Source: Saprospira sp. CCB-QB6
GTDB taxonomy: Bacteria; Bacteroidota; Bacteroidia; Chitinophagales; Saprospiraceae
Direction of reading: 5' to 3'
Length of the DNA: 64,000 nt
NCBI RefSeq assembly: GCF_028464065.1
Contig: NZ_CP116808.1
Coordinates: forward strand, 2,621,501 to 2,685,500
In this document: piece by piece, positions 1 through 64,000 of the stretch
Position numbering within the stretch: position 1 is the first letter of the stretch
Layout: the number at the start of each line of letters is the position of its first letter
Made by a program: the position numbers and the translations under genes
Notes under the pieces: model-generated
Databases searched by the model: none
Told to the model about the DNA's origin: nothing
Seen by the model: only the letters and a program-made list of their open reading frames with translations

Positions 1-381
1 GGCCGAGAGATCCAGAAAAACATTCAAAATATCAATCCTTCTCTGATGTTTGATCTGCGAAAATATCATAAGGCGGTTTGGGGCGAATTTGATGAGTTTC
101 GCAAGACCTTCATCTTTAATATGATGAAAAACAACATGGATCGAGGCATTGAAGAGGGCTTATATCGGCCTGATTTGAATGCGGATATTGTGAGTCGCTT
201 ATACATTGGAATGGTTGAGCTCTTTTTAGATGGGGAGCTTTTTCCGCCCGATAAGTTTTCGCGCTCTAGTATGCATCGGGCCATGATGGCTTATCATTTA
301 CACGGAATCGTTTCTGATAGAGGCAAAGCAAGCCTTAAAGACTACTTGAAACAACTAGAACAACTTTCTTCACCTTCTTAA
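1..381 (+). CDS. TetR/AcrR-type regulator, C-terminal part (5' truncated)
   Basis: The reading frame is open from the first base of the window, so the gene starts upstream and only about 126 C-terminal residues are visible. The DNA-binding N-terminal domain is missing. What remains is an all-helical ligand-binding and dimerisation domain with the pattern of TetR/AcrR regulators (acidic and aromatic helices, then a segment around GMVELFLDGELFPPDKFS). It ends 13 bases before a TolC gene and precedes a complete RND efflux operon in the same direction, the usual place for a local efflux repressor. The family call rests on helical pattern and context, because the helix-turn-helix cannot be seen. 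Confidence 0.72.
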   Translation, partial: GREIQKNIQNINPSLMFDLRKYHKAVWGEFDEFRKTFIFNMMKNNMDRGIEEGLYRPDLNADIVSRLYIGMVELFLDGELFPPDKFSRSSMHRAMMAYHLHGIVSDRGKASLKDYLKQLEQLSSPS

Positions 382-394
382 ATATAGAATTGAG

Positions 395-1792
395 ATGAAC
401 TTAAGTAAAGGGCTGTATAGCCTTGTTTTTCTCTTTATGGCGGGCTGGTCTTCGGCTCAATCTCCGGCTAGTTTCTCTTTAGAAGAAGCCATTGATTATG
501 CCATAGATAAAAGCTTAGAGCTGCAAACGGCAGAGCAGGATATTCTCTATGCAAAGCAACAAATCCGCGATACTCGTGCTATGGGCTTGCCGCAGTTGAG
601 TGGCAAAGTAGAATATAACTACAATGCTGACCTACCTGTACAGTATCTACCTGATTTTATTTCGCCTATTGTTGTGGGAACTTTAGAGGGCTATGGATAT
701 GTGCCCGCAGGAACTACAGCGAACTTGCCTGAGGGAGATCCTCAACCCGCTCAGTTTGGTATTGCCAATTCATTGACAGCGGGAGTTACGCTCAGCCAAC
801 TTATTTTTGACGGATCTTATTTTGTGGGCCTAAAAGCTGCTCGTTCTGTAGCAGAATTGAGTCGCAAGCAAAAAGCGGTTAGCGCTCATGAGATTCCCTA
901 CACAATTAAGCGCGCTTATTTGGCGGTGCTTTTGGCGGAGGAAAACCTAAGCGTTTTGGATAAAAACTTAGAGAACTTGCAGAAGATGCGGGATGAAACT
1001 CAAGCCTTTTTTCAAAGCGGTATGGTAGAGCAATTAGATGTAGATCGCCTAGATCTTAATCTGGCCAACTTGCAATCGGAACGAGACATGGTCGAGCGCC
1101 AAACGCAATTGGCCTATAATGTTCTCAAATTTCAGATGAATTACCCTCTTGATGAGTCTATTGCGCTTAAGGATGGACTAGAAAGCTTAATGCAGGTCCC
1201 TAGTCAAGATGATTTGGAAGGTCCCGCTTCTGCAGCTCAGCGCCCCGAACTAGAAGTTTTGCGTCTCAACCGCGATTTGATGGACCTTAACATGAAGCGT
1301 TATAAAGCAGGTTATTTGCCTAATTTGTCTGGCTTTATTTCGCATCAATATCAATTGCAGCGCAACAACCTTTTTGATAGTGATGAAGGGAAATTTAATC
1401 CCATTACAGTCATTGGTCTACAATTGAATGTGCCCATTTTTGATGGCTTTAAGAAGGATGCCAATATCCAGATGGCTAAAATTGATGCAACTAAAGTAGA
1501 TATCCAAATTAAGCAGTTTACCCTAGCCACGGAGCTAGAAATTCGCAATGCTAGAGCGACTTACCTCAATGCTTCTGAGCGCTTGGATAACCAAAAGAAA
1601 AACTTAGACCTAGCCGAACGCATTTTGGAAACTACCCGCATTAAGTATCGGGAGGGGATTGGCTCAAGTACCGAAATCAGCACGGCCGAGCAAGAGCTTT
1701 ACCGCACACAGGCCAATTATATGAATGCTATTTATGACCTAGTGATTGCCAAAACAGATTTGGACCAAGCCCTAGGAAATCCTTTGAAATAG
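395..1792 (+). CDS. TolC family outer membrane efflux protein
   Basis: A 465-residue outer membrane factor that would form the exit duct of a tripartite RND pump. Residues 1-21 are a signal peptide ending near WSSAQ. The rest shows two long alpha-helical coiled-coil halves separated by strand-forming segments, as in the OEP repeat of TolC: the first around residues 25-240 (FSLEEAIDYAIDKSLELQTA) and the second around 265-460 (AAQRPELEVLRLNRDLMDLN). Length is normal for the family. It lies between the TetR-type gene and the adaptor gene with short gaps (13 and 25 bases), so one operon is likely. The substrate cannot be inferred. Confidence 0.9.
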   Translation: MNLSKGLYSLVFLFMAGWSSAQSPASFSLEEAIDYAIDKSLELQTAEQDILYAKQQIRDTRAMGLPQLSGKVEYNYNADLPVQYLPDFISPIVVGTLEGYGYVPAGTTANLPEGDPQPAQFGIANSLTAGVTLSQLIFDGSYFVGLKAARSVAELSRKQKAVSAHEIPYTIKRAYLAVLLAEENLSVLDKNLENLQKMRDETQAFFQSGMVEQLDVDRLDLNLANLQSERDMVERQTQLAYNVLKFQMNYPLDESIALKDGLESLMQVPSQDDLEGPASAAQRPELEVLRLNRDLMDLNMKRYKAGYLPNLSGFISHQYQLQRNNLFDSDEGKFNPITVIGLQLNVPIFDGFKKDANIQMAKIDATKVDIQIKQFTLATELEIRNARATYLNASERLDNQKKNLDLAERILETTRIKYREGIGSSTEISTAEQELYRTQANYMNAIYDLVIAKTDLDQALGNPLK

Positions 1793-1817
1793 AACTTGTT
1801 TAAAATCAATATACAGC

Positions 1818-2990
1818 ATGAAAACGCTAAAATATAGTTTTGTGGCCCTTATGGCCCTCAGTTTGGCTGCCTGTGGCGGCGGAGGAACCAATGCAGAACA
1901 AATGAAAGATCCCTCCAAAATTCGCCAAGCGATTCAAACTAAAAAGGAAGCCATCAAAACCCTAGAAGGGGAATTGGCCCAATTGCAAAAACGCCTAGGC
2001 GAAGTAGATACCACCGCTCGTCCCGAGAAGTTTGTCGATATTACGACCCAAAGCGTACAGAAGAAAACCTTTTCACATTATGTAGAGGTACAGGGAAATA
2101 TCGCTACCGCTCAAGAGCCTGCTTTTGCTAGTTCTGAAACTGGTGGCCGCATCACGGAGCTTTTGGTCCGCGAAGATCAATATGTCAAAAAAGGCGATTT
2201 GGTGGCCAAAGTGGATGTAGAAAGCATTCGCAAAAGCCTAGAAGAACTCAAGGCTTCTTTGAAGTTGGCCCAAGACATGTACGATCGGCAGAAAAAACTC
2301 TGGGAACAGAAAATTGGCTCTGAAGTGCAGTTTCTTCAAGCCGAAAGCCAGGTAGAGCAACTCACCAAAAGTAAAGAACGCCTAGAATTTGAATTGAGCA
2401 AAACCAATGTATATGCCCCAATTTCGGGTTATGTGGAGCAGGTGATGCTCAAAGCTGGCGAATTTGCTGGTCCTGGCACGCCTATCATTCAGGTCCTCAA
2501 TACCAATGACCTAAAAGTCATTGCTCAGGTGCCCGAAAACCTTTTGGGTAAGGTGAAAGTAGGGGATAAGGTAGAGCTTTTCTTCCCCGCCCTAGGCGAA
2601 AGCCAAAGCGTGCGCGTGAATGAAGTGAGCCGAAGCATCAACTCGACCAACAGAACTTTTGCTATTGAAGCTGCTGTAGCGAGCCAAGGTGGTTTGGTTA
2701 AGCCCAACTTGATGGCCACAATCAAAATTAAGGATTTTGAGGCTGAGGATGTGGTTGTGGTAGACAACAACCTCATTTTGCAAGATGTAGATGGCAACAA
2801 CTATTTGATGTTGGCCCAAAATGGCCTAGCCAAAAAGCGCATCATTGAGTTAGGGCGCAGCTATCAAAATGAAACCATGCTCGAGTCGGGCTTGCAAGGC
2901 GATGAAACCCTAATCGTGAAAGGTGCCCGCCAAGCCATTGATGGCGATAAGGTGAAGGTCTTGAGCAAAGCGACTGCTCAAAAAAATTAA
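1818..2990 (+). CDS. RND efflux periplasmic adaptor (membrane fusion protein), lipoprotein
   Basis: A 390-residue adaptor linking an inner-membrane RND pump to the TolC-type channel. Residues 1-19 are a lipoprotein signal peptide with lipobox LAAC (Cys19), followed by GGGG. A charged coiled coil at about residues 30-65 precedes the usual HlyD/AcrA layout: a lipoyl-like half (SSETGGRITELLVREDQYVK), a helical hairpin, the second lipoyl half (VYAPISGYVEQVMLKAGEF) and beta-barrel plus membrane-proximal domains. No acidic surface-export signal follows Cys19, so a periplasm-facing lipoprotein is expected. The extra N-terminal coiled coil is a mild oddity. The pump gene follows after 342 bases filled by two repeats. 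Confidence 0.9.
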   Translation: MKTLKYSFVALMALSLAACGGGGTNAEQMKDPSKIRQAIQTKKEAIKTLEGELAQLQKRLGEVDTTARPEKFVDITTQSVQKKTFSHYVEVQGNIATAQEPAFASSETGGRITELLVREDQYVKKGDLVAKVDVESIRKSLEELKASLKLAQDMYDRQKKLWEQKIGSEVQFLQAESQVEQLTKSKERLEFELSKTNVYAPISGYVEQVMLKAGEFAGPGTPIIQVLNTNDLKVIAQVPENLLGKVKVGDKVELFFPALGESQSVRVNEVSRSINSTNRTFAIEAAVASQGGLVKPNLMATIKIKDFEAEDVVVVDNNLILQDVDGNNYLMLAQNGLAKKRIIELGRSYQNETMLESGLQGDETLIVKGARQAIDGDKVKVLSKATAQKN

Positions 2991-2994
2991 GTTG

Positions 2995-3120
2995 TTTTTT
3001 GGGGCTTGCCCGCCCATAGGGCGGGCCGGGCTGTGTCGCAGCTCGCAGGTCTGCTCGGCCCATCGGCGCTAAGGCGCCTCGGTCTGGCCCTTTGGGCCAC
3101 TGCTATCCATCCCTAAGCCG
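2995..3120 (+). repeat. Family E palindromic repeat, type A, forward (E1)
   Basis: First of 22 copies. I define family E as about 100-160 bp starting TTTTGGGGC and carrying GCTCGGCCC and GGTCTGGCC cores, separated by short variable palindromes. Type A starts GGGGCTGCCC or GGGGCTTGCCC, contains CGGGCTGTGTCGCAGCTCGC and ends ATCCCTCAGCC. Type B starts GGGGCCTCC, contains GCGCTACGTT and ends CATCGCTAGGCC. Variable modules in E1 are GCCCGCCC-ATA-GGGCGGGC and GGCGCTAAGGCGCC. A further hairpin (AAGCGGG-CTG-CGCCCGCTT type) follows to about 3146. No reading frame is convincing. Confidence 0.85.
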
Positions 3121-3167
3121 AAGCGGGCTGCGCCCGCTTCTCTAGGCGCAAGGAACAAGCGGGGGTT

Positions 3168-3293
3168 GGCCTAGCGATGTGGAGGGGTGGCCGAAGGCCA
3201 GACCGAAGCCGCTTTTGGCGGCTGAAGGGCCGAGCGAATAGCGAGCCCCGCAACGTAGCGCAGCAAGCGCAGCGCAGCTGAGGCCCCAAAAAA
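3168..3293 (-). repeat. Family E palindromic repeat, type B, reverse (E2)
   Basis: Reverse copy starting GGCCTAGCGATG and ending GAGGCCCCAAAAAA. Together with E1 it fills the gap between adaptor and pump genes. Its cores (GGCCAGACC, GGGCCGAGC) are complementary to the E1 cores (GGTCTGGCC, GCTCGGCCC), so a transcript crossing the gap could form a long hairpin. The variable module here is AGCCGC-TTTT-GGCGGCT. Confidence 0.85.
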
Positions 3294-3332
3294 TAAACAT
3301 CACTTCAATCAAAGCAATCAGAAAAAAACGAT

Positions 3333-6300
3333 ATGAGCCAAGAAAAAAAGAAACTCTACCGGAGTTTTGGGCCAACCAATTTTGCTGTAGATAATGCCAT
3401 TAGTATGTTCTTGCTAACGGGAATTATTCTACTTTTTGGAGCACAATCTTATTTGACCATGCCCAAAGAGGCCTTTCCAGAGATTGTGATTCCCACTATT
3501 TTTGTGGGAACGACCTACTCGGGAAACTCTGCCGAGGATATGGAGAAATTGGTGACCATTCCGCTAGAAAAGGAAATCGGGTCGATTTCTGGGATCAAGT
3601 CATTAGAAGCGACTTCGATTCAGGATTTCTCGAACATCATTGTAGAATTTAATACCAATGTAGATGTAGACAAGGCCCTTCGGGAGGTCAAGGATGCCGT
3701 AGATAAGGTAAAAGGAGATGCTGATTTTCCGCAAGATTTGACCTCTGGGCCAGATGTAGAAGAAATCAACTTCTCGGAGTTTCCCATCTTAACGGTGAAT
3801 ATTTCGGGTCGTTATACCGAAGATGAGCTCCGTCAATATGGGGAGTATTTACAAGATGAAATTGAGAAATTGTCTGAAATTTCTGAGGTAAATCTCAAGG
3901 GAACCTCGGACAAGGAGGTCAAAATTGATGTGGATTGGTTTAAGATGCAAAGCCGAAAACTCAGCTTTAATGATATTGCCAATGCAATCAGTGCAGAAAA
4001 CCTCACGCTTTCTGCTGGGGATTTCAAGGCCGAGGGGTTTAATCGCTCGGTTCGGGTAGTTGGAGAGTTTAAGGATGTGAAAGAGATGGAGAACATTATT
4101 ATCCGCTCTGAAAATCAAAATCCTGTATTCCTCAAGGATATTGCTACGGTGAGAATGGGTTTTGAAGACCCTACTTCTATTGCTCGTAGTGACCAATTGC
4201 AAGTAGTGTCTTTGGATGTAATCAAGCGTTCTGGAGAAAACCTTTTGGATGCTTCTGATAAGATCAAAGAATTGGTGGAAAAGGCACAAGCTAGACGTTT
4301 CCCCTCTGATCTTAAGGTTCAAATCTTTAATGACCAGTCAGTAGATACGCGCAATCAGGTATCGAATCTACAGAACAGTATCATTTCGGGGATTATCCTT
4401 GTTGTTTTGGTGCTTTTGTTCTTCCTTGGTTTGCGCAATGCCTTGTTTGTAGGACTTGCCATTCCGATGTCGATGTTCCTTGGTATTTTGATTTTGAACC
4501 TCATGGGCGTAACGCTCAATATGATTGTTCTCTTCTCGCTCATTTTGGCCCTAGGGATGTTGGTGGACAACTCTATTGTAGTGGTAGAGAATGTTTTCCG
4601 ATACGTTCAAGAGGGCTATAGCCTCAAAGATGCCTCTAAAAAGGCAGCGGGAGAGGTAGCCATGCCGATTATCTCTTCTACTGCGACAACCTTGGCGGCC
4701 TTCTTTCCCCTTCTATTTTGGCCTGGCCTAATGGGAGAATTTATGGGGTACTTGCCATTGACCCTCATTATTGTGTTGATTTCTTCTCTCTTTGTCGCCT
4801 TGGTCCTTACGCCTGTATTTACAGCGGTATTGATGACCAAAGAGAAAACGCCTGAAGAAGTAGAGGCAGAAAAAGGGAAAAAACTCATCAACAACCTAAT
4901 TTGGATTGGCATTTTGGCGGCAATTACTGTTGGCGGCTGGGTTTCTGGTACCGATTGGGTGCGCAACCTCTTTGGTATGGCGACCATCTTGACGGCTATG
5001 AATGTCTTTTTGTTTGCTCCAGGTGCTGTCTTTTTCCAAGATAAGTTCTTGCCCATACTTGAAGCGATCTATGACCGCTTCATCAGCTTTGCCCTCAAAG
5101 GGATTATGCCTTATGTCATGTTTTTGGGGGTTATTGCCCTACTCTTTTTGTCAGTGATTCTCATGGGGGTTTTCCCGCCCAAAGTAGAGTTCTTTCCCGC
5201 AGCAGAACCCAAATACGTTAACGTATTTGTCGATCTGCCCATTGGAAGTAGTATTGAGGCCACCAACGAATTGATGAAGGAAATTGAAGGGAAGGTAGAA
5301 GCTGTCGTTCGTCCCTACAATGAAAAAGGGGTAATTGAAGCTGTACTTTCTCAAATTGGAGAAAATACTTCGGACCCTTCTGGTCCCCCCGAACCTGGAG
5401 CAACGCCCAACAAGGCTCGTCTAACGGTTTCTTTTGTTCCAGCCGATGAACGCCAAGGCGTATCGACCACTAAGATTATGGAGGAAATCCGCCAATCGGT
5501 CCAAGGCTATGCTGGGGTAGAAATTGTAGTTGACCGCAACCAAGAAGGTCCTCCCACAGGTAAGCCGATTAACCTAGAGATTTCTGGAGATGATGTAGAA
5601 ATGAGAGAGTTGTCGCAGGTAGCCAATACGGTCCTCAATAAGCTTCGCAATGCCAACGTACCTGGTGTTGAAGAGCTCAAGATGAACGTTAAAGCTAATG
5701 TACAACAAGACCTTATTCAAGTAGACCGAGAAGCTGCTCGTCGCTATGGACTATCTACTTATGATATCGCCATGACGATTCGTACTTCGCTCTATGGCCG
5801 TGAGGTCTCTAAGTTTAAAGAAGGGGAAGATGAATACCCCATCATGCTCCGCTTTAGCGAGGAATACCGCAAAAGCCAAGAGGCTTTGATGAACCAAAAT
5901 GTGACTTTCCGCAATATGGACGCGGGTGGACAAGTAGTCCAAATTCCCATCTCTTCTGTGGCGAAAAAGGTGCCTAGCACTACCTATAATGCCGTGAAAC
6001 GAGAAGATGAAAAACGGACCATTACCATCTACTCTAATGTATTGGAAGGCTATAATGCCAACGAAGTCGTACAGCAACTCCAATATTTGATGGAGGATTA
6101 CGAATTGCCCGAAGGCTACGACTTTAAGTTTACAGGAGAACAAGAAGAACAGGCCGCCGCTATGGAGTTCCTTAGCTCTGCCTTTACGATTGCCATTTTG
6201 GCCATCTTCCTCATCCTCGTGTCGCAGTTTAACTCCCTCAGTAAGCCCTTTATCATTATCCTTTCGGTCTTCTTTAGTACCATTGGGGTGCTCTTGGGCT

Positions 6301-6779
6301 ATATTATGACGGGCATGGATCTAGTTGTGATTATGACTGGTATTGGAATTATCTCTTTGGCTGGGGTAGTTGTAAACAACGCTATTGTACTCATTGACTA
6401 TACCGACTTCCTACAGAAAAGGCGGAAGGAGGAAACTGGCCAAGACCAACTCTCTGATGAAGATATCAAGTCCTCTATCATTGAAGGAGGAAAAACCCGC
6501 TTGCGTCCCGTTCTCCTCACGGCAATTACTACAGTTTTGGGGCTTATCCCGTTAGCAGTTGGCTTTAACTTCGACTTCTACGGCCTGATTACAGAGCTCA
6601 ATCCCAATATCTATTGGGGGGGCGATAACGCCGCTTTCTGGGGCGCCATGTCTTGGACCGTGGTCTATGGTCTAATCTTCGCTACTTTCCTCACCCTAGT
6701 CATTGTCCCTGTAATGTACTGGCTAATGTATAAACTCAACAGTCTATTTTCTGGTCTCTTTGGTTCCAAAAAAGACTAA
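3333..6779 (+). CDS. RND family efflux pump, inner-membrane permease
   Basis: A 1,148-residue AcrB/HAE1-type proton-driven transporter: the inner-membrane engine of the tripartite pump formed with the two preceding products. A first membrane helix lies near residues 18-40 (ISMFLLTGIILLFGAQSYL). A porter domain follows, then helices from about residue 345 containing GMLVDNSIVVVENVF, where the Asp belongs to the conserved proton-relay motif of TM4. The second porter domain and a second helix bundle (from about 950, with GVVVNNAIVLIDY) complete the duplicated layout. An extra hydrophobic pair around 515-565 lengthens the first bundle. It is separated from the adaptor by E1 and E2 and followed by a terminator. 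Confidence 0.93.
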   Translation: MSQEKKKLYRSFGPTNFAVDNAISMFLLTGIILLFGAQSYLTMPKEAFPEIVIPTIFVGTTYSGNSAEDMEKLVTIPLEKEIGSISGIKSLEATSIQDFSNIIVEFNTNVDVDKALREVKDAVDKVKGDADFPQDLTSGPDVEEINFSEFPILTVNISGRYTEDELRQYGEYLQDEIEKLSEISEVNLKGTSDKEVKIDVDWFKMQSRKLSFNDIANAISAENLTLSAGDFKAEGFNRSVRVVGEFKDVKEMENIIIRSENQNPVFLKDIATVRMGFEDPTSIARSDQLQVVSLDVIKRSGENLLDASDKIKELVEKAQARRFPSDLKVQIFNDQSVDTRNQVSNLQNSIISGIILVVLVLLFFLGLRNALFVGLAIPMSMFLGILILNLMGVTLNMIVLFSLILALGMLVDNSIVVVENVFRYVQEGYSLKDASKKAAGEVAMPIISSTATTLAAFFPLLFWPGLMGEFMGYLPLTLIIVLISSLFVALVLTPVFTAVLMTKEKTPEEVEAEKGKKLINNLIWIGILAAITVGGWVSGTDWVRNLFGMATILTAMNVFLFAPGAVFFQDKFLPILEAIYDRFISFALKGIMPYVMFLGVIALLFLSVILMGVFPPKVEFFPAAEPKYVNVFVDLPIGSSIEATNELMKEIEGKVEAVVRPYNEKGVIEAVLSQIGENTSDPSGPPEPGATPNKARLTVSFVPADERQGVSTTKIMEEIRQSVQGYAGVEIVVDRNQEGPPTGKPINLEISGDDVEMRELSQVANTVLNKLRNANVPGVEELKMNVKANVQQDLIQVDREAARRYGLSTYDIAMTIRTSLYGREVSKFKEGEDEYPIMLRFSEEYRKSQEALMNQNVTFRNMDAGGQVVQIPISSVAKKVPSTTYNAVKREDEKRTITIYSNVLEGYNANEVVQQLQYLMEDYELPEGYDFKFTGEQEEQAAAMEFLSSAFTIAILAIFLILVSQFNSLSKPFIIILSVFFSTIGVLLGYIMTGMDLVVIMTGIGIISLAGVVVNNAIVLIDYTDFLQKRRKEETGQDQLSDEDIKSSIIEGGKTRLRPVLLTAITTVLGLIPLAVGFNFDFYGLITELNPNIYWGGDNAAFWGAMSWTVVYGLIFATFLTLVIVPVMYWLMYKLNSLFSGLFGSKKD

Positions 6780-6809
6780 TCCTAGGCTTTGATCAAGCTT
6801 ATTTCTAGG

Positions 6810-6836
6810 TCTCTACTTCGGTAGGGGTGTTTTTTT
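6810..6836 (+). terminator. Intrinsic terminator after the RND operon
   Basis: CTCTAC / GTAGGG stem (one G-T pair) closed by a TTCG tetraloop and followed by a run of T. It lies about 30 bases after the pump stop codon and runs straight into repeat E3. Confidence 0.7.
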
Positions 6837-6837
6837 G

Positions 6838-6955
6838 TTTTTGGGGCCTCCCGCCTGCGGCGGGCGCTACGTTTCGGGGCTCGCTATTCGCTCGGCCCTG
6901 CGGCGGCTTCGCCGCCTTGGTCTGGCCTACGGCCACCCCTCCACATCGCTAGGCC
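6838..6955 (+). repeat. Family E repeat, type B, forward (E3)
   Basis: Starts TTTTTGGGGCCTCC and ends CATCGCTAGGCC. Variable modules are CCCGCC-TGC-GGCGGG and GGCGGCTTCGCCGCC. It lies between the converging RND operon and meaB, directly after the RND terminator. Confidence 0.85.
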
Positions 6956-6972
6956 GGCCGGCTTCCATAGGC

Positions 6973-8076
6973 TTAATCTTCTTTTTGGACCAATTTGAGT
7001 AATTCTCTAGCGGCGCGGAAAGAAGAGGTTTGTCCCCCACGGACAGCGGCTTGCCAGCCAGGCCATTGGGCTTGCACCTTGGGATGTTCGTAAAAGTGGC
7101 GGAGGAGTTCTTGTTCAATACTTTGGCGCATCCAGTATTCGGCTTGTTCGGCCCTTCTTTGTTTCCAGTAAGTATTTTCTTGAGTGAGTAGGCAATAGTC
7201 TTGAATTTGCTCCCAGATGTTTTCTAGTCCTTCGGCATGTAGGCCAGAAGCTAGGCTTACCTTGGGGGTCCAGCCTGACTTTTGGGCGGGAAAAAGGTGT
7301 AGAGCGTTGCGGTATTGTTGTTTGCTTCTTTTGGCGGCTTGCAGGGCTTCGCCATCGGCCTTATTGACCAGAAGAAGGTCCGCCATTTCGACCACCCCTC
7401 TTTTGATGCCTTGTAGTTCATCGCCGGCATTGGGGAGTAATAAAAGCATAAAGAAATCGACCATAGAGTGCACGGCCAGTTCGGATTGGCCCACCCCGAC
7501 GGTTTCGACAATAATGGGAGAAAAGCCTGCGGTTTCGCATAAGAAAATAGCTTCTCTAGTTTTTCGGGCCACGCCGCCAAGGGCATCGCCAGCGGGGGAG
7601 GGGCGGACAAAAGCTTGGGGGTGGCTAGACAAAGTTTGCATCCTTGTTTTATCGCCGAGGATGCTGCCGCCGGTGCGTTGGCTACTGGGGTCGATGGCTA
7701 AGACGGCGGGGCGAAAACCTTTTTGGATAAGCATTTGGCCAAAGGATTCGATAAACGTACTTTTGCCCACGCCGGGGGAGCCTGTAATACCGAGGCGGAG
7801 GCTCGACTTATTTTGTTGGAGGCAAGCTTCGATAAGTTGGTCAGCTTTGAGGCGGTCAGTGGGCTTTTGGCTTTCGACTAGGGTAATAGCTTGGCTGAGT
7901 AAAAGGCGATCTTGGGCTAGAATTCCTTGTAGTAATTCTTCCACAGAGGGTTTTCGTCTTTTGAAGCGGGCCAATTGTTTTTTCTTGAAAGTTGGGGTTT
8001 CTGTTATTCCTTTGGCGATATGCAGGGCTGATTTTTTATCTTTATTATTTTCCATCTCTATTAGATTTAGGGTCAA
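6973..8076 (-). CDS. meaB: Methylmalonyl-CoA mutase-associated GTPase MeaB
   Basis: A G3E-family P-loop GTPase that protects and reloads adenosylcobalamin-dependent methylmalonyl-CoA mutase. The sequence has a Walker A motif GSPGVGKST at residues 99-107, the switch-region pattern VETVGVGQSE, and the guanine-specificity motif NKADG preceded by VEMADLLLV. The C-terminal helical part fits the ArgK/MeaB dimerisation arm. The length as given is 367 residues. An internal Met eight codons in (start near 8055) gives a more typical N-terminus and is a good alternative start. The mutase genes are not in this window. A long opposite-strand frame over this gene is only its shadow. Confidence 0.93.
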   Translation of the reverse strand: MTLNLIEMENNKDKKSALHIAKGITETPTFKKKQLARFKRRKPSVEELLQGILAQDRLLLSQAITLVESQKPTDRLKADQLIEACLQQNKSSLRLGITGSPGVGKSTFIESFGQMLIQKGFRPAVLAIDPSSQRTGGSILGDKTRMQTLSSHPQAFVRPSPAGDALGGVARKTREAIFLCETAGFSPIIVETVGVGQSELAVHSMVDFFMLLLLPNAGDELQGIKRGVVEMADLLLVNKADGEALQAAKRSKQQYRNALHLFPAQKSGWTPKVSLASGLHAEGLENIWEQIQDYCLLTQENTYWKQRRAEQAEYWMRQSIEQELLRHFYEHPKVQAQWPGWQAAVRGGQTSSFRAARELLKLVQKED

Positions 8077-8114
8077 TCTTTTGCAAATTGGGTATTAGAA
8101 GGAGCGAAGCGACT

Positions 8115-8232
8115 GGCCTAGCGATGTGCAGCAGTGGCCGTAGGCCAGACCAAAGCGCTTTAGCGCTGCAGGGCCGAGCGAATAGCGAGCTGCGCAACGT
8201 AGCGCCGCAGCTTTGCTGCGGAGGCCCCAAAA
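8115..8232 (-). repeat. Family E repeat, reverse, type B ends (E4)
   Basis: Starts TGGCCTAGCGATGTG and ends GAGGCCCCAAAA, immediately before the first YD-like gene. Variable modules are AGCGC-TTTA-GCGCT and CCGCAGC-TTT-GCTGCGG. The centre GCGAGCTGCGCAACGTAGCG is type B with a GCTGCGC step instead of GCCCC. Confidence 0.85.
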
Positions 8233-8246
8233 TAGTAAACAAAAAT

Positions 8247-9467
8247 ATGAAGAACTACCTACATTTAGTCCTCCTTTTGTGTCCATTTATACTTTTTGGG
8301 CAGGGCTATCAAGAATTGCGAGTAGAGCAATATCAGTATGATCAGGAGGGGGATAGTATTCCCTTGAAAAAGCAGATTTGGCGTTATGGAGAGGCTGGGG
8401 AGCTTATTGGGCAGGAGGAATATGAATATCGGAAACAGCCAGCGGGCAGTTTAAAATCTTCTTTTTTGTATCAGTATGATGCGGAGGAAAAGCTTGGGGT
8501 GCAGCAGAAGTTGACCTATTCGCCTAAGGGGGGGCAGCCTGAGGCGCAGCAATTTAAGACCTATTATGTAGAATATGGGCAGGAAGAGCAATTGCGGAGC
8601 AAGCAACTTTATTTTGATAAGCGGGGGGAATTGCAGCGAGAGGATACCTTGACCTATAATAAAAAGGGGCAATTAGTGGTGGAAGAGACCTATGATTATC
8701 GGGGGAGCACCTCGCATCGGTCAAAGCGTTGGAAATACAACAAAAAGGGAAAGGTAAAGCGGCAGAATCATTATGTACATTGGAGCACGGTAAAGCGGGG
8801 GGGGAAAGTAGTGTATAAAAAAGAGCGGAGAGAGTGGTATAAATATCGTTATAATCGGAAGGGAGCGCCAAAGGTAATGAAGGGAAAGAGTGGTAGTCGG
8901 CGTTACAAAACGGTTTGGAAATATGATAGAGAGGGGCAGCTCAGCTTTTATCAATCGCATATATGCAAGCGTTTTCGGAACAGCCCCAAGCCCAAGAAAA
9001 AGGGGGAAGAGGAGAAGAAAGAGAAGAAGCAGCCCAAGTATCGTTATGTAAGTGAGTGTCATACGAAGAAGTATGAGAAGGGGCAGTTAGTTTTGGAAGT
9101 AGAGTATGATCATGGGAAGGTAAAAGAGCGGACAGAGGTCAGTTATACTTCGGATAGTTTAAAGCAGCAATTGCGTTATTGGGTAGCGGGCAAGCTCAAG
9201 CGGGAAGAAAAATACTATTATAATGATGGGGGGAAGTTAAAGAAGCAGGAAAACTATTATTACAATAGTTTGGGCCTATTGAATTATCGCCTAGATATTT
9301 ATTATAATAGCAAGGAACAAATTTTGCGAGAGGAGCAGTGGGTCCGAGTGCAAAAAGTGAGAGAATTGCAGCATCAGTATGATGAGCAGGGCCGTCAGCA
9401 AACAACTACATTAATGGTAGAGGATGGGCGGAAATTTGAGAAAACCTATTATTTTTATAGGGATTAA
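8247..9467 (+). CDS. Exported YD-like repeat protein, cluster member 1
   Basis: Function unknown. The chosen Met (MKNYLHLVLLLCPFILFGQ) starts a clear signal peptide; the longer frame upstream of it is repeat E4 translated. The mature part (about 388 residues) is made almost wholly of short degenerate units such as YDAEEKL, YDREGQLSFY and YDEQGRQQTT, that is Y-(D/N)-x-x-G-x-L followed by a polar strand. This is the look of RHS/YD-like or MORN-variant beta-strand repeats. A very basic stretch lies near residues 245-270. There is no membrane helix beyond the signal peptide and no T9SS sorting domain, so a periplasmic or secreted protein is inferred. Four paralogues follow in tandem. Confidence 0.75.
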   Translation: MKNYLHLVLLLCPFILFGQGYQELRVEQYQYDQEGDSIPLKKQIWRYGEAGELIGQEEYEYRKQPAGSLKSSFLYQYDAEEKLGVQQKLTYSPKGGQPEAQQFKTYYVEYGQEEQLRSKQLYFDKRGELQREDTLTYNKKGQLVVEETYDYRGSTSHRSKRWKYNKKGKVKRQNHYVHWSTVKRGGKVVYKKERREWYKYRYNRKGAPKVMKGKSGSRRYKTVWKYDREGQLSFYQSHICKRFRNSPKPKKKGEEEKKEKKQPKYRYVSECHTKKYEKGQLVLEVEYDHGKVKERTEVSYTSDSLKQQLRYWVAGKLKREEKYYYNDGGKLKKQENYYYNSLGLLNYRLDIYYNSKEQILREEQWVRVQKVRELQHQYDEQGRQQTTTLMVEDGRKFEKTYYFYRD

Positions 9468-9515
9468 CCTCCTGAAATCCTGACCGCAGGAACCTAAAAA
9501 AGCGTCTATTTTAGT

Positions 9516-10646
9516 ATGATCACTAATAATAATATAAAGAAAGCCGCCTATATGATTGGGTTGATAGGCTTTTCCTTGGGGAGTCAGCCTCTTTTGGCTC
9601 AGAAGGCCAAGGTAAAATCTCTGGAATTCCAGCAGAGAGAGATGAAAGAGGAGATACAGATGGATAGTCTATTGACGACCAAGAGAGAGCTCAAGGAGTA
9701 TGATGAGCAGGGGCGTTTGATTATGCAGAAGATCTTTGTAGCCAATCCGATAGGGCAATTGACTCCACAGAAAGAGATCAAGAAAACCTTTGATGGTCGT
9801 ATTCTGAGAATACAGGAAGAGACCGAGTATGATGAGATGGGGGATCCGCTCAAGATGGAGCAGAGTCATTATAATGATGACAAGGATGTGGTGAAATTGG
9901 AGTACATTGATTATCTCAAGGCGCCAGATGTTCGTTACTCCAAGGAGTATGCCTATGATGAATATGGTTTGTTGGATAAGACGGAACTTAGAGATCCCAA
10001 TGGCAAAAAAGTGGGGGAGGAGCGTTGGAAGTACAATGGGGATGATGAAATCATCAAATATACCAAGTGGGAGAAACTGCCTTCTGGCAAGAAGTATAAA
10101 GAGACAGAAAAGACCGAATATGATGAAAATGGATTCTTAGCTTCTTCGGAGAAGGAGATAGATGATGGGGAGGACAAGTATAAGGAGATCACTACTTTTG
10201 TTCGCAACCGGGTAGAGGAGCAGTTAAAATATAAAAATGGGGAGTTGATCAGTGAATTTGGTGGGGCTAAGAAAGGAGGTTTTGATCCTTCTAAGGCTCG
10301 GGTCATGATGACCTTTAATAATGATGGTGGCGGCCTTGGTGGTGGCGGTGGTTTTGGCGGCGGCGGTTTTGGTCGTTGGGCCAATGAAGACGAATATGAC
10401 GACAAGGGAAATAAAATCAAGACCATCCAGAAGGTAGATGATGTAGTTACACAAATTACCTTTTATAGCTATGATGAGCGCAATAACTTGGTGAGCAGTA
10501 AGAAAGTAGACTATGAGGGCGAACGGGAAACTCGAGTAGAGGAAGAGGTTCAAGAATTTGATGATAATAACAATATGCTACGTCGAGCTGTTTATGTGGA
10601 TGGACAGATCATCTCAGAAAAACGCTACAATTATCAATATCGTTAA
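9516..10646 (+). CDS. Exported YD-like repeat protein, cluster member 2 (with Gly-rich insert)
   Basis: A 376-residue paralogue of member 1, function unknown. Residues 1-29 form a signal peptide ending LLAQ. Repeats include YDEQGRLIMQ, YDEMGDPLKM, YDEYGLLDKT, YDENGFLASS, YDDKGNKIKT and YDERNNLVSS. It differs from its siblings by a glycine-rich loop near residues 270-287 (GGGLGGGGGFGGGGFG) just before the last three repeats. The last 47 bases overlap the proposed start of the next gene, so the two are probably co-transcribed. A long opposite-strand frame here is a shadow of the repeat-rich coding sequence. Confidence 0.78.
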   Translation: MITNNNIKKAAYMIGLIGFSLGSQPLLAQKAKVKSLEFQQREMKEEIQMDSLLTTKRELKEYDEQGRLIMQKIFVANPIGQLTPQKEIKKTFDGRILRIQEETEYDEMGDPLKMEQSHYNDDKDVVKLEYIDYLKAPDVRYSKEYAYDEYGLLDKTELRDPNGKKVGEERWKYNGDDEIIKYTKWEKLPSGKKYKETEKTEYDENGFLASSEKEIDDGEDKYKEITTFVRNRVEEQLKYKNGELISEFGGAKKGGFDPSKARVMMTFNNDGGGLGGGGGFGGGGFGRWANEDEYDDKGNKIKTIQKVDDVVTQITFYSYDERNNLVSSKKVDYEGERETRVEEEVQEFDDNNNMLRRAVYVDGQIISEKRYNYQYR

Positions 10647-11730
10647 ACTTCTTTTGTTATGCTGTTGCTTGGCTCCACAGCTTTGGGGGCAGGCAGCGGA
10701 TAGCATTCCGCCAATTAAAGAGAAACGCATTCTCGATTATCGCCTAAAGGACAACAAACGGCTGTTGCAGAAAAAAACTGTTTTAGAGTATAATATCTAT
10801 GGCAACTTAGTGCAGCAGAGTTTTTACAAGGGCGAACAGCTTCAGAGTGCTGAGCACTTTAAATATGATCGCTTGGGCCAGCTTGTTGGCCGCTTGCGCT
10901 ACGACTCTATGCAGGCATTAGTATGGAGTGAGGACCGACAATTAGATAAAGAAGGCCGTAAGTTAAAAGTAACTCAAACGGCTTATCGTCCGCCGGGTTT
11001 TCAGCAACAATATACCTTGTATAGCTATAATAGCAAGGGACAAATCAAGCAGGTGGAGACCTATAATACAGAAGATCAATTGGTCAGTGAGGTCAATTAT
11101 TTGTATAGCCAGTTGGGCGAGCTTTTGGGTAGTAATGCTTGGGACTTGCAGGAGGATGGCAGCAAACGCAGCTTGAGTATTTTACATGAATACAATAGAA
11201 AGGGGCAGATTCAGCGTTCGGTCAGTATTTTGCAAAATGGCAAAGATCGTTATAAAGAGGTCCGAAATTTTGAAAATTGCTTTATTATTGAATGGCAGCG
11301 GTATCAAAATGGGGTATTGTATAGCCACTTCAAACATGATAGAGAGCAAATTCGAGAGCAGGGGCCCAGTGAAATTCCTCCACCTTTGCCTTTTCAGCTT
11401 TCTCCATTAGATTATGAAGAGAGTCGGGCCGATCCACTTCAGTACACTGATTATCAGCCATTGAGAAGCATCAATACGAAGAATAATGAGGATGGTTTGC
11501 CGGTTAAAGAGGCCATTCGAGAAGGGGAGAAATTGGTAGAGGTACGCTATTTTTTTTATGATGAGTCCAAACGACTAATTCGCCGTAAAACGGTAGATAA
11601 AGTGAGTGAGGAAGTAAAAGAAGAAGAGCTCAGTTATACCAAAGAGGGCTTGCCTTTGAAGCATCGGCAGTTTCTCAATAAAAAGCTCATGCAAGAGCGT
11701 AGTTATGAATATATCTATTACCCCAACTAA
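10600..11730 (+). CDS. Exported YD-like repeat protein, cluster member 3
   Basis: A third paralogue, function unknown. I chose the Met beginning MDRSSQKNATIINIVK because it places a basic n-region before the hydrophobic core (LLLLCCCLAPQLWGQ) and gives 376 residues, the same as member 2. Starts 6 and 42 bases upstream (10594 and 10558) are also in frame. The start overlaps member 2 by 47 bases. Repeats include YDRLGQLVGR, YNSKGQIKQV, YNRKGQIQRS and YDESKRLIRR. A proline-rich linker near residues 260-275 replaces the Gly-rich loop of member 2. The start is less certain than the gene itself. Confidence 0.72.
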   Translation: MDRSSQKNATIINIVKLLLLCCCLAPQLWGQAADSIPPIKEKRILDYRLKDNKRLLQKKTVLEYNIYGNLVQQSFYKGEQLQSAEHFKYDRLGQLVGRLRYDSMQALVWSEDRQLDKEGRKLKVTQTAYRPPGFQQQYTLYSYNSKGQIKQVETYNTEDQLVSEVNYLYSQLGELLGSNAWDLQEDGSKRSLSILHEYNRKGQIQRSVSILQNGKDRYKEVRNFENCFIIEWQRYQNGVLYSHFKHDREQIREQGPSEIPPPLPFQLSPLDYEESRADPLQYTDYQPLRSINTKNNEDGLPVKEAIREGEKLVEVRYFFYDESKRLIRRKTVDKVSEEVKEEELSYTKEGLPLKHRQFLNKKLMQERSYEYIYYPN

Positions 11731-11735
11731 AAAGT

Positions 11736-11755
11736 AGTGTTAAACACTCTTTTTC
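11736..11755 (+). terminator. Weak terminator-like hairpin after member 3
   Basis: AGTGT-TAA-ACACT stem followed by CTTTTTC. The stem is only five base pairs, so termination may be partial. Confidence 0.35.
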
Positions 11756-11817
11756 TAGTATGAGTCTGTACCTTTAACCTGCCAAAATTACGATTTTCCC
11801 GCAAAACAGTTCCAGCA

Positions 11818-12951
11818 ATGAATACACTCAAAACATCTAAGTTTTCCATTTTTAGGAACCTTCGTCTGTTGACGCTAGGCAGTTTATTTATCTTTTTATT
11901 GCCTAGTTTGCTCTTGGCTCAAAAGCCACAGATCAAATTTATGCAGCAGAAGCATTATGTGCCTGCGCTAAATAAAGGTTTGGAATTACAAACTCAAACT
12001 GAAAAGTATTTTAATGAATATGGAGCGGTGACTCGAGAGGAGTATTTTAAGATGAGTTTGGATAGCAATCTGAATAGTCAGCGCAAAATTATTCATAGTT
12101 ATGATAGCCGCGGTCGCCATCAAAATAGTTTGCATTATAATGGGGACAACCTTTTAGAAAAGGAGATTAAGATTTATTGGGACCAGAAGAACAATAAGAA
12201 TAAAATTGAAGAGATCTCTTATGTAGATGGGCAGCAAGCTTCGGTAGCGATTACTTATTTGCTCACTTATGATGAGGCGGGGAATAAAGAAGTAGAGCAG
12301 TACTTTAATACTAAGGGAACTGTGACTCGCCAACGCAATTGGTTTTATAACAAGCAAGATGAGGTGATTCGTTCTTTGGAACTTGTAGAAGAACCGAATC
12401 AGCCACGTAAGGAAATCAAAACCCATTACAAAAGGGATCAGGATGGCTATTTGACGAAATCTATCACGGTAGAGAAAGTCAATGGTAAACTATTTAGAAA
12501 AGACATTCGCTACTTTGAGAATAGTTTCCTCATTCGTTGGAAGAAGTATATAGAAGGAAAGTTTATTAGTGAGTTTGTTAATGAGTATCGAGATAGTGTG
12601 CTCATTCGCCAAACAGAAAATGAGCGTTTTGATCCAGAAAAGAAGCGTAAGCGCTCTAAAAAAGAAAGTATTTGGGTAACCAACACCGAATATGATGTTT
12701 ATGGGAACATCTTGGTCCAAACTAAGAGCCGCAATGAGCAGGTGGTAAGCATTGTACAATATGCTTATGACGACTATGGCAACCGCATTAAGACCATTAA
12801 AATTAACAGAGAGACCAATGAAAAGGAGGAAGAGCGTTTGACCTATGACAAATGGGGAAATGTCTCTAGTAGAGAGTTACTTAAAAATGATCGTATTATG
12901 CATAAGGATGAATTTGTTTATGAGTATCATCCTCGAAAGCGAAAAGACTAA
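11818..12951 (+). CDS. Exported YD-like repeat protein, cluster member 4
   Basis: A 377-residue paralogue of the same unknown family. The N-terminus is basic and then hydrophobic (LRLLTLGSLFIFLLPSLLLAQ), a signal peptide of about 35 residues. Repeats include YDSRGRHQNS, YDEAGNKEVE, YDVYGNILVQ, YDDYGNRIKT and YDKWGNVSSR. The first half aligns by eye with members 2 and 3: a first strand pair, then a YFENSFLIRWKKYIEGKF segment equivalent to the FENCFIIEWQRYQNGVLY segment of member 3. An 87-base gap with a weak terminator precedes it. Confidence 0.77.
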   Translation: MNTLKTSKFSIFRNLRLLTLGSLFIFLLPSLLLAQKPQIKFMQQKHYVPALNKGLELQTQTEKYFNEYGAVTREEYFKMSLDSNLNSQRKIIHSYDSRGRHQNSLHYNGDNLLEKEIKIYWDQKNNKNKIEEISYVDGQQASVAITYLLTYDEAGNKEVEQYFNTKGTVTRQRNWFYNKQDEVIRSLELVEEPNQPRKEIKTHYKRDQDGYLTKSITVEKVNGKLFRKDIRYFENSFLIRWKKYIEGKFISEFVNEYRDSVLIRQTENERFDPEKKRKRSKKESIWVTNTEYDVYGNILVQTKSRNEQVVSIVQYAYDDYGNRIKTIKINRETNEKEEERLTYDKWGNVSSRELLKNDRIMHKDEFVYEYHPRKRKD

Positions 12952-12983
12952 GGCCTGCTGGTCCAGAAAGCGGCGCAGCGACT

Positions 12984-13105
12984 GGCTGAGGGATGGATAG
13001 CAGTGGCCGTAGGCCAGACCGAGGCGCTTTTAGCGCCGAAGGGCCGAGCGAATAGCGAGCTGCGGCACAGCCCGACCCGAAGCGTAGCGAAGGGGCAGCC
13101 CCAAA
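12984..13105 (-). repeat. Family E repeat, type A, reverse (E5)
   Basis: Starts GGCTGAGGGATGG and ends GGGGCAGCCCCAAA, between YD-like members 4 and 5. The variable module is GGCGC-TTTTA-GCGCC. The inner palindrome next to the GGGGCAGCCCC end has been replaced by CCGAAGCGTAGCGAAGG. Confidence 0.83.
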
Positions 13106-13128
13106 TTCATATCATTAAAAATCTATAG

Positions 13129-14310
13129 ATGTTTAGCCGTTTACTTTTTATTAGTTGTTGTTTGGCCTTTTCGCCCTTGCTTCAGGCCCAACTTGAGATG
13201 CGTCTTGATAGCATTAGCCAGGTGATTCAGCATAGTTATAGCTTTACGGAAGAGGGGGAGCAATTGCTGAGTATTTTGCGAGAATCGGTCTATAATGAGG
13301 CGCAGATTATGACGCGTCAGGATCGTTGGCATTATACTTATCCGAATGGAGAAAAAACGGCCAAATTGCACTACCATTATAGCTACAATCCCAAAAGTTA
13401 TATGGGGGAGTTTTACAATGAATATTTGGCTTATGAAGGAGGACCCAAACAGGCCAAAAAGAAGAAAACGACCTTTAAGAGCCATGCACATAGCGCTACG
13501 GAAAGAGAGCGTGTGCAGCAGTTTGATGCAGAAGGGAAGCTGAGCCGAGCTAGTGAAAACCGCTATGATAAAAGTGGGGAATTGGTGTATAGCAAAAGCA
13601 CGGATTATAGTTACTCGCCGCCTATGATTCATATTGATGAGGTAGAACGCAATGCTGCGGGCCAAATTATAAAATGGACGGCTACGGATAAGAGTGAGCT
13701 GGGGACTGAAAAAGTGCGCGAAATGAGTTGTAAATACCTTTTTGACAGCCTTTTGCTGGAGTCTACAGGCTATGTGTATAGCGATTGGAACCAAACGGTC
13801 AATAAGTACAATAAAAAAACGGGCGAAATTAAGAAGTCGACCATTAGCTATGGTCTGCGCCAAAGCAATGGTAAAGTGACTATCCGCCACAAAAAAGTGA
13901 GCACCTACAAAAACAATCGGCCCATTAAAAGTGTAGAATATAACTACAAGAAAAAGTTTAAGACCTCTACCTTTAGTTATAATGGCCCTGTAATGACCGA
14001 AAAAGTAGACTATAAAGACAAAAAGGAAAAGGATATTATCAAGACGGAGAAAAAGGTCTATAATGCTACGGGCAAACTCCAACTCTATGAAAGAGCCATT
14101 GATGGCGAGCCCCAATACCGAGAGCAATATAGCTATGATGCCGCCGATCGTCTATTGAAATATACGGAGACGGAATTTAGAGAAAACGGGGCCCATTCTA
14201 TTACCATTATTGAGTATAATATTGACCAAAACCCGGTCAAAAAACAGCTTTTCCAAGGCGATAAATTGCTCAAATTGGATGAATATAGCTACCTCTATCA
14301 GGAAAACTAA
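13129..14310 (+). CDS. Exported YD-like repeat protein, cluster member 5
   Basis: A 393-residue paralogue, the most diverged of the five, function unknown. Signal peptide MFSRLLFISCCLAFSPLLQA, then degenerate repeats: FDAEGKLSRA, YDKSGELVYS, YNKKTGEIKK, YNATGKLQLY and YDAADRLLKY. The middle (residues 215-305) is very rich in lysine and tyrosine. It is separated from member 4 by repeat E5. A 328-codon frame on the opposite strand runs through the whole gene but is a codon-bias shadow: the sense strand has the signal peptide and the family repeats. Confidence 0.75.
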   Translation: MFSRLLFISCCLAFSPLLQAQLEMRLDSISQVIQHSYSFTEEGEQLLSILRESVYNEAQIMTRQDRWHYTYPNGEKTAKLHYHYSYNPKSYMGEFYNEYLAYEGGPKQAKKKKTTFKSHAHSATERERVQQFDAEGKLSRASENRYDKSGELVYSKSTDYSYSPPMIHIDEVERNAAGQIIKWTATDKSELGTEKVREMSCKYLFDSLLLESTGYVYSDWNQTVNKYNKKTGEIKKSTISYGLRQSNGKVTIRHKKVSTYKNNRPIKSVEYNYKKKFKTSTFSYNGPVMTEKVDYKDKKEKDIIKTEKKVYNATGKLQLYERAIDGEPQYREQYSYDAADRLLKYTETEFRENGAHSITIIEYNIDQNPVKKQLFQGDKLLKLDEYSYLYQEN

Positions 14311-14390
14311 GCCCCAAAGAGGCCGCTATATCTAGAATTATTTATATATTGAACATAGAACCGTACACCACCATAATTTCAATTTAAGAA

Positions 14391-15653
14391 ATGAGTATTA
14401 TTGAACTAAAAGTACCCGTAATTGGGGAATCAGTTACAGAGGTTACGCTATCGGCTTGGCTCAAGGAAGATGGCGCCTATGTAGAACAAGATGAGGCCAT
14501 CTGCGAATTTGAATCAGATAAGGCCACTGTAGAAGCTCCTGCCGAAAAAGCAGGTAAACTTATTTGGGTTGCTGCCGAGGATGATGATATTCCAATCGGT
14601 GGCGTTTATGCCAAAATTGACACTAGCGTGTCTGGCGGTGCAGGTGAAAGCAGTCCTGAGGTAAAGGAAGAAGCTCCCGCCCAAGAAGAAAAAACTGAAG
14701 TAGCTGCCCCCAAAGAGGATAGCTATGCGGCTGGACATCCCGCTCCCGCTGCTCGCAAACTCATGGATGAAAATGGCCTTACTGCCGCAGATATCCAAGC
14801 TACAGGCAAAGATGGTCGCATCACTAAAGAAGATGTACTTAAGGCTATTGCCAACAAACAAGCTGCACCTAAACAAGAGGCCGCTCCCAAAAAAGAAGAG
14901 CCCAAAACTGTTGTGGCTCCTCCTGTTAGCGGAGCTGCTAACTTTAGCCGCGAACAGCGCCAAGAGAAAATGTCTCGTATGCGCCGCACCATCGCTTCTC
15001 GCTTGGTTTATGCCAAAAATGAAACGGCCATGCTCACTACCTTCAATGAGGTAGACTTGACCAATATCATGAAGTTGCGCAAAACTTACCAAGAGGATTT
15101 CGTGAAGAAATATGGCATCAAACTCGGCTTTATGTCGCTTTTTGCCAAAGCTTGTGCTAAGGTCCTTATGGAAATGCCCGATGTGAACGCTCAGCTCACA
15201 GAAGATGGCAAAAACCTCATTTATCACGATTATGCCGATATCTCTATCGCCGTATCTACGCCCACTGGCCTAGTTGTCCCTCCCGTTCACAATGTAGAGT
15301 CACTCAACTTTGCCGAGGTAGAATGGAAAATTAAGGAGCTGGCCACTAAGGCCCGCAATGGCAAATTGACTTTGGATGAAATGAGTGGTGGAACCTTTAC
15401 CATTACCAATGGTGGCGTTTTTGGCTCTATGATGAGTACCCCCATTATCAACCCACCACAGTCGGCTATTTTGGGTATGCACACCATCCAGCAACGCCCC
15501 ATGGCCGTAGACGGCGAGGTCAAAATCCGTCCCATGATGTATTTGGCCCTCTCTTATGACCACCGCGTGATCGACGGTAGCACTTCGGTAACCTTCCTCG
15601 TGAAAGTTAAAGAATTGCTCGAAGATCCTACTCGCTTGTTGCTCGATCTCTAG
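14391..15653 (+). CDS. odhB: 2-oxoglutarate dehydrogenase E2: dihydrolipoyl succinyltransferase
   Basis: The E2 core of the 2-oxoglutarate dehydrogenase complex, which transfers succinyl groups to CoA in the TCA cycle. Domains in order: a biotinyl/lipoyl domain at residues 2-77 with lipoate acceptor Lys44 in ESDKATVE; an Ala/Pro/Lys-rich linker; a peripheral subunit-binding domain around 118-152 ([18 protein letters not shown]); a second linker; and the catalytic acyltransferase domain from about 190 with HRVIDG (His391, Asp395). Length 420 is normal for SucB. The single lipoyl domain and the [12 protein letters not shown] segment favour succinyl- over acetyltransferase. The E1 gene is not adjacent; a terminator follows, so it appears monocistronic. 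Confidence 0.93.
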
Positions 15654-15677
15654 ATCAACAAACAGATAAAAATAATC

Positions 15678-15711
15678 GACCAACCTCTTTTTAGGGGTTG
15701 GTCTTTTTTTT
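15678..15711 (+). terminator. Intrinsic terminator after odhB
   Basis: GACCAACC / GGTTGGTC stem (8 bp) with a ten-base loop, followed by a run of eight T. It begins 25 bases after the odhB stop codon. Confidence 0.88.
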
Positions 15712-15748
15712 GGCCGGGTCGATCCTCTTAATAGTCTAACTATTGCTC

Positions 15749-15880
15749 TTTTGGGGCTGCCCCGCCCTTTGGGCGGGTCGGGCTGTGTCGTGGCTCGCTA
15801 TTCGCTCGGCCCTGCGCAAAAAATGCAAAGCATTTTTGCTTGGTCTGCGGCTTCGCCGCCCCACTTTCCATCCCTCAGCC
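15749..15880 (+). repeat. Family E repeat, type A, forward (E6)
   Basis: Starts TTTTGGGGCTGCCCC and ends ATCCCTCAGCC. Variable modules are CCCGCCC-TTT-GGGCGGG and an AT-rich palindrome AAAATGC-AAA-GCATTTT, which replaces the usual GC-rich module. It opens a 558-base gene-free gap before lptD. Confidence 0.85.
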
Positions 15881-16069
15881 GCGTCGCTGCGCTCCTTTGC
15901 GGCGGCTTAGCCGCCTGCTAGACGTATATTTTCCAATATTCTATGCAAAAACTTGGGGCTTTGGCCTAAAAAGTAGGATTTTTGCGGGGCCAACGCCTTT
16001 GCCTTGGCTTACGTCTATAATTATAGGTCCAAAATAAGGGGCGCAGCCCCTTTGGCCGTAGGCCAAAAC
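15881..16069 (+). other. Gene-free spacer between two inverted family E repeats
   Basis: No credible gene. The spacer holds GGCGGCTTAGCCGCC (about 15901-15915), a 7-bp inverted pair AGACGTA (15920) / TACGTCT (16010), and two compact palindromes: GGGGC-GCA-GCCCC near 16038 and TTTGGCC-GTA-GGCCAAA near 16051. The last two look like extra family E modules next to E7. Confidence 0.5.
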
Positions 16070-16190
16070 GGCTTAGGGATGGACAGCAGTGGCCGCAGGC
16101 CAGACCCAGCCAGCTTGCTGGCGCAGGGCCGAGCGATCAGCGAGCTGCGAAACAGCCCGGCCCGCCCTTTGGGCGGGCAAGCCCCAAAAA
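16070..16190 (-). repeat. Family E repeat, type A, reverse (E7)
   Basis: Starts GGCTTAGGGATGG and ends GGGCAAGCCCCAAAAA, about 20 bases before the lptD start. Variable modules are GCCAGC-TT-GCTGGC and GCCCGCCC-TTT-GGGCGGGC. With E6 it forms an inverted pair around the spacer. Confidence 0.85.
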
Positions 16191-16211
16191 GATCAGAATA
16201 GAATAATAGCT

Positions 16212-19112
16212 ATGCAAGCATTGATAAAAAGCCTCCTTTTTTCTGCCGTCATCTTGCTCCTTTTGGGGCAATCTGCCTGCCGATACCCTTATTATACGCC
16301 ACAGGCCAAAAAGGCCCGCAAAGCGATCAAAGCAGAGAAAAAGGCGCGCAAGGCCGCTGCGGCCCAACTGCCGAAAAGCGATACAACAACAGCCCCTAGC
16401 GATGAGGGGCTCGATAAATTGCCTAGTATAGACCCCAAGGCCAGAGGAGGCCAAAAAAAGGAAACGGATAAGATTGTTAATGCCACAGCTCTAGATAGTT
16501 TGCCGCCTAGCGATACTAGCCAAATGGCGCTTACGGCTATAGATAGTAGTGATTCGGATAGTTTGGCATTGACCACAACAGATAGTCTGCCGCCTATTGT
16601 CTTTAATCCCGATTCTCTGGATTCTCCTGTGCAATACGATGCCAAGGATTCGACTATTTATGATTTGATGAACCAGAAGATTTACCTCTATGGCTCGGCA
16701 GAGATCAACTATGGAAATTACCAACTCAAAGCGGGCTATATCGAGGTAGATTTTTTGACATCTATAGCTACAGCAGAAGGTTTTGCAGATAGTACAGAGC
16801 CCTCAGGCATTCGAGAAATGCCCTACTTTTCGGATGGGAACCAAAAGTTTGAGGCCAAGAAAATCATGTATAACTTTAAGACCAAGAAGGGAAAAGTCTT
16901 TGATACCAGCACCGAGCAAGGCGACGGTTATTTTCTGTCAAAAGCTACTAAATTCATTAGCAAATCGGGAGATAGCACGGCAAGCAGTGATGTTTTGTAT
17001 GCGGGGGGCTGCACCTACACCACCTGTGACCATAAGCATCCGCATTTTGGGCTGAGAAGTAGTCGGGCCAAGGTGATTCCAGGGAAATTGATTGTAGTTG
17101 GTCCTTCATTTATTGAAATTATGGGGAGCCCTACGCCTTTGGCCTTGCCCTTTGGCTTTTTTCCGATAACGAACAGCCGCAAATCGGGCTTGATTCTCAG
17201 CACTAATATTGATTTTTCGCCAAACTGGGGAGCGGGGATTCGTGAGATTGGGTATTATCAGGTCATCAGCGATCAAATGGACCTCAAACTGACGGGAGAT
17301 TTTTATACTCGTGGGACCTTTCGCGTGAATTTGGAATCAAATTATAAAATGCGTTATAAAGCCTCTGGAGGCTTGCGCATTAGTTATGCGCGTACTGTTG
17401 AAGACGAGCCTGGCACACCAGATTATAGCTTGCTAAAAGACTTTAATATTAGTTGGACGCATCAGCAGGATGCCAAGGCTCATCCTAGCCAAAGTTTTGC
17501 GGCTAGTGTAAACCTAGGAACTTCAGATTATTTTAGAAATACAGAGCCCTCTGCGAATTTGACCTTGCAGTCTACTCTGCAATCAAGTATTTCTTATAGC
17601 AAGCGCTTTTTGGGGACCCCTTTTTCGTTGGCTATTGCTGCACGCCACTCTCAGAATACTAGTAGCAATACGATGAACATTACGGCTCCGCAAACTACCT
17701 TAACCATGAACCAGATTTATCCCTTCCAGCGAAAAGTGCAGGTGGGAGAACAGCGATGGTATGAGCGCATTGGTTTTTCTTATTCGGCTACGGCCAACAA
17801 CAGCTTCCAAATTGCGGATAGTTTGCTTTTTTCTGCAGATGGCTTGGCAGACGCTATGGAAGAAGCTAAATATTCAGTGGTGCATTCGCCTAGAGTGAAT
17901 TTATCCCTCAAATTGTTTAAATACATCAATGTACAGCCCAATATCTCTTATCAGGAAAGTTGGTATTTCTATGCGAATGAGCAAAGTTTTGACCCCAGCT
18001 TAGTCATCACGGCCGATACCACATTTGATGATGATGATCCTACTGTCATTAGTGATATTGAGCTAGACACCACCTTTGGAACCCTCAATGAGTTTAGAGA
18101 TTATGGTTTTAATGCGGTGCGAAACTTTAGTGCGGGGGTAAACATGAGCACCCAGCTTTTTGCTACGGGAACCTACAACATTGGTCGCTTAGAAAAGGTG
18201 CGGGCGGTGATTCGTCCCAATGTTGGTTTGAGTTGGCGGCCAGACTACCAAAGTGATTTTTGGGGCTATTATGGCAGCGTACAAACTGATACCCGTTATC
18301 CAGATGAGTTGACGACCTATCGTCGCTTTGATGCGGTGCCTTCAGGGGGAGAACAGGCGCTATTAACCTATAGTTTGAATAGTAGAATAGAGGGAAAGCT
18401 CAAGCCTTCTCGCCGAGATACGAGCAGACAGCAGAACAATAAATTTCCGATCTTGAACAACTTAAATGTTTCGGGGAATTACAATTTTGCAGCGGATAGT
18501 TTGCGTTGGTCGACCATCAGTCTAAATGCTAATACGACCTTATTCAAAATGGTCAATGCCACTTTTTCGATGGTTTTTGATCCTTATATTGCCGATCAAA
18601 ATACTAATACCCGCCTCAATACTTTGGAGTGGACCCAAAATGGTCGTTTGGCGCGTTTTACTTCAGGGGCATTGGCATTGAGTACGCAAATTAACCCCAA
18701 TTCGCTCAAGCAATTATTTTCTGACCCTTATAGGTCCAAAAGCAAAAAAGAAGAAGAGGCCAAATCATTTGACATCCTTCAGCAGTTGAGCTTGAATTAC
18801 AACCTACGCTTTAGTCGAGCTTATATTGAGGGGGTAGATAGTTTGCAATTTACGGCTAATGAGATTTCAATGTCGGGCGCTTTTCGTTTGTCTAAAAACT
18901 GGGATATTCGGATTTATAGAATGGGCTATGACTTTGACAAAAAGCGGATTACCTATCCAGACTTTGGCTTTAGCCGATCTTTGCATTGTTGGGAAATGGG
19001 GATGCGTTGGCAGCCAGAGCAGCGGACTTGGAATTTCTTTGTCCAAGTTCGTCCAGGTTCTTTAGGCTTCCTCAAATTGCCTGTGAATAAGACACGCTTT
19101 GATGATTATTAA
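16212..19112 (+). CDS. lptD: LPS-assembly outer membrane protein LptD (putative)
   Basis: A 966-residue protein expected to insert lipopolysaccharide into the outer leaflet. The chosen Met (MQALIKSLLFSAVI) begins the signal peptide; the upstream extension of the frame only translates E7. The signal ends LLLLGQSAC, so Cys23 could be lipidated. After a Lys/Ala-rich and Ser/Asp-rich linker, residues about 150-300 form the OstA/LptA-like beta-jellyroll (YLYGSAEINYGNYQLKAGYI). The remainder is the barrel domain with alternating strands, including the segment GSPTPLALPFGFFPITNSR typical of Bacteroidota LptD. Length fits this group. Function is by family resemblance, and the gene stands alone between repeats. 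Confidence 0.85.
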   Translation: MQALIKSLLFSAVILLLLGQSACRYPYYTPQAKKARKAIKAEKKARKAAAAQLPKSDTTTAPSDEGLDKLPSIDPKARGGQKKETDKIVNATALDSLPPSDTSQMALTAIDSSDSDSLALTTTDSLPPIVFNPDSLDSPVQYDAKDSTIYDLMNQKIYLYGSAEINYGNYQLKAGYIEVDFLTSIATAEGFADSTEPSGIREMPYFSDGNQKFEAKKIMYNFKTKKGKVFDTSTEQGDGYFLSKATKFISKSGDSTASSDVLYAGGCTYTTCDHKHPHFGLRSSRAKVIPGKLIVVGPSFIEIMGSPTPLALPFGFFPITNSRKSGLILSTNIDFSPNWGAGIREIGYYQVISDQMDLKLTGDFYTRGTFRVNLESNYKMRYKASGGLRISYARTVEDEPGTPDYSLLKDFNISWTHQQDAKAHPSQSFAASVNLGTSDYFRNTEPSANLTLQSTLQSSISYSKRFLGTPFSLAIAARHSQNTSSNTMNITAPQTTLTMNQIYPFQRKVQVGEQRWYERIGFSYSATANNSFQIADSLLFSADGLADAMEEAKYSVVHSPRVNLSLKLFKYINVQPNISYQESWYFYANEQSFDPSLVITADTTFDDDDPTVISDIELDTTFGTLNEFRDYGFNAVRNFSAGVNMSTQLFATGTYNIGRLEKVRAVIRPNVGLSWRPDYQSDFWGYYGSVQTDTRYPDELTTYRRFDAVPSGGEQALLTYSLNSRIEGKLKPSRRDTSRQQNNKFPILNNLNVSGNYNFAADSLRWSTISLNANTTLFKMVNATFSMVFDPYIADQNTNTRLNTLEWTQNGRLARFTSGALALSTQINPNSLKQLFSDPYRSKSKKEEEAKSFDILQQLSLNYNLRFSRAYIEGVDSLQFTANEISMSGAFRLSKNWDIRIYRMGYDFDKKRITYPDFGFSRSLHCWEMGMRWQPEQRTWNFFVQVRPGSLGFLKLPVNKTRFDDY

Positions 19113-19184
19113 CAGCTAGTTGGCAAGAAGGCCCAAAACTTAAGTATTGGGCTAAGGGGAATATAAATTAACCTTTATTCATAA

Positions 19185-19228
19185 TTATCGCGCAGCGATA
19201 CCGCTTTGCTGTGGGTTTTAACCCACAG
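19185..19228 (+). repeat. Family R3 hairpin repeat
   Basis: TATCGCGCAGCGATA followed by CCGCTTTG and the hairpin CTGTGGGTT-TT-AACCCACAG (19209-19228). A near-identical composite is at 28533-28577, again directly beside a reverse family E copy. Confidence 0.7.
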
Positions 19229-19231
19229 ATT

Positions 19232-19358
19232 GGCTGAGGGGCTGTAGCAGGGCCGCCGAAGGCGGCAGACCCAGCGGGCGCAGCCCGCGCAGGGCCGAGC
19301 AGACCTGCGAGCTGCGACATAGCCCGACCCGCCCGAAGGGCGGGGCAGCCCCAAAAAA
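19232..19358 (-). repeat. Family E repeat, type A, reverse (E8)
   Basis: Starts GGCTGAGGGGCTG and ends GGGGCAGCCCCAAAAAA. Variable modules are GCCGCC-GAA-GGCGGC, GCGGGC-GCA-GCCCGC and CCCGCC-CGAA-GGGCGGG. It fills much of the 435-base gap between lptD and ruvA. Confidence 0.85.
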
Positions 19359-19399
19359 TTAAGAATCAGTTAGGAAAAAAGCAGGGAGAGCTTGGCATT

Positions 19400-19432
19400 T
19401 TTGCAAGTTCGCAAAAATCTATTGTATCTTAG
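19400..19432 (+). promoter_or_regulatory. Candidate Bacteroidota promoter upstream of ruvA
   Basis: TTTG (19400-19403), 21 bases, then TATCTTAG (19425-19432), one mismatch from the Bacteroidota -7 box TAnnTTTG. It lies 115 bases before the ruvA start and just upstream of a terminator-like hairpin. Confidence 0.5.
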
Positions 19433-19453
19433 CGACTTGTAAACCCGATTGAT

Positions 19454-19476
19454 AAGCCCTATTTTAGGGCTTTTTT
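19454..19476 (+). terminator. Terminator-like hairpin in the ruvA leader (possible attenuator)
   Basis: AAGCCCTA / TAGGGCTT stem with a TTT loop and a run of six T. It sits between the candidate promoter and ruvA, so it would cut most transcripts to roughly 40 nt unless read through. Confidence 0.55.
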
Positions 19477-19547
19477 GCATCTTAAGGCAGACAAATTGGC
19501 CAAGTTGCCCACGTTTTGTCTTTTGTTATCGTTATCTAAAGGAAATT

Positions 19548-20159
19548 ATGATTGCCTACTTGCATGGTAAGCTCGTATATAAGAGCCCTACAGAATTGAT
19601 TATGGATGTTGGCGGCGTGGGATATCGTCTCTACATCAGTTTGCAGACCTATCAGGCGGTGCAGGCCTTAGAGCAAGTTAAATTGCTCACGCATCATTTG
19701 GTCAAAGAGGACCAAGAGGCCTTATATGGTTTTGCGACGGCGGAGGAGTTGCAGTTATTTGAGCAGCTCATTTCGGTATCAGGAGTGGGGGCCAACACGG
19801 CTCGGGTCTTGCTTTCGGCCATGTCGGCCAAAGAGATTCGGGCGGCAATCATAGCCGAGAACGTGGCGGTACTCAAATCGGCCAAGGGGATTGGCCCAAA
19901 ATCTGCCAAACGGATCATTTTGGAGCTCAAGGACAAATTGCTCAAAGAAAGTGGTGCGGTAAGTGAGGCCATTGCGGCTTCTATTCAGGGTCAAACGGCG
20001 GGGGAAAACCCCATTCGCTCGGAGGCTTTGGATGCGCTTTTAGCCTTGGGCTTTAATAAGATCAAGGCCCAAAAGGTATTGAACTCCATTCTTAAAACGG
20101 AGCCAGACATGCAGGATGTAGGACAACTCATCAAATTGGCATTGGCTCAAATGACTTAA
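19548..20159 (+). CDS. ruvA: Holliday junction branch migration protein RuvA
   Basis: A 203-residue subunit that binds four-way DNA junctions and loads the RuvB motor in recombinational repair. The start MIAYLHGKLV, preceded by AAAGGA, is the classic RuvA N-terminus; a longer in-frame extension upstream lacks family features. Residues 1-62 form the OB-fold domain. Two helix-hairpin-helix motifs follow: FEQLISVSGVGANTARVLLS (around 73-92) and LKSAKGIGPKSAKRIILELK (around 108-127). The C-terminal RuvB-binding helices come after an acidic linker (SEALDALLALGFNKIKAQKV). It lies just upstream of sprA in the same direction, a neighbourhood I recall from other Bacteroidota. Confidence 0.95.
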   Translation: MIAYLHGKLVYKSPTELIMDVGGVGYRLYISLQTYQAVQALEQVKLLTHHLVKEDQEALYGFATAEELQLFEQLISVSGVGANTARVLLSAMSAKEIRAAIIAENVAVLKSAKGIGPKSAKRIILELKDKLLKESGAVSEAIAASIQGQTAGENPIRSEALDALLALGFNKIKAQKVLNSILKTEPDMQDVGQLIKLALAQMT

Positions 20160-20245
20160 AACTAGTATTATTCGATAGCAATTTTACCCAATTTTTAGAT
20201 AGAAACGAAGGGGCATTTTATATGCTAGCCAAGGCCTTATATATA

Positions 20246-20406
20246 TTTTTTTGGGGTCTCCCGCCTTTGGCGGGCGCTACGTTTACTCCCGTTGGTCGTC
20301 GAACTGCGGACTAAAGTCCTTGTTGTCGCAGCGCGCTGTTTGCTCGGCCCTGCGGTCTAACGGCCTTGGTCTGTGGCTATGCCGCACTGCTGCAGATCGC
20401 TCGGCC
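20246..20406 (+). repeat. Family E repeat, type B, forward, with inserted module (E9)
   Basis: Starts TTTTTTTGGGGTCTCC. After GGCGGGCGCTACGTT it carries an extra module of about 45 bases beginning TACTCCCGTTGGTCGTCGA and ending CTTGTTGTC. The same module occurs in inverse orientation in E17. The element then continues with GCTCGGCCC, GGTCTG and ATCGCTCGGCC. Most of the 377-base ruvA-sprA gap is this repeat. Confidence 0.83.
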
Positions 20407-20536
20407 AAATATCCTATATGGGTAAAAGATCGGCAAATTGCTTTGGTACTAGTAGGTGTATGCTCTTCGTTTATATCCATCCTCTATCTCCTTTATACTG
20501 GCTTGAGGGCCAGAAGAATCAATAGACGCTATCCTT

Positions 20537-23500
20537 ATGAATGCGAAAACTGCAGCTTTGCAGCTACTGCTGTTCTTTCTTTGTGTATCGCAAACAATTG
20601 GGGCCAATGGACCCCATTTTTATGGGCCAACATTATCTGCTGGTCCAGATCAGCCTTTAGGGCCAGATATTCCAAGCTATCCCACACAGGATAGTTTACC
20701 TCCGATTAGCGAGCGCTTTGGCGATTTTGTCCGCGATCGGAGCAATAATCCCTTTGATCTTAAAGATCCTAAGGCCATTGATAAAAAAGTGACTTATGAT
20801 CCTCGTTCGGGTTTGTATATCTTGACAGAAACGATCAATGGGAGCAATTATCGTCCACCAGTTTATATGACCTTGGAAGAATACTTGGCCTTTCGGGCCA
20901 AGGAAGAAGACCAAGATTATTTTCAGGATCTCTACCTTATGGATCGCCAGCAGGCGGGAGAAGATCCTATAGAGCCCTATAAAGAGCGAATCCAAAATAG
21001 TTTGGTCGATCGTCTGTTTTGTGGTAGCAACTTTGATGTGCGTCCACAGGGTAATATTGATTTGACCTTTGGGGCCGACTTTCAACGGATTGCCAACCCT
21101 ATATTGACTGAGCGGCAGCAACGTCAGGGGGGCTTTGATTTTGATATGAATATGCAGCTCAATGTAGTGGGGAAAATTGGAGAGAAATTGCAGCTCTCTT
21201 TTAACTATAATACCCAAGCCACCTTTGATTTTGATCGTCAGATTAAGGTGCAATACCTTACTGATACGCCTTGTTCGGAGGATGATATTGTGCGCAAGAT
21301 TGATGCGGGTAATGTTAGCTTTCCTTTGCGTACCTCTTTAATTCAGGGACGGCAAAACCTCTTTGGGTTTATGACCGAGCTACAGTTTGGTCGCTTAACG
21401 GTTTCTATGGTAGCCTCTCAGAGCCAAACTCAACGTAAAGAAATCTCTATTCAGGGGGGAGCACAACAGCAAACATTTGAGGTAACTGCGGATAACTATG
21501 ATGAGAATCGCCACTTTTTCCTTTCTCATTATAACCGCAATACTTATGAGGGGAATATGGTGAATTTGCCTCAGATCAATAGCTTGTTCAATATTACTAA
21601 AATTGAAGTTTGGGTAACCAATGACCGAAACGTAACAGAAGGCGTTAGGGATGTGGTAGCTTATGCCGACCTTGGAGAAACTGAGGCAGACAATATGCTT
21701 AATGCCAACCGTTTGAATGGAGCTACTGAGCAGGGGCGCGATCTTTATGGCCGTCGTCTGCCAGACAACTATGCCAATAGATTGTATGATGAACTCTTGG
21801 CCAGTGAACGCGCCCGAGGACTACAAACAGCAGTATCTGAATTGCAGACGGGCTTTAATATGACCGATGCTCAGGATTTCTCTAAGATTAGAGCACGTAA
21901 ACTATCGGCTTCAGAATATAGCTATCACTCTCAATTGGGTTTCCTCTCTTTGAATGTATCGGTTAAGCCAACTGACGTGATTGCGGTGGCTTATCAGTAT
22001 ACTTATAATGGAAAAACTTATCAGGTAGGAGAGTTTGCTCAGGATTTGCCTATTGATGCAGACACCTTGAATGTTATGCACCTCAAATTACTCAAAGGGG
22101 TACGGACCAGAGTAGATTTGCCTATTTGGGATTTGATGATGAAAAATATCTATTCACTAGGGGCCTATCAGGTAAATAGTGAAGACTTTCAATTAGATGT
22201 TTTTTATCAAGATCCTGGGGGAGGGGAGAAGCGCTTTATTCCGGAAGGACCTGTTTCTTCAAAACCCTTACTACGTCTATTAAACTTGGATAATCTCAAT
22301 CGTCAAGGAGATCCTATGCCTGATGGACAATTTGATTTTGTATCTGGCTTAACGATTTTACCACAGAACGGTCGGGTGATTTTCCCCGTTTTAGAGCCCT
22401 TCGGTAGTACTTTAGAGAAGGCTTTCCGTTCTGATCCAGATGACCCTAGCACAGTGAGTAATTTAGCCCAGCGCTACGTTTATCAGCAGCTCTATGACTC
22501 TACGGTAACTCGAGCTAGAGAATTTCCAGAGTTTAACCGTTTTATTATTCGAGGAAGTTATAAGTCCTCTGTCTCTTCAGAAATTTCTTTAGGTGGATTC
22601 AATATTCCTAGAGGGTCTGTAGTTGTTTCTGCAGGTGGTGCTGTCTTGACAGAGGGGAGCGATTACTCCATTGATTATAACTTAGGTAGAATTAAAATTT
22701 TGAACGAAGCCTACTTAAATTCGGGCCAGCCAATTCGAGTAGCTTTTGAGGATAACTCTACCTTTGGGTTCAATCGACAGTCCTTTTTTGGTACTCGTTT
22801 CGATTACTTCATCAATAAGAACTTTAATATTGGGGGAACCTTTCTGCATTTGTCAGAGCGACCCTTTACCCAAAAGGTAAACTATGGAGATGATCCCATC
22901 TCCAATAGTATTTATGGCTTTGATGTACAGTATAGTAGCGAATTGCCATGGCTGACTAAGGCTGTGGATTTCTTGCCTTTAATTTCAACTAAAGAAGCTT
23001 CTTCGATAACTTTTAGTGGTGAATTTGCGCATTTATTGCCAGGATCTCCTTCTGTAATTGACCAAGCCAATGATGAAGGCGGAGTTGTCTTTTTAGATGA
23101 CTTTGAAGGAGCGGCTAGCAACTTCAACCTAACGATTCCCAGTTTAAACTGGCAATTGGCCTCTACGCCAAGGGGGGATGGAAACGATTTATTTCCAGAA
23201 GCCAATCTAATTGATAGCCTGCCATATAATAAGAACCGAGCAAGAATAGCCTGGTATCAATTAGATCCAGACCTAATCAGCAATCCACCAAATAATGTAA
23301 GTGGTGATGAGGCCAAGAGCGTTTATGTTCGACAGTTCCGTCAGGATGAAATCTTTAGAAATTTTACAGTTTCGGCTATTCAATCCACCTTATTGCGAAC
23401 TTTTGATTTGGCTTATTATCCAAAAGAAAGAGGCCCCTATAACTTTGATGCTCGCTTCGATACCCTTGAGGCAGAAGAGCATTGGGGGGGCGTTATGCGC

Positions 23501-26500
23501 AGTATCCAAAATAATGACTTTGAGGCCAATAATATCGAATTTGTAGAGGTTTGGGTCATGAGTCCTTTTAAAGAAGGATATGGTGGAAATGGTGGAGAAC
23601 TCTATATCGAATTAGGAGATGTCTCTGAGGATATTCTACGTGACTCTCGTCTATTCTTTGAAAATGGACTACCCGCAGATAGTAGTTCCTCTATTCGTAC
23701 AGATGAAACGAATTGGTCAAGAGTACCCCGTACACAAGCTATTACTAATGCTTTTGATAATGATCCTGATATCCGAGATAAGCAGGATGTGGGCTTAGAT
23801 GGCTATGATAATGCCAGCGAAGCGATTAAGTATGCAGAATACTTAGATTCACTGGCTGCGATCTATGGTACAGCAAGTACAATTTACCAAGAAGCACTCA
23901 ATGACCCCGCAGGAGATGACTTCCTCTATTTTAGAGATGATTTTTATGATAATAATACAGCGCCTAATGGGGAAAACCCTATCCTTTGGCGCTATAAGCG
24001 CTTCAATAATCCACAGGGGAACTCTACCCCTGATGGCGGAAATACTTCATTTACTTCTACCTCAACCAATATTCCCAATACAGAGGATATTAACCGAGAT
24101 AATACCTTGAATGAAGAGGAGTCTTATTTTCAGTACCGCATTCCCGTTGAGCGAGTGAACGGTAGCGATGAAATGGCTTTCACACAATATACTTTTGATT
24201 CTGTTGGAGTTGATTATGATGGCCCCAATGGTACCGAAACAGTATATTGGTATCAGCTTAAAATTCCAATTGACCAATACACAAAACGCGTGGGTGGAAT
24301 TAGCGACTTCCGTTCTATTCGCTTCATTAGAATGTATATGACGGGCTTTGAAGAGAAAACTGTAATGCGTTTTGCTCGTTTGGACCTAATCAGAAACCAA
24401 TGGCGTCGATATACCCGCACACTCCGTGAGCCTGGCGTTTATCTACCCACCGAAAATGATAATGAAACGGCCTTTGATGTAAATGCCGTAAACTATGAGG
24501 AAAATAGCCAAAGAACTCCCTACCCCTATGTCTTGCCTCCAGGTGTAGAACGAGAACAAGCTATCGGCTCTTTGGCCAATACGCTGCAAAATGAGCAGTC
24601 TCTTTCTGTAAATATCCAAAATTTAAAGGATGGAGATGCTCGGGCAATTTACAAAATCGTAAACTTCGATATGCGGGTTTATGAACGACTCAAAATGTAT
24701 GTGCATGCCGAGTCTTTACCCGATTGCGCCGTAGAGAATGATCCTGGAGACCTCAAACTCTTTGTCCGCTTAGGTAGCGATTTTGAAAATAACTACTACG
24801 AATATGAAATTCCACTAGAAATGTCTACGGCTTTTGGCTCTGCTGATCCCGAAGATATTTGGCTAGAGAATAATGAGCTCAACTTTGGCCTAGATGTTCT
24901 ACGCAATCTTAAAATTCAACGCGATCTCCTGAATATCTCTCTAAGCTCTTTGTACACGGAAACCGACCCTGATGCCCCCAATAATAATGTGAAAATTATC
25001 GGTAATCCCGATTTAGGAGTTGTTAAAGGCGTTATGGTGGGTATCCGAAATACTAAAGATGATGGCTTGAACCGTTGCGGAGAAATCTGGATCAATGAGC
25101 TCCGCCTTACTGGCTTTGATGAAAGAGGCGGAACCGCCGCACTCATGCGCACCGACATAAAATTAGCCGATTTGGGACAACTGACGCTTTCTGGTCAGTT
25201 CAAATCAATCGGTTTTGGCCAAATTGAACAACGCGTAAACCAAAGAAGCCGCGAACAACTCTTCCAATATGATGTGGCCGGAAACTTTAGCCTAGATAAG
25301 TTCTTTCCCAAAAAATGGAAACTGAAAGTACCTTTCTATGCCCAGTATTCTCAAGAAATTCTAACTCCAGAATACGACCCCTATCAGCTAGATATTCGCC
25401 TGACGGATAAATTGCGAGCAGCTACTACAGCCGCCGCCCGCGACTCTATTCGCCAACAAGCTCAAACTGTTACAACAATCTCTAGCTTTAACTTTACTAA
25501 TGTGCGTAAAGAACGAACCGGGAAAAGACGCCTCCCTACAGATTTATCCAACTTTAGCTTTACTTACGCACAAAGTAATAATCATTACCGCTCTCCCATT
25601 ATCGCTTCAGAAGAGCATATTGAAAACCGCGGAGTGATTGACTATAACTATGCACCAGGCCTCCGCCCCATTTATCCCTTCAAAAAACTCTTTAAGAAGC
25701 AAAATAAATGGCTGGCTCTAATTCAAGAATTTAATTTTAACCCTTTACCAAATAGCTTTAGTTTCCGCAACGAAATGCGCCGAAACTTTACCGAAACGAC
25801 TTACCGCTTTTCAGAAGACGCTTATAGCACTTGGTACGATAAGCGCTTTAGTTGGGACCGCTCTTATAACCTCCAATGGGATTTTGCTAAATCACTCAAA
25901 TTTAACTTCTCTGCCACAAATAATGGCGTAATCGACGAGCCCTACGGCCGCCTAGATACAGAAGTGAAACGCGATAGCGTTTGGCAGAATATCCAAAACC
26001 TTGGACGAAATAAGAATTATCAACATAGCATGACGCTTTCTTATGCCGTACCTCTAGATAAAATTCCCGCACTAGATTGGATTAAAGTGCGCGCCCAATA
26101 TCAAAGCAATTATAACTGGAGTGTGGCTAGCCTTAATACCGACTCTCTTGGCAATGTGATTGGAAATACCCATAACCGACAACTTAATGTCGATTTTCAA
26201 TTCACTAAGCTGTACGCAAAGTCTAAGTACCTGAAGAAGATTGATAGCAAACCCAAAAAGAAACCTAAACGCCCCCAAAGAGGCGGAAAAGACGACAAAA
26301 AGAAGGAGGAACGAGAACCCTCTATGGCCGAACGCCTCCTTATCCGTCCCTTCCTCCTTATCCGCCGTGGCCGAATTACTTATCAAGAGGATTACGCTAC
26401 CTCAATCCCCGGCTTTATGGGACAACATAGCGTCCTCGGACAAGATATTAACAGCTTTGGCGCTAATCTGGCCCCCGGTTGGGACTTTATTACGGGACTT

Positions 26501-27799
26501 AACCCCACTGGCCGTGCCGCTACAACCGCTTGGCTCGATCAAGCCGCTAGCTCTGGCTGGGTAACCGAAAATATTTTCCTTAACCAACAGGTGACGCAAT
26601 CTCATAACCAAAGCATTTCGGCTAAGTTTACCCTAGAGCCTTTGCCCGACTTTAAGATTGATGTGGACCTCAGCAAAACGCTGACGGAAAACTTCTCCGA
26701 GAATTTCAAGATGGATACCATCGGAGGAAGCTTCCAACACCTCAATCCTATGGAAATCGGTTCAGTGAATATTTCTTACCTCCCGATTTTATCTACCTTT
26801 GATCAAATCGGAACGAACGGAAGCAACTCTTCAGCGACCTTTGAAGAGTTCGAAAATAACCGCATTATTATCTCTAATCGCATCGGCGATGCCAACGGTA
26901 TTACCGACTTACACGATGATACTACCAATAATGCAGGCTACCGACTCGGCTATGGCCGCTATCAACAAGATGTCCTGATTCCCGCTTTCTTAGCCGCCTA
27001 CTCTGGCCAAGATGCCAATACTTTTAAGCTAGGTGATATCCGCGATCTCTTGCCTATGCCGAACTGGAAACTGACCTATAATGGCCTGACCAAAATCGAG
27101 CTCTTTAAAAAGTATTTCTCTAGCTTTAGCCTAACGCACGGCTACCAATCAAAATTGACCGTGAATAGCTTCGCTACCGATCTCGACTATGAAGAAGATC
27201 CCGAACAAAAAGATCCTAATAGCCTCAACTATTACTCTAGCTTCGAGATCCCCGATATTGTCATCACAGAGCAGTTTATGCCCCTAATCGGTATCGATAT
27301 GCGCCTGAAAAACGGCCTCTCGGCCCGCTTTAATTACAAGAAATCGAGAAACCTCTCTATGAGCTTTGTCGATTACCAACTCTCAGAAACCAAAACTTCT
27401 GAAATTACAGTGGGCTTAGGCATGCTCATCAAAAACTTTACGCCCGAAAAACTGAATATCTTCAAGAAGAAGGGCAAGAAGAAGGATACAAAGAAAAAGA
27501 ACAATAATTTCGACTTCGATTTTGGCAAAACAATTCCCAAAAATGAGCTGGACATTAAGTTCGATTTCTCTTTCCGAGATGACAAAACGGTCAACCACGT
27601 CCTTGACCAAAATAACTCGGTCGCTACTCGCGGAATGCAAACGATCCGAATCTCGCCTTCTATTGATTATGCCATCAATAACCGCCTGACGATCCGATTA
27701 TTCTACGATTATAACCGCACAATCCCAGCGGTCTCTACCTCTTTCCCCGTCACCAATACCAAGGCCGGGGTTACGGTTCGCCTCTCTTTGGCCCAATAA
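20537..27799 (+). CDS. sprA: T9SS outer-membrane translocon / gliding motility protein SprA
   Basis: A 2,420-residue outer-membrane protein matching SprA in size (about 2,400 in Flavobacterium johnsoniae), the giant barrel through which type IX secretion substrates leave the cell. Residues 1-23 are a signal peptide ending TIGA. The sequence then shows long amphipathic strand-rich stretches with blocks I associate with SprA: LQLSFNYNTQATFDFDRQIK near residue 220, VVFLDDFEGAASNFNLTIPS near 850, and a GEIWINELRLTGFDERGG segment near 1515. It ends in an aromatic beta-strand (GVTVRLSLAQ). It would export the proteins at 30149 and 45135. Codon choice shifts toward C-ending codons in the second half. 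Confidence 0.93.
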   Translation: MNAKTAALQLLLFFLCVSQTIGANGPHFYGPTLSAGPDQPLGPDIPSYPTQDSLPPISERFGDFVRDRSNNPFDLKDPKAIDKKVTYDPRSGLYILTETINGSNYRPPVYMTLEEYLAFRAKEEDQDYFQDLYLMDRQQAGEDPIEPYKERIQNSLVDRLFCGSNFDVRPQGNIDLTFGADFQRIANPILTERQQRQGGFDFDMNMQLNVVGKIGEKLQLSFNYNTQATFDFDRQIKVQYLTDTPCSEDDIVRKIDAGNVSFPLRTSLIQGRQNLFGFMTELQFGRLTVSMVASQSQTQRKEISIQGGAQQQTFEVTADNYDENRHFFLSHYNRNTYEGNMVNLPQINSLFNITKIEVWVTNDRNVTEGVRDVVAYADLGETEADNMLNANRLNGATEQGRDLYGRRLPDNYANRLYDELLASERARGLQTAVSELQTGFNMTDAQDFSKIRARKLSASEYSYHSQLGFLSLNVSVKPTDVIAVAYQYTYNGKTYQVGEFAQDLPIDADTLNVMHLKLLKGVRTRVDLPIWDLMMKNIYSLGAYQVNSEDFQLDVFYQDPGGGEKRFIPEGPVSSKPLLRLLNLDNLNRQGDPMPDGQFDFVSGLTILPQNGRVIFPVLEPFGSTLEKAFRSDPDDPSTVSNLAQRYVYQQLYDSTVTRAREFPEFNRFIIRGSYKSSVSSEISLGGFNIPRGSVVVSAGGAVLTEGSDYSIDYNLGRIKILNEAYLNSGQPIRVAFEDNSTFGFNRQSFFGTRFDYFINKNFNIGGTFLHLSERPFTQKVNYGDDPISNSIYGFDVQYSSELPWLTKAVDFLPLISTKEASSITFSGEFAHLLPGSPSVIDQANDEGGVVFLDDFEGAASNFNLTIPSLNWQLASTPRGDGNDLFPEANLIDSLPYNKNRARIAWYQLDPDLISNPPNNVSGDEAKSVYVRQFRQDEIFRNFTVSAIQSTLLRTFDLAYYPKERGPYNFDARFDTLEAEEHWGGVMRSIQNNDFEANNIEFVEVWVMSPFKEGYGGNGGELYIELGDVSEDILRDSRLFFENGLPADSSSSIRTDETNWSRVPRTQAITNAFDNDPDIRDKQDVGLDGYDNASEAIKYAEYLDSLAAIYGTASTIYQEALNDPAGDDFLYFRDDFYDNNTAPNGENPILWRYKRFNNPQGNSTPDGGNTSFTSTSTNIPNTEDINRDNTLNEEESYFQYRIPVERVNGSDEMAFTQYTFDSVGVDYDGPNGTETVYWYQLKIPIDQYTKRVGGISDFRSIRFIRMYMTGFEEKTVMRFARLDLIRNQWRRYTRTLREPGVYLPTENDNETAFDVNAVNYEENSQRTPYPYVLPPGVEREQAIGSLANTLQNEQSLSVNIQNLKDGDARAIYKIVNFDMRVYERLKMYVHAESLPDCAVENDPGDLKLFVRLGSDFENNYYEYEIPLEMSTAFGSADPEDIWLENNELNFGLDVLRNLKIQRDLLNISLSSLYTETDPDAPNNNVKIIGNPDLGVVKGVMVGIRNTKDDGLNRCGEIWINELRLTGFDERGGTAALMRTDIKLADLGQLTLSGQFKSIGFGQIEQRVNQRSREQLFQYDVAGNFSLDKFFPKKWKLKVPFYAQYSQEILTPEYDPYQLDIRLTDKLRAATTAAARDSIRQQAQTVTTISSFNFTNVRKERTGKRRLPTDLSNFSFTYAQSNNHYRSPIIASEEHIENRGVIDYNYAPGLRPIYPFKKLFKKQNKWLALIQEFNFNPLPNSFSFRNEMRRNFTETTYRFSEDAYSTWYDKRFSWDRSYNLQWDFAKSLKFNFSATNNGVIDEPYGRLDTEVKRDSVWQNIQNLGRNKNYQHSMTLSYAVPLDKIPALDWIKVRAQYQSNYNWSVASLNTDSLGNVIGNTHNRQLNVDFQFTKLYAKSKYLKKIDSKPKKKPKRPQRGGKDDKKKEEREPSMAERLLIRPFLLIRRGRITYQEDYATSIPGFMGQHSVLGQDINSFGANLAPGWDFITGLNPTGRAATTAWLDQAASSGWVTENIFLNQQVTQSHNQSISAKFTLEPLPDFKIDVDLSKTLTENFSENFKMDTIGGSFQHLNPMEIGSVNISYLPILSTFDQIGTNGSNSSATFEEFENNRIIISNRIGDANGITDLHDDTTNNAGYRLGYGRYQQDVLIPAFLAAYSGQDANTFKLGDIRDLLPMPNWKLTYNGLTKIELFKKYFSSFSLTHGYQSKLTVNSFATDLDYEEDPEQKDPNSLNYYSSFEIPDIVITEQFMPLIGIDMRLKNGLSARFNYKKSRNLSMSFVDYQLSETKTSEITVGLGMLIKNFTPEKLNIFKKKGKKKDTKKKNNNFDFDFGKTIPKNELDIKFDFSFRDDKTVNHVLDQNNSVATRGMQTIRISPSIDYAINNRLTIRLFYDYNRTIPAVSTSFPVTNTKAGVTVRLSLAQ

Positions 27800-27820
27800 A
27801 TGACGGCCAAAATGATTAAC

Positions 27821-27857
27821 GGTCAGTGGAGCTTGCTCTGCTGACCGTTTTTTTATG
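27821..27857 (+). terminator. Intrinsic terminator after sprA
   Basis: ACGGTCAG / CTGACCGT outer stem with an inner GAGC / GCTC stem, ending in a run of T. It is 21 bases after the sprA stop codon and just before E10. Confidence 0.9.
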
Positions 27858-27864
27858 TTCTGTT

Positions 27865-27982
27865 TTTTGGGGCCTCCGCAGCAAAGCTGCGGCGCTACGC
27901 TTTGGGGCTCGCTATTCGCTCGGCCCTTCGCCAGCAAGCTGGCTCGGTCTGGCCTTCGGCCACCCCGCCGCATCGCTAGGCC
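27865..27982 (+). repeat. Family E repeat, type B, forward (E10)
   Basis: Starts TTTTTTGGGGCCTCCGC and ends CATCGCTAGGCC. Variable modules are CCGCAGCAAAGCTGCGG and GCCAGC-AA-GCTGGC, the latter also present in E7. It lies between convergent genes. Confidence 0.85.
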
Positions 27983-28001
27983 AAAAGCGGTATGGCTTGA
28001 G

Positions 28002-28481
28002 TTACTCATTTTTTAGCCGAAGCAGAAGCAATTTATTTTCTTTGGGGCCCAACCGAAAGCTAGCCGCCTTAAAGCTAGGTGGTCCAGCCACAATTTTGGG
28101 GTCATTAGAAAAGCCATAGGGCTCTTTGGGGATGCCCCAAAAATTAAGGTCCAGTTGGCCATTCTGATTGAGATCTTGGAAAAAGGCCAAGGCATATTGT
28201 CCAGGAGGAAGTTGGCCCAAATCAATGCGCAAAGGCAGTTTTTGAAGCGGAACTACTGCCTTTTTAAGGGCCAATTCTTCTTTTTGAAAACTTTGAGCGC
28301 TATGGTAAAGCGCATAATAGAGCTGGCCCTCTACTTTTTGGGCTGACTCTAGCTGAATGATTAGCTGTTGGGCCGAAATTGGGCTAATGCAGAGAAAAAA
28401 GAGGGCAAAAACAAGCAAAAAAGGAGGAAACATAAGCAATGGGGATGAGCAAAGTTTGAAAATAAGAGGAGTTTTTATCAA
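28002..28481 (-). CDS. DUF2141 family exported protein
   Basis: A 159-residue small exported protein. A hydrophobic N-terminus (FPPFLLVFALFFLCISPISAQ) is the signal peptide. The mature part, about 120 residues, carries DUF2141 hallmarks: the start of a beta-sandwich (LIIQLESAQKVEGQLYYALY), the centre QYALAFFQDLNQNGQLDLNF and the highly typical WGIPKEPYGFSNDP. The family's role is unknown; it occurs widely in Bacteroidota and Proteobacteria envelopes. An internal Met at 28433 would remove a 16-residue N-terminal extension and is a possible start, but the longer form supplies the basic residues a signal peptide needs. The gene appears monocistronic. Confidence 0.85.
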   Translation of the reverse strand: MIKTPLIFKLCSSPLLMFPPFLLVFALFFLCISPISAQQLIIQLESAQKVEGQLYYALYHSAQSFQKEELALKKAVVPLQKLPLRIDLGQLPPGQYALAFFQDLNQNGQLDLNFWGIPKEPYGFSNDPKIVAGPPSFKAASFRLGPKENKLLLLRLKNE

Positions 28482-28532
28482 AGGATGGCCGATAAGTTAA
28501 TTTCATGAGGGGTAAACCACTCATTTATAGAT

Positions 28533-28577
28533 CATTGCGAAGCAATACCGCTTTTGCTGTAGGTTGAAACCTACAGC
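28533..28577 (+). repeat. Family R3 hairpin repeat
   Basis: CATTGCGAAGCAATA, then CCGCTTTT and the hairpin GCTGTAGGTT-GA-AACCTACAGC (28556-28577). Layout is the same as at 19185-19228, with compensated base changes (A-T for G-C in the stem). It touches E11. Confidence 0.7.
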
Positions 28578-28580
28578 ATC

Positions 28581-28704
28581 GGCCTAGCGATGTGAAAGGG
28601 TGGCCGAAGGCCAGACCGAAGCCCGAAGGGCTGAAGGGCCGAGCAGAGAGCGAGCCCTGAAACGTAGCGCCGCAAGGCGAAGCCGTAGCGGAGGCCCCAA
28701 AAAA
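28581..28704 (-). repeat. Family E repeat, type B, reverse (E11)
   Basis: Starts GGCCTAGCGATGTGAAAGGG and ends GGAGGCCCCAAAAAA. Variable modules are AGCCC-GAA-GGGCT and a CCGCAAGGCGAAGCCGTAGCGG block shared with E13 and E14. With R3 it fills the 317-base gap between divergent genes. Confidence 0.85.
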
Positions 28705-28798
28705 GAAACAGCAGCATAGAAAAAAAGGTTAAAAATCCAATAGCAGGAAGCCATGAAAAATGTATTACCTTTGGCTTTCAACCAATTAAAAGCGCCCT

Positions 28799-29128
28799 AT
28801 GAAATCATTGGAAGAACACCATAACAGCTTGCCTTACCGCAAATCAAATGACGATAATTTTGGGAATGTACTGGACAAAATGTTGCAGGTATATGGCCTA
28901 AGTGACAAGATGCGGGAGTTTCAGATTCGGAATTATTGGGAGCAGCAAATGGGGCCAATGATTGCCGAACATACGCAATCGGTTTTTGTGAAAAGGCGGA
29001 AATTATTTGTGCGGATGCGTTCGGCGCCTTTGCGTCAGGAATTGATGTATGGCAAGGCCAAGTTATTGGAATTGCTGAATCGGCATTTGGGAGAAGAATA
29101 CTTGAAGGATGTGGTCATTTTGGCCTAA
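28799..29128 (+). CDS. DUF721 (DciA-like) protein
   Basis: A 109-residue DUF721 protein. The conserved core runs from about residue 22 (FGNVLDKMLQVYGLSDKM) through YWEQQMGPMIAEHT and LFVRMRSAPLRQELMYGKAK, the alpha-beta unit shared with the DnaB helicase loader DciA. Zinc-ribbon cysteines seen in some family members are absent. A role in loading the replicative helicase is plausible from that kinship but is inference. It ends 12 bases before miaA in the same direction, so the two are probably co-transcribed. Confidence 0.85.
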   Translation: MKSLEEHHNSLPYRKSNDDNFGNVLDKMLQVYGLSDKMREFQIRNYWEQQMGPMIAEHTQSVFVKRRKLFVRMRSAPLRQELMYGKAKLLELLNRHLGEEYLKDVVILA

Positions 29129-29140
29129 AACAGCGGAATA

Positions 29141-30049
29141 GTGTCGCGATTATTGCAAATTTTGGGGCCTACGGCCAGCGGAAAAACAGCATTGGGTATT
29201 GCCTTGGCCCAGAAGTACGGGGCGGAGATATTTTCTTGTGATGCTCGGCAATTTTACCGAGAAATGGAGATTGGAACGGCCAAGCCGGATGCCGAAGAAT
29301 TGGCCGCGGCCCCGCATCATTTTATCAATAGCTTGTCGATAGAGGACAACTATACGGTGGGGGATTATGAGCAGGATATTTTGGCTGCTTTGGCCAATTA
29401 CTTTGAGCAAAAAGAGCTCGCTATACAATTGGGCGGCTCGGGTTTGTTTGCTCGGGTTACGGCAGAGGGCCTCGATGAGTTTCCGGATGTGCCGGCGGCT
29501 GTTCGGGAAGAATTAGAGGCGGAATTGCTGGAAAAAGGTTTGGAAGCTTTGCAGCAAGAATTGGCCGAAAAAGACCCTCAATATTATCAGGAAGTAGATA
29601 TACAGAATCCGAGGAGATTAGTTCGGGCCCTAGAGATTTGTCGGGCTACGGGTAGTCCTTATAGTAGCTTTAGGCAGCAAAAGCGGGGGGCTCGCCCGTT
29701 TACTGTAATAAAGCTAGCCTTAGATTGGCCCAGAGCGCAGCTTTATGAGCGAATTGATCGCAGAGTTTTGCTAATGTTAGATCAAGGCTTAGAGGCTGAG
29801 GCTAGAGCATTGTATCCAAAAAGAGATTTATTGTCCTTAAAAACAGTAGGTTATCAGGAGTGGTGGCCTTATTTTGAGGGCCAAATTGATCGGGCCGAGG
29901 TGATTCGCTTGATACAGCGGAATAGTCGGCGCTATGCCAAACGGCAGATGAGCTGGTTGCGCAAGGAAAAAGATCTACATTGGATAGATGCTCAATTGCC
30001 TTTAGATGAACAAGTTGAGGCCGTTTTGGGCCATTTAAAATCGCTATAA
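29141..30049 (+). CDS. miaA: tRNA dimethylallyltransferase MiaA
   Basis: Transfers a dimethylallyl group to N6 of A37 in tRNAs reading codons that begin with U. The 302-residue sequence begins with GTG at the proper N-terminus (MSRLLQILGPTASGKT) and has the P-loop GPTASGKT at residues 9-16, then IFSCDARQFYREMEIGTAKP (the family's DSRQ-Y-x-x-M-x-IGTAKP signature with C replacing the usual S-related residue before D), LGGSGLFARV and NPRRLVRALEI. The C-terminal RYAKRQMSWLRKE segment is the conserved tRNA-binding part. The downstream DUF721 neighbour (12 bases upstream) and lack of a promoter between them suggest one transcript. Confidence 0.95.
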   Translation: MSRLLQILGPTASGKTALGIALAQKYGAEIFSCDARQFYREMEIGTAKPDAEELAAAPHHFINSLSIEDNYTVGDYEQDILAALANYFEQKELAIQLGGSGLFARVTAEGLDEFPDVPAAVREELEAELLEKGLEALQQELAEKDPQYYQEVDIQNPRRLVRALEICRATGSPYSSFRQQKRGARPFTVIKLALDWPRAQLYERIDRRVLLMLDQGLEAEARALYPKRDLLSLKTVGYQEWWPYFEGQIDRAEVIRLIQRNSRRYAKRQMSWLRKEKDLHWIDAQLPLDEQVEAVLGHLKSL

Positions 30050-30073
30050 TTAACGTTTAGTTGACTCCTAAAG

Positions 30074-30105
30074 ATTGGATATTCTTGACAATGCTCGTAT
30101 TATTG
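30074..30105 (+). promoter_or_regulatory. Candidate Bacteroidota promoter for the LTD/SprB protein gene
   Basis: ATTG (30074-30077), 20 bases, TATTATTG (30098-30105). Each box is one mismatch from TTTG and TAnnTTTG. The gene starts 43 bases downstream. Confidence 0.42.
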
Positions 30106-30148
30106 CGGCCTTAAAGAGAAATATCAGCTTTATATCAAAAATAAGTAA

Positions 30149-32509
30149 ATGAAACAAACGATTAGTTTCCTCTTAGCCCTTTGCTGTAGCTTTCCGCTAG
30201 TAGCACAACTTACAGTTACCTTAGACAGCACACAAGATGTGAGCTGTAATGGCAATAACGATGGGGCTGTTTTTGTCACGGCAGACCCTAATGGCTGTAG
30301 CTCAACTACAGTATTGATTAATGAGTTTTTAGTAAATGGACCTGGGGCAGGCGACGGAACAGGCTGTGGCGCCAATGGGGACCCTCTTTCAGAAGAATAT
30401 ATTGAGCTTATTGCTCCTGCTGGTACCGATTTGAGTTGTTATGTATTGACCGATGGCGACTGGATTTTGACACTACCCGCAGGGAGCATTGTCCCTGCCG
30501 ATGGCTTATTTACTATTGGCCATAATAACTCGCCTTTGCATATCACCAACGGAACTACCTTTGACTTAGATGTAGAAGGCTGCAACTGTATCGCTGATGT
30601 AGGCACCAGAGTTTGTCAAGATCTTATTTTTACCAATGGAGGAGAGTATTTGACGATGTATGATGCCAGCGGAACCTTTATTGATGGGGTAATTTATGGC
30701 AACCCGAGCGGCGTGAATAATACGCCCAGCCCAGGCGATATTATCAGCACCTCTGGTTTGACGGGTTGTGTTGGTAGCGTAACTATTCCTTCTTTGGCTA
30801 GCTATGCAACTATCAGTGTTTCTGGCGATGTATATCAGCGCGATCCTGACGGTAGCAGCACCTGGGCCGCAACTAGCAGCATGACGCCAAATGATTGTAA
30901 CAGTGGAGGAAGTGCTAATCTAAGCTTCCTTTGGTCTAATGGAGATACCACAGAAGACCTTTCTGGCTTGGCTGCAGGGACTTACACCCTAACCGTAACA
31001 GATAATAATGGAGCAACAGCTACCGTAAGCGCTACAATCAATGAGCCTACCGCTATTGTGGCCACTTCTAGCTTGACCGATCCCAACTGCCCTAACAGCT
31101 TGGATGGCGCTATTGATATTACCGTAAGCGGTGGAGCAAATGCCTATACTTTCGCTTGGTCGAATGGCGAAACAACAGAAGATTTGAGCAATGTTTCTGC
31201 AGGTACTTATAGCGTAACTATTACGGACACAACAGGCTGCGAATTGGTGGACAGCTATCAACTCAATACCCCCTCTGGTTTTGCCGTAGCCCTAGATGCT
31301 GCCGTTTCACCCCTCTGTAATGGCGATGCCAACGGAACAATTGATGTGACGGTAACGGGTGGCATTGCGCCAATTACTTACCTTTGGTCCAATACTGCTA
31401 CCACAGAAGACCTTAGCGCTTTGGCCGCTGGCACTTATGCCCTTACCGTGACCGATGGTAACGGCTGTACAGATACTCTCTCTGCCGTTTTGCAAGATCC
31501 CGCTGCTTTTACTCCTAGCTTCAATCTGCAAAATGCAAACTGTGAAAACAACAACGGTTTTATTGATTATACCCTAAGTGGTGGTACTGCTCCTTACAGC
31601 TATTTGTGGTCTACTGGCGATACCCTAGAAGACCTAGATAGCCTTGCCGCAGGTAGCTATACCCTAACGGTAACCGATGCCAATGCTTGTAGCTTCGCTA
31701 CTTCAACTGCAATTGTCGTGGGTATGGATACTACTTTCTCTATAGGAATGTCTTTTCAGTTGATAAACTGCCAAGCTCCTAACTCTGGAGGACTAGTTGC
31801 TGAACCTGATTTGGGCGCAAGTCCAATTAGCTATGCTTGGTCTACAGGAGATACTACAAGAGCGTTAACTAACCTGATTTCAGGCACTTATACCGTGACA
31901 GCTACCGATGCTTCTGGCTGTACTGATGAGTTCACGGCAACCTTGGGCGATCCTCAACAACCTACGCTTAACCCAAGTCTAGGCTATAGCAATCAAGTCG
32001 ATACCACTATGGATTTGGGAATTACAATTCCCGCCACTACGGGCGCCAATGAAGCTGGCGTAAGTTATAGCTGGACCTATAGCCCCGCAGCTGGCCTAAA
32101 TCTTAGCTCAGATACCCTAAGCGATATCGAATTGAGCGGCTTGGCTGTCGGAAATTACACAATTACCGTTACGGCTTCTTCCCTCAATGGCTGTGTCCTA
32201 AGCGAAACGCTTACGCTAGAAATTACAGAACAACCCGAACCTGCCGTACCTTCGGCCTTTACCCCCAATGGCGATAATATTAACCCCACTTTCCGCGCCC
32301 TCTATCTAGATGCGGCCTATGTGGACGAGTTTAAGATTTATAACCGCTGGGGCCAATTGGTCTACGATGATGCCAATAACCCCGTTTGGGACGGCACCAT
32401 CAATGGCAATGAACAAGCCCGCGATGTATATATCTACCGCATTAGCTACCAGCGCCCACAAGATAGCGAGCCCGTTGTGCTCCGTGGCGAAGTAACGCTT
32501 TTGCGCTAA
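30149..32509 (+). CDS. T9SS-exported protein with lamin-tail domain nested in SprB repeats
   Basis: A 786-residue predicted cell-surface protein. Residues 1-19 are a signal peptide (ending LVAQ). A SprB repeat starts at about 21 (LTVTLDSTQDVSCNGNNDGA) and is interrupted at about 52 by a lamin-tail-like domain (VLINEFLVNG, then YIELIAPAGTDLSCYVLTDG and GEYLTMYDASGTFIDGVIYG). The repeat resumes at about 252 with SFLWSNGDTTEDLSGLAAGT. Four more SprB repeats follow to about 690. The last 85 residues form a type B (gliding-motility) sorting domain: PSAFTPNGDNINPTF, IYNRWGQLVY and a final LRGEVTLLR. Export through SprA and surface anchoring are inferred from that domain. A strong terminator follows. 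Confidence 0.88.
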   Translation: MKQTISFLLALCCSFPLVAQLTVTLDSTQDVSCNGNNDGAVFVTADPNGCSSTTVLINEFLVNGPGAGDGTGCGANGDPLSEEYIELIAPAGTDLSCYVLTDGDWILTLPAGSIVPADGLFTIGHNNSPLHITNGTTFDLDVEGCNCIADVGTRVCQDLIFTNGGEYLTMYDASGTFIDGVIYGNPSGVNNTPSPGDIISTSGLTGCVGSVTIPSLASYATISVSGDVYQRDPDGSSTWAATSSMTPNDCNSGGSANLSFLWSNGDTTEDLSGLAAGTYTLTVTDNNGATATVSATINEPTAIVATSSLTDPNCPNSLDGAIDITVSGGANAYTFAWSNGETTEDLSNVSAGTYSVTITDTTGCELVDSYQLNTPSGFAVALDAAVSPLCNGDANGTIDVTVTGGIAPITYLWSNTATTEDLSALAAGTYALTVTDGNGCTDTLSAVLQDPAAFTPSFNLQNANCENNNGFIDYTLSGGTAPYSYLWSTGDTLEDLDSLAAGSYTLTVTDANACSFATSTAIVVGMDTTFSIGMSFQLINCQAPNSGGLVAEPDLGASPISYAWSTGDTTRALTNLISGTYTVTATDASGCTDEFTATLGDPQQPTLNPSLGYSNQVDTTMDLGITIPATTGANEAGVSYSWTYSPAAGLNLSSDTLSDIELSGLAVGNYTITVTASSLNGCVLSETLTLEITEQPEPAVPSAFTPNGDNINPTFRALYLDAAYVDEFKIYNRWGQLVYDDANNPVWDGTINGNEQARDVYIYRISYQRPQDSEPVVLRGEVTLLR

Positions 32510-32533
32510 ATCACATTAGCCCGATAAAAGAAG

Positions 32534-32570
32534 AACTCCCCTTGCAGTTGCTGTAAGGGGAGTTTTTTTT
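32534..32570 (+). terminator. Intrinsic terminator merged with repeat E12
   Basis: AACTCCCCTT / AAGGGGAGTT stem (10 bp) and eight T. The T-run is also the first part of E12 (TTTTTTTTGGGGCTGCCC). Confidence 0.9.
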
Positions 32571-32690
32571 GGGGCTGCCCCTGCGGCCGTTGGCCTTGGG
32601 TCGGGCTGTCTCGCAGCTCGCTGTTCGCTCGGCCCTTCAGCGCTGCGCGCTTCGGTCTGGCCTGCGGCCACTGCTGCCCATCCCTCAGCC
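32563..32690 (+). repeat. Family E repeat, type A, forward (E12)
   Basis: Starts in the terminator T-run and ends ATCCCTCAGCC. Variable modules are GGCCGTTGGCC and AGCGC-TGC-GCGCTT. It is part of a 466-base gap that also holds E13 and two terminators. Confidence 0.85.
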
Positions 32691-32748
32691 GCGGGCCTTC
32701 GGCCCTTTTTAATTGTAGGTTGAAACCCTCATGAATGGAATGGCCTTC

Positions 32749-32881
32749 GGCCTAGCGATGCGGCGGGGTGGCCGAAGGCCAGACCGAGGGCGGAACAAAG
32801 TGGAGCCTGAAGGGCCGAGCAGACCTGCGAGCCCTGAAGCGTAGCGCCGCAAGGCGAAGCCGCAGCGGAGGCCCCAAAAAA
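32749..32881 (-). repeat. Family E repeat, type B, reverse (E13)
   Basis: Starts GGCCTAGCGATGCGGC and ends GGAGGCCCCAAAAAA. A partial R3 hairpin (GTAGGTTGAAACC, 32715) lies just before it. E12 and E13 face each other as an inverted pair. Confidence 0.85.
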
Positions 32882-32893
32882 TCAGCAACAGAA

Positions 32894-32936
32894 ACAAAAA
32901 AAGCGGGCCCGCAGCAAAAATGCTACAGACCCGCTT
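32894..32936 (-). terminator. Second terminator downstream of tRNA-Asp
   Basis: On the minus strand AAGCGGG / CCCGCTT closes a stem with an inner AGCA/TGCT pairing, followed by TTTTTTG. It backs up the hairpin at 32943-32974. Confidence 0.65.
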
Positions 32937-32942
32937 AAAATG

Positions 32943-32974
32943 AAAAAAGCACTGACTTACGTTAGTGCTTTTTT
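32943..32974 (-). terminator. Bidirectional terminator downstream of tRNA-Asp
   Basis: AAAAAAGCACT / AGTGCTTTTTT stem, symmetrical and therefore usable on both strands. It lies two bases from the tRNA 3' end. Confidence 0.85.
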
Positions 32975-32975
32975 G

Positions 32976-33049
32976 CGGTCTGGACGGGACTCGAACCCGC
33001 GACCCCCTGCGTGACAGGCAGGTATTCTAACCAACTGAACTACCAGACC
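32976..33049 (-). tRNA. tRNA-Asp (anticodon GTC)
   Basis: A 74-nt cloverleaf on the minus strand: acceptor GGTCTGG / CCAGACC with discriminator G; D arm with AGTTCAGTTGGTT; anticodon stem CCTGC / GCAGG around loop CTGTCAC (anticodon GTC); T arm GCGGG-TTCGAGT-CCCGT. The 3' CCA is not encoded. Confidence 0.97.
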
Positions 33050-33076
33050 AGTGATGCCCTCTCTTTGAGTGCGACA

Positions 33077-33108
33077 CAAATATAAGACGGCCTTTTGGAC
33101 TTTCCAAA
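33077..33108 (-). promoter_or_regulatory. Bacteroidota promoter for tRNA-Asp
   Basis: On the minus strand TTTG (33108-33105), 20 bases, then TATATTTG (33084-33077): an exact TTTG-N20-TAnnTTTG match. The tRNA starts 28 bases downstream. Confidence 0.85.
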
Positions 33109-33184
33109 TCTATTTTTAGAAATAGGCGTTTTTTTTCAAATAAAAAGAGAAAAACAAGCCCTTAAGCCCTAAAGACGGCCAATA

Positions 33185-33763
33185 TTAGTACACAATTCTA
33201 GAAAGGCTAGCAATGACAGCCGAAAGACGGACCGACTCAAATACTCGAGCTTCTGAGCTGCCAAGGCCCAATAATGAAGCCTCATGAGATTTTACACAAG
33301 CCTCACAACCATTTACAGCAGAAACAGCCAAACTAACGAGCTCGAAAAATTCTTTGCCCAAAACAGGGTTCATCATGATATTCATACGCAAGCCAGCGCG
33401 CATCGTCTCATAAGATTCTTTGCCCATATAGTGGCGGAAACGGTAAAATACATTGTTGGCGCTCAACAAAGAACTACAAGCAATAGCATCGGCAATCTCC
33501 GCTTCTGTGGCTTCGCTCTCCCGCGCTTGTTGAGTAAAGGCTTTTTCTAGGACCGTATTGTGCAAGGCATTGGCAATAGCTAGGCTAATGAGTGCCACCT
33601 CTTTGGCATTTAGCTCCTTAGAACGACGAAAGCCCTTGAGGTTCATGCGCAAATCACGCAAATATTTAGAATCCCCTTGGATGAGTTGCTCCAAGCTAGG
33701 CGTGCTATAATCTTCAGGAAGGCCAAGATCGGCCAACAAATCATTTAGTGTACTGGCAAGCAT
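33185..33763 (-). CDS. ahpD: AhpD-type alkylhydroperoxidase (carboxymuconolactone decarboxylase family)
   Basis: A 192-residue all-helical AhpD-like protein. The redox motif C-x-x-C-x-x-x-H is present as CEACVKSH with Cys153, Cys156 and His160, within VSAVNGCEACVKSHEASLLG. AhpD proteins have weak peroxidase activity and can act as the reductant of AhpC. It lies downstream of the AhpC gene on the same strand. A terminator separates them, so coupling would need read-through or its own promoter. No AhpF flavoprotein gene is in the window, which makes an AhpD-based electron route to AhpC plausible here (inference). Confidence 0.9.
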   Translation of the reverse strand: MLASTLNDLLADLGLPEDYSTPSLEQLIQGDSKYLRDLRMNLKGFRRSKELNAKEVALISLAIANALHNTVLEKAFTQQARESEATEAEIADAIACSSLLSANNVFYRFRHYMGKESYETMRAGLRMNIMMNPVLGKEFFELVSLAVSAVNGCEACVKSHEASLLGLGSSEARVFESVRLSAVIASLSRIVY

Positions 33764-33789
33764 TGTATCTTAGTTTTTAGATAGATGTT

Positions 33790-33824
33790 TAAAAAAAGCT
33801 GCGCTTCCTGGGGAAAGCGCAGCT
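33790..33824 (-). terminator. Intrinsic terminator between ahpC and ahpD
   Basis: On the minus strand AGCTGCGCTT / AAGCGCAGCT (10 bp) with a short loop, followed by TTTTTTT. It begins about 48 bases after the ahpC stop codon. Confidence 0.88.
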
Positions 33825-33871
33825 ATATAAGTGAACTCATTTTTAATAATGAGTGCTTTCTCCAATCTTAA

Positions 33872-34423
33872 TTAGACAGTAAGAGTAGCTTCCCCTTTCT
33901 TCCAGTTACAAGGGCAAAGCTCGTCCGTTTGCAAACCATCAAGTACGCGGATCACTTCTTCTACGTTACGACCTACGCTAAGGTCATTGACGCTAACAAA
34001 ACGAATTACGTTATCAGGATCAATGATGAAAGTTGCACGGTAAGCAATGCGCTCATTAGGCTCCAAAATACCCAAATCCTCAGCCAAAGACTTAGAAGTG
34101 TCCGCTAGCATAGGAAACTGCAAACCACGTAGGTCCTCATGGTCATGTCTCCAAGCCAAGTGAACAAACTCAGAGTCAGTAGAAGCACCAATTAGTGCAG
34201 TGTCACGATCGCGGAACTCATCAAAGGCGTTGTTGAACTCAGCAATTTCTGTAGGACAAACGAAAGTAAAATCCTTGGGCCACCAGAACATAACTGTCCA
34301 GCGATTGTCTTCATTCTTGAAGTCATTAACAAGCTCAGCAAACTCTTTCCCTTTTTCTAGAGAAACAACTGCTTGCTTTTTAAATTGAGGAAACTCAGAG
34401 CCGATTGAAAGTAGGCGATTCAT
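33872..34423 (-). CDS. ahpC: Peroxiredoxin AhpC (alkyl hydroperoxide reductase subunit C)
   Basis: A 183-residue 2-Cys peroxiredoxin that reduces hydrogen peroxide and organic peroxides in the cytoplasm. The peroxidatic cysteine is Cys56 in DFTFVCPTEI. The C-terminal tail has DELCPCNW with Cys170 and Cys172, one of which would be the resolving cysteine. The thioredoxin-fold core continues with ALIGASTDSEFVHLAWR and FPMLADTSKSLAEDLGI. The tail is shorter than in enteric AhpC. It is divergent from oxyR across a 261-base region with an OxyR-like site, so peroxide-induced expression is likely. Confidence 0.94.
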   Translation of the reverse strand: MNRLLSIGSEFPQFKKQAVVSLEKGKEFAELVNDFKNEDNRWTVMFWWPKDFTFVCPTEIAEFNNAFDEFRDRDTALIGASTDSEFVHLAWRHDHEDLRGLQFPMLADTSKSLAEDLGILEPNERIAYRATFIIDPDNVIRFVSVNDLSVGRNVEEVIRVLDGLQTDELCPCNWKKGEATLTV

Positions 34424-34448
34424 ACTAGTTTTATTTTAAGTTGTCAAA

Positions 34449-34476
34449 CAAAAGTTACGAAAGCTTAATTTTACAA
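34449..34476 (-). promoter_or_regulatory. Candidate ahpC promoter
   Basis: On the minus strand TTG (34476-34474), then TAACTTTTG (34457-34449), near the Bacteroidota -7 box. Spacing is 16 bases, shorter than usual, so this is tentative. Confidence 0.3.
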
Positions 34477-34566
34477 GGAGGCGAAACCTTGACTTTCGTT
34501 CTATCTTGCTAACACAAAAATACGGCAGTCGTTTAAATAAATCGAATTGATTTTTTTGATAAAAAT

Positions 34567-34581
34567 ATAGGCTCCGTCTAT
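34567..34581. promoter_or_regulatory. Candidate OxyR operator (ATAG-N7-CTAT)
   Basis: ATAGGCTCCGTCTAT is a perfect ATAG-N7-CTAT half-site of the OxyR consensus and also a LysR-type T-N11-A palindrome. It lies in the ahpC-oxyR divergent region. The second half-site expected 7 bases further on is not recognisable. Confidence 0.45.
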
Positions 34582-34684
34582 ATGTTCCTTGTTTTGAAAT
34601 AAAAAAATATGCATACCAAGTAATTCCAAATTTTTTATCCCCAAAATAGCTTTATGTATTCAATAATTAGGTAAAATTTTTTCC

Positions 34685-35611
34685 ATGCCTACACTCACTC
34701 AATTAGAATATATTGTAGCCGTAGATCTACATCGGCATTTTGGAGCTGCTGCTCAACACTGCTATGTGACGCAACCCACCCTGAGTATGCAAATCAAAAA
34801 AGCGGAAGAAGAATTGGGAATTAGTCTGTTTGACCGTAGCCGTCAACCTATTATGCCTACCGATATGGGGCGCTTAATTATTGAACAAGGCCGAGTAATC
34901 CTCCGAGAACGAGATCGTCTAAATGAATTGGTCGCTGGCTTCAAAAATGAATTGCAAGGCAGCCTCCGCCTAGGCGTTATCCCCACCCTTGCCCCTTATC
35001 TCTTGCCTAAGTTTGTCGGTAACCTGGTCCGAAATTATCCAAAAATTTCTCTAGAAGTGGTAGAACTCTCTACCGAAGAATTAAGCGAAGCCCTACAAAC
35101 AGACCAAGTAGATTTAGGCTTGCTCGTTACTCCTTTTAATCATCCCCAAATTTATACGTTGCCCCTCTTCTATGAAGAGATCCAACTCTATATCCACGAA
35201 CGACACCCCCTCTTTAAAGAAAAGGAGGTCGCCGCCGAACAACTCAAAGGCAAAAGCCTCTGGCTCCTCCGACAAGATCACTGTTTCCGAAATCAGATGA
35301 TCAATCTCTGCAAAATGCCCCAAGAACAACAACAATTGCCCTTCCGCTTCGATAGCGGCTCTCTAGAAGCTTTGCAACGCTTGGTCGATCAAGAAGGGGG
35401 CTTTACGCTTCTGCCCGAATTGGCCTGCCGCCCAGAACAAGGCCCTCGCCTTCGTCCTATTTCCCCAAAACCCCTGCGAGAGGTGAGCCTTGCCCATGTT
35501 CGCAATTTTGCCAAAACCAGATGGATCGATATCCTCAAAGAGGAGATTTTAGCGGCCCTGCCCGAACGAATGCAGCTGGCCCAAGACGGACAAGTAGTCG
35601 ATTGGCAATAA
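34685..35611 (+). CDS. oxyR: Hydrogen-peroxide sensing LysR-type regulator OxyR
   Basis: A 308-residue LysR-type activator. The N-terminal winged helix-turn-helix spans residues 1-60 (FGAAAQHCYVTQPTLSMQIK). The effector domain contains QDHCFRNQMINLC with Cys200 and Cys209, the same nine-residue spacing and flanks as the peroxide-reactive Cys199/Cys208 of E. coli OxyR. It should therefore switch by disulfide formation. It is divergent from ahpC and shares its control region, the expected OxyR arrangement. It ends one base before the convergent M48 protease gene. Confidence 0.94.
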   Translation: MPTLTQLEYIVAVDLHRHFGAAAQHCYVTQPTLSMQIKKAEEELGISLFDRSRQPIMPTDMGRLIIEQGRVILRERDRLNELVAGFKNELQGSLRLGVIPTLAPYLLPKFVGNLVRNYPKISLEVVELSTEELSEALQTDQVDLGLLVTPFNHPQIYTLPLFYEEIQLYIHERHPLFKEKEVAAEQLKGKSLWLLRQDHCFRNQMINLCKMPQEQQQLPFRFDSGSLEALQRLVDQEGGFTLLPELACRPEQGPRLRPISPKPLREVSLAHVRNFAKTRWIDILKEEILAALPERMQLAQDGQVVDWQ

Positions 35612-35612
35612 C

Positions 35613-37226
35613 CTAAGGATAATATTGCCCCTGATACAAGAGCTTTTTGTCCGTTTGCAATTCATAATAACGCCTTTGCTGTGGCATTTGCAAAAATAAG
35701 CCCTCCGAAAGGAGCTGCCATTGTAGATCCGCCTTCTCTTTGGGCGGCTCTAACCCCCTCGCCATCTTCCGCAAAAGCATAAATTCACTCTGCCGACTCT
35801 TTGGGCCATTTTGCTGATGTAAACCCAAAATCCAGATTTCTTCTTCCCCCTTTTGCCCCATCCACAACCAAAGTTTCCATGGCCCTTTTTGATAGAGACA
35901 AATAGGCCGCCCCAAGGCTTTACCCAAAGCTTGTTGCTTTTGTGCCGTCGATTGTAAGGGCCAGTCTTGCACCCATTGCTGAGCAGGCCAATGCTGACTC
36001 TTGAGCAAGCGCCGCTGAGGCAAAAATTGCTGCTCTTCGGGCAATTCTTCCCCCTTAATAAGGGCCGCATTGAGCTGCGCCAAATGCTGAATTTCCGCCC
36101 CCTCTTTTTCCAATTGAGCCAATTGCCGCAAAGCCGCAGCCGATTTTCCCTGCGCTTGCCAAATAATTGCCTCCGCTAACTGTATGTAGGCCCTGAGCTC
36201 CCCTTGGGCTTGCCCCCTCGCCAATTTGAGCAATTGCTCGGCCTTGAGCAATGGCTGCTCTTCTAACTCAAATAGTTCGGCCTGATGAATGAGGTAGAGC
36301 GCCTGCGCATAGCCCAAATAACTAATTAAAGGCATTTTCTCTTTTTGGGCCACCTGCCTAAAGTACGCTAGGGCCAAACCAATCCGAACCTCTGGCGATT
36401 TCCCCAAATAAATACCCGCTCCCCGCAAGCGCTCTGGCCGCTTCCAGTTGTTGTGCAATAGGTTGGGGAAAAACTGTGTTTCGGGATAAGCCTGCGCACT
36501 AAATTGTAGTTGAACCAAGGCCATATTGTGCAATATCGGACTATGCGCTAACCCCATGCTGTCTATTAAATAATGATAGCAGGCCTCCGCCTGAAGATAG
36601 CCCCCCAAACTCGCCCACTGCTGCCCCGCCTCAAAAACCTGAATCAATTCTTTGGTCTTTTCCAAGATCCCCTCATAAGCCTTTTGCCGAATGGGCAAAG
36701 GCAAATACCCCTGCAAATCAGCCGCTAATTGATATTCCGCATAGGCCTTTTCCATGAAATCAGCAATGCAGTTTTCTCCTGAAGCGTTCTGCGCCAAAGG
36801 ATTAAACCCCGCCATATAAGCCCAAAAAGCCCCCTCCTGATCCGCCTGTGCCTCCTGCTGCTGCCAAAGCTGAAAGTTTTTGCCATTGGCCGCAAAGGCC
36901 GTCCGCATTTTGCCATGCTCCCGCCGATGATGACTGAGCTCATGCGCCAACAAAAAAGCTAGAGCATCCCGCCCCTTGGGCAAGCTTCTACAAAGGCTCA
37001 ATAACTTCAAATCTAAGACAATCCAATTGCTGTCAGCCTGATAAAAAGCCATGCTAGCCTGCTGCCGCCATATTTTTAAACTGGGGGGATTGGGCAAATG
37101 AAGCGAAGCCAACAATTGCCGATAAATAGGATCCACATACTGATGCTCCGCACTGCTAGCCGCCAAAAACTGCTGCCCAAATAAAGAACCACTGCAAAAT
37201 AGAAGAAGAACAAGAATCCGATACAT
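35613..37226 (-). CDS. Exported M48-type zinc metalloprotease with helical-repeat C-terminus
   Basis: A 537-residue predicted periplasmic peptidase. Signal peptide MYRILVLLLFCSGSLFGQQ. The zinc motif HELSHH is at residues 95-100 (His95, Glu96, His99), and the third ligand is probably Glu125 in QQEAQADQEGAFWAYMAGF, as in M48 (Oma1/BepA-like) enzymes. Residues from about 170 to 400 look like TPR-type helical repeats (GYLQAEACYHYLIDSMGLAH, then FRQVAQKEKMPLISYLGYAQ), followed by a short beta-rich end. This layout recalls BepA, which degrades misfolded outer-membrane proteins; that role is inferred. Convergent with oxyR with almost no spacer. Confidence 0.85.
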   Translation of the reverse strand: MYRILVLLLFCSGSLFGQQFLAASSAEHQYVDPIYRQLLASLHLPNPPSLKIWRQQASMAFYQADSNWIVLDLKLLSLCRSLPKGRDALAFLLAHELSHHRREHGKMRTAFAANGKNFQLWQQQEAQADQEGAFWAYMAGFNPLAQNASGENCIADFMEKAYAEYQLAADLQGYLPLPIRQKAYEGILEKTKELIQVFEAGQQWASLGGYLQAEACYHYLIDSMGLAHSPILHNMALVQLQFSAQAYPETQFFPNLLHNNWKRPERLRGAGIYLGKSPEVRIGLALAYFRQVAQKEKMPLISYLGYAQALYLIHQAELFELEEQPLLKAEQLLKLARGQAQGELRAYIQLAEAIIWQAQGKSAAALRQLAQLEKEGAEIQHLAQLNAALIKGEELPEEQQFLPQRRLLKSQHWPAQQWVQDWPLQSTAQKQQALGKALGRPICLYQKGPWKLWLWMGQKGEEEIWILGLHQQNGPKSRQSEFMLLRKMARGLEPPKEKADLQWQLLSEGLFLQMPQQRRYYELQTDKKLLYQGQYYP

Positions 37227-37312
37227 CTTTCTTTTTTTTATGCCAAAATAAAGAAGGGGTTAGGCCTAAAATAATTCCATTTTAAGGATGTTGCCGCTTT
37301 TTTTTAATGCTG

Positions 37313-37471
37313 TTTTTGGGGCCTCCGCTGCGGCTTCGCCTTGCGGCGCTACGTTCCGCAGCTCGCTATTACTTGCTTCGCTGCGTCGGCTCCCGTTGGT
37401 CGGGTCGCTCGGCCCTGCGGCCTGACGGCCTTGGTCTGCGGCTTCGCCGCCCCCTTTCGCATCGCTAGGCC
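37313..37471 (+). repeat. Family E repeat, type B, forward, with inserted module (E14)
   Basis: Carries an extra module of about 40 bases (CTTGCTTCGCTGCGTCGGCT then CCCGTTGGTCGGGT) inside GCTCGCTATT...CGCTCGG. The same module is in E15, facing the other way about 760 bases downstream. Starts TTTTTGGGGCCTCCGC and ends CATCGCTAGGCC. Confidence 0.85.
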
Positions 37472-37770
37472 GCTCATCTTTTCGCCTTGCTTTAAATGCC
37501 TGTTTTCAGCCGTTTTGCAGTTGACTGTTTGTCCAAATCAATCTTTCTGGACCAATTGCAGCCCTGCAAATAGCTTTAAGCAGTTTCTTCGCACGGATTT
37601 GTTCGCTCAGGATAGGGCTGGGAGTGCGCCAGAGGCGTCTGCATCGATACATTTAGCTAGGGGGGAGCTGTCTAAGGCCCTATCTTTTTTTCTGGACTGC
37701 CCCTACGACAGATTAGCTAGTTTGGCTTAAAAACAAAATATTGAAAACGCTTGTATTTAAGCCCTTCTTA

Positions 37771-37835
37771 TTTTACCTAGGGGCAAGCCCCTAGGCTAAT
37801 AGTCATAGTCGCCCCCTCCTTCGAGGGGGCTTTTT
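37771..37835 (+). repeat. Family R2 repeat, forward copy
   Basis: TTTTACC, palindrome CCTAGGGGCAAGCCCCTAGG, CTAATAGTCAT, then hairpin GCCCCCT-CCTTCG-AGGGGGC (37811-37830) and TTTTT, which could end transcription. An inverted copy is at 37977-38047. Confidence 0.7.
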
Positions 37836-37976
37836 GTTTGGCTCTATTGGTTAATTAGGCCCAGACGGAATTTTCTGTATTGGCCCTTAGGGGCTAAGTT
37901 TATGTTTGAAGAGCAAGCGAATAGTTGGTCGTTAAAGATTTTGTTCGCTTAACTGTTCAAGCTGAGGAGGAAAGGC

Positions 37977-38047
37977 GAATCCCCTCGAAGGAGGGGATGA
38001 TAGATTTAATAGCCTAGGGCCTTGGCCCTTGGCCCTAGGGGTAAAAT
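37977..38047 (-). repeat. Family R2 repeat, reverse copy
   Basis: Reads on the minus strand as TTTTACCCCTAGGG...CCCTAGGCTATTA...TCATCCCCTCCTTCGAGGGGATTC. The palindromic parts are kept relative to the forward copy while the bases between them differ. Confidence 0.7.
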
Positions 38048-38062
38048 TTATATCATATAGGC

Positions 38063-38140
38063 CTGTGGGTTGAAACCCACAGCAAAAAGGGAGGCCATGC
38101 TAGACCTAATGAAGTGGGCCGAAGGTTAAAACCTTCAGCC
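38063..38140 (+). repeat. Two R3-type hairpins
   Basis: CTGTGGGTT-GA-AACCCACAG at 38063-38082 and GAAGGTT-AA-AACCTTC at 38121-38136 flanked by GGCC/AGCC. A third, degenerate unit (GAGGGTTTTAACCTGCAG) is at about 38192, before E15. Confidence 0.65.
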
Positions 38141-38229
38141 CATATACGTAGAGGAAAATAGCCAGTTCTAAGGCCAAAAGATTTAAATCAATGAGGGTTT
38201 TAACCTGCAGCTATGGCCGCAGGCCAAAC

Positions 38230-38384
38230 GGTCTAGCGATGTGCAGCAGTGGCCGTCAGGCCAGACCGAGCAGGCTTTGCCTGCGAAGGGCCGAGCGACC
38301 CGACCAACGGGAGCCGACGCAGCGAAGCAAGTAATAGCGAGCTGCGCAACGTAGCGCCCGCCGAAGGCGGGAGGCCCCAAAAAA
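38230..38384 (-). repeat. Family E repeat, type B, reverse, with inserted module (E15)
   Basis: Inverse partner of E14, carrying the same extra module (ACCCGACCAACGGGAGCCGA). It ends CCCGCCGAAGGCGGGAGGCCCCAAAAAA, and its A-run is the T-tract of the next terminator on the minus strand. Confidence 0.85.
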
Positions 38385-38411
38385 GGCCCCTTACAGAAGC
38401 GTAAGGAGCCT
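38379..38411 (-). terminator. Terminator after the small membrane protein gene, merged with E15
   Basis: On the minus strand AGGCTCCTTAC / GTAAGGGGCCT (one mismatch) followed by TTTTTT, which is the TTTTTTGGGG start of E15. Confidence 0.85.
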
Positions 38412-38434
38412 AAATTATGTCTAGAATAAGGATT

Positions 38435-38884
38435 TTATAGATGTTCTAGGATAAGAAGAATGAGCCAGATAATAATGATGAGCGCGCCGATAAAGCCAAA
38501 GATAGAGGCGAGGAGTCCGATATCGAGAAGGCCAAAAAGGGCGCCGATAATAACGAGGAGGATACCTAGGAGCAGCAGGTTTTTCATGGGAATATCCAAT
38601 TGCGTTTGTTCGGGGGCGCGTTCAGTATTTAGTTTTTTGAGTAGGAAGGCTTGTTTTTCTGCTTTAGAGAGGCCTTTCATTTCTTTGCGGTACTTTTTGC
38701 GGAGTTTGCGAAGTTTTTGGCGTTTTTGTTTTTTCGTGAGTTTTTTGCCTTGGCCTTTACCTTGGCCGAGAACGGTTTCCTGATGGAAGTTGCCTATATC
38801 GATAGCAGAAGAGGCCGCTTGCAGTTGTTGGTTGGGCAAAATGCAAAAGAGGGCGAAGATTAGAGAGAGCATGTAGTACTTCAT
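38435..38884 (-). CDS. Small exported protein with basic linker and two C-terminal membrane helices
   Basis: Function not recognised; 149 residues. Residues 1-23 form a signal peptide (ending LQAA). A very basic stretch follows at about 45-75 (KKLTKKQKRQKLRKLRKKYR), then a charged helix, and two hydrophobic helices from about 99 to the end (NLLLLGILLVIIGALFGLLD and IFGFIGALIIIIWLILLILE). The tail resembles short YqaE/DUF-type small membrane proteins of Bacteroidota, but no family is claimed. It lies 77 bases downstream of the TamL-like gene on the same strand and ends at a terminator, so it may be the last gene of that transcript. Confidence 0.7.
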   Translation of the reverse strand: MKYYMLSLIFALFCILPNQQLQAASSAIDIGNFHQETVLGQGKGQGKKLTKKQKRQKLRKLRKKYRKEMKGLSKAEKQAFLLKKLNTERAPEQTQLDIPMKNLLLLGILLVIIGALFGLLDIGLLASIFGFIGALIIIIWLILLILEHL

Positions 38885-38961
38885 AATTCACAATTTAGCA
38901 GTTAATAGATGTATAAACAGGGGTAAAATACAAGGAAGTTGTGAAAATAAAAGGGGGAGGC

Positions 38962-41900
38962 TTAAAAAGGTTGTCCGACGGCGAGGACCCAATTGAGTCG
39001 GCCCCATTTCCAGTAGACGGGTTGTCCGTCTGGGCCATAGCGTTGAATTTGGTCATTTTCGTCGGTGATATCGAAGCCGGCGGGGTTACGGACTTGCATA
39101 GCGAGGTCGAGTCGGAGGATAAAAAAGCTCATATCGAGGCGGATGCCGAGGCCGGCATCTAGGGCAAGTTCTTGCCAGAAGTTCCAGCTGATGGCGCCAT
39201 TTTCTTCGGGGCTATAGGGGTAGCCTGCAAAATCTCTTTGGATGCCTTTCATCAGCCAGACATTGCCGGCATCGGCGAAGATAGCGCCGCCGATCCAGGA
39301 ATTGAGCATAAAGCGGAACTCGGTATTTATTTCTAGGCGGATATCGCCCAGTTGGAATTCTGCGCCAGGTTCGGCGCGGATGCGGCCGGGGCCGAGGTAG
39401 CGCATATTCCAGCCGCGCATACTATTGGGGCCTCCTAAGTAGAATTGTCGGCTAAAGGGGACGCGATTAGAGTTGGCGTAGGGGAGGGCTGCGCCGAGCA
39501 TGAGGCGGCTGGCTAGGCTATATTTTTTGGCGATACGCCAGTTGTGGCCGAGGTCTAGGTCTACTTTGCCGTATTGGGTATAGGGGATGCCAAAGAATTG
39601 GATATCGTTGTTGCTATTGATTTGGTCGAACAGCCAGACGCTAGAGCCGGTCAGTTCGAGCAGGGCTCTAAAGTAGCCGACTTGGTTTTTGCCTAGGCGA
39701 ATATTGCTTCGGCTGTATTGGAAATTGCTAGCGGGGATAAAGTATCGTTCTTGGAGGGAGAGCCAGAGGCCGAGGTTACTTTCGGCTAGGCGGTCGCTAA
39801 AGGTGGCATCTAGTTGGGGTTCTAGGGTGAGGTTAATTTGGAGGGGGGACCAGCTAAAGCTTTGGTTTTTGCCTTTTTGCCAATTGTAGGAAAAGCTTGC
39901 ATCGAAAGAGCTGATGCGGAAATCGCTAGCTTGTTGGAGGTAATTATAGTTGAGGTTAATTTTGCTATTGGGTTTATCTACGCCTAGGGTCCAGTTTCGG
40001 AAGCCCAGCATGCGGGGGAATTTGAGTTCGAAGCCTGTGCTAATATCGAGCAGATTAACCCAGCTGAGGAAGCCTTCGGTGGTATTGAGCACGCTATCTC
40101 GGTTGCGAATTTGGAAATCGATACCACTTTCCACATTAAAGGCGAAGGATTCGCCGCCTTTGAAGATATTTCGATTTCGGGCAGAGAGGTTAATGGCAGC
40201 GCCTAGGTTGTTACTACCGGTATTGACTTCTAGGTCTGTTCCCAATTGTAGTTTGGGGGCTTTTTGCATAAAGACATAGGCATCTAGTTCGTTGGGGTTG
40301 CCTGATTTGGAGGGGACATATTCTAGGCGGGGAAAATTAAAGACATTAAGGTCAGAGATGCGGTCGATACTTTCCTTACCAGCGTCAAAATTATAGAGAC
40401 TACCATTGGTCAGTTGGACATTTCTGGAGATAGCAGCATCCTTGATGATAAAGTTTTGTTTTTTGCGTTTGGCAATTTCTTTAGCCGCCTTAATGGAGTC
40501 GGTTTCGGCGGTTTTTGCGGGTTTTCGTAGGATAGTGTGAATATGAATATCTGTGGGGCTAATTTTTTCTACCTCTTGATAAGATTTTCGGATAAAGCGT
40601 TGGCGGTAGGGGCGGAGGCTGAGTTTATAGATTTTGTTGTTGAGCGGGTTTTGGGCATAGAACTCTTGTTTGATTCGGTCTTGGTAGAAAGATTTCTTCT
40701 TTTTGAGTTGTTTTTTGGGGAAGCTAATTTTGAGTTCGCTGCGGGATATTTGTTCAATTTGGGCCCATTGGGCATTTTTGGGGGCTTTTTCTTTGGGGCT
40801 TAGGCGGAGGACATAGGGGAATTTACCTCCAGCGAGGACCAGAATACTTTTATTTTTTTGGTTAGAAATGCGGGCGAGTAGGTTTTCCTCTCCTTGTCCA
40901 AAGAGCGTCCAATAGTTTAGGCTATCGCCTTCATAGAGTTCTGTGCGGTAGAGTTGGCGATGGCCCTTATTGGGGGGGCGAAGGACCACGTAGCTACTAT
41001 CCATTTGGTAGCGGCGGCTACTTTTATGGATTTCTAGTCGGGGTTCATCAAGGACAATAAACACATTGTGAATGTTATATTGTTGGTGTAGGCTACTATC
41101 TGAGGGGGGAAGTACATTGACATAAATATTGGCTCTGGGGCTTTGGGAGGGGCGGCCTTTAAAATCGAGGGTATCGGCATTGACGGTATCGGCTTCAAAG
41201 GCGATGAAGTTCCAGTTAAACTCTTGATAGCCTTGGTTGCGGATAGCATAGGTCAGGCGGGTTTTTTCTTCGAGGAAGGCGGATTTGGCTAGGGGGCTGC
41301 CTGCTTTGAGTTTAGATTTTTCTTTGCTTTGTTGGAGGATTTTGTGGATTTGTGGGTCTTGGGATTCGAAGATAACGGTATCGATAATGAGGGGGCGGCC
41401 AGTACTATAATAGTAATTGACTTTAGCTTTATAGTGATCGTATTCTACTTGGTAGCCTACTTTAGCGTCGAGAAAGCCTTGTTGAATCAGGTAATTTTGC
41501 ATAGAGAGGGCGGCGTATTTGGCTTCTGCGGAATCAAATATGCTAGGGGCTTCGCCCACCTTATTGCGGAGGAATTTTCGCCAGCGGTTATCTTTAAAAT
41601 AGCTAGAGTCTGGGGTTTTTGCAAAGTTGAGGGAGTCGGGGCGGATGCCGCCTTTTTCCCATTGGCCCTTTTCGTTGAGGTGGCGATAATTGGGATCATA
41701 GACATATTTGATGCGTTTTTCCTTGGCCCTGTTGTGGATCCAGAGAAAGGGGTAGCTAAAGAGAATCTTCCGATTGGGTTTTTGGCGGAGGGTGTAGAAC
41801 AGATCGTAGGCGAAGAGTTCTTGTTGGTCGGCGGAGAGTTCGTAGGATTGTGGGGGGACCAGGATCGAGTCGGCGCAGAGCAGGGCGCCATCGGCTCTTT

Positions 41901-42096
41901 CTTTGTTCTTTTTTTTGTTTAGTTTGATCGTATTGCTGACCAAGAGTTGTTCCTCATAGACTCTTCTTTTTTTGTGTTTGGGGTTGGAGTGGGCGCGGAG
42001 GTACTTGCGATTTTGGCAGCTATGTTGGCCCAGCGCAAGGAGAATAAAAAGAGGGAGGAGGAGGCCGAGGGGCCAAGAGCGAAGAAAGGGAGCCAT
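38962..42096 (-). CDS. BamA/TamA family outer membrane protein, TamL-like lipoprotein
   Basis: A 1,044-residue Omp85-superfamily protein. The signal peptide ends LLALGQHSC (Cys27), so a lipidated N-terminus is likely. After a basic segment come POTRA-like alpha-beta modules (about 190-560). The N-terminal segment around residue 90 (TLRQKPNRKILFSYPFLWIH) is what I associate with the Bacteroidota translocation and assembly lipoprotein TamL. The C-terminal 400 residues are a bacterial surface antigen barrel with RQFYLGGPNSMRGWNMRYLG, the conserved barrel-lid motif, and it ends in a beta-signal-like aromatic strand. Role in outer-membrane assembly is by family. No tamB is visible in the window. 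It is divergent from the TrmH gene. Confidence 0.88.
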   Translation of the reverse strand: MAPFLRSWPLGLLLPLFILLALGQHSCQNRKYLRAHSNPKHKKRRVYEEQLLVSNTIKLNKKKNKERADGALLCADSILVPPQSYELSADQQELFAYDLFYTLRQKPNRKILFSYPFLWIHNRAKEKRIKYVYDPNYRHLNEKGQWEKGGIRPDSLNFAKTPDSSYFKDNRWRKFLRNKVGEAPSIFDSAEAKYAALSMQNYLIQQGFLDAKVGYQVEYDHYKAKVNYYYSTGRPLIIDTVIFESQDPQIHKILQQSKEKSKLKAGSPLAKSAFLEEKTRLTYAIRNQGYQEFNWNFIAFEADTVNADTLDFKGRPSQSPRANIYVNVLPPSDSSLHQQYNIHNVFIVLDEPRLEIHKSSRRYQMDSSYVVLRPPNKGHRQLYRTELYEGDSLNYWTLFGQGEENLLARISNQKNKSILVLAGGKFPYVLRLSPKEKAPKNAQWAQIEQISRSELKISFPKKQLKKKKSFYQDRIKQEFYAQNPLNNKIYKLSLRPYRQRFIRKSYQEVEKISPTDIHIHTILRKPAKTAETDSIKAAKEIAKRKKQNFIIKDAAISRNVQLTNGSLYNFDAGKESIDRISDLNVFNFPRLEYVPSKSGNPNELDAYVFMQKAPKLQLGTDLEVNTGSNNLGAAINLSARNRNIFKGGESFAFNVESGIDFQIRNRDSVLNTTEGFLSWVNLLDISTGFELKFPRMLGFRNWTLGVDKPNSKINLNYNYLQQASDFRISSFDASFSYNWQKGKNQSFSWSPLQINLTLEPQLDATFSDRLAESNLGLWLSLQERYFIPASNFQYSRSNIRLGKNQVGYFRALLELTGSSVWLFDQINSNNDIQFFGIPYTQYGKVDLDLGHNWRIAKKYSLASRLMLGAALPYANSNRVPFSRQFYLGGPNSMRGWNMRYLGPGRIRAEPGAEFQLGDIRLEINTEFRFMLNSWIGGAIFADAGNVWLMKGIQRDFAGYPYSPEENGAISWNFWQELALDAGLGIRLDMSFFILRLDLAMQVRNPAGFDITDENDQIQRYGPDGQPVYWKWGRLNWVLAVGQPF

Positions 42097-42212
42097 ATTT
42101 TTGGATAGATTGCGGCGTTTTTTTTTGTAGATTGTGGCCTTTGCTTTTGGGCGGATAAAGATACATCTTTTGTAGCACTCATTTAACCGTTTAGCGGCCC
42201 GGAGGGCCGAAC

Positions 42213-42331
42213 GGCCTAGCGATGTGCAGCAGTGGCCCGCAGGGCCAGACCGAGCGGGCGCAGCCTGCGAAGGGCCGAGCGAAGAGCGAGCTGCGCAACG
42301 TAGCGCCTGCCGAAGGCAGGAGGCCCCAAAA
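42213..42331 (-). repeat. Family E repeat, type B, reverse (E16)
   Basis: Starts GGCCTAGCGATGTGCAGC and ends GGAGGCCCCAAAA. Variable modules are GCGGGC-GCA-GCCTGC (imperfect) and CCTGCC-GAA-GGCAGG. With E17 it fills the 346-base gap between divergent genes. Confidence 0.83.
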
Positions 42332-42430
42332 CAGCAGCGAGCTGCGCAAGGACAACAAGGCCTTTAGGCCGCAGTTCGACGACCGAAGGGAGTAACCGCC
42401 GACGAGCGTAGCGAGGCGGAGGCCCCAAAA
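42332..42430 (-). repeat. Truncated family E repeat in tandem with E16 (E17)
   Basis: Lacks the GGCCTAGCG end and begins at the inner GCGAGCTGCGC. It contains the TCGACGACCGAAGGGAGTAA module also present in E9, and ends GCGTAGCGAGGCGGAGGCCCCAAAAAA. It is the only direct tandem of family E copies in the window. Confidence 0.78.
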
Positions 42431-42442
42431 AATAAAAAATAT

Positions 42443-43201
42443 ATGAAAAGAATCAGTAAAAATGAGTTGAAGGCCATTAAGGGCTTGCAGCAGAAGAAAC
42501 AGCGAGATTTGCAAGAGCGTTTTGTGGTGGAGGGAGAAAAAATTGTGCGAGAATTGCTTTTGCAGGATCGTTTTGTGGTAGAGGGCTTGATGGGGATTGA
42601 AGAATATTGGGCCGAATTGCCTTTTGAGGAATGGGCGCAGGAGCCGGAGCAATATGGTTTGAGTGGGAAAGAATTGGAGCGGATGTCGGGCCTGACGCAG
42701 CCGAATAAGGTTTTGGCGGTAGTGGCCAAGCGAGAAATGCCTGCTATTGAGGGATTGGATCAGGGCTTGTCTTTGGTTTTGGATCGTTTGCGAAATCCGG
42801 GCAATTTGGGGACCATTATTCGCATGGCAGATTGGTTTGGGGTGAAGAATATTTTTTGCAGTCCAGACTGTGTTGATTTTTATAACCCCAAGGTGATTCA
42901 GGCCAGTATGGGAAGTTTTTTGCGGGTGAATGTACATTATGTAGATTTGAATCAGTTGTTTGAAGATTGGGCGGAGCTGCCGCGTTATGGGGCCTTGTTG
43001 GCTGGTGAAAATGTTTATGATACGCCTTTGAAAAAGGGGGCTTTCCTATTGATTGGAAATGAGAGCCAAGGTTTATCGGAGGAATTGCAGGCGCAATTGA
43101 CCCAGGCCTTGAGCATTCCGAGATTTGGAGAAGCCGAGTCCTTGAATGCGGCCGTAGCTACAGGAATATTATTAGGAGAATTTGCTGTTCGTCAGCTTTA
43201 A
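42443..43201 (+). CDS. TrmH (SpoU) family RNA 2'-O-methyltransferase
   Basis: A 252-residue SPOUT-class methyltransferase that would 2'-O-methylate rRNA or tRNA using S-adenosylmethionine. An N-terminal substrate-binding domain (residues 1-100, starting KNELKAIKGLQQKKQRDLQE) is followed by the knotted catalytic domain with the three SpoU motifs: NPGNLGTIIRMADWFG, FLLIGNESQGLS and FGEAESLNAAVATGILLGEF. Length fits the RlmB/TrmH-like group. The exact target cannot be read from sequence. The DUF819 gene starts 12 bases after its stop, so the two may be co-transcribed. Confidence 0.92.
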   Translation: MKRISKNELKAIKGLQQKKQRDLQERFVVEGEKIVRELLLQDRFVVEGLMGIEEYWAELPFEEWAQEPEQYGLSGKELERMSGLTQPNKVLAVVAKREMPAIEGLDQGLSLVLDRLRNPGNLGTIIRMADWFGVKNIFCSPDCVDFYNPKVIQASMGSFLRVNVHYVDLNQLFEDWAELPRYGALLAGENVYDTPLKKGAFLLIGNESQGLSEELQAQLTQALSIPRFGEAESLNAAVATGILLGEFAVRQL

Positions 43202-43213
43202 TGGAAAAGAAAA

Positions 43214-44614
43214 ATGGAACCGATATTTACGAATGAGGCCGTTGTTTTGGGCTTGTTGATTGTCGTTTTAGGCGCAGTCTTTTTTACCGAAAAGTTAGAG
43301 AGCAAGGGCTGGAAGCGTTTTTATACTTTTGTGCCTTCTTTGTTGCTTTGTTATTTTATTCCCGCGCTTTTGCATTATCCTTTGGGCTTGATTGCCCCGC
43401 ATTATTTTGAGCAAGAGAGCTTGGAAGCCGTATTGAAGGCGGCAGAAATTGCGCCTCCAGAGGGCTGGGGGAGTTGGACCTATGAAACGGTAAAAACTTG
43501 GTTGGAGGAAGAAACCAATTTGGATAAGTCGGCTTATATGGCCACGGCCAAGCACTCTAATTTATATTTTATGGCCTCTCGTTACCTCTTGCCCGTCAGC
43601 TTGATTTTACTCTGTTTGAGCATTGATATTAAGGGCTTGGTCAATTTGGGTCCCAAGGCTTTAATTATGTTTTTTGCAGCCAGTTTGGGGATCATTTTGG
43701 GTGGACCAGCGGCTTTGTTGCTCACAAGTTATGTTGCTCCAGGTTTGGTGAACATGACGCCCGACGAGCTTTGGCGAGGATTATCTACGGTGGCGGGGAG
43801 TTGGATTGGCGGCGGTGCCAACCAAACGGCTATGAAAGAGGTCTTTGAGGTGCCCGATAACATCTTTGCTGCCATGATTGTGGTGGATGTGATTGTGGCG
43901 AATATTTGGATGGGCTTTTTGCTTTATGGCGTCAAGATTTCGGATAAGGTAGACCGCTGGCTTAAGGCCGATTCTTCGGCTATCAAAGAGTTGGAAGAGC
44001 GGGTGAGCGATTACCGAATGAGTGTGGCCCAAATGCCAACCACCTACAGTCTCTTTATTATGGCGGCGGTGGGCTTTGGCGGCTTGGCCTTGGCACATGC
44101 TGGAGCCGATTGGATCGTTCCGCTATTGACCCCTTTTGAGGAAACACTGAATGAAATTGGCCTAAGTTCTTTGCTTTCAGGCTTTTTCTGGCTGATCGTT
44201 TTGGCCACCACTTACGGCTTGGTTCTCTCCTTTACGCCCGCCCGAAAACTAGAGGGTTTGGGCGCTAGCCGTTGGGGGTCTTTGTTCATTTATATTTTGG
44301 TGGCTACCATTGGTATGAAAATGAATTTGGGCGAAGTCATTAAAAATCTCGGTCTTTTTGCCATTGGCATTTGCTGGATGTTGGTGCATGTGGGCATTTT
44401 GCTTTTGGTCGCCAAATTGATTCGCGCTCCTTTCTTTTTTGTGGCCGTGGGGAGTCAGGCCAATGTTGGAGGGGCCGCTTCTGCCCCCATTGTGGCCTCT
44501 GCTTTTAGTCCCGCCTTGGCGCCTGTAGGCGTATTGATGGCCGTTTTGGGGTATGCTTTAGGCACCTATGGGGCCATTATTTGTGCCCTGATGATGCAGG
44601 CAATAGCCACCTAA
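43214..44614 (+). CDS. DUF819 family integral membrane protein
   Basis: A 466-residue inner-membrane protein with about ten to twelve hydrophobic helices. It starts with EAVVLGLLIVVLGAVFFTEK and has the glycine-rich segment STVAGSWIGGGANQTAMKEV that I associate with DUF819 proteins. A matching glycine-rich stretch in the second half (VGSQANVGGAASAPIVASAF) suggests an internal duplication like that of many secondary transporters. The two GG-rich loops are candidate substrate or ion sites (inference). Substrate unknown. A terminator follows 20 bases after the stop. Confidence 0.9.
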   Translation: MEPIFTNEAVVLGLLIVVLGAVFFTEKLESKGWKRFYTFVPSLLLCYFIPALLHYPLGLIAPHYFEQESLEAVLKAAEIAPPEGWGSWTYETVKTWLEEETNLDKSAYMATAKHSNLYFMASRYLLPVSLILLCLSIDIKGLVNLGPKALIMFFAASLGIILGGPAALLLTSYVAPGLVNMTPDELWRGLSTVAGSWIGGGANQTAMKEVFEVPDNIFAAMIVVDVIVANIWMGFLLYGVKISDKVDRWLKADSSAIKELEERVSDYRMSVAQMPTTYSLFIMAAVGFGGLALAHAGADWIVPLLTPFEETLNEIGLSSLLSGFFWLIVLATTYGLVLSFTPARKLEGLGASRWGSLFIYILVATIGMKMNLGEVIKNLGLFAIGICWMLVHVGILLLVAKLIRAPFFFVAVGSQANVGGAASAPIVASAFSPALAPVGVLMAVLGYALGTYGAIICALMMQAIAT

Positions 44615-44634
44615 GTTGCCTATTTAAGACAAGG

Positions 44635-44676
44635 AAAACCCTCTCAATCTGTATAGGATGGAGAGGGTTTTTGTTT
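44635..44676 (+). terminator. Intrinsic terminator after the DUF819 gene
   Basis: AAAACCCTCTC / GAGAGGGTTTT stem (11 bp) and TTTTTGTTTT. The final T-run leads into E18. Confidence 0.88.
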
Positions 44677-44795
44677 TGGGGCCTCCGCCTCGCTACGCTC
44701 GTCGGCGCTACGTTCCGCAGCTCGCTATTCGCTCGGCCCTGCGGCCTGACGGCCTTGGTCTGCGGCTGCGCCGCACTGCTGCACATCGCTAGGCC
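44674..44795 (+). repeat. Family E repeat, type B, forward (E18)
   Basis: Starts TTTTGGGGCCTCCGCC and ends CATCGCTAGGCC. Its first module CGCTACGCTCGTCGGCGC is the one seen inverted in E17 (CGACGAGCGTAGCG). Confidence 0.85.
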
Positions 44796-45027
44796 AAAAG
44801 AATAGCTTTGCCCAAGCGGTTTTTGAGGCGCTAAAACTAATAAGAGCATCAGGGATTTATAAAAAAGGAAAAGCCCAAACGTTAAAAGTAGAGAAAAAGC
44901 AAGGGAAAAAGCGGAGAAAAAATATACAAAATAGGCAAATGCTACGTTCTGAAGTTAAGCCAGCGTAAAGCAACTGCGAGCAAACTGTTAAGGTTTTTAT
45001 AAGCCCTGATTGAATGTTCGCTTAATT
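44796..45027. other. Gene-free upstream region of the giant adhesin
   Basis: About 230 AT-rich bases without a gene. I see no clear operator or structured RNA; the promoter at 45028 begins where it ends. Confidence 0.5.
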
Positions 45028-45060
45028 TTTGGGCCTATGCCCAAAGATCAACTACATTTG
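45028..45060 (+). promoter_or_regulatory. Bacteroidota promoter for the giant adhesin
   Basis: TTTG (45028-45031), 21 bases, TACATTTG (45053-45060): both boxes are exact. A leader of about 70 nt follows. An AT-rich hairpin (TGATTTTA / TAAAATCA, 45104-45122) lies just before the start codon. Confidence 0.75.
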
Positions 45061-45134
45061 GCCAAAATCGCAAAAAAAAAGTACAGAATCAGCCTTGGAA
45101 AACTGATTTTATTTTAAAATCAAAAGCAACTTAG

Positions 45135-48100
45135 ATGAGCTCCCCTTTACGATTAGTTTTTCGGTATTTTGCCGTTATTCTTCTCAGCCTGTTTTGTCTG
45201 CCACAGCTTTATGCTTCGCATGGAGTAGCCGTAGACTTAACCTATGAATGTATTGATCCTGCAATAGGGCAATATCAATTTACTTTGGTCTACTACCGAG
45301 ATTGTGATGGGATTACTCCCTCTGCCACCTCGCTTACTGTTTCAGGAGGAGCTGGTTGTGGAGTAAATAGTAACATTACGCTTAGTCAGGTTTCTGTAAC
45401 GGATCAATCACAGCTTTGTGACCCTAGTACTTCTAGCTGTAATGGTGGAAGTCAGCCAGGGGTAGAGCAATATATCTACCAAGGTGTCGCCACAATTGGT
45501 ACGGGTTGTTCTAATTTAGTCGTTAGCTTTAGTGAATGTTGTCGAACTTCGGCAATTACAAACTTAAGTAGTACAGGAACAACTTATGTAGAAACTGTAA
45601 TTAACTCGAATCACCCACAATGGGGGGCGCCTTGTAACAGCAGTCCTCAATTTGGACGAATTCCAGTATTGTATACTTGTGCTGGACAGCCTGCTTTTTA
45701 TAGCCATGATGCCCAAGATCCCGATGGAGACTCTTTGGTGTTTTCTATTTCTGAGCCTTTGGATGGAGCTAGCAGTAGTATTGCCTATAGTGCTGGTTTT
45801 TCTTCTACAGAGCCTTTTTGTACAAATAATACCTTTACTTTAGATCAAAGTACAGGACAGATTGCATTTACGCCTTGTGCCAACCAATCACAGTATGCTG
45901 TGGTTGGATTTACTATTGAAGAGTATCGCAATGGAACGTTGATCAATACAACGAGAAGAGAAGTTGTTATCGTAGTATTGAATAACTGTACAAATACCTC
46001 TTCTCAGGTAGATAGTTTTACTGTGAACCAAGGGGTGTTGGATACTACAGGTTTAGTTGCCGCTATCAATGTTTGTGGTGGAAACCAATTAGACCTCTGT
46101 CTTAATGTTTCGGACCCAGATGTTGTTGATTCTTTGTCAATTAGCTCTAATGTTGGAAGCATAATTCCTGGTGCAACTTATACTGTTACCTACCCTACCG
46201 CCAACTTTAATGAGGCGATAGTGTGTTTTACTATTCCAACAGATAGTGTTGCCACAGGATCTTATACCTTTGTTACTTTTATAGAAGATAATGCCTGTCC
46301 TATTTCAGCTCAGCAGGCTATATCTTACCGATTAGATTTGGAGAACCTGCAATTAGAGCTCAGTAAGGAGTTTATTTGCCCCAATAGTATAGATACAATT
46401 GGATTAGAGGCAATTGGTTTTGGTGGCGCATCGGCTCCAGGGACTTATTCTTGGTCTCCAGCTGCGCTCTTTGATAACCCCAACGTCTATAATCCGACTG
46501 CTTATGTTTTAGATACAGTGGATCTCATTTGTACTTATACAGATGGTTCATGTGTACAGCATGATACCGTAGAAGTTAGTGCACCTTTTCCAGCTGTAAT
46601 CAATCCGATTCCTGATGTAACGGTTTGTAATGGAAACTCTGCACAAGTATTTGCTTCTGTTCAGCCTGGCCCTGGGCCACAATCTTTTACACTTAGTGGA
46701 ACAGCAACCATTCAGCCTGACTCGATTTTAGATATTCCTATTAACACTTCTGGAATTGCTCCTGTAGATATCCTATCTACTTCTATTCAGTCTGTTTGTT
46801 TAGATATGAGTTGTGGAAATGGTTTTATAAGAGATCTTAATCTCTTTCTCATTTCTCCTACAGGCTGTGTTCTTCCTTTGATGAATGGTCAGGGAGGGAT
46901 TAACGATAAGGCATTAGCAGGGGTTTGCTTTACACCAGATGCTACTCAAGCTATTACTGCTTACAACACGCCCTTCTCAAATATTCCTGATAACTCTAGC
47001 TTTATTCCTGTAGGAGCCAATGGATTTGGTGGATTGAATGGCTGTGCGGCTAATGGACAGTGGGTGTTGCGGATTCAGCATAACCTTGCCCCTAGTTTAG
47101 GTGGAGTACCTTGTACTGTAACTAATTGGAGCATTACCTTCAATGACCAATCTGCAGCTAGTTTCTATTGGTCACCTAACTATAATATTAGCTGTACAAA
47201 TTGTGATAGCAGTATTATTTCACCAACTGTAGATACACAATATCAGGTTATCGCTCAGAATACCTTTGGATGTAGTGATACGACTAGCTTTAATGCAATA
47301 ATTGATACTGCTTATCCAGCACCTATCATTGTTTGTGATTCTGTTACAGCTACTGATGTATATTTTTCTTGGCAGCCTATTTTTGGCTCAGGTGGATATA
47401 GCATCAGTGTAAATGGAGGGCCAGCTTTTACACAGGCAGTTACTAATACAACTTATTCTGTGGGTGGCCTTACCCCAGGACAATGTGTAGATTTGACTAT
47501 CTATGCACTTTCTGGAGGAAGCTGCGCTGATGGACCTTCTACAACCCATTCTTGTTGTGCTTCGGGTTGTATTAACCCAATTACCTCTAGTACGCCCGCA
47601 AGTTGTAATGGCGCTTCAGATGGTACAGCTACAGTAGCTTTGACCTTTGCTACACCTCCTATTGTTTATCAGTGGGATGCTGCTGCTGCTAATCAAACAA
47701 CATCAACAGCTACAAACTTAGCGGCGGGAAGCTACTCGGTAACTATTTCAGAAGGTACGGGTTGTACAGCTACCGCAACAGTAGTTGTCTCAGAGCCTAC
47801 GGTTTTGCAAGTGACAAATGCAGTTAGTTCTAACTATAATGGTCAAGATGTTTCTTGTGCTACTGCCTCAGATGGAGAGGCCACCGCTACAGTTAATGGA
47901 GGTACAGCCCCTTACACTTATGTTTGGTCCAATGGTCAAGTATCGTCAACTGTTACTAACCTTACTGCGGGCATAGCTTGTTGTTTGACAGTAACAGATA
48001 ATAATGGATGTACAGCTACAGATTGTATTACGCTTACAGCTCCCACACCAATTAGCGCAACAACTACAACAACAGATGTAAATTGTTTTGGTGGTGCTGA

Positions 48101-51100
48101 TGGTACAGCCTCGGTAACAGCAATAGGAGGAACCGTTGCTGTAGATTATAGTTATAGCTGGAGCACTTCTCCAATGCAAACTACAGCTACTGCCACGGGC
48201 TTAGCAGCAGGAACTTATACCGTAACCATTACAGATGATAATGGTTGTAGCATAACAGAAACCGCTACAGTTATAGAACCAACAGCTACTGTAACAGCTA
48301 CTGCTGGAGTAATTTCAAATTATAATGGCCAAGATATCAGTTGTGCAGGTAGCTGCGATGGAGAAGCAGAAGTATTTCCTACAGGGGGGACACCTGCTAC
48401 TACGGGATATTTATACCTATGGCCTAATGGTCAAACAACGGCTATTGCAACGAACTTATGTGTAGGTACTTATAGTGTAACGGTAACAGATAGCTTAGGC
48501 TGCTCTGCTGTTACTTCTGTAACACTAACAGAACCTATCTCATTGCAATCTAATATGCAAAGTAGTACAGATGTAAGCTGTAATACAGGATCTGATGGTA
48601 CTGCTACTGTAGCAGTAACAAATGGTACCGCTCCTTATACTTATAACTGGAGTGATATTTTGGGACAGGCTACAGCTACAGCAACAAACCTTAGTGCAGG
48701 TCAATATTTTGTAACAATTACTGATATCAATGGCTGCCAAACGTTAGACTCTGTAGTTATTGGTGAACCTACTGCGGTAAGTGTTTCTTTGGCGGTAAAC
48801 TCAAACTACAATGGTCAAGATGTAAGTTGTAATGGAAGTAGTAATGGAGAAGTTATTGCCACAGCTGCAGGAGGTACTAGTGGTTATACATATTTATGGG
48901 ATGCCAATACTGGAAATCAAACTACAGCCGCAGTTACTGGCTTATCGGCAAATACGCCCTATTGTGTAACAGTTACTGATGCAAATGGCTGTACAACTAC
49001 AGATTGTATTACACTTACTGAGCCTACAGCTTTAACAGGCACAACAACTACTACCGATGCGCTTTGTTTTGGTGGAGCTGATGGTACTGCTACTGTGGTA
49101 TTAGCAGATGGAACGGCTCCTTATACTTATTTATGGAGTGACGCAAGTGCTCAAACTACACAGACTGCTACTGGCTTAGCAGCAGGGAGTTATAGTGTGA
49201 CTTGTGAAGATATAAATGGTTGCCAAATTGTTCTTACAGCTATAGTAGGAGAACCTGCTACTGCAGTTAGTGCAACTACAACTACTACCGATGCGCTTTG
49301 TTTTGGTAGTGCTGATGGAACAGTTACAGTTTTGCCTGTGGGAGGAACAGCTCCTTACACTTATTTATGGGATGCAACTACTGGAGGCCAAACTACACAA
49401 ACGGCTATTGGTCTAGCTACTGGAACTTATTGTGTGACAGTAACTGATGCACATGGTTGTACATTTACAATTTGTGAGACAGTAGCAGATGGGATTGCTA
49501 TCCAGTTAGCTACGACAACAACAGCAGCTCTTTGCTTTGGCAGTGCAGATGGTAGTGCGACAGTAACTGCAACTGGAGGAGCCTCTGGCTACAGCTATCT
49601 TTGGTCTACAGCTGCATCGAGTCAAATTACAGCAACAGCTACTGGCTTAGTAGCAGGTTCTTATGATGTGACCGTGACAGACGCCAACGGTTGCGCTGTG
49701 GATACAACTGTGGTTGTAAATGAGCCTACTGCGTTGACAAATCCCACATTCAATAGTACAACAATTAGCTGTAATGGCTTGACCGATGGAACAGCAACAG
49801 TTAGTACTACAGGAGGTACTCAACCTTATACATACCTTTGGGATAATGGACAGACGACACAAACAGCAACAGGTCTAGCTTCAGGTATGGAGTCCGTAAC
49901 TATTACAGACGCTAATGGCTGTTTTATTATTGATAGTGTAAATATTACTGAACCAACGCCAATTGTTTCTACTCTAGTAGCTGATTCGATCAGCTGTTAT
50001 GGACTTAACAATGGACAGATTACAGCAACAACAACGGGTGGTCAACCCCCTTATACATACAACTGGTCTAATAGCCAATCAGGCTTCCAAATCAGTAACT
50101 TGTTAACAGGCCCTTATGATGTGACAGTAACTGATGCTAATGGTTGCTCAGTAACTTTAAGTGCCTTTGTTGGTGAACCTGCTTCGGCTGTTGTGGTAAA
50201 TATCATTAACCCTGTGAATCCTATTTGCGCAGGAGATAGTGATGGAGAAATGACAGCAGATGCGTTGGGGGGAACGCCCAACTACACTTTTGTCTGGTCT
50301 GATGGACAAACTACTGCTACTGCAGATGGTTTGGCACCAGATACATACGCTGTAACTGCTACAGATGCTAGAGGTTGTATGGCTTCTGCTTCAGCTACTA
50401 TTACAGCACCATCTCCAATCGTACTCAACGTCCAACAATACTCTAATTACAATGGAGCAGCGATTAGCTGTCCAGGAGCCTCGGATGGAGCGGCACAGGT
50501 GACGGCCAGTGGAGGCGTATCGCCTTATGTATATGCATGGTCTGGTCCACAGGCGCAGAATGGTACGCTTGCGACGAACTTGGCGGCAGGGACTTATGCG
50601 GTAACGGTGACGGATGCCTCTGGCTGTACGGCAATAGATAGTATTAGTTTGGCGGATCCTGTACCTTTGGATGCGACAATCCAGCAGGTGAATGTCTTTT
50701 GTGCCAATGATTGTGATGGACAGATTATCGCTACGGCCGTATCTGGCACAGGAACGCTAGGTGTTAATGGCTATGAATACCGAATATTAGGTCCTGGTCA
50801 AACGGGTAATGTATTCAGTAGCAATAATAACTTTACGGGCCTTTGTGCAGGGACTTACACGGTAGAGGTTCGTGATGGGAATAACTGTGTGTTGCCTGTA
50901 TCGGTAACGATTACGGAGCCAACAGCCATACAGTTGAGTCTGAGTGATACAGATGTGTCTTGTTCAGGAGGTAGCGATGGAACGGCTACGGTAAGTGCAA
51001 CAGGCGGAACGGCTCCATATAGCTACAACTGGGATAATGGGATGACTGCTGCGACGATTACAGGCCTATTGGCGGGTACTTATGAAGTGACGGTAACGGA

Positions 51101-53786
51101 TGCGAATGGCTGTGATATGGTATCGACTACAGAAGTAGAAGAGCCAGCAGCGTTAACAGCGAGTATGAGTGGGAATGAACCTAGCTGTAATGGAAGTACA
51201 GATGGAACTGTAGCCGTAATGGTTCAAGGAGGTACGCTTCCTTACACTTACTTCTGGTCAGATGGCCAAGGAACGGCTACGGCCGTGGGCTTGTCAGCGG
51301 GCACACATAGTGTGACGGTAACAGATGGGAATGCTTGTCAGCTTGTAGAAAGCTATGTTCTAGGCGAGCCTACATTGCTGACAACCAGCATTACGACTAA
51401 TGCGGCAGCCTGTGCTGGAGCGAATAGTGGAAGTGCAACAGCGGTACCGACAGGAGGCACGGCCCCATATACTTACCTTTGGTCAGATGGTCAAACGACA
51501 GCGACTGCGACGAACTTGGCGCCAGGTGCTTATTCGGTAGTGGTTGTGGATAGCCAAGGCTGTTCGGTAACGGATCAGGTTTTATTGCAAAATCCCGATC
51601 CAGTAGTATTGAGCTTTGTCTCAAGTGTGAATCCGAGCTGTCATGGAGATATGGATGGAAGTGCAACGGTAGTTGCTACAGGAGGGGCAGCCCCCTATAG
51701 CTATGCTTGGCCCAATGGCGAGATGACAGCTAGTGCTACAAGTTTAGCAGGCGGACAGCATACGGTAACGGCTACAGATGCGAATGGTTGTAGTACGACC
51801 TTAACGGTGAACTTGGTAGAGCCCGCGCTCTTGGTTGTCGATACGATTCGGACGACAGGGGTGAATTGTAAAGGGGGCTCAGATGGTACAGCGACGGCCT
51901 TCTTGACAGGGGGAACGCTACCTTATAGCTTTGCATGGTCCAATGGCATGACGGGTCAAAGTATTAGCGGTTTGGCCGCAGGTACTTATGTGTTGACGGT
52001 AACGGATGCGAATGGTTGTCAGACGCTTAGTCAGGTGATTGTCATGGAGCCAACAAGTGCTTTAGTAGCGACATTGAATACAGCAGATGCCCTATGTTTT
52101 GGAGGTGCTTCTGGTCAAATTACGGCCATTGTGAGTGGGGGTACGCCCAATAGTAATGGAGACTATACTTATGCTTGGTCGAATGGAGCGAGTACAGATG
52201 TAAACTCGAACTTGAGTATAGGAACCTATAGTGTGACAATCACGGATGGGAATGGCTGTTCCGTGGTCCGTACAGCAACAGTGAACGAGAGTTCAGGAAT
52301 CACGAGCCAGATCGTGAATGTAACGGATGCCAGTTGTGCAGGTAGCGCAGATGGAAGTGCACAGGTAACAGCTTCAGGGGGAACAGGGACCTTGAGCTAT
52401 CAGTGGTCAGATCCCTTGGGTCAGACGACGAATGTAGCGACGGGTCTATCTGCAGGGACTTATTATGTGAGTGTAACGGATCTGAATGGCTGTACGCAGG
52501 TAGATACGGCTGTAGTGGGAGAGGCCTTGGCCTTGAGCATTACGGTAGCGATAGAAGATGCCTCTTGTTATGGAGAGTCTACAGGTTCTATAAGCATAAC
52601 GAACTCGAATGAGCCTTTGCAGGCGAGCTATTGGAGTAATGGCGTTGTAGGAACGAGCATTACGAATGTAGCGGCAGGCGAGTACGAAGTAGTGGTCCAG
52701 TCGATCAATGGTTGTGTGGATAGCTTTAGCTATGTGGTAGGCGAGCCTTCGGAATTGTCGGTGAGCTTGAACCAAGTACGGGCAGTAGATTGCTACAATA
52801 ACAGTACAGGCGCCTTAGGTTCTACAGTAGAAGGCGGAATATCACCTTATGTTTATATCTGGTCGAATGGGTTGGCAACGCCAAGCTTAGACAGCATAGC
52901 TGCGGGCAACTATACGCTTAATGTGGAAGATGCGAATGGCTGTAAGGCAGATACGAGCATCAATTTGGCGAATCCGACGGAAGTAGGTATTGGCAACCTC
53001 AGTATTAGAGGCGTAGCCTGTGTGGATGATGCGAACGGAAGTATCCAAGTAGATGGAATTGGTGGCTCGACCCTATTGGGGGGCTACACTTACAGTTTGG
53101 ATAGTGTAAACTTTACAGGAGGCAATCTTTTTGTTGGTTTGGAGTCGGGAATTTATCCTTTGTATATCCGAGACAATAATGGTTGTATGTATGATACGCT
53201 AGTAACAGTAGAGGCGGCAGATCCATTCTTCCTGACGAGCTTTGGTCCAGCCTTAGATTCAGGCGAAGTGGAGTATGTGTTGGAGTATGGAGATACGTTG
53301 ACGCTATTTGCAGACTTGAATGATACGACTGGGGCGATTTGGGCTTGGACAGAGATTAACTCTGGGGCATTGGTGGATAGCAGTTTGACGACTTCACTGA
53401 CGCCTTATGATGCGGGCATTTATCAGTTTACGGCCACGAATGCTTCGGGCTGTGTTCAGGATAGCTCGATTGTGGTGAAGATGGTTAAACCTAGAAATGC
53501 AGCAGCCCCTACGGCCTTTACGCCGAACAGTGATGGGAATAATGATCGTTTCTTTGTTCAAGCTGATGAAAAGGTAGAGCAGATTCTAAGCTTTAGAGTC
53601 TATGACCGCTGGGGCGAATTGGTGTATGAGGGCTTGAACCTTGATCCGAATGATCCTTTACAGGGTTGGGATGGTAGCTTTAAGGGCAAACCAATGAACT
53701 CTGGAACCTTTGCTTGGTCTGCAGAAGTGCTCTATATTGATGGAGAGACGACTGTGATTAAGGGCGCAGTGAATTTGCTTCGCTAG
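45135..53786 (+). CDS. Giant T9SS-exported adhesin with about 24 SprB repeats
   Basis: A 2,883-residue predicted surface protein. Residues 1-28 are a signal peptide (ending LYA). An N-terminal module (about 30-285) with FSECCRTSAITNLSS is followed by beta domains, a P/Homo-B-like domain (about 510-670, ending WSITFND) and a fibronectin-III-like domain (about 735-808). About 24 SprB repeats of 74-86 residues run from 820 to 2690, each with a C-x-G-x-x-D-G start, Y-x-W-S-x-G centre and V-T-x-T-D-x-N-G-C end. Residues 2787-2883 are a type B sorting domain (PTAFTPNSDGNNDRF, YDRWGELVYEG). By analogy with SprB it may act in gliding or adhesion. A strong terminator follows. Confidence 0.93.
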   Translation: MSSPLRLVFRYFAVILLSLFCLPQLYASHGVAVDLTYECIDPAIGQYQFTLVYYRDCDGITPSATSLTVSGGAGCGVNSNITLSQVSVTDQSQLCDPSTSSCNGGSQPGVEQYIYQGVATIGTGCSNLVVSFSECCRTSAITNLSSTGTTYVETVINSNHPQWGAPCNSSPQFGRIPVLYTCAGQPAFYSHDAQDPDGDSLVFSISEPLDGASSSIAYSAGFSSTEPFCTNNTFTLDQSTGQIAFTPCANQSQYAVVGFTIEEYRNGTLINTTRREVVIVVLNNCTNTSSQVDSFTVNQGVLDTTGLVAAINVCGGNQLDLCLNVSDPDVVDSLSISSNVGSIIPGATYTVTYPTANFNEAIVCFTIPTDSVATGSYTFVTFIEDNACPISAQQAISYRLDLENLQLELSKEFICPNSIDTIGLEAIGFGGASAPGTYSWSPAALFDNPNVYNPTAYVLDTVDLICTYTDGSCVQHDTVEVSAPFPAVINPIPDVTVCNGNSAQVFASVQPGPGPQSFTLSGTATIQPDSILDIPINTSGIAPVDILSTSIQSVCLDMSCGNGFIRDLNLFLISPTGCVLPLMNGQGGINDKALAGVCFTPDATQAITAYNTPFSNIPDNSSFIPVGANGFGGLNGCAANGQWVLRIQHNLAPSLGGVPCTVTNWSITFNDQSAASFYWSPNYNISCTNCDSSIISPTVDTQYQVIAQNTFGCSDTTSFNAIIDTAYPAPIIVCDSVTATDVYFSWQPIFGSGGYSISVNGGPAFTQAVTNTTYSVGGLTPGQCVDLTIYALSGGSCADGPSTTHSCCASGCINPITSSTPASCNGASDGTATVALTFATPPIVYQWDAAAANQTTSTATNLAAGSYSVTISEGTGCTATATVVVSEPTVLQVTNAVSSNYNGQDVSCATASDGEATATVNGGTAPYTYVWSNGQVSSTVTNLTAGIACCLTVTDNNGCTATDCITLTAPTPISATTTTTDVNCFGGADGTASVTAIGGTVAVDYSYSWSTSPMQTTATATGLAAGTYTVTITDDNGCSITETATVIEPTATVTATAGVISNYNGQDISCAGSCDGEAEVFPTGGTPATTGYLYLWPNGQTTAIATNLCVGTYSVTVTDSLGCSAVTSVTLTEPISLQSNMQSSTDVSCNTGSDGTATVAVTNGTAPYTYNWSDILGQATATATNLSAGQYFVTITDINGCQTLDSVVIGEPTAVSVSLAVNSNYNGQDVSCNGSSNGEVIATAAGGTSGYTYLWDANTGNQTTAAVTGLSANTPYCVTVTDANGCTTTDCITLTEPTALTGTTTTTDALCFGGADGTATVVLADGTAPYTYLWSDASAQTTQTATGLAAGSYSVTCEDINGCQIVLTAIVGEPATAVSATTTTTDALCFGSADGTVTVLPVGGTAPYTYLWDATTGGQTTQTAIGLATGTYCVTVTDAHGCTFTICETVADGIAIQLATTTTAALCFGSADGSATVTATGGASGYSYLWSTAASSQITATATGLVAGSYDVTVTDANGCAVDTTVVVNEPTALTNPTFNSTTISCNGLTDGTATVSTTGGTQPYTYLWDNGQTTQTATGLASGMESVTITDANGCFIIDSVNITEPTPIVSTLVADSISCYGLNNGQITATTTGGQPPYTYNWSNSQSGFQISNLLTGPYDVTVTDANGCSVTLSAFVGEPASAVVVNIINPVNPICAGDSDGEMTADALGGTPNYTFVWSDGQTTATADGLAPDTYAVTATDARGCMASASATITAPSPIVLNVQQYSNYNGAAISCPGASDGAAQVTASGGVSPYVYAWSGPQAQNGTLATNLAAGTYAVTVTDASGCTAIDSISLADPVPLDATIQQVNVFCANDCDGQIIATAVSGTGTLGVNGYEYRILGPGQTGNVFSSNNNFTGLCAGTYTVEVRDGNNCVLPVSVTITEPTAIQLSLSDTDVSCSGGSDGTATVSATGGTAPYSYNWDNGMTAATITGLLAGTYEVTVTDANGCDMVSTTEVEEPAALTASMSGNEPSCNGSTDGTVAVMVQGGTLPYTYFWSDGQGTATAVGLSAGTHSVTVTDGNACQLVESYVLGEPTLLTTSITTNAAACAGANSGSATAVPTGGTAPYTYLWSDGQTTATATNLAPGAYSVVVVDSQGCSVTDQVLLQNPDPVVLSFVSSVNPSCHGDMDGSATVVATGGAAPYSYAWPNGEMTASATSLAGGQHTVTATDANGCSTTLTVNLVEPALLVVDTIRTTGVNCKGGSDGTATAFLTGGTLPYSFAWSNGMTGQSISGLAAGTYVLTVTDANGCQTLSQVIVMEPTSALVATLNTADALCFGGASGQITAIVSGGTPNSNGDYTYAWSNGASTDVNSNLSIGTYSVTITDGNGCSVVRTATVNESSGITSQIVNVTDASCAGSADGSAQVTASGGTGTLSYQWSDPLGQTTNVATGLSAGTYYVSVTDLNGCTQVDTAVVGEALALSITVAIEDASCYGESTGSISITNSNEPLQASYWSNGVVGTSITNVAAGEYEVVVQSINGCVDSFSYVVGEPSELSVSLNQVRAVDCYNNSTGALGSTVEGGISPYVYIWSNGLATPSLDSIAAGNYTLNVEDANGCKADTSINLANPTEVGIGNLSIRGVACVDDANGSIQVDGIGGSTLLGGYTYSLDSVNFTGGNLFVGLESGIYPLYIRDNNGCMYDTLVTVEAADPFFLTSFGPALDSGEVEYVLEYGDTLTLFADLNDTTGAIWAWTEINSGALVDSSLTTSLTPYDAGIYQFTATNASGCVQDSSIVVKMVKPRNAAAPTAFTPNSDGNNDRFFVQADEKVEQILSFRVYDRWGELVYEGLNLDPNDPLQGWDGSFKGKPMNSGTFAWSAEVLYIDGETTVIKGAVNLLR

Positions 53787-53810
53787 TTAGCGGAAGGAAT
53801 TAAATAGATA

Positions 53811-53844
53811 AAGGGCTGTCGGAAAATCCGACAGCCCTTTTTTT
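53811..53844 (+). terminator. Intrinsic terminator after the giant adhesin
   Basis: AAGGGCTGTCGGA / TCCGACAGCCCTT (13 bp, AAA loop) followed by seven T. It begins 24 bases after the stop codon. Confidence 0.95.
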
Positions 53845-54092
53845 GTGGAGGATGGGCCCGAAGGGGGCATGTCATGCTGGGCGCTTTGGCCCTTGGGCCA
53901 AAGGAGGCCAGCCCCCAGGCGGAGGCGGCGGAAGGGAAGGCTGAACTTGAAATGGAATATATTGAGGGGCAGACTAGGTTAAAAGCAGGGGAGGAGGTGG
54001 CCGCCGCCTACCGCCGGCCGGGCTGCGCTTGGCGCGAGCCTGCGAAGCTTGAAGGCGCTTTAGCGGCTTTTAGCTGAGCAGTGGGGCGGATT

Positions 54093-54212
54093 GGCCTAGG
54101 GGCCTGTAGGGGTGGCCGCAGGCCAGACCAAGGCGCAAAGCGCCGCAGGGCCGAGCAGGCTTGCGAGCCCCGAAAGGGCCCGGCCGCCAAAGGCGGCAGG
54201 CCCCAAAAAAAA
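54093..54212 (-). repeat. Family E repeat, type B-like, reverse, degenerate start (E19)
   Basis: Starts GGCCTAGGGGCCTGTAGG instead of GGCCTAGCGATG, then has the standard cores and ends GGCGGCAGGCCCCAAAAAAAA. Variable modules are GGCGC-AAA-GCGCC and GCCGCC-AAA-GGCGGC. The 250 bases before it (53845-54092) hold only a GC-rich low-complexity frame I do not accept as a gene. Confidence 0.78.
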
Positions 54213-54235
54213 GAGACCCTTAAAAAGAGTCTCTT
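54205..54235 (-). terminator. Terminator of the three-gene cassette, merged with E19
   Basis: On the minus strand AAGAGAC / GTCTCTT followed by eight T, which are the start of E19. Confidence 0.8.
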
Positions 54236-54260
54236 GTATAAAAAGTAGGGAATAACTTGC

Positions 54261-55100
54261 TTACAATAGTCCTAAGAACGTACGGAAGGGATCATCGCTG
54301 ATGGGAGCAAAATCACTATCCATAGGATCTTTAACTTTATCTACCTTAGCACTATTGGCAGCAATTTGAGTTAAAATAGGTTGTTTGGCCTTAATCTCAG
54401 CAACCACCTTATTAAGTTCTTGTACTTCGGCCTCTTCTTGAGCTTCGGCCAAAGCAGCTTGGGCATTGGCAAGATAAGCTGTTAAGTTGACCGTATTGAT
54501 GACTTTAAGGCCAGATTGGACAGTTTGAATTAGGGCATCTGTGATTACTGTAGAGCGGATATCCTGTAAAGGTTGCTCGAGCTCGGCAATAACAGGGTTA
54601 ATTGTTTTAATCAACTCTTGACCATTTTCGATAAGGGCTGCTAGACGCAAGGCTAGGCTATTGTCTTCTATGGTCGTTTCTGGGCTAGCCGCAGCTACTG
54701 CAGCTCCTGCTGCGGCAGCTTGCTCAATACTATCGACAAAATAAGCTTGAAGCTTACACTTTTTGAGGATCGTTTTATTGAGGGCTTTAAGGACCGCTGG
54801 TTTTTGTCCCTTGCCAATTTCTGCTAAGAGTTGAAGGTTACCTTCTGGATCTAAGGTGCATTGACCTGCAACAAAAGAGGCTGATTTCTTTTGTTCTTTA
54901 ATATAGGCTTTCCATGGCGAGGGAACTCCTGCTCCAATGTACATGAGTGGAGCTTTTTCTTCACCAAAATCAAATTCGGTATCATAAAAAAACTTGAGTG
55001 GAGCAGAAAAGTCGCCTTTAACAGCTTGCTTGAGTAGTTTAATATTAAAATCTTGTCCTTTCTCTTTTAAGAAATCAGGACTTTTAAATTTCGCTTTCAT
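54261..55100 (-). CDS. Unknown cytoplasmic protein, third gene of the cassette
   Basis: Not recognised; 279 residues, no signal peptide or membrane helix. The N-terminal half (1-125) is mixed alpha/beta, with FFYDTEFDFGEEKAPLMYIG and an acidic-aromatic pattern; it has the feel of a small globular domain. An alanine-rich linker (AAAAGAAVAAAS, near 130) separates it from a helical C-terminal half whose heptad-like segments (LANAQAALAEAQEEAEVQEL, residues 205-225) could form a coiled coil. It starts 28 bases after the 615-residue gene and ends at a terminator, so it is the last gene of a three-gene unit. Function unknown. Confidence 0.72.
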   Translation of the reverse strand: MKAKFKSPDFLKEKGQDFNIKLLKQAVKGDFSAPLKFFYDTEFDFGEEKAPLMYIGAGVPSPWKAYIKEQKKSASFVAGQCTLDPEGNLQLLAEIGKGQKPAVLKALNKTILKKCKLQAYFVDSIEQAAAAGAAVAAASPETTIEDNSLALRLAALIENGQELIKTINPVIAELEQPLQDIRSTVITDALIQTVQSGLKVINTVNLTAYLANAQAALAEAQEEAEVQELNKVVAEIKAKQPILTQIAANSAKVDKVKDPMDSDFAPISDDPFRTFLGLL

Positions 55101-55128
55101 GATTGGTTAATTTAAGAGGGATGAGGCA

Positions 55129-56976
55129 TTAAAATTGGGCATAATCAGCTTTTAGCTGTTCTAGTTCTTCTGCGTTAAGGGGCTCCATGTTAATGGTCTT
55201 TGTTGTTAAGCCTGAAAACTTATCGCTAAAGAATTTTTGCATATCCTCAATAAAGGGATACTCAACTACCCATTCGCCTTTGCTGATGTCAAACTCCTTG
55301 GCCGGGAAGGGCACGTCTTTCTTCTGGAAAGGGATATGAGCGTGTACCTTAGCTGCACGCTCTACATTTAAAATGACTAATTCACTACCTTTTTCAGGAT
55401 ATTGCAATTTGGCTTCAGCAGGAATGCCAATGCTATCCAAAATCGCTTTGATAATGGCCGTTGCACCAATAGCAAATTCTAAATACCCTTTGAAGCTTAG
55501 TCCGCCTTTAAGCTCAGCATCAAAGGCAAAGTTAGTTGCAGCAGCAATATTCCCTTTATTTAAACTTACTGCAGCCTCGCCACTTACTCCTGCCTCTGCA
55601 GCCAATACAGCTCTAGCAGAAGCTTTGACAATCTTCAATATAGCGACATAAATTCCTAAAAAGGCTTTGGCTTCTGCTGTAGCCGAGGCACCAATAGTAC
55701 CACTAACTACTTTTTCAATATTGGCATCTAAAAAGTTGTGTAGCGTTAAATCTCCACCAACCTCAAAAGCAGCTTTAAAGGCTGCCCCCAACTCTAGACC
55801 AGCATCTACAAATCCAACATCAAATAGAGGGACATCTAAATTTACTTCATAGTCAGGAGTCGATATTTTATACTTCAATAAATCTCCTGTCGAAATTGTG
55901 GGTTGTTTTCCCTCTTCTGTAGCTTTTCCATTGGCTTTTTCAATCAAGTACTTTCCTGCAGTAGCCCCAAAGTTTTCATAAGCCCAGTTGGCTAAGCCAA
56001 AAGTCTTGCGAATCCAGTCAATTTGCTTGGGAACTTCTTTAGCTTCTACCTGATCAATAATCGCTTGGGCATGTTCTGGATCAGCTTCTTTAAATGCTGC
56101 TTTCAAAGCTTTGAGGTACTTGAACTCTAACTCTTTTAGTTTGGCTTTGATGCTGCTGTCTGCTTGTCCCTTTTTGGCCAAACTATCAACTATACTAGGC
56201 AAACTATCCTTAAACTCATCGCACTTTTTTAATGTGCCATTAGGCTCATGGGCCTTTCCATATAGTAAGGCTAAGCCAAAAGAATCTTTTAATGGCCCAA
56301 GATTATCTTTAGTGAGCTTTTTTAAGGAGCCTTTTGTAGCTGAACGAGTGAAGAATCCCTCACTATGATGATAATTTTCGGCCGCATCCTTAAACTGGGC
56401 AACCAACATATCAATATCAGCCTGCTGAAGGTATCTGTAGTCAACAGCTTTTAAACTACTCAAAAATTGCTTGAGGTAGTTGGTCGCCATGATAAGCGCC
56501 TTCTTTTTATCCAAATTACCCTCACTAGCTACCATTTTCTCTAGTGTCTTGAGTAGCTGTGCTGTATTAGTAGCAACAAAAACCTTATCCTCCTTGATTT
56601 CCCGCTCTATCATCGTTCGATGAAGGGCATAACTCACAAATGGAGATTTTACAGCATTGAGCTTGTCACCCAGAGCCTCATCTACATAAGCCTGTATAAA
56701 GGTTTCCTTAGACCGAATCTCATTTTCTACTTCCTTGGCCTTTAGTAACACATCAGTAAAAGCTTGGCCCACATTAGGGGCCTGTTTGAGCTTTTCTGCT
56801 GTATTTTCTTTCAAGTAGTTTTCTAACTCCTGCAGCTTTTGCTGAATCTTGCCTTTCTCTGTTTGGATTTTCCCATCCAAATCTTGCTTACAGCTATTCA
56901 AATAAGTCTTTAACTTATTCGCAGCCGTCTCAAATTCTTGCAGCTTGGCTGCAAATGTTTTTACTTCTTGGCTCAT
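55129..56976 (-). CDS. Unknown helical protein with Ala-rich amphipathic segment, second gene of the cassette
   Basis: Not recognised; 615 residues without a signal peptide. Residues 1-95 look like a coiled coil (KLQEFETAANKLKTYLNSCK, then KGKIQQKLQELENYLKENTA). The middle is helical. From about 365 to 520 the sequence turns into alternating beta and Ala/Gly-rich amphipathic stretches (GTIGASATAEAKAFLGIYVA, then ATNFAFDAELKGGLSFKGYL) that recall membrane-active regions of some secreted toxins. That likeness is an impression only. The C-terminus is compact and acidic. By eye it is AT-richer than its neighbours. It lies 61 bases after the TPR gene and 28 before the 279-residue gene. Confidence 0.75.
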   Translation of the reverse strand: MSQEVKTFAAKLQEFETAANKLKTYLNSCKQDLDGKIQTEKGKIQQKLQELENYLKENTAEKLKQAPNVGQAFTDVLLKAKEVENEIRSKETFIQAYVDEALGDKLNAVKSPFVSYALHRTMIEREIKEDKVFVATNTAQLLKTLEKMVASEGNLDKKKALIMATNYLKQFLSSLKAVDYRYLQQADIDMLVAQFKDAAENYHHSEGFFTRSATKGSLKKLTKDNLGPLKDSFGLALLYGKAHEPNGTLKKCDEFKDSLPSIVDSLAKKGQADSSIKAKLKELEFKYLKALKAAFKEADPEHAQAIIDQVEAKEVPKQIDWIRKTFGLANWAYENFGATAGKYLIEKANGKATEEGKQPTISTGDLLKYKISTPDYEVNLDVPLFDVGFVDAGLELGAAFKAAFEVGGDLTLHNFLDANIEKVVSGTIGASATAEAKAFLGIYVAILKIVKASARAVLAAEAGVSGEAAVSLNKGNIAAATNFAFDAELKGGLSFKGYLEFAIGATAIIKAILDSIGIPAEAKLQYPEKGSELVILNVERAAKVHAHIPFQKKDVPFPAKEFDISKGEWVVEYPFIEDMQKFFSDKFSGLTTKTINMEPLNAEELEQLKADYAQF

Positions 56977-57037
56977 AATGTAATCTAATTTTAAATGGGC
57001 TAGTTGCTCCGCCTAGCCATCAAATGGGGAATGTTAA

Positions 57038-58768
57038 TTAGGTATTTATTTCGGCAATAGCGGCCTCGATGGCCGGCATATAGTTTAAGGCCAAAGCCTT
57101 GTTATTCAATTTCTCTAATTGATCCGCTGAAGGCTGCTCTACTGGATAGTAGTACTTCGCCGCCGAATCGATCTCCAAAACAGGATAGTGCAAAAGTAAC
57201 TCTCCCTCAAAGAAAGAAATACGCATACTGGCCGAACTGCCTCCCTTTACGGGCTGGACCTCTAACAAAATAGCATGCTCTGACTCTACCTCTACACTGT
57301 AATAAGCCTCTAAGGGAACTTCAGCACCATTTTCAAAAAAGAGTAAACCCTCTGCAGTAATGATAAGCAATTCCTTAGACATGTTGTCTAATACTTGCTT
57401 ACTCAAAAATGCAGGCAATTCTAATAACTCTTTTTCAGAGGCCTCTATGAACTTAGCCATATTGGGCGCCCAAAGCCGACCAAATGCTTGCTGCAAAATA
57501 GGCGATTTGGCATTGCGCACAAATTCGGCCTCATATTTAGCTCTGATTTTTTCACTGCTGTTTTCCCGCACTTTCTTTAATTGCTCCGGATACTTTTCTT
57601 GCAAATACTGCCCCGCCTTAGCATATCCATACTGATCCGCCTTGATGAGCATTTTTACAGAATTATTGCGATCACTGTTTTTATTGTAGACTACGCCCAA
57701 ATGATAGTAGAGCTCAGCCATTCCCATGCTACCAGTAACTTTAATCGCTGCCGTCAAATCCGCCGCAGCTCGATCATATTGCTTGGCTTTGGCAAATAAT
57801 AATCCTCTCGCTTTAAGCAAGCGACTAGCTGCACCATCCAACTTTAAGGCCTGACTGTAATCCTGTAAAGCCCCTTTGAGATCCTTCAATTGCTCCTTGG
57901 CCTCTGCTCGCATCTCAAAATATAAAGGCTGCTCTTCCTGATCAATTAAAGCATCATAATCAGCTACCGCTTTATTCCATTCCTCAGCCTGCACCAAACG
58001 ATAAGCCCGCTTCTTTAAAACGGTCGTTTTCTCTTTTTCAGTCAACGCTAAAGCCATCGCTTTGTCATATAGCGCAATAGCCGCCTGATGATCCGGCTCT
58101 ATAGCCGCTAAGTTCAAGATGTAAATGACCTCCGTTGGCAAATGCTGATGCAAAAGTGCCAAACTCTCCTTGAGCTGCTCTTTGTAAGCCGAATCTGTTT
58201 GGTATAGTCCTAAACGAAGCTTCTCAATGTTTGCCTGAAACTTTTCCTTCGGAAAATACTCCTCCAAAAAAGCTAAAGCTTCCGCTGTCGATTTAGACTT
58301 CTGATAGAGGTCAACCACCGCTACAGCAATTTGCTCTTGCTCATTCTGAGCCAAATTCTTGCCCTCCATCGCTTTCTGATAATGCACTAAAGCAGTATCA
58401 TAATCTAACTGCGCCAACAAAATATCACCCAAATAAGAATGCGCCTTGGCATGGGCCGAATCTATGTCCAAAATCTGCTGAAGATACTCTTTGGCCGTAA
58501 ATTTACTGCCCGTCAAAACCTCCTGCTCAGCCAACTGAAGCAAAACAGCCGTATTCTGAGGCGCTTTTTCTTTGGCCTTGAATAAAAAATATTCATAGTC
58601 ATCAGTATTCTGACTCGCCTTGGCCGCCTTAGCCAATAGTAAAAAGAAGTCGACATCCGTCTCGTCCTCATACTCAAAAATTAAGGGAGCCGCCTGATCT
58701 ACTAAGGCCTCAAATTCTTGCTGCTCAAATAGTTGCTCTAAAGCAGCCCTTTTTTCTGCAAAACTCAT
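57038..58768 (-). CDS. TPR-repeat protein with C-terminal beta domain, first gene of the cassette
   Basis: A 576-residue cytoplasmic protein. From about residue 60 to 395 it is made of tetratricopeptide-type helix pairs, for example SYLGDILLAQLDYDTALVHY, RAEAKEQLKDLKGALQDYSQ and ARGLLFAKAKQYDRAAADLT. After a helical linker the last 130 residues form a beta-rich domain (LLIITAEGLLFFENGAEVPL, then EVESEHAILLEVQPVKGG) reminiscent of a PH-like or lipid-sensor fold, though I cannot name it. TPR proteins act as scaffolds or chaperones, so this one may bind the two downstream products. The ATG start gives no signal peptide. Confidence 0.8.
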   Translation of the reverse strand: MSFAEKRAALEQLFEQQEFEALVDQAAPLIFEYEDETDVDFFLLLAKAAKASQNTDDYEYFLFKAKEKAPQNTAVLLQLAEQEVLTGSKFTAKEYLQQILDIDSAHAKAHSYLGDILLAQLDYDTALVHYQKAMEGKNLAQNEQEQIAVAVVDLYQKSKSTAEALAFLEEYFPKEKFQANIEKLRLGLYQTDSAYKEQLKESLALLHQHLPTEVIYILNLAAIEPDHQAAIALYDKAMALALTEKEKTTVLKKRAYRLVQAEEWNKAVADYDALIDQEEQPLYFEMRAEAKEQLKDLKGALQDYSQALKLDGAASRLLKARGLLFAKAKQYDRAAADLTAAIKVTGSMGMAELYYHLGVVYNKNSDRNNSVKMLIKADQYGYAKAGQYLQEKYPEQLKKVRENSSEKIRAKYEAEFVRNAKSPILQQAFGRLWAPNMAKFIEASEKELLELPAFLSKQVLDNMSKELLIITAEGLLFFENGAEVPLEAYYSVEVESEHAILLEVQPVKGGSSASMRISFFEGELLLHYPVLEIDSAAKYYYPVEQPSADQLEKLNNKALALNYMPAIEAAIAEINT

Positions 58769-58926
58769 GGAGTTGTCGTTTTAGGGTTCACAAAATGGAG
58801 GAAAATCTACTAGTTCTAAATTATTCAATCTTGTTTGTGACAAGGCTTTTAATTTATTCGCTAATAGCCGCTTATAAGATAGCCTTTTTTAAGAATCTAT
58901 TGCCCTTTTCTATTTAAGGAGTTTAC

Positions 58927-59048
58927 TTTTTTGGGGCTGCCCCTCGCTGCGCTCAGGTCGGGCTATGTCGCAGCTCGCTATTCGCTCGGCCCTGCGGCCT
59001 GACGGCCTTGGTCTGGCCCTGGGGGCCACTGCTTTCTATCCCTCAGCC
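58927..59048 (+). repeat. Family E repeat, type A, forward (E20)
   Basis: Starts TTTTTTGGGGCTGCCCC and ends ATCCCTCAGCC. Variable modules include GGCCT-GAC-GGCC (shared with E14 and E18). It opens an 876-base gap that also holds a terminator, a 160-bp palindrome and E21. Confidence 0.85.
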
Positions 59049-59216
59049 GCTCATCCATTTTTTTTAGCTGGGCTTTTTTCTTCGGCGGCTTTGCTTCTTG
59101 CCCCTAATATCTCGACAGAAGAACCCCCTGAATGCTCCCGAAAATCAGGCTACTTATCAAAAGAAGTAGCCAATCCCTCCCGATGGGTAAGGGAACCCCT
59201 CCTGAGCGCTAGGCCA

Positions 59217-59254
59217 GAAAAAAGGAGGACCAAAACCATAGTTTTGATCCTCCT
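59217..59254 (-). terminator. Terminator-like hairpin read on the minus strand
   Basis: AGGAGGATCAAAAC / GTTTTGGTCCTCCT (one G-T pair) followed by TTTTTT on the minus strand. It lies about 390 bases after the TonB receptor gene and may end that transcript. Confidence 0.65.
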
Positions 59255-59354
59255 CTCTCTATTATAACAGAAACTTTCAAGCCTTAAATTTATGGGCCTT
59301 CTCTTTATACTACTTATCTAAACGGTTTTGCAGGCCCAGAGGGCTGCAGGCAAT

Positions 59355-59514
59355 AGCCAGATTTAATCGCACTCACTTTTATCCTTTGCAGCAATTTTCT
59401 GCTAGTCGGCCCTATTTTTCTCAGCCATAGCGAAGGCTATGCCCTTAAAAAATAGCTGGCCTAGCAGAAAATTCATAGCAAACTATGGCCAAAGCAGCGC
59501 GATTAAATCTGGCT
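59355..59514. repeat. 160-bp nested inverted repeat
   Basis: Outer arms AGCCAGATTTAATCGC (59355-59370) and GCGATTAAATCTGGCT (59499-59514) are perfect. Inner arms AATTTTCTGCTAG (59393) / CTAGCAGAAAATT (59461) are also perfect, then CTATTTTT (59412) / AAAAATAG (59448), and CATAGC / GCTATG around a GAAG loop at the apex. The right outer arm overlaps the start of E21. Confidence 0.8.
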
Positions 59515-59639
59515 GAGGGATGGACAGCAGGGGGCCGCAAGGCCAGACCGAGCAAAAAGCTATGCTTTTTTGCGAAGGGCCGAGCGATCAGCGAGCTGCG
59601 ACACAGCCCGACCCGCCCGAAGGGCGGGGCAGCCCCAAA
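59511..59639 (-). repeat. Family E repeat, type A, reverse (E21)
   Basis: Starts GGCTGAGGGATGG and ends GGGGCAGCCCCAAAT, five bases before the stop codon of the TonB receptor gene. The AT-rich module AAAAAGC-TAT-GCTTTTT replaces a GC-rich one, as in E6. Confidence 0.85.
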
Positions 59640-59644
59640 TCTAA

Positions 59645-62140
59645 TTAGTACTGAATAATCACTCCTATAGAAGGAACCGTTACAGAACTCGTATTATCGA
59701 TGCTTCTAAGTAAATAAGAGGCATTGGGCTGCCCTTCATTGATGACCGTAATAGGCTGATTGCCATCGTCGCCCTGCTCCAAAATGAGGCGAGGCTGACT
59801 GGCTGCCTGAGAGGGAAAGTTTTGGATATCAAAATAGAGCTGTAGGCTCCATTTGGGGAAATACCATTTGTAATCTACACGGAAATCCACCCCATAAAAT
59901 AAATTGGTCCGCTCACTATTGAGCTGGCTATAATCTCTAAGCCCCTCTTTAAAGGTATCCCAGTTTTGGACCAAGGCCGATAGGCTGTCATTATAAGGCG
60001 TATAGGGCAAGCCCGTCTGCATACGGATATTCAAACCCAATTGTAGCTCCTGATTAACCACTGATTTTGTAAGGGCCGCCTTGCCCTTGCTTTCTCGCTT
60101 TTCATTGCGCGCCTTGCGGATCTTTTGGTTCATGATTGGGATGGTTTTGCCCAAAGCCGCATTGACAATATGGCGGCTATCCCAAGAAGAAACCACATAG
60201 TCGCCAGCTGGATTTTTAAACTCAGATTTGCCCAAGGTATAGGCCAAAATGCCATAAAACCCTTTGTAGAGTCGCTGCTGGAACAAAAACTCTAGTCCAT
60301 AACTACGGCCCTCTCCACGATCATCTAAAGGGGCGGCCCCCACGACGCCAAACTCTGCCCCAAAATTGGCTAAGGCAATCTGCTCATTGAGCAAAAAGGG
60401 ATAATTGTCATACTTCTTATAGTAAGCCTCTACCGAAATTTTGCTGGCCGACTCACTCAAATAACTAAAGCCCGCCACCAACTGCTGATTGCGGATGAAC
60501 TTTAGACGGTCTTGATTGGCCAAATTTCCATCATTGCTTCTAAATCCAAGAGCCGTATAAGCCGGCAATTGATAGAAAATACCCGCATTGGCATTAAAGC
60601 TAATTTGAGGCGTAATGGCATAAGAGAGGGCCAAACGAGGCGAAAATTGCTCCAGAGGGTTATTCATCTGCTCCGAATAGCTATTGCCATCCAAGCGCAT
60701 TCCCACTGAAACATTGAGGCGGTCTTGCAAAAAGCGCTTGCTCAGTTGGCCAAAGGCCGCATACTTATGGAAAAATAGCTCGGTCTGATAACTCACCAAT
60801 TGAGGTGATCCGCCCACCAAAGCTTGCAAATCGCTGCGGTTAAAGTAGCGAACATATTGATAGCCTAGTCCATAACTTAGTTTGTAATCGCCTTTTAGGC
60901 GGATACTATGCTCTAGCCGCAGCTTGTTCTCGCTTTCTTGAGAATTGTAGTCAAAGGTTCTGGGCAGACTTTCGTCATTATCCTCATGCTTGAAGATATC
61001 GTTGTTGAGCATATTTCGGCTAAGAACAAATGTAAAGTAGCCATTCTTCTGAAACTTTTTGTAGACAGCCCCAATGGCATAATTCCATTGATTATTGACG
61101 GGCAAATTTTCTAACTGATAGCGTTGTTCGGGCGTTTCATTGGCATCTAGATTGAGCTTAAAGCGGTCTAGAGCACCCAAACCCGTAATATAAAATTGGT
61201 CCTTATTGGGTAGCTTGTACTGCCACTTGAACTGAAAATCATTGTAAGTAGGCAGAAAAGAGAGGCCAATAGCATCAAATAAAAATTGTAGATAAGATTG
61301 GCGAGCAGAAAGCAACAGACTATGGTTTTTCCCCTTGTCTAAAGGGCCCTCTAAAGCCAAGGAAACATCCGTAGCACCTACACTGGCCGTTAGACCCAAA
61401 CGATCGTCCCGTGCATTCTTTTGACGAAAATTAAAGACCGAGCTTAGGCTATTGCCCCGGTTGGCTGGAAAAGCCCCGCTAAAAAAATCTACTTCCGAAA
61501 TTAAATCCACATTGAGCAAACCCTGTGGCCCTCCAGAGGCCCCCTGGGTCGCATAGTGATTAATATTCGGTACCTCAATATCATCCAAAAAAAAGCGGTT
61601 TTCATTAGGTGCGCCCCCGCGGATAATTAGGTCGTTGCGAAAAGAGTTGGTGGTGGTCACCCCCGGCAAAATCCGAACTACCTTAGAAATATCTCGATTT
61701 CCCCCAGGATTACGCTGAATTTCTGCCGTTCCTATGGTTTGTAAAGAGGTTGGACTCTCTGCTTTTTGTTTAAAAGGAGAGGCCTTAACCACCACTTCTT
61801 CTACCGCTTCGCTTTCTTCTTCTAAAAAAAAGTCGATATTAGCAGGCCGAGAGTTCGTAACCTGAATTTCAGACCGGCTCTGGCTCTCATAACCCAAATA
61901 GCTTACAGTTATCGTATAAAAGCCGGGCTCTAGATTGGCAATTTCATACTCCCCCTCTAAATTACTGATACTACCCAGACCTAAACTAGGAATACCCACA
62001 CTGGCCCCTATAATGGGCTGATTATTCTTGGTATCTAAAATACGCCCTTTAATCAGGCCACTTTGTCCCCAAATAGGTGTCTGCAAAAGGAAAAAGAAGA
62101 CCCAAATCCCTGAGGCTAAATAAGGTTTTAGAACGTTCAT
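59645..62140 (-). CDS. TonB-dependent outer membrane receptor with carboxypeptidase-regulatory-like domain
   Basis: An 831-residue TonB-dependent transporter that would import a ligand across the outer membrane using TonB/ExbBD energy. Residues 1-26 are a signal peptide (ending PIWGQ). Residues 28-115 form the carboxypeptidase-D regulatory-like domain (GLIKGRILDTKNNQPIIGAS, YTITVSYLGYESQSRSEIQV). The plug follows (SPTSLQTIGTAEIQRNPGG, then RILPGVTTTNSFRNDLIIRG with FLDDIEVPNINHYATQG). The rest is the barrel with many aromatic strands and an aromatic end (PSIGVIIQY). No SusD-like partner is adjacent, so it is not a classical SusC/D pair. It is divergent from a MarR-like gene that may control it. 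Confidence 0.92.
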   Translation of the reverse strand: MNVLKPYLASGIWVFFFLLQTPIWGQSGLIKGRILDTKNNQPIIGASVGIPSLGLGSISNLEGEYEIANLEPGFYTITVSYLGYESQSRSEIQVTNSRPANIDFFLEEESEAVEEVVVKASPFKQKAESPTSLQTIGTAEIQRNPGGNRDISKVVRILPGVTTTNSFRNDLIIRGGAPNENRFFLDDIEVPNINHYATQGASGGPQGLLNVDLISEVDFFSGAFPANRGNSLSSVFNFRQKNARDDRLGLTASVGATDVSLALEGPLDKGKNHSLLLSARQSYLQFLFDAIGLSFLPTYNDFQFKWQYKLPNKDQFYITGLGALDRFKLNLDANETPEQRYQLENLPVNNQWNYAIGAVYKKFQKNGYFTFVLSRNMLNNDIFKHEDNDESLPRTFDYNSQESENKLRLEHSIRLKGDYKLSYGLGYQYVRYFNRSDLQALVGGSPQLVSYQTELFFHKYAAFGQLSKRFLQDRLNVSVGMRLDGNSYSEQMNNPLEQFSPRLALSYAITPQISFNANAGIFYQLPAYTALGFRSNDGNLANQDRLKFIRNQQLVAGFSYLSESASKISVEAYYKKYDNYPFLLNEQIALANFGAEFGVVGAAPLDDRGEGRSYGLEFLFQQRLYKGFYGILAYTLGKSEFKNPAGDYVVSSWDSRHIVNAALGKTIPIMNQKIRKARNEKRESKGKAALTKSVVNQELQLGLNIRMQTGLPYTPYNDSLSALVQNWDTFKEGLRDYSQLNSERTNLFYGVDFRVDYKWYFPKWSLQLYFDIQNFPSQAASQPRLILEQGDDGNQPITVINEGQPNASYLLRSIDNTSSVTVPSIGVIIQY

Positions 62141-62242
62141 GATCTTTTTTTATGGTTTTAGCGTTTAAGATGTAACAAAAACACAATATATTTTTGTTTG
62201 TTTAATTTTGGGGTAGAATTTTGGCAGAATTCTTCAACAAAA

Positions 62243-62905
62243 ATGTTTAATAGGATGAAGAAATACGATCAGTTGATTCGGTTGCTGCCTTATTTGGCCG
62301 CTTTCGAAGAGGAGGGGAGAAATGAAAATTGGACGGCCAAGGATTTTGCGTATTGGATTTTAGAGCAGGATATCATCACCGATGATATGGTCGAATTAGA
62401 ACCTGCTATGCCTTTACAGGGCAATTTGGCTGCACAGATTACGCAGTTGGTTACCCTCAATTATAAATATCTTCGCTTTTACCTCAAGAAGAAATTTAAA
62501 GAGGAGCCGGTTTCTACAATTGACGAGTTTGGCTTTTTGGCCACTTTATTAGTGGAGGGAAGCATGCAAAAAAAACAGTTAATTGATCGAAATACCATGG
62601 AGTTTAGCTCGGGTATGGAGATTATCCGCCGCCTAAAACGCGGACAGTTTATCAGCAGCCGACCCGATCCCAGCGATGGGCGAGCCAAATTGGTCTCCCT
62701 CACGCCCCAAGGAAATGCCCTCATTATGCAGTTGCTCCCACAAATGGGCCTGCTGGGCCAGCTGGCCATCGCCCCACTAACGCCCAAGGAGCAAAAACAA
62801 CTGCACTATTTATTGCAAAAACTCAATGTCTATCACAATCCCATCTTCTATCAAGCCCATGAAGAGGATATGCAAACGATTTTAGCCGAGAAGTTAGGGA
62901 AGTAG
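62243..62905 (+). CDS. MarR-like winged-helix regulator
   Basis: A 220-residue predicted DNA-binding regulator. The Met beginning MFNRMKKYDQ is chosen because the longer in-frame extension upstream is low in content; the Met four codons on (62255) is also possible. The middle matches MarR architecture: a first helix, FGFLATLLVEGSMQKKQLID (scaffold helices) and MEIIRRLKRGQFISSRPDPS followed by DGRAKLVSLTPQGNALI, the winged-helix wing. Flanking N-terminal helices (about 75 residues) and the C-terminal helix would form the dimer. It lies 103 bases from the divergent TonB receptor start, suggesting local regulation. Confidence 0.82.
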   Translation: MFNRMKKYDQLIRLLPYLAAFEEEGRNENWTAKDFAYWILEQDIITDDMVELEPAMPLQGNLAAQITQLVTLNYKYLRFYLKKKFKEEPVSTIDEFGFLATLLVEGSMQKKQLIDRNTMEFSSGMEIIRRLKRGQFISSRPDPSDGRAKLVSLTPQGNALIMQLLPQMGLLGQLAIAPLTPKEQKQLHYLLQKLNVYHNPIFYQAHEEDMQTILAEKLGK

Positions 62906-62907
62906 TA

Positions 62908-63029
62908 TTTTTGGGGCTGCCCCGCCCTTTGGGCGGGTCGGGCTGTCTCGCAGCTCGCTATTCGCTCGGCCCTGCGGCGGCTTTGCCGCCTTGGTCTGGC
63001 CTACGGCCACTGCTGCCCATCCCTCAGCC
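62908..63029 (+). repeat. Family E repeat, type A, forward (E22)
   Basis: Starts TTTTTGGGGCTGCCCC two bases after the MarR-like stop codon and ends ATCCCTCAGCC. Variable modules are CCCGCCC-TTT-GGGCGGG and GGCGGCTTTGCCGCC. It occupies much of the 305-base gap before tRNA-Ser. Confidence 0.85.
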
Positions 63030-63141
63030 AAGGCGGCTGCGCGCCTTTCTAGGTCCAAAATAAAATTTAAATTCTTTTCCCTTGTTAATGAGTTAGTTAT
63101 TGGGTTTTTTCTAAAAAACTTAGCTTTTTTTTACAGAAAAG

Positions 63142-63173
63142 TTTGGACAAACCAAATACCCGCCCTATATTTG
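63142..63173 (+). promoter_or_regulatory. Bacteroidota promoter for tRNA-Ser
   Basis: TTTG (63142-63145), 20 bases, TATATTTG (63166-63173): an exact match, with the same -7 sequence as the tRNA-Asp promoter. The tRNA begins 37 bases downstream. Confidence 0.85.
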
Positions 63174-63210
63174 CAATCGCAACGACGGAACAATGTCGTT
63201 CAATAACGCA

Positions 63211-63297
63211 GGAGGTTTGGCAGAGTGGTCGAATGCGTCGGTCTTGAAAACCGAAGACCCTTCACGGGGTCCGGGGGTTCGAATCCCTCAACCTCCG
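63211..63297 (+). tRNA. tRNA-Ser (anticodon TGA)
   Basis: An 87-nt class II tRNA with the long variable arm of serine tRNAs. Acceptor GGAGGTT / AACCTCC, discriminator G, anticodon loop CTTGAAA (TGA), variable arm AGACCC-TTCAC-GGGGTC, T arm CGGGGG-TTCGAAT-CCCTC. CCA is not encoded. Confidence 0.97.
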
Positions 63298-63303
63298 CTA
63301 CTA

Positions 63304-63339
63304 AAAGCCTGATGGTTAGCCATCAGGCTTTATTTTTTT
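63304..63339 (+). terminator. Intrinsic terminator after tRNA-Ser
   Basis: AAAGCCTGATGG / CCATCAGGCTTT (12 bp, TTAG loop), then ATTTTTTT. It begins six bases after the tRNA end. Confidence 0.93.
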
Positions 63340-63372
63340 GGGCCAAAATTTCTTTCTTTCTCAAAAGAGTTT

Positions 63373-63380
63373 TATTTTTG
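63373..63380 (+). promoter_or_regulatory. Candidate -7 box for the rplU-rpmA transcript
   Basis: TATTTTTG is an exact TAnnTTTG. No clear TTTG lies 20 bases upstream, so only the -7 box is claimed. rplU starts 63 bases downstream. Confidence 0.4.
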
Positions 63381-63443
63381 CCCGCTGCCGAAAGGCAAGT
63401 ATGCAATATTATTAATTATTCATTTTTCACTCATCCAGGTAAG

Positions 63444-63749
63444 ATGTACGCAATCGTAGAAATTAAAGGACAACAGTTTAAGGTGAGCGAGGGTCAGGAG
63501 ATCTTTGTTCATCGTCTGGATGCTAAAGAGGGTGATCAAGTTACTTTTGACAAAGTACTCCTCCTAGCAAAAGACGACACTTACCAAGTTGGTCAGCCTA
63601 CCGTAGAGGCTAAAGTTAACACCACTGTATTAGAGCACCTAAAAGGTGACAAGGTAATCGTTTTCAAAAAGAAGCGTCGTAAGGGCTATCGCAAGAAAAA
63701 CGGTCACCGTCAGTCTTTCACAAAAATTAAGATTGACAGCATTGCATAG
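63444..63749 (+). CDS. rplU: 50S ribosomal protein L21
   Basis: A 101-residue L21, a small ribosomal protein binding 23S rRNA. The start [20 protein letters not shown] is the family N-terminus; a longer in-frame extension runs back through the terminator and tRNA and is not real. The end shows the conserved [20 protein letters not shown] segment followed by FTKIKIDSI. rpmA follows 58 bases on in the usual L21-L27 order. Confidence 0.97.
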
Positions 63750-63807
63750 GCTTATATCTATGCGAAGTTCATTATTTGTTAAATTAGTACGCTAAACATA
63801 TAAAGTC

Positions 63808-64000
63808 ATGGCACACAAGAAAGGTGTAGGTAGTACGGACAACGGACGGGATAGTAATAGTAAACGACTCGGTGTAAAGAAATACGGCGGTCAACTCGTT
63901 CGCTCTGGAAACATTATCGTTCGTCAGCGTGGTACAAAATTCCACCCCGGCGAAAATATGGGTAAAGGTAGAGACTTTACTCTTTTTGCTCTCTGCGACG
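63808..64000 (+). CDS. rpmA: 50S ribosomal protein L27, N-terminal part (runs off the window)
   Basis: The first 64 codons of L27: [20 protein letters not shown], then [20 protein letters not shown] and [20 protein letters not shown]. The N-terminus starts directly at MAHKKG, without the Firmicutes-type cleavable extension, as in most Gram-negatives. The 3' end lies outside the window. Confidence 0.97.

Follow-up and report, generated by a model that had tools for sequence, protein, structure and literature searches.

A predicted lamin tail-fold domain nested within a SprB repeat of a putative type IX-secreted surface protein of Saprospira sp. CCB-QB6

Saprospira sp. CCB-QB6 is a gliding marine bacterium and a relative of Saprospira grandis. 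A 64,000-nucleotide stretch of its genome, referred to here as the window, contains an open reading frame for a 786-residue protein with five SprB repeats, the first of which is interrupted by a domain related to the lamin tail domain (LTD) (Table 1). The C-terminal sorting domain, of type B of the type IX secretion system (T9SS), scored above the thresholds of both families that recognize it (35 bits for TIGR04131 and 27 bits for PF13585). Pfam and NCBIfam scans of the protein returned no match to RTX families, the T9SS signal being present instead, and no nuclease or other DNA-related domain. In a viral profile scan, the sorting domain was the sole match, and a viral structure search gave Ig-like matches with poor rmsd. 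The window also encodes, at 45135-53786 on the forward strand, a SprB-repeat protein of 2883 residues that contains 24 full repeats. Elsewhere in the genome, two giant proteins (G000:C1:912589 and 673671) have scores against the 786-residue protein almost equal to that of the 2883-residue protein and are therefore probably paralogues.

Table 1. Features of the 786-residue protein (positions are those of the window)
Feature	Residues	Positions	Strand	Evidence
Open reading frame, putative T9SS cargo surface protein with nested domain	786 aa	30149..32509	+	Sequence; TIGR04131 47.1 bits
Signal-peptide-like N terminus, MKQTISFLLALCCSFPLVAQ	1-20	30149..30208	+	By inspection
SprB repeat 1, N-terminal part, two strands	21-49	30209..30295	+	HMM positions 4-25; model strands E2-9, E19-26, pLDDT 86-90
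Nested domain, predicted LTD fold	50-251	30296..30901	+	Sub-threshold Pfam LTD; fold match to lamin LTDs and 4q1z; subfamily profile
Neck Cys50, insert residue 1	50	30296..30298	+	Invariant in nested-unit alignment
Neck Cys250, second-last insert residue	250	30896..30898	+	Invariant in nested-unit alignment
SprB repeat 1, C-terminal part, four strands	252-300	30902..31048	+	HMM positions 26-75; model strands E239-242, E251-254, E257-264, E270-277
SprB repeat 2, intact, internal control in model	301-376	31049..31276	+	96.7 bits; six strands E284-352
SprB repeats 3-5, intact	377-603	31277..31957	+	91.8, 65.6 and 60.6 bits; PF13573 five stretches
PKD-like domain	about 604-692	31958..32224	+	K319L-like_PKD at 635-681
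CHU_C / type B T9SS sorting domain	700-786	32246..32506	+	PF13585 48.2 bits; TIGR04131 47.1 bits

Inspection of repeat 1 reveals a SprB sequence that starts with LTVTLDSTQDVSCNGNNDGAVFVTADPNG, gives way to an insert of 202 residues (CSSTTVLINEF...TPNDCN), and resumes with SGGSANLSFLWSNGDTTEDLSGLAAGTYTLTVTD. A sequence-only reading of this locus had described a repeat broken at the loop where others read GGTAPY and resuming about 200 residues later; both this description and its coordinates match the sequence, the break point being the GGxxPY loop at HMM position 20/21 of 70. When the insert was removed in silico, the rejoined repeat matched PF13573 at 35.2 bits (cut-off, 28) over profile positions 3-37 of 37. 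An HMM of the SprB repeats of the same genome scored it at 81.5 bits as a single domain, with 19.6 and 61.3 bits for the N- and C-terminal pieces, respectively. Only one of the about 210 repeats in the genome is split, the other ∼209 being full. An automatic scan over all loci recovered 11 split repeats and 490 distinct full ones, and all 11 were broken at HMM positions 19-25 of 70 with an LTD inside; a twelfth match lies within an LTD and was discarded as an artefact. In the split repeat of Saprospira, the second conserved SprB cysteine is lost (NGA/NGT for NGC, at about 31010-31020 of the window) and the first is kept; most nested repeats other than those of Saprospira retain both.

The insert had also been read as an LTD from its sequence pattern, an assignment that stands by fold and falls short at the curated cut-off of Pfam. 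Matches to the Pfam LTD family (PF00932) reached 16.7-22.7 bits, including 21.3 bits for the isolated domain and 22.7 bits for a relative, against a curated cut-off of 34.3 bits. By contrast, residues 33-168 of the first structural model (described below) superposed on the LTDs of lamins A/B with Z scores of 7.3-8.6 over 98-107 residues, and residues 33-232 superposed on the Bacteroides protein BT_1938 (4q1z) with a Z score of 10.5. The insert is therefore predicted to represent a divergent LTD-fold subfamily, weakly so by sequence and positively so by modeled fold, and, because its score lies under the curated cut-off, it is named here an LTD-fold domain and not a member of the Pfam family. 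The subfamily is about 200 residues long with a cysteine pattern of its own, and its profile finds only this insert in the genome, in which seven other LTD matches lie above the Pfam cut-off. In the PDB, the LTD profile matched by sequence the designed “Cake” and “Scone” proteins, with no single stretch over the cut-off; these matches were set aside.

The sequence-only reading had proposed a search for the same nesting in other Bacteroidota, and the arrangement was found again, at the same insertion site, in 17 genomes from four genera of Saprospiraceae, as read from the flanks. The nested unit is 90-91% identical to its S. grandis orthologues and adjoins miaA in two genomes; in Aureispira and other Saprospiraceae, identity is 43-51%. 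Several Aureispira proteins carry a split repeat within an array of intact repeats, and one 1626-residue protein has two split repeats. A phylum-wide profile of the whole nested unit gave matches that were swamped by ordinary SprB repeats. Comparison of the LTD between Saprospira sp. and S. grandis yielded a dN of about 0.057 and a dS of 0.76-0.88 (dN/dS about 0.07); the domain is under purifying selection. The S. grandis orthologues themselves (L076 and L077; 707-708 residues) are shorter by about one SprB repeat, so that the number of repeats differs between orthologues that all retain the nested unit.

Two AlphaFold2 models were obtained, one of residues 21-300 (model 1) and one of residues 21-376, which includes the next intact repeat as a control (model 2). 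Both derive from shallow alignments of 10 sequences, with pTM values of 0.56-0.67 (0.56 for model 2). Model 1 is of moderate confidence, with the N-terminal piece in blocks of pLDDT 45-60, whereas in model 2 this piece has a pLDDT of 86-90 and most of the C-terminal part about 93. The split repeat in model 2 comprises strands 2-9 and 19-26 ahead of the insert and 239-242, 251-254, 257-264, and 270-277 after it. The intact neighbor comprises strands 284-290, 300-307, 314-317, 326-329, 332-339, and 345-352. The same six strands thus occur in the same order in both repeats, which places the LTD between strands 2 and 3. In structural comparisons, PKD and Ig domains aligned to model 1 over 61-71 residues (65-71 for PKD) within the range 1..279, more than the 48-residue C-terminal piece alone can supply.

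Sequence, conservation in relatives, and both models agree on an LTD nested within the SprB repeat, as originally suggested, and SprB repeat 1 is very probably a split domain that houses a nested LTD-fold domain. The same data could in principle be read as two sequential domains, in which residues 21-46 would be a linker or a remnant and the C-terminal piece would be a repeat cut short. The N-terminal piece is indeed short (about 25 residues), scores only 10-20 bits alone, and is poorly defined in model 1. Nevertheless, in every nested case detected it covers precisely the HMM positions that are otherwise absent, its core is kept in the relatives at 43-51% identity, and it packs as strands 1 and 2 in the better model, model 2; the extent of the PKD matches on model 1 points the same way. 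Two sequential domains with an unpacked N-terminal piece, the outcome that the sequence-only reading had named as fatal to nesting, were absent from the models, and this alternative is considered highly improbable.

Alignment of the nested units shows that Cys50 and Cys250, at either end of the insert, are invariant, and a disulfide between them that clamps the neck of the LTD is a reasonable inference. A second Saprospiraceae domain, unnamed and without a Pfam match, also houses nested members of the LTD subfamily; termed host 2, it has the pattern C..CP...WYY...F.PY.GEGT...IP before the LTD and P...CNQT.Y..GII.P....C after it. Host 2 copies with a nested LTD include L084, L056, and L165, and uninterrupted copies, which represent the empty site, are found in L191 (78.9 bits over 2-117, 105 residues) and L192; L057 failed the HMM test as a further uninterrupted copy. 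In other genomes, the same site of host 2 is occupied by another domain, about 185 residues long (IDACGPEAANEFMVFDAGGGF...; L200-L207 and L210). This domain is not recognizable as a divergent LTD (3.5% probability in profile comparison and no Pfam match) and is left unassigned; by sequence comparison, kinship between host 2 itself and SprB has a probability of 0.1%.

A tree of 56 LTDs placed the SprB-nested domains and 14 of those nested in host 2 in one clade (support 97/91), with the simple N-terminal, non-nested LTDs outside it. The LTD has therefore switched host at least once. Although the tree mixes both hosts, a single SprB origin was not rejected (AU p 0.39), so repeated transfers are not asserted and only one is claimed; more than one change of host is possible. 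The neck cysteine pair is present in 30 of the 32 LTDs of the nested clade, the other two being cut by contig ends; seven host-2-nested LTDs outside the clade have neither cysteine, and only one of 15 N-terminal LTDs has both. The pair is thus the trait of a single clade, and its many copies reflect one evolutionary event and are not independent; it was not used as independent evidence of nesting. At L165, L166, L151, and L156, one protein combines an N-terminal, non-nested LTD that lacks the pair with a host-2-nested LTD that has it.

The following model is proposed. The gene product would be a cell-surface protein exported by the T9SS, with a stalk formed by a short chain of SprB (PKD/Ig-like) repeats. 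In repeat 1, the chain would exit after strand 2, form the self-contained LTD-fold domain, and return for strands 3-6. Because its two termini are anchored in a single loop, the LTD would project sideways from the stalk, with the putative Cys50-Cys250 disulfide clamping its neck. The free face of the LTD may then bind a ligand, such as a glycan, extracellular DNA, or the surface of another cell, in which case the protein would work as an adhesin or surface-recognition protein.

That the LTD serves as a ligand-binding head, as the term “binding head” in the sequence-only reading implied, is favored here as the likelier role, although with less assurance than the nested anatomy. The domain might instead be a structural spacer or passive elaboration, given that bacterial LTDs have no settled function and that ExeM can largely dispense with its LTD in degrading extracellular DNA (PMC6085458). 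Strong conservation of the LTD between hosts and its low dN/dS argue against a passive role, and the display of a different domain at the equivalent site of host 2 in other genomes fits interchangeable heads better than a spacer; the spacer is accordingly judged rather unlikely. A special case of the head model, in which the LTD binds extracellular DNA, draws on the fusion of LTDs to secreted nucleases and on the treatment of the Lamin tail domain as DNA-binding-associated (PMC4486849). The 786-residue protein has no nuclease or other DNA-related domain, however, and the authors of the ExeM study regard the role of its LTD as open (PMC6085458), so that DNA as the specific ligand appears less probable still.

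A broader reading is advanced tentatively, as one that may well prove wrong: Saprospiraceae may possess a general T9SS display system in which at least two sequence-unrelated split scaffolds, the SprB repeat and host 2, carry interchangeable recognition heads on a loop. The heads would be the LTD with its disulfide-clamped neck and the domain of about 185 residues found in host 2, the LTD having moved between scaffolds. T9SS surface proteins, a very large class that for the most part lacks annotation, serve Bacteroidota in gliding, prey capture, and polymer use. For bacterial LTDs, the role of which is unsettled, the nested unit offers a concrete hypothesis and a clean construct, and two families without a name, host 2 and the second insert that it carries, emerge from the analysis.

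Among known systems, the protein resembles SprB and the SprB-repeat surface proteins of gliding Bacteroidota in its PF13573 repeats and in belonging to a T9SS-exported surface class. It differs in its split repeat, the remaining repeats of the genome being unsplit, and in its length, as giant proteins of the SprB type span thousands of residues. The split repeat and its neighbor, with the LTD looped out, superposed as a tandem pair on the Ig-like domains of GhpA, the grappling-hook protein of Aureispira sp. CCB-QB1 (9g8b, 9flx, and 9flw), over 138-140 residues with Z scores of 8.1-9.0 (model range 1..356). This likeness to GhpA is one of fold only; close homologues of the nested unit are present in Aureispira. 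With ExeM and the lamins, the insert shares the LTD fold (Z about 8 to lamins), whereas the LTD of ExeM is N-terminal and not nested (PMC6085458) and the subfamily described here differs in its length, cysteine pattern, and sub-threshold Pfam score.

The closest parallel is with RTX adhesins, in which ligand-binding domains emerge from split Ig-like domains and point away from the axis of the stalk, as in the PA14 domain of MpIBP, the PBD and SBD of FrhA, and the CBM of AhLap (PMC12077191, PMC10865825). The sequence-only reading had not known such a layout as described. In its general form it is established by these adhesins, and it is the LTD/SprB/T9SS version that appears to be undescribed: in a term search, neither PMC12077191 nor PMC10865825 mentioned Bacteroidota or type IX secretion, and PMC12077191 did not mention lamin; a literature search of partial coverage found nothing on lamin tail domains with type IX secretion, with Saprospira, or with domain insertion. 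In RTX adhesins, split domains have already served as a guide to ligand-binding heads, a rule that would extend to T9SS surface proteins. In both systems, a self-contained domain interrupts an Ig-like domain of the stalk; the RTX modules are type I secreted, whereas the Saprospira protein combines a SprB repeat as host, a T9SS signal, and an LTD-fold head for which binding is putative.
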